The notes under the pieces were generated by a model that was not told the DNA's origin, ran no database searches, and saw only the letters and a list, made by a program, of their open reading frames with translations. Below, piece by piece: positions 1 to 8,775 of a DNA stretch of 8,775 bases (the first letter of the stretch is position 1; each line of letters opens with the position of its first letter). The translations under genes and the position numbers were made by a program. The stretch comes from Caldivirga sp. (GTDB lineage: Archaea; Thermoproteota; Thermoprotei; Thermoproteales; Thermocladiaceae). Location of the stretch: positions 1 through 8,775 of the forward strand of contig JAPWUH010000040.1 in NCBI GenBank assembly GCA_028275645.1, in the 5' to 3' direction.

Positions 1-741
1 GAAACCATTGCTGTAGAGTAGGCCGAGCACCTCGAAGCCGAGGTTGATTGGGGAGTATTGGGCTATCCTCCTATACTCAGGTGGGGCGGATTCAATTATG
101 AGTCTCCTTGCCTCCTTAAGGTTAAGCCCTTCCTCATGAGCCCTCAGGGCTATGGCTATGGCCTTATGGGTCATGCTGGATTCGGGTATGTAGCTTAAGG
201 CGTATTCGATAAGCCTCTTCAGGTCACTGCTCACGAATGCCATGGACTCCAGCACTGCGTTGAAGACTTCGCCGTAGACCGATTCACCACCCCCATGGTC
301 TACTATGGCGTCCATGAAGGCGTACGTGGCTGCAACATCAGGTAGGCCTGGGGCAATCATGGCCCACACCTCAGACCTAATGGGCGAGCCCATGCAGTGC
401 CTAAACCAGTTATTGAAGAACCCAGACATTGGTGGTAGTATGCCTAGCCTGAGGTTCCTCTTACTGAAGCCGTACTCATCCCAGTTGTAGTGTATGCAGT
501 CCAACCAGCATTGCGCCAGGTCATGCTCACTTATGTTAAGCCCCCTATCCTCAATCAGCCTTAACTAAGCCATCTGAACCTCAAAATCGTCATTAGGGTA
601 TAGCCTGCGTTCAAGCTTAACCTCAATTAGGTCATCCTGCCCAAACCCCCTCTCATAGGGTGCTCCCAAACTACCACCAATGTTCTTACCCATTAATCCA
701 CCGTAGATCTTACTAAGTAGGGCTGAACCCGTAAGCTCCAT
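1..741 (-). pseudogene. ADP-ribosylglycohydrolase (DraG/PF03747)-family gene, 5' part, broken by an in-frame TAG
   Basis: Reading the minus strand from ATG at 741-739 gives 247 codons open to the window edge except for one TAG (plus-strand bases 565-567, codon 59). The N-terminus KIYGGLMGKNIGGSLGAPYE (residues 11-30) and the acidic NDD at 50-52 are typical of the family, where the acidic residues bind the catalytic metals. After the stop the match continues without a frame change: LGILPPMSG (99-107), APGLPD (130-135), HGGGESVYGE (149-158) and a region near the edge leading toward the family's second metal site, which lies outside the window. Family enzymes remove ADP-ribose or related glycosyl groups; many members near sugar genes are uncharacterised. 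The gene is divergent from the rhamnose operon, so a role in glycoside processing is possible but only inferred. The rest of the frame is undecayed, so this is a recent nonsense mutation, a sequence error or readthrough. TAG ends other genes here, which argues against a recoded amber codon. Confidence 0.8.
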
Positions 742-761
742 AGATGCGGGTCCACCGCACG

Positions 762-769
762 TATTTAAG
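762..769 (-). promoter_or_regulatory. TATA box of the ADP-ribosylglycohydrolase-family gene
   Basis: On the minus strand this reads CTTAAATA, centred about 25 bp upstream of the ATG at 741. That spacing puts the transcription start at or next to the start codon, so the transcript would be leaderless. An intact-looking promoter is consistent with the gene having been broken only recently or still being expressed. Confidence 0.55.
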
Positions 770-808
770 CCTTGGTTAAGTTAAGTCACCATTACTAATC
801 CCTCATGC

Positions 809-828
809 GGACCTAACATGTTAGGTCC
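809..828. promoter_or_regulatory. 20-bp perfect palindrome with ARA-box core, probable regulator site of the sugar operon
   Basis: GGACCTAACATGTTAGGTCC is a perfect dyad centred at 818.5. It lies 56.5 bp before the aldolase start codon and about 30 bp upstream of the TATA centre. Its core AACATGTT is identical to the ARA-box core described for arabinose/xylose-induced promoters of Sulfolobus. The 12-mer ACCTAACATGTT recurs at 4931-4942, in front of the isomerase gene, at almost the same distance from that start. A site upstream of TATA suggests an activator rather than a blocking repressor; this is inference. It also lies in the divergent gap, about 53 bp upstream of the TATA box of the minus-strand gene, so it could serve both directions. 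Confidence 0.75.
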
Positions 829-843
829 TGATAATTGCTAATG

Positions 844-853
844 TTTATATATA
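844..853 (+). promoter_or_regulatory. TATA box of the aldolase-AOR-kinase operon
   Basis: TTTATATATA is a strong archaeal box A centred about 26-27 bp before the ATG at 875. The transcript should begin at the start codon, without a leader. No Shine-Dalgarno sequence precedes the ATG. Confidence 0.75.
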
Positions 854-874
854 ACCTAAGGCTAACTTCAAGCT

Positions 875-1543
875 ATGTCATCGGGGGAGGAGGGTGTAGG
901 CTTGGTTAGTGAGGATGAGATTAAGCGGGAGATTGTACGCGTAATGAGGGCGCTGTATGAAAGGGGCCTGGTGTCCGCACTTGGAGGTAATGTGAGTGCA
1001 AGGGTCCCTGGGGCCAGTGAGTTTTGGATAACACCTAGCGGTGTCTTTAAGGGCAACGTTAACGTTGATGACTTAGTTAAGGTTGACTTGGATGGCAACG
1101 TCATTGAGGGTGTCCTTAGGCCATCAACGGAGACGCCCTTCCATGCGGCAATATATAGGGTTAGGCCGGACGTGAACGCCGTCATACATGCACACAACCC
1201 AGTCACACTGGGCCTGGCCCTAGCTGGCGTTAACCTGAAGCCAATATCCGTAGAGGCGGTCATGACCCTTAGGAGGGTTGAGGTTGTCCCCTTCGCCTTC
1301 CCCGGAACAGACCAGTTAGCAAAACTCGTGGCTGATGCTGCGCTCAAGGGTGCACGCGCCATAATACTGATGAACCACGGTGTAGTTGGCCTCGGGGCTA
1401 ATTTGCTTGAGGCTGAGGCCATAGTGGAGACCCTTGAGGAGGTTGCCACGGCTCAATTCGTAGCCATGGCGCTGGGTAAGGAGCCACCTGTAATACCGGA
1501 GAAGGACGTTGAACTGTACATGAAGCTCTACTTCCAGGGTTAG
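875..1543 (+). CDS. Class II aldolase, probable L-rhamnulose/L-fuculose-1-phosphate aldolase
   Basis: A 222-residue zinc aldolase of the AraD/FucA class, close to the family's usual length. Visible motifs in order are GGNVSAR (37-43, phosphate binding), ITPSG (52-56), the STET segment with the likely catalytic acid Glu86, HAH with zinc ligands His105 and His107, and NHG with the third zinc ligand His168. The family cleaves ketose 1-phosphates into dihydroxyacetone phosphate and an aldehyde, L-lactaldehyde when the substrate is rhamnulose or fuculose 1-phosphate, or it epimerises pentulose 5-phosphates. The rhamnulokinase downstream favours rhamnulose 1-phosphate as substrate; sequence alone does not separate this from fuculose 1-phosphate. 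It is the first gene of a tight operon, and its stop codon directly abuts the next start. The ATG is supported by the TATA spacing. The protein is cytosolic, with no signal peptide. Confidence 0.85.
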   Translation: MSSGEEGVGLVSEDEIKREIVRVMRALYERGLVSALGGNVSARVPGASEFWITPSGVFKGNVNVDDLVKVDLDGNVIEGVLRPSTETPFHAAIYRVRPDVNAVIHAHNPVTLGLALAGVNLKPISVEAVMTLRRVEVVPFAFPGTDQLAKLVADAALKGARAIILMNHGVVGLGANLLEAEAIVETLEEVATAQFVAMALGKEPPVIPEKDVELYMKLYFQG

Positions 1544-3418
1544 GTGAGTGGTGTGGTTGATTGGTTTGGTTACATGGGTAAGATACTGGAGGTTGACTTA
1601 ACCAGCAGCAGGGTTAGGGTTAGGGATTTGAAGGAGGAGGACGTCGACATGTTCATAGGCGGCATTGGGTTAGCCACCAAGCTTATCTTCGATGAAATGG
1701 ACCCCAGGGTTGAGCCATTCAGCCCCGATAACGTGCTAATTTTCATGACCGGGCCGTTAACTGGGACAATGGTGCAGTGCAGTGGGCGTTACGTCGTTGC
1801 CGCTAAATCACCTCTAACCATGGCTTGGGGTGAGGCTCACGCATCAGGCTTCTGGGGTGTTGAATTGAAGAGGGCTGGATTCGACGGCATCATAATTAAG
1901 GGTAGGTCAAGTAACCCAGTCTACCTGTACGTGCATGATGGCGAGGTTGAGATACGTGACGCATCCAGGTACTGGGGCTTAACAACAGTTGAAACGGATC
2001 TTAGGATCAAGGAGGAACTTGGCGATAAGGCAGTTCGCGTAGCCGCAATAGGCCCAGCCGGCGAGAGGTTGGTTAGATACGCCATAATAGCCTCCGACAT
2101 AACCCCAGATGGACCTAGGGTTGCGGGTAGGACTGGCATGGGCGCCGTCATGGGTTCTAAGAACCTTAAGGCCATTGCCGTTAAGGGCAGTGGGCAGATT
2201 AAGGTTAAGGACCCTGAGAGGCTTAGGAGTAACATAAATAGGCTACTACCCTACATACTATCCTACCCCACAACCCAAATATACTCGATATACGGCACAG
2301 CGGGTGAGGTTGAGGAATTCTACGAGTACGGTGACATGCCTATAAAGAACTTCACGGTTGGCAAGTGGGATAATGTCTACAACATAAGCGGTAGGGCCTT
2401 TAGGGAGAAGGGCCTTGTTAAAGCTCATAGGGCCTGTTGGGCATGCCCAATACACTGCTGGAAGTACGTCGAGGTCAATGATGTTAAGGGTAGGGGGCCT
2501 GAGTACGAGACCATAGCCTCACTCGGCTCATTACTAATGATCGACGACCCCGAATACATAATCAAGGCCAATGACCTGTGCAACAAGTACGGCATAGATA
2601 CCATATCCACCGGAGTCACCATAGCCTGGGCCATGGAGAGCTTCGAAAAGGGCCTATTGACTAAGGATGATACGGGTGGGTTAGAGCTTAAGTGGGGTGA
2701 TAAGGAGACTGTGCTTAAGCTAATTGAGATGATAGGTAGGCGTGAGGGCTTCGGTAAGCTACTTGGTGAGGGATGCCGCATGGCATCGAGGACGATAGGC
2801 AGGGGCACTGAGAGGTACTGCATGCACGTTAAGGGCACTGAAATGCCCATGCATGACCCAAGGGCCTTTAAGGGCATGGGGCTGCAATACGCAACGTCGA
2901 ATAGGGGGGCTGACCACCTGCAGGGTTTAACATTCAGGATTGAGCAGGGTGAGAGGGTCACGGACCTCAAGATCTACGAGAGGTACGATAGGGTTTCTTA
3001 CATGGGCAAGGGGCGTATAGTGGCCACGATGGAGACTTGGCATGAGGTTCTTGAATCGCTGGTAATATGCAAATTCATAAACATACCACCACTACACCTA
3101 GCCGGAATGTACACCCTCGTAACCGGCAGGAGGAAGACCCTCCAAGACCTTTTAACGGCGGGTAGGCGCATATTCACTTTGAAGAGGATGTTCAATGTCA
3201 TAAACGGCATAAGTAGGAAGGATGATACACTACCTGAGAGATTCCTTAAGGAGCCGTTGAGCGAGGGTGGTGCCAAGGGTCAGGTGGTTGAGCTTGAGCC
3301 TATGCTTGACGAGTACTACAGCTACATGGGGTGGGATAAGGATGGGATACCCACCATCGAAACGCTTAAGGAGTTGGGCATACTGCCAATAGTTGAGAGG
3401 TACATGAACTCAAAGTGA
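1544..3418 (+). CDS. aor: Aldehyde:ferredoxin oxidoreductase (tungsten enzyme, AOR family), probable lactaldehyde oxidase role
   Basis: A 624-residue protein of normal AOR-family length. The N-terminal GYMGKILEVDLT (9-20) begins the family's first domain. RTGMGAVMGSKNLKAI (196-211) is the classic AOR signature. The 4Fe-4S ligands appear as CWACPIHC (Cys298, Cys301, Cys305) with a later candidate Cys509. Pterin-site motifs GIDTISTG (350-357) and TSNRGADHL (451-459) and the C-terminal YYSYMGWDKDGIP (591-603) are also present. Family enzymes oxidise aldehydes to acids using tungsten-bispyranopterin and pass electrons to ferredoxin in the cytosol. Placed between a deoxysugar-phosphate aldolase and a rhamnulokinase, it most likely converts L-lactaldehyde to lactate; that substrate is inferred. 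The GTG start follows the previous stop codon with no gap, so translation is probably coupled; GTG at 1553 is an alternative start. The subfamily (AOR, FOR, GAPOR or other) was not resolved. Confidence 0.9.
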   Translation: MSGVVDWFGYMGKILEVDLTSSRVRVRDLKEEDVDMFIGGIGLATKLIFDEMDPRVEPFSPDNVLIFMTGPLTGTMVQCSGRYVVAAKSPLTMAWGEAHASGFWGVELKRAGFDGIIIKGRSSNPVYLYVHDGEVEIRDASRYWGLTTVETDLRIKEELGDKAVRVAAIGPAGERLVRYAIIASDITPDGPRVAGRTGMGAVMGSKNLKAIAVKGSGQIKVKDPERLRSNINRLLPYILSYPTTQIYSIYGTAGEVEEFYEYGDMPIKNFTVGKWDNVYNISGRAFREKGLVKAHRACWACPIHCWKYVEVNDVKGRGPEYETIASLGSLLMIDDPEYIIKANDLCNKYGIDTISTGVTIAWAMESFEKGLLTKDDTGGLELKWGDKETVLKLIEMIGRREGFGKLLGEGCRMASRTIGRGTERYCMHVKGTEMPMHDPRAFKGMGLQYATSNRGADHLQGLTFRIEQGERVTDLKIYERYDRVSYMGKGRIVATMETWHEVLESLVICKFINIPPLHLAGMYTLVTGRRKTLQDLLTAGRRIFTLKRMFNVINGISRKDDTLPERFLKEPLSEGGAKGQVVELEPMLDEYYSYMGWDKDGIPTIETLKELGILPIVERYMNSK

Positions 3419-3419
3419 C

Positions 3420-4928
3420 GTGGGTATGGAGGTTGCCGTCTTATTGGCAATAGATATAGGGGCCAGTGGGGGTAGGGCCATTGCAGGGGTTTTAGACCTA
3501 AAGAACGGTAGGTTGACGATCGATGAACTACTCAGGTTCCCCAACCAAATAATCAGGGTTGGCAATCACATGCACTGGGACGTACTCCAACTATGGGTTA
3601 ACATAAAGAATTCGATTAAGGCAGCGGTCAGGAAGTATGGCGGCAAATTAGCCTCAGTGGGCGTGGATACGTGGGGGGTTGACTTCGCCCTCCTGGACTC
3701 AAATGACGAACTCCTCGGGCTTCCATACGCCTACAGGGACCCCATGACGGAGGGCTTAATGGATGAGGTTTTCGGCAAAGTGCCCAGGGAGGTGATTTAC
3801 GGTGAAACGGGTATACAATTCATGAGGATAAACACACTATACCAATTATACGCCCTGGTCAAGTACAACCCCCAGAGGCTTAAGGCCGCAAGGTCAATGC
3901 TAATGATACCAGACCTGTTCAACTACTGGCTAAGCGGCGTTAAGGTTAATGAATACACCAACGCAACCACAACCCAGCTCCTGAACGCTAGGGGTAGGAG
4001 ATGGAGCTTTAACATAATGGAGAAGTTGGGTATACCAACCCACATATTCCAGGATATTGTTGATGCAGGCACGCAACTCGGCCACTTGGCGCCAAGTGTC
4101 GCGGAGGAGTTGGGCATACTTAACCTAGGCAGGGATATTAGCGTAATAGCACCGGCAACACACGACACGGCCTCAGCAATTGCAGCAGCCCCCATGGTTA
4201 ATGAGTACACGGGCTACGTAAGCTCGGGTACGTGGAACCTGGTTGGCGTGGAGTTAAGTGAACCTTTAATCAATGAAAAGGCTATGTTAAACAACTTCAC
4301 TAATGAAGGTGGGGCCTTTGGAACGATAACCTTCCTCAGGAACATGCAGGGTATGTGGATCATACAGGAGGTTAGGAGGATAATATCCGATGTTGAGGGT
4401 AGGGATTACTCATACGATGAGTTAACCAAGCTAGCCTCAGAGGTTGATCAACCGGACTCCTTCATAGACGTCGATGACCCAAGGTTCCTAGCGCCAATAA
4501 ACATGGTTGAGGAGGTTAAGGGTTACTTAAGGGAGACTGGGCAGAGGGAACCCAGTAGCCTTGGGGAATTGGTCAGAGTCATAATAACCAGCATTGCCCT
4601 CAAGCATAGGTACATACTTGAGAAGGCTATGGAGATAACGGGTAGGAGACTCAACGGGGTCAACATTATTGGCGGGGGCTCTAGGAACAGCCTAATGAAC
4701 CAGTTAACAGCCAACGTAATGGGTATACCTGTCTATGCAGGGCCTGAGGAATCAACATCACTGGGTAACATACTCATCCAAGCGGCAGGCCTTGGCATGG
4801 TTAAGAACCTGGGTGAGCTTAGGTCCATTGTCAGGGAGTCCTTTAACATTAAGGTTTTTGAACCTAAGGATGAGAGGAGGTATGGGGACCTCTACACGGA
4901 GTTCCTAAATAGGCTCCACCTACATTAA
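3420..4928 (+). CDS. rhaB: Rhamnulokinase (FGGY carbohydrate kinase)
   Basis: A 502-residue FGGY kinase that phosphorylates L-rhamnulose to rhamnulose 1-phosphate. Motifs seen are AIDIGASGGRA (10-20, first phosphate loop), HWD (52-54), GVDTWGVDFALLD (81-93), YRD (105-107), the IPDLFNYWLSGVKVNEYTNA stretch (163-182) followed by TTTQLLN, HDTASA with the likely catalytic Asp249, SSGTWNLVG (268-276, second phosphate loop) and GGGSRNSLMNQLTANV (418-433, adenosine site). The VNEYTN-TTQLLN segment and DTWGVDF are characteristic of RhaB rather than xylulokinase or glycerol kinase. The gene starts 1 nt after the AOR stop with GTG; ATG at 3426 is an equally good start two codons in. It is the third gene of the operon, and its stop codon lies inside the dyad that precedes the isomerase gene. 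Confidence 0.88.
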   Translation: MGMEVAVLLAIDIGASGGRAIAGVLDLKNGRLTIDELLRFPNQIIRVGNHMHWDVLQLWVNIKNSIKAAVRKYGGKLASVGVDTWGVDFALLDSNDELLGLPYAYRDPMTEGLMDEVFGKVPREVIYGETGIQFMRINTLYQLYALVKYNPQRLKAARSMLMIPDLFNYWLSGVKVNEYTNATTTQLLNARGRRWSFNIMEKLGIPTHIFQDIVDAGTQLGHLAPSVAEELGILNLGRDISVIAPATHDTASAIAAAPMVNEYTGYVSSGTWNLVGVELSEPLINEKAMLNNFTNEGGAFGTITFLRNMQGMWIIQEVRRIISDVEGRDYSYDELTKLASEVDQPDSFIDVDDPRFLAPINMVEEVKGYLRETGQREPSSLGELVRVIITSIALKHRYILEKAMEITGRRLNGVNIIGGGSRNSLMNQLTANVMGIPVYAGPEESTSLGNILIQAAGLGMVKNLGELRSIVRESFNIKVFEPKDERRYGDLYTEFLNRLHLH

Positions 4929-4955
4929 CCACCTAACATGTTCAATGGTTAATGT
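4922..4955. promoter_or_regulatory. 34-bp nested dyad with ARA-box core upstream of the isomerase gene
   Basis: Arms ACATTAACCA (4922-4931) and TGGTTAATGT (4946-4955) are exact reverse complements. They share their centre (4938.5) with the inner palindrome AACATGTT (4935-4942), giving 28 of 34 bases in perfect symmetry. The centre is 55.5 bp before the isomerase ATG and 30 bp upstream of the TATA centre, the same geometry as the site at 809-828. The dyad overlaps the kinase stop codon (4926-4928), so it could also fold as a hairpin at the end of the operon transcript. Confidence 0.72.
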
Positions 4956-4964
4956 TAATTATAA

Positions 4965-4972
4965 CTTAAAAG
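4965..4972 (+). promoter_or_regulatory. TATA box of the isomerase gene
   Basis: CTTAAAAG is centred 25.5 bp before the ATG at 4994, consistent with a leaderless transcript. A short palindrome GGTTAACC (4986-4993) directly precedes the start codon, and no Shine-Dalgarno sequence is seen. Confidence 0.6.
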
Positions 4973-4993
4973 CTAAGCCGCATACGGTTAACC

Positions 4994-6103
4994 ATGGCAA
5001 GCCTGGACAGGTTAAGGTCAGCCTACGCAGGCTTCATGGAGGGTAAGGTGGTTGACTCCTTCCTAAGGGAGTTTAACGTCAAGTTTGCAGCCGGGACGTG
5101 GACTGCGGGGGACTTCTCGGACAGGTTCAATAGGGGTGGCTACTTCCCAAACCTACCTGGTGGGTTGGTTAACCAGTTGAGGAGGATTAAGGAGGCTGGT
5201 ATTGAGGGTGTGGTCCCTGTTGATGCCCAGTTCCTGGACGATGAGCTTAAGGTTAGGCGTGACTTGGTGAGTGAGGTTAAGTCAACTGTTAACGAGCTCG
5301 GCCTTAAATTGGCTGGGTTAGCCATGGATTTAACCGGGTTTCACGTATTTAAGCTAGGCACCTTAACAAACCCAGACCCTAAGGTTAGGGAACTGGCCAT
5401 AAGCACATTCACCCAGAGCCTCGACATTGCCCGTGAGCTTGGCGTGGACTCGGTGTCAATATGGCTTGGCTCCGATGGCTGGGACTACAGCCTTGAGGTC
5501 AACTACGGCGGGAAACTTGAGCTACTTTACGACGGCTTACTCAACCTGGGTAAGGAGGCGCTTAGGCTCGGCATAAGGTCCTTTGGAATTGAGGCTAAGC
5601 CCAAGGAGCCCCGTGAAGGCAACTTGATAACGCCAACATCACACGTAACCATTATGTTGGCCAGTAGGTTAAACAGTGAATTGCGTGATAAGTTATTCGG
5701 CATAACGATAGACTATGGCCATGAGTTGATGTACGCCGTTGAACCAGCCTACACGGTTTACGTGGCCAAGTGGATGGGGGTTCCCGTGGTGGTTACCCAC
5801 ATAAACACGGCTAAGTGGCACAGCAACGATGAGGATAGGGTCGTTGGTACAGGGGATGTTTGGCAATTCGTCGACTTCATATATGCACTACTGGACACGG
5901 GTTACTCAGGCTGGTTCACGTTGGATCAATTCACGTATAGGCTTAACCCCGTGGATGGGTTAAGGCTATCGAAGGAGCTGTTCGCCAACCTGTATAAGAG
6001 GGCGCTCATGCTCTACCTATCAAGGGAGGATTTCGAGAAAGTTAGGTCGAGTGGTGACCAGGCTAAGTTGCTTGACTACGTTAAGAGGATTATGTACGGC
6101 TAA
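4994..6103 (+). CDS. rhaI: L-rhamnose isomerase-like sugar isomerase (xylose isomerase-superfamily TIM barrel)
   Basis: A 369-residue metal-dependent aldose-ketose isomerase, probably turning L-rhamnose into L-rhamnulose. By eye it aligns with Pseudomonas-type L-rhamnose isomerase better than with XylA. GTWTAGDFSDRF (34-45) is the N-terminal motif. The seven metal ligands seem complete: Glu200 in IEAKP, Asp240 and His243 in IDYGH, His269 in THINTAK, Asp279 and Asp281 in NDED, and Asp311 in LDQF. The C-terminal LNPVDGLRLSKELFANLYKR (317-336) also fits. Xylose isomerase resemblance is visible at EAKPKEPREG (200-209). The active-site His expected just before the PxD motif appears to be Val73, which may mean a different substrate or a different ring-opening residue. 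The kinase neighbour and the shared operator support the rhamnose role. It has its own promoter and ends 16 bp from the convergent uS5 gene. Confidence 0.78.
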   Translation: MASLDRLRSAYAGFMEGKVVDSFLREFNVKFAAGTWTAGDFSDRFNRGGYFPNLPGGLVNQLRRIKEAGIEGVVPVDAQFLDDELKVRRDLVSEVKSTVNELGLKLAGLAMDLTGFHVFKLGTLTNPDPKVRELAISTFTQSLDIARELGVDSVSIWLGSDGWDYSLEVNYGGKLELLYDGLLNLGKEALRLGIRSFGIEAKPKEPREGNLITPTSHVTIMLASRLNSELRDKLFGITIDYGHELMYAVEPAYTVYVAKWMGVPVVVTHINTAKWHSNDEDRVVGTGDVWQFVDFIYALLDTGYSGWFTLDQFTYRLNPVDGLRLSKELFANLYKRALMLYLSREDFEKVRSSGDQAKLLDYVKRIMYG

Positions 6104-6119
6104 TCAGCCTTAATAAATT

Positions 6120-6737
6120 TCAAATCTTAAACATGTAAGTATTCTTCAAGGCGTTCCAGGTGGCTATGGCGAAGTTGAGTGTGGTTCTTGTTTCACCGAA
6201 GGTCCTAGACCAAACATCCTTAATCCCAGCCAACCTGAGTATTGGCTTTATAGCATCACCAGCAACTAAACCAACACCCTTAGGCGCCGGTATTAACTCA
6301 ACCTCCACACTACCCGCCTTACCCCTAACCACGAACGGCACACTGTGTGGTTCATCGCATGAGCAGTACCATGAGCCGCACCCCCTCCTCACCGGGGTTA
6401 TGTTCACCTTAGCCTTCCTTATGGCCTTCTCCATGGCTGGGCCTATCTGCCTAGCCTTACCTATCCCAAGGCCCACGTAACCATCCTCATTACCCAGCGC
6501 CACGACCACCTGGAATTGACTAACCTCACCTGCGTCGGTCTGCCTCTGAACTATGTTTATACTGAGGACCTCATACTTAAGGTTGGTGAGCAGGGCGTCC
6601 ACTATCTCGGGTTCCTGTATCCTGGCGTTAGCCATGAATATGTCGTCGATGGACTTCACCTTACCCTCCTTAACAAGCCTACCAATCTCAGTCCTAGGCT
6701 TCCACTCCTCAAGGTTGGCGGTAGGTACCTCAGACAT
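6120..6737 (-). CDS. rps5: 30S ribosomal protein uS5 (S5p)
   Basis: A 205-residue archaeal uS5, a component of the small ribosomal subunit that lines the mRNA entry region and affects decoding accuracy. The double-stranded RNA-binding half is recognisable from IVDALLTNLKYEVLSINIVQ (45-64). GYVGLGIGKA (86-95) is the uS5 signature. The archaeal/eukaryotic-style insertion RRGCGSWYCSCDEPHSVPF (117-135) carries Cys120, Cys125 and Cys127, and SVEVELIPAPKGVGLVAGD (143-161) is the conserved C-terminal core. The ATG at 6737 is supported by a TATA box centred about 27 bp upstream. In most archaea this gene lies in the spc operon before L30 and L15; here it stands alone, with its 3' end facing the sugar isomerase gene. 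Confidence 0.95.
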   Translation of the reverse strand: MSEVPTANLEEWKPRTEIGRLVKEGKVKSIDDIFMANARIQEPEIVDALLTNLKYEVLSINIVQRQTDAGEVSQFQVVVALGNEDGYVGLGIGKARQIGPAMEKAIRKAKVNITPVRRGCGSWYCSCDEPHSVPFVVRGKAGSVEVELIPAPKGVGLVAGDAIKPILRLAGIKDVWSRTFGETRTTLNFAIATWNALKNTYMFKI

Positions 6738-6759
6738 CGCTCAATCAACCCAGTTACCC

Positions 6760-6768
6760 TTTTTAAAT
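6760..6768 (-). promoter_or_regulatory. TATA box of the uS5 gene
   Basis: On the minus strand this reads ATTTAAAAA, centred about 27 bp upstream of the uS5 ATG, predicting a leaderless transcript. The divergent TATA box of the next gene lies only about 40 bp away. Confidence 0.65.
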
Positions 6769-6803
6769 CTAGCCCCTGGATCGTTAAGACAAGCTGGGAG
6801 TAA

Positions 6804-6813
6804 CTTTTATTTA
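6804..6813 (+). promoter_or_regulatory. TATA box of the coiled-coil protein gene
   Basis: CTTTTATTTA is centred about 26 bp before the GTG at 6834. The spacing supports GTG as a leaderless start; no ribosome binding site is seen. Confidence 0.55.
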
Positions 6814-6833
6814 CTTAACCAGGATAGTTAACC

Positions 6834-7352
6834 GTGGGTGTTGAGGGGCTTGACGTAAAGGAGCTGCTTGAGCTTAGGAGGAGGATTAGGGAGAGGATTA
6901 ATGAACTTAGGGATGAGTTGAACATGCTTGAGTCCACTCTCAAGGTCATAGACTCCCTGATAAAGGCCGGCTCAATAACCACGGCCGATAGGGTTCAGCC
7001 TAGGGAAGGCTCAATAAGCCTAACGACACCCAACGGTGAGGAGTTGGCGAAGTTAACGTACAACGACGAGGAGGTGGTGATAGAGTTCAATAAGCCAATC
7101 AGCGAGCAGCCGCCTTTAAGGAGGTTCTTCATAGAGAAGGTGCTTAATGGGCTTAGGGGTGAGGATGAGGAATTAGTTAACAGTGGTGAGCTTGAGGAGT
7201 CGATGGCGTTGAATTACGACGTTGAGAGGAACAGTGAGGGCTTGATCACTAGGATAGTGATTAGGAATTATAGGGATCAGCGCAGGTTAAAAAGGATAAT
7301 TGAGGCCATTAAGTGGACTATATCTAAGCTTGGGGAGAAGCAGGGTAGCTAG
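6834..7352 (+). CDS. Conserved-looking coiled-coil protein of unknown function
   Basis: I do not recognise this 172-residue protein. Residues about 7-44 form a highly charged heptad-type helix (LLELRRRIRERINELRDELN at 11-30) that should be a coiled coil. Residues about 59-88 look like a small beta unit (SISLTTPNGEE, then KLTYNDEEVVIEF). Residues 92-116 are a charged helix, and the end combines a strand (LITRIVIRNY, 137-146) with a basic helix (RRLKRIIEAIKWTISKL, 150-166). No signal peptide, membrane segment, cysteine cluster or catalytic motif is visible, so it is probably cytosolic and may act through protein-protein contacts. Codon use looks like that of its neighbours. It lies between uS5 and the Bud32 kinase with its own promoter, and its stop overlaps that of the convergent kinase gene. 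A translation- or KEOPS-related role would be a guess. Confidence 0.8.
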   Translation: MGVEGLDVKELLELRRRIRERINELRDELNMLESTLKVIDSLIKAGSITTADRVQPREGSISLTTPNGEELAKLTYNDEEVVIEFNKPISEQPPLRRFFIEKVLNGLRGEDEELVNSGELEESMALNYDVERNSEGLITRIVIRNYRDQRRLKRIIEAIKWTISKLGEKQGS

Positions 7353-8002
7353 GTTAACCTACCCGTGTAATACCTAGCCAAGCTCCTAATCCTCCTAACC
7401 CACCTCATAACCAGCTCCGCCTTATCAACCACTGAGCTGTAGCCATCCATGAAGTCTCTGAAGAGTGCGTTGCCAATTTCGCCGTAGTTGCTTTCAAGGG
7501 ACCTGAGTAGGACGTTTAGGTCTATGGCAGCTCTCTTAAGGTATCTGTCATCCCAAGTTGGCCTAGCCCTCTCCCCAAGCCCAAAATCCACCAGGTACTC
7601 GTCGCTATTACTAACCAGCACGTTAGCCGGCGTTGGGTCACCGTGGAGCACGCCACCAGCGTGTAATATACCTATCAGCTCGCCCATCCTCCTCATCAGC
7701 GTCTTCACGAGTCCTGAGTAGCCGTTGGCCCTTATGATGCTGTTAAGCGTCGGCGCCTCAATGTACTGCATCCTTATCCTAGCCCTAACAACATCAACAT
7801 CGTAAATCACAGGCGTCTTAACACCCAACTCGGCCGCATCCATGATTAACCTAGCCTCGTTAATAGTCCTCCTAACCCTAATCATCCTATCGAAGACGGG
7901 GTCCCTATACCCCTTAGGCACCCTCTCCTTAACGAGCACCGTTAATCCAAGCCAATCCTCAAGGTAAAGCAGGGCCTCAGCACCCTTAGCTATAACCCTC
8001 AT
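7349..8002 (-). CDS. bud32: Bud32/Kae1-associated serine/threonine kinase (KEOPS subunit)
   Basis: A small atypical kinase of the piD261/Bud32 family, a KEOPS subunit needed for the t6A modification of tRNAs that read ANN codons. Starting from ATG at 8002 it has 217 residues, near the family norm. Motifs are AKGAEALLY (5-13, replacing a glycine-rich loop), VKERVPKGYR (24-33) with the likely ATP-binding lysine, RTINEARL (45-52), HGDPTPANVLV (120-130, catalytic Asp122 and Asn127), VDFGLG (138-143) and the basic tail RRIRSLARYYTGRLT. Upstream TTG (8014) and ATG (8011) are in frame, but the TATA centre at about 8028 places transcription initiation near 8002, and family members begin just before this glycine-alanine-glutamate motif. 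It is not fused to Kae1, which is not in this window. The gene is convergent with the coiled-coil gene and divergent from uL15. Confidence 0.9.
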   Translation of the reverse strand: MRVIAKGAEALLYLEDWLGLTVLVKERVPKGYRDPVFDRMIRVRRTINEARLIMDAAELGVKTPVIYDVDVVRARIRMQYIEAPTLNSIIRANGYSGLVKTLMRRMGELIGILHAGGVLHGDPTPANVLVSNSDEYLVDFGLGERARPTWDDRYLKRAAIDLNVLLRSLESNYGEIGNALFRDFMDGYSSVVDKAELVMRWVRRIRSLARYYTGRLT

Positions 8003-8023
8003 CAGCCCCATCAACGTTGCAAA

Positions 8024-8032
8024 GTTTTAAAC
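8024..8032. promoter_or_regulatory. Shared, nearly symmetric TATA element between bud32 and uL15 genes
   Basis: GTTTTAAAC reads as a TATA box on both strands. It is centred about 26 bp from ATG 8002 (bud32, minus) and about 25 bp from GTG 8053 (uL15, plus), the same spacing as the other promoters here. It is the only AT-rich element in the 50-bp gap, so one box probably drives both genes. This also decides the start chosen for each. Confidence 0.6.
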
Positions 8033-8052
8033 CCTACCCATTAAGGGTGCCT

Positions 8053-8496
8053 GTGAGGCGTAGGGAAAGGAAGTCCAGGAAGCTTAGGGGTTGGAGAACC
8101 CACTCCTGGGGTAGGGTTGGGCAGCATAGGGGTAGGGGGCAGAGGGGAGGTGGAGGTAGGGTGGGTTTACTTAAGCATAAGAAGAGCCTACTCCTAAAGC
8201 TAACCAACGGTGAACTATACCCACTGATAGGTAAGCACGGCTTCTACAGGCCCAGCAGGGAGGTTAAGGCAATTAACGTAGGCGACCTAAGCGCCCTAGC
8301 CGACTCACTAATCAGGAAGGGCCTTGTTAAGGAGGAGGGTGGCAGATATGTCATTGACCTAACCCAGTTGGGCTACGGCAAACTGCTCGGTGGGGGGAGG
8401 CTTACGAGGCCAATTGTGGTTAAGGTTAAGGCGGCCTCGGCTAAGGCTATTAGGGCTGTTAAGGAGGCCGGTGGGGAGGTTTTAATAACCCAGTAA
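8053..8496 (+). CDS. rpl15: 50S ribosomal protein uL15 (L15p)
   Basis: A 147-residue archaeal uL15, a large-subunit protein with a long basic N-terminal extension that threads into 23S rRNA. The start region RRRERKSRKLRGWRTHSWGR (2-21) and the following basic, glycine-rich stretch QHRGRGQRGGGG are typical. GKHGF (60-64) and GYGKLLGGG (about 107-115) are family motifs, and the C-terminal half ending AVKEAGGEV is the L15/L18e fold. The reading frame is open from TTG 8017, and GTG 8047 is another possible start (149 residues). GTG 8053 fits both the TATA spacing and the family's short pre-RR N-terminus. In other archaea L15 follows L30 and precedes SecY; neither is beside it here. Confidence 0.93.
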   Translation: MRRRERKSRKLRGWRTHSWGRVGQHRGRGQRGGGGRVGLLKHKKSLLLKLTNGELYPLIGKHGFYRPSREVKAINVGDLSALADSLIRKGLVKEEGGRYVIDLTQLGYGKLLGGGRLTRPIVVKVKAASAKAIRAVKEAGGEVLITQ

Positions 8497-8507
8497 TAAT
8501 CATAATG

Positions 8508-8514
8508 CTTATAC
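8508..8514 (+). promoter_or_regulatory. TATA box of the triosephosphate isomerase gene
   Basis: CTTATAC is centred 27 bp before ATG 8538, 12 bp after the uL15 stop, so the isomerase gene can be transcribed independently and without a leader. Confidence 0.55.
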
Positions 8515-8518
8515 ACCC

Positions 8519-8533
8519 CCAGTTCTTAACTGG
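8519..8533. promoter_or_regulatory. Inverted repeat between TATA box and start of the triosephosphate isomerase gene
   Basis: CCAGTT-CTT-AACTGG forms a 6-bp dyad with a 3-nt spacer, 5 to 19 bp before the start codon. If the transcript is leaderless this acts as DNA only, in the position of a repressor site over the initiation region. A 6-bp dyad can arise by chance. Confidence 0.35.
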
Positions 8534-8547
8534 ACCCATGAGGGTCC
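8532..8547. promoter_or_regulatory. Inverted repeat spanning the triosephosphate isomerase start codon
   Basis: GGACCC-ATGA-GGGTCC is a 6-bp dyad whose 4-nt centre contains the ATG. It overlaps the previous repeat by two bases. It could be a regulator site at the transcription start, or a start-codon hairpin if the mRNA has a leader; chance is not excluded. Confidence 0.3.
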
Positions 8548-8775
8548 CCGTACTCATAATAAACATGAAGGCCTACCCAGAGCTACTTAATGGTGGTGCT
8601 GTTAAGCTTGCTAAGGCAGCTGAGAAGGTGGCTAGGGAGCTTGGGGCGAGCATAATCGTCGCCCCACCCCACACCTACCTAAGGCAGGTGGTTGAGGCAG
8701 TGGGCATACCGGTCTACGCCCAGTCAGCCGACCCAGTGGACCCGGGTGCTAGGACAGGGCACATACCGCTTGAGT
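8538..8775 (+). CDS. tpiA: Triosephosphate isomerase, N-terminal part (runs off the window)
   Basis: The first 79 residues of an archaeal-type triosephosphate isomerase, which interconverts dihydroxyacetone phosphate and glyceraldehyde 3-phosphate in glycolysis and gluconeogenesis. The catalytic Asn9-Met-Lys11 of the NMKAY motif, APPHTYLR (42-49), and VYAQSADPVDPGARTGHIPL (59-78) are clear family motifs; the electrophile histidine and glutamate base lie beyond the window. Archaeal forms are about 225 residues, so roughly a third is visible. The ATG is fixed by the motif and by TATA spacing. The enzyme would take up dihydroxyacetone phosphate released by the aldolase at 875-1543, but its own promoter and its position beside ribosomal genes point to a housekeeping role. 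Confidence 0.93.
   Translation, partial: MRVPVLIINMKAYPELLNGGAVKLAKAAEKVARELGASIIVAPPHTYLRQVVEAVGIPVYAQSADPVDPGARTGHIPLE

Follow-up and report, generated by a model that had tools for sequence, protein, structure and literature searches.

A conserved box related to the Sulfolobus Ara-box marks a predicted rhamnose regulon in Caldivirga

To our knowledge, the Thermoproteales have yielded only a small number of known operators and activators. The closest described system is the pentose regulon of the Sulfolobales, in which, according to the published account, the Ara-box operates with XylR (Saci_2116), functions with an activator and, in S. acidocaldarius, requires its last two bases (TT) for activity (PMC7264815). 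In the Sulfolobus genome used here (G106), the box before xylF reads TTTAACATGTTAAA, and Sulfolobus XylR, which we located by the position of its gene, belongs to the HTH_10 family. An assignment of XylR to the IclR family proved wrong, and PF01614 (IclR) matches in none of the 45 genomes of the order to which Caldivirga belongs. We propose, with a probability of roughly 60%, that the sequence CCTAAC-NN-GTT(AGG) is the operator of a rhamnose regulon in Caldivirga, an archaeon of hot springs, predicted to be bound by a XylR-like (HTH_10) activator that would turn on the release, uptake and breakdown of the sugar. Like the Ara-box, the Caldivirga boxes contain AAC-NN-GTT, often as AACATGTT, precede TATA in the promoters of genes for sugar uptake and breakdown and keep the final TT needed in S. 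acidocaldarius (PMC7264815); one target is homologous to the S. solfataricus D-arabinose dehydrogenase, and XylR-family (HTH_10) proteins are present in the genus. However, the Caldivirga flanks are CCT/AGG rather than the TTT/AAA of the Sulfolobus xylF box, the centre is variable, the genes are predicted for rhamnose and the regulator is a candidate only. We therefore regard it as a regulon box with good support and a kinship to the Ara-box, not as a proven Ara-box. An earlier sequence-only reading had taken AACATGTT for the Ara-box core; AAC-NN-GTT is shared, whereas the centre varies and the flanks differ.

The window (the whole contig stretch analysed, 8775 b) belongs to a genome of 1.32 Mb (G000) and was compared within a set of five Caldivirga genomes that includes this genome, MU80 and one complete genome (G002). 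Before the aldolase operon lies GGACCTAACATGTTAGGTCC (809-828), a perfect 20-bp palindrome that encloses the box CCTAACATGTTAGG at 812-825; as had been claimed, the palindrome is perfect, and it is the sole one with 10-bp arms in the window, such a palindrome having appeared in one of 100 mononucleotide shuffles. Before the isomerase gene, the box CCTAACATGTTCAA (4932-4945, forward strand) sits inside a 34-bp dyad (4922-4955) whose 10-bp arms, ACATTAACCA and TGGTTAATGT, share its centre. Both the core AACATGTT (815-822 and 4935-4942 only) and the 12-mer ACCTAACATGTT (811-822 and 4931-4942) match exactly at the two sites, in agreement with the sequence-only reading. Since 12 of 200 shuffles reach the six sites with at most one mismatch found in the window, the count of the 8-mer alone is weak evidence; two exact sites in 8775 b, against the rate of the window's genome (26 in 1.32 Mb), give a Poisson P of 0.013. 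The isomerase box is a half-palindrome only, with one full half-site followed by GTT, which counts against the proposed operator.

Comparison among the five genomes separates the parts of these dyads. In the aldolase-operon promoter CCTAAC-NN-GTTAGG is kept in all five, and the box with its leading A has 14 of 15 columns invariant, as opposed to 27 of 138 in the surrounding DNA (Fisher P 1.8e-8, computed post hoc); judged from this alignment, the box is a conserved island within diverged intergenic DNA. At the isomerase promoter CCTAAC-NN-GTT is likewise kept in 5/5 genomes, with the centres AT, AT, CT, CT and CC. Thus the orthologous loci of the relatives do carry the boxes, and GTT is retained in every aldolase, isomerase and dehydrogenase box (5/5 each). 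The exact core AACATGTT occurs in four of the five aldolase boxes and two of the five isomerase boxes, while the remainder keep AAC-NN-GTT. Since the centre varies across boxes (AT, TT, CT, CC), AACATGTT is not the conserved unit; by the aligned promoters, that unit is CCTAAC-NN-GTT(AGG). The nested 34-bp dyad does exist as described, but its outer arms are unconserved beyond the window's lineage: the 3' arm carries two changes in MU80, and the 5' arm is missing in the other three genomes. We therefore dropped the outer arms from the box.

The genes behind the boxes, all on the forward strand, resemble a deoxysugar pathway. The bacterial-type phosphorylative L-rhamnose pathway consists of an isomerase, rhamnulokinase and an aldolase, and genes resembling these three adjoin in Caldivirga. 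The class II aldolase (875-1543; PF00596, 170 bits), predicted to cleave rhamnulose 1-phosphate or a similar ketose 1-phosphate, is followed by an aldehyde ferredoxin oxidoreductase (1544-3418; PF02730/PF01314, family of PDB 1aor) whose ORF begins at the aldolase stop codon and which is predicted to oxidise lactaldehyde, by a rhamnulokinase-like FGGY kinase (3420-4928) that, among the 45 genomes of the order, occurs in five, every one Caldivirga, and by a xylose-isomerase-like TIM-barrel protein (4994-6103; PF01261, best PDB match 3ktc), a predicted sugar (rhamnose) isomerase. Unlike the bacterial pathway, the Caldivirga operon contains the oxidoreductase, its isomerase is distant from RhaI, and its aldolase is closer to fuculose-phosphate aldolases, with L-fuculose-phosphate aldolases as nearest solved relatives. 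None of the three enzymes reaches a curated cut-off for rhamnose enzymes: the kinase scores 485 bits with TIGR02627 (cut-off 528), the isomerase 84 bits with xylA_Arthro and 32 bits with RhaI_grampos, both far below cut-off, and the aldolase likewise stays far short of the cut-off of every NCBIfam model. With the aldolase and the isomerase below all curated cut-offs, the sugar may instead be a pentose or a 6-deoxyhexose other than rhamnose. In favour of rhamnose, both the window's genome and MU80 have a box before a gene of the GH106 alpha-L-rhamnosidase family; the protein scores 50.3 bits with PF17132 (cut-off 29), which predicts a rhamnoside-degrading activity. A partial piece of it had no match in the PDB, and the whole protein matched only through its C-terminal sugar-binding part.

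A further alternative, for which some of the motif counts can be cited, is that the boxes arose as palindromes by chance or belong to the basal promoter and have no regulator of their own. AACATGTT occurs 26 times in the 1.32 Mb of the window's genome, 16 of them inside ORFs, and the reversed word 4 times, although this control is not composition-matched for a thermophile. With at most two mismatches, CCTAACNNGTTAGG gives 58, 75, 115, 67 and 92 sites in G000, G002, G003, G004 and G005, as opposed to 65, 134, 114, 108 and 110 for its reversal, so that loose matches are no commoner than the control; in the same genomes CCTAACNNGTT occurs 23, 12, 33, 10 and 13 times on both strands (reversed: 10, 21, 19, 22 and 22), and CCTAACATGTT with up to two mismatches 281 times in the window's genome versus 191 for its control. 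Proof of the motif by genome-wide enrichment of counts thus failed, and the case rests on where the sites lie rather than on their number. We read the context of every CCTAACNNGTT site in G000 (21 distinct), G002 (11) and G004 (9), of those in G005 except C41 and C43:126277, and of a few in G003. Five of the 11 places in G002 are centred outside ORFs (six in ORFs), and all five precede sugar genes: two belong to an MFS sugar porter, and the others to the aldolase, the isomerase and a Zn-dehydrogenase. The three non-ORF sites among the nine of G004 precede the aldolase, the isomerase and the dehydrogenase. Sites are therefore not scattered at random relative to starts in these two genomes; in the window's genome, four of the eight sites outside ORFs do not precede recognised rhamnose genes. 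The confinement to sugar genes in G002 and G004, the conserved island at the aldolase box and the recurring box-TATA distances make this alternative very improbable. The dehydrogenase has the box in all five genomes (protein 80-92% identical among them), and its closest PDB entry is 2h6e, the S. solfataricus D-arabinose 1-dehydrogenase (E 1e-93). No box was seen upstream of the MFS gene in G005, and the G004 copy is broken. A thiazole-kinase-family gene on contig C17, with a box 60.5 bp before its start, has a box-TATA distance of 35 and for this reason is not counted in the regulon. With boxes in 5/5 genomes and before the GH106-family gene and the MFS sugar porter, the earlier suggestion of a sugar regulon gains support.

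The arrangement of the boxes bears on the sign of regulation. Their centres lie 56.5 bp (aldolase) and 55.5 bp (isomerase) before the start codons and 29 and 30 bp from the centres of the predicted TATA elements TTTATATA (844-851) and CTTAAAAG (4965-4972), both consensus matches on the forward strand, much as first noted (55.5-56.5 and 30 bp). Across the regulon promoters the box-to-TATA centre distance falls into two classes, 29-31 and 18-19 bp, which differ by about one helical turn; an S. acidocaldarius-like xylF site, scored in the same way, does not fit them. The position upstream of TATA/BRE is one used by archaeal activators. A sugar-responsive repressor that blocks the promoter until the sugar releases it could find a foothold at the dehydrogenase and rhamnosidase promoters, where some 7-8 bp separate the end of the box from TATA and a bound dimer could hinder TFB. 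However, the aldolase, isomerase and MFS boxes lie upstream of TATA and any BRE, and the Sulfolobus Ara-box is described as acting with an activator (PMC7264815), which makes repression improbable. Activation, which we infer solely from box position, could proceed as follows: the sugar-loaded regulator would bind as a dimer on one helix face upstream of TATA/BRE and help recruit TBP/TFB, and the induced enzymes would convert rhamnose, through isomerisation, phosphorylation and cleavage, to dihydroxyacetone phosphate and lactaldehyde, the latter being oxidised by the operon's aldehyde ferredoxin oxidoreductase.

Which protein would bind is a separate matter. HTH_10 matches number 48 in the five Caldivirga genomes; 41 of 42 loci examined have an ORF similar to XylR over its full length (best E 2e-27), and at six of these 41 AACATGTT lies 40-120 bp before an ORF start. 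XylR-type proteins are thus present, as had been anticipated, but none lies beside the rhamnose cluster or is tied to its boxes: its contigs in G000, G003, G004 and G005 have no HTH_10 match, in G002 the closest one is some 67 kb off, and the tree gave no clear XylR orthologue for the rhamnose boxes. Perhaps, then, the rhamnose operator is recognised by a protein outside the HTH_10 family (TrmB-like or of a different winged-helix type), the operator's likeness to the Ara-box being convergence on a short palindrome, as the distance of HTH_10 genes, the variable centre and the flanks unlike those of the xylF box would allow. We consider this unlikely, if the most serious of the alternatives, given that AACATGTT promoters are found beside HTH_10 genes and that the box-bearing dehydrogenase is homologous to the Sulfolobus D-arabinose dehydrogenase. 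With an XylR-like regulator, it is tempting to propose, tentatively and at somewhat less than even odds, one code spanning Sulfolobales and Thermoproteales, in which HTH_10 proteins recognise AAC-NN-GTT at whole-turn spacings (18-19 or 29-31 bp) before TATA, the flanking triplets set the sugar (CCT/AGG for rhamnose), and a phosphorylative rhamnose route in Caldivirga ends in ferredoxin-linked lactaldehyde oxidation. The proposed regulon also suggests a way for an expanded regulator family to allot a single type of box to several sugars. It further points to a route for deoxyhexoses where lactaldehyde would supply electrons to ferredoxin. Since the box is defined, the list of genes is short, and both an inducer and a regulator family can be named as candidates, a sugar regulon of the Thermoproteales becomes directly testable. 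In the same genus, HTH_10 regulators stand beside SBP_bac_5 transporters with paired AACATGTT boxes; there too a box lies some 56 bp ahead of the start codon (G000, MU80, G002), but at these loci, unlike at the rhamnose promoters, the boxes come in twos at a spacing of 55-56 bp and lack the CCTAAC flank.

The box in front of the two transcription units of the rhamnose cluster is conserved in all five Caldivirga genomes compared. The two AACATGTT sites in the window, the 20-bp palindrome (809-828), the shared 12-mer and the distances to start codons and TATA elements are all present as the sequence-only reading had described them. The 34-bp dyad (4922-4955) that it also proposed exists in the window, but its outer arms are lost when the Caldivirga isomerase promoters are compared. 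The number of sites is not striking in itself, as the six AACATGTT sites found in the window with one mismatch are reached by 12 of 200 shuffles. The window's genome (1.32 Mb, 68% complete, 209 contigs, of which the window is C25) was compared with four relatives: Caldivirga sp. MU80 (G003), whose kinase is 94% identical, G002 (a single contig of 2,077,567 b), G004 and G005. The kinase is present in five of the 45 genomes of the order, all of them Caldivirga. Upstream of the aldolase gene (875..1543), ACCTAAC-NN-GTTAGG (without its leading A, the box at 812-825) is kept in all five genomes, with AT at the centre in four and TT in G005, and 14 of its 15 alignment columns are invariant versus 27 of the 138 others in the 153-column alignment (Fisher P 1.8e-8, computed post hoc on a motif already seen and with near-identical sequences from the window and MU80). 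Ahead of the isomerase gene (4994..6103), CCTAAC-NN-GTT (box at 4932-4945) is also kept in all five, with centres AT, AT, CT, CT and CC; in G002, G004 and G005 its initial bases overlap the kinase stop codon. Comparison of the two promoters indicates a conserved unit made up of either two half-sites or one and a half, arranged around a free dinucleotide.

Genome-wide, CCTAACNNGTT sites were located relative to mechanically called ORFs of at least 80 aa. G002 has 11 distinct sites, six within ORFs and five centred outside them, the latter preceding the aldolase, the isomerase, a 454-aa MFS porter of the Sugar_tr family (two sites) and a 346-aa Zn-dehydrogenase (binomial P for at least five of 11 is 0.001-0.016, taking 8-15% of the genome as non-ORF). 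G004 has nine, six inside ORFs and the others before the aldolase, isomerase and dehydrogenase. In these two genomes every site outside ORFs stands before a sugar gene. The window's genome has 21 sites, 13 inside ORFs and eight outside; four of the eight are found ahead of a GH106 gene and of the aldolase, isomerase and dehydrogenase genes. Of the remainder, one precedes a 412-aa protein that by eye looks redox-related (C2), one has no gene start nearby (C56), one is 68.5 bp from the start of a 428-aa ORF (C199), and one is in front of both a 428-aa ORF and a glycosyltransferase of family 2 (C205).

The protein families suggest a rhamnose pathway, which would run from the isomerase-like protein through the rhamnulokinase-like kinase (3420..4928; its 485 bits fall short of the cut-off of 528) to the class II aldolase, together with an aldehyde ferredoxin oxidoreductase (1544..3418) whose GTG start immediately follows the aldolase stop codon. 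The Zn-dehydrogenase, which has the box ahead of it in all five genomes and whose G002 copy shares 80-92% identity with those of the four remaining genomes, has as its best PDB match the S. solfataricus D-arabinose 1-dehydrogenase (2h6e; E 1.1e-93 and 2.7e-93), a member of the Ara-box regulon that takes L-fucose as a substrate. The substrate here may instead be a different 6-deoxyhexose, for instance L-fucose, or else a pentose. The boxed GH106 gene points to rhamnose. Its box has the same position in MU80 and the window's genome. MU80 carries an intact copy of 997 aa, which scores 50.3 bits with PF17132 (cut-off 29) and 76 bits with the NCBIfam alpha-L-rhamnosidase model, far under the cut-off of 1300; the copy in the window's genome is in three pieces and lies at the end of a contig. 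The MFS porter was detected in four of five genomes, with two boxes in G002 and GCTAACATGTTCAGG in MU80; the G004 copy (L082, G004:C8:3146-4042) is broken and adjoins an HTH_10 match, and inspection upstream of the intact G005 porter, which is divergent from an adjoining HTH_10 gene, revealed no box. Perhaps a further regulon member is the gene for a 399-aa protein of G005 (L065 1430-2673, contig C47), which has an exact CCTAACAGGTTAGG ahead of it and a TATA-like CTTAATAA 23 bp after the box; a Pfam search matched it to no family.

Box-to-TATA distances fall into two classes, which are descriptive because whichever sequence 4-35 bp past the box matched best was taken as TATA. Between centres, the distance is 29, 29, 31, 31 and 31 for the aldolase, 30 in all five genomes for the isomerase and 29 for the MFS porter (MU80 and the proximal G002 box); it is 19 in all five for the dehydrogenase and 18 for the rhamnosidase, as derived from a box-TATA gap of 10. 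About one helical turn (10-13 bp) separates the two classes. Distances that fit neither are 22 for the distal G002 MFS box, 35 for the thiazole-kinase gene on C17, 32, 35 and 40 for the three sites of L144, 20 for the distal L136 site and 40 for the xylF site in the Sulfolobus genome G106. Box position and the Sulfolobus precedent suggest activation, in which a sugar-loaded dimer would bind the box, immediately 5' of TATA/BRE, and recruit basal factors.

PMC7264815 describes the Ara-box, AACATGTT, together with XylR (saci_2116) as the activator that goes with it, and reports that promoter activity is almost abolished when either of the last two bases is changed. In G106 (2,225,959 b), TTTAACATGTTAAA lies upstream of xylFGH, and the fourth gene past xylFGH encodes a 231-aa HTH_10 protein, which is named as XylR from its gene position. 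The suggestion that this regulator family extends to Caldivirga holds insofar as 41 of 42 fetched HTH_10 regions contain a XylR-similar ORF, but none lies beside the rhamnose cluster. The 48 HTH_10 matches (two in the window's genome, 12 in G002, 12 in MU80, nine in G004, 13 in G005) include none on the cluster contigs of the window's genome, MU80, G004 or G005, and the closest in G002 is ~67 kb off. AACATGTT stands 40-120 bp before an ORF start at six of the 41 loci (L185, fetched for its boxes, and L227, L228, L230, L243 and L244, fetched for HTH_10). HTH_10 is thus the likely family of the regulator. Among the titles and abstract openings listed by searches of the open-access literature, none reports a rhamnose regulon, an Ara-box or a relative of XylR for Caldivirga or any other member of the Thermoproteales, which is not proof of absence.

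The wider AACATGTT family numbers 26 sites in the window's genome, 16 inside ORFs and 10 outside. Five stand 55-61 bp before ORF starts (Poisson P ~5e-5, for an assumed 1500 genes): the aldolase and isomerase starts, one on C17, and two on C74 that belong to divergent genes, a 153-aa ORF and one for an SBP_bac_5 binding protein. Among 30 fetched SBP loci, six have any AACATGTT and four have paired sites at a spacing of 55-56 bp in front of SBP_bac_5 transporter genes (L043 1501-1563 on C74 of the window's genome, L119, L136 and L144; the window's genome, MU80, G002 and G005); the box closer to the gene is 56-58 bp from the start codon in the window's genome and in G002, a distance like that seen in the window. 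By coordinate comparison, four of 10 SBP_bac_5 matches in G002 have an HTH_10 match at most 3 kb away. L185 (3397-6256, MU80 C73), possibly a sulfated-sugar locus, has two sulfatase-family genes near a seemingly AACATGTT-controlled SBP_bac_5 transporter, with an HTH_10 gene ~3.5 kb beyond the latter.

The upstream neighbours of the rhamnose cluster differ. Window 1-741 (-) holds an ADP-ribosylglycohydrolase-family frame with an in-frame stop, truncated at the contig end and intact in MU80 (632 aa, PF03747); the upstream neighbours elsewhere are a divergent sugar-porter MFS gene in G002 (L052 14046-15434), a DHDPS-family gene in G004 and, in G005, a gene that encodes a Cas12f1-like TNB domain. 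Downstream of the isomerase (6120-8775) are ribosomal protein S5, a 172-aa unknown protein, a small kinase-like protein and an L15-family protein, in the same order in the four relatives, and then, judged by eye, the start of triosephosphate isomerase.
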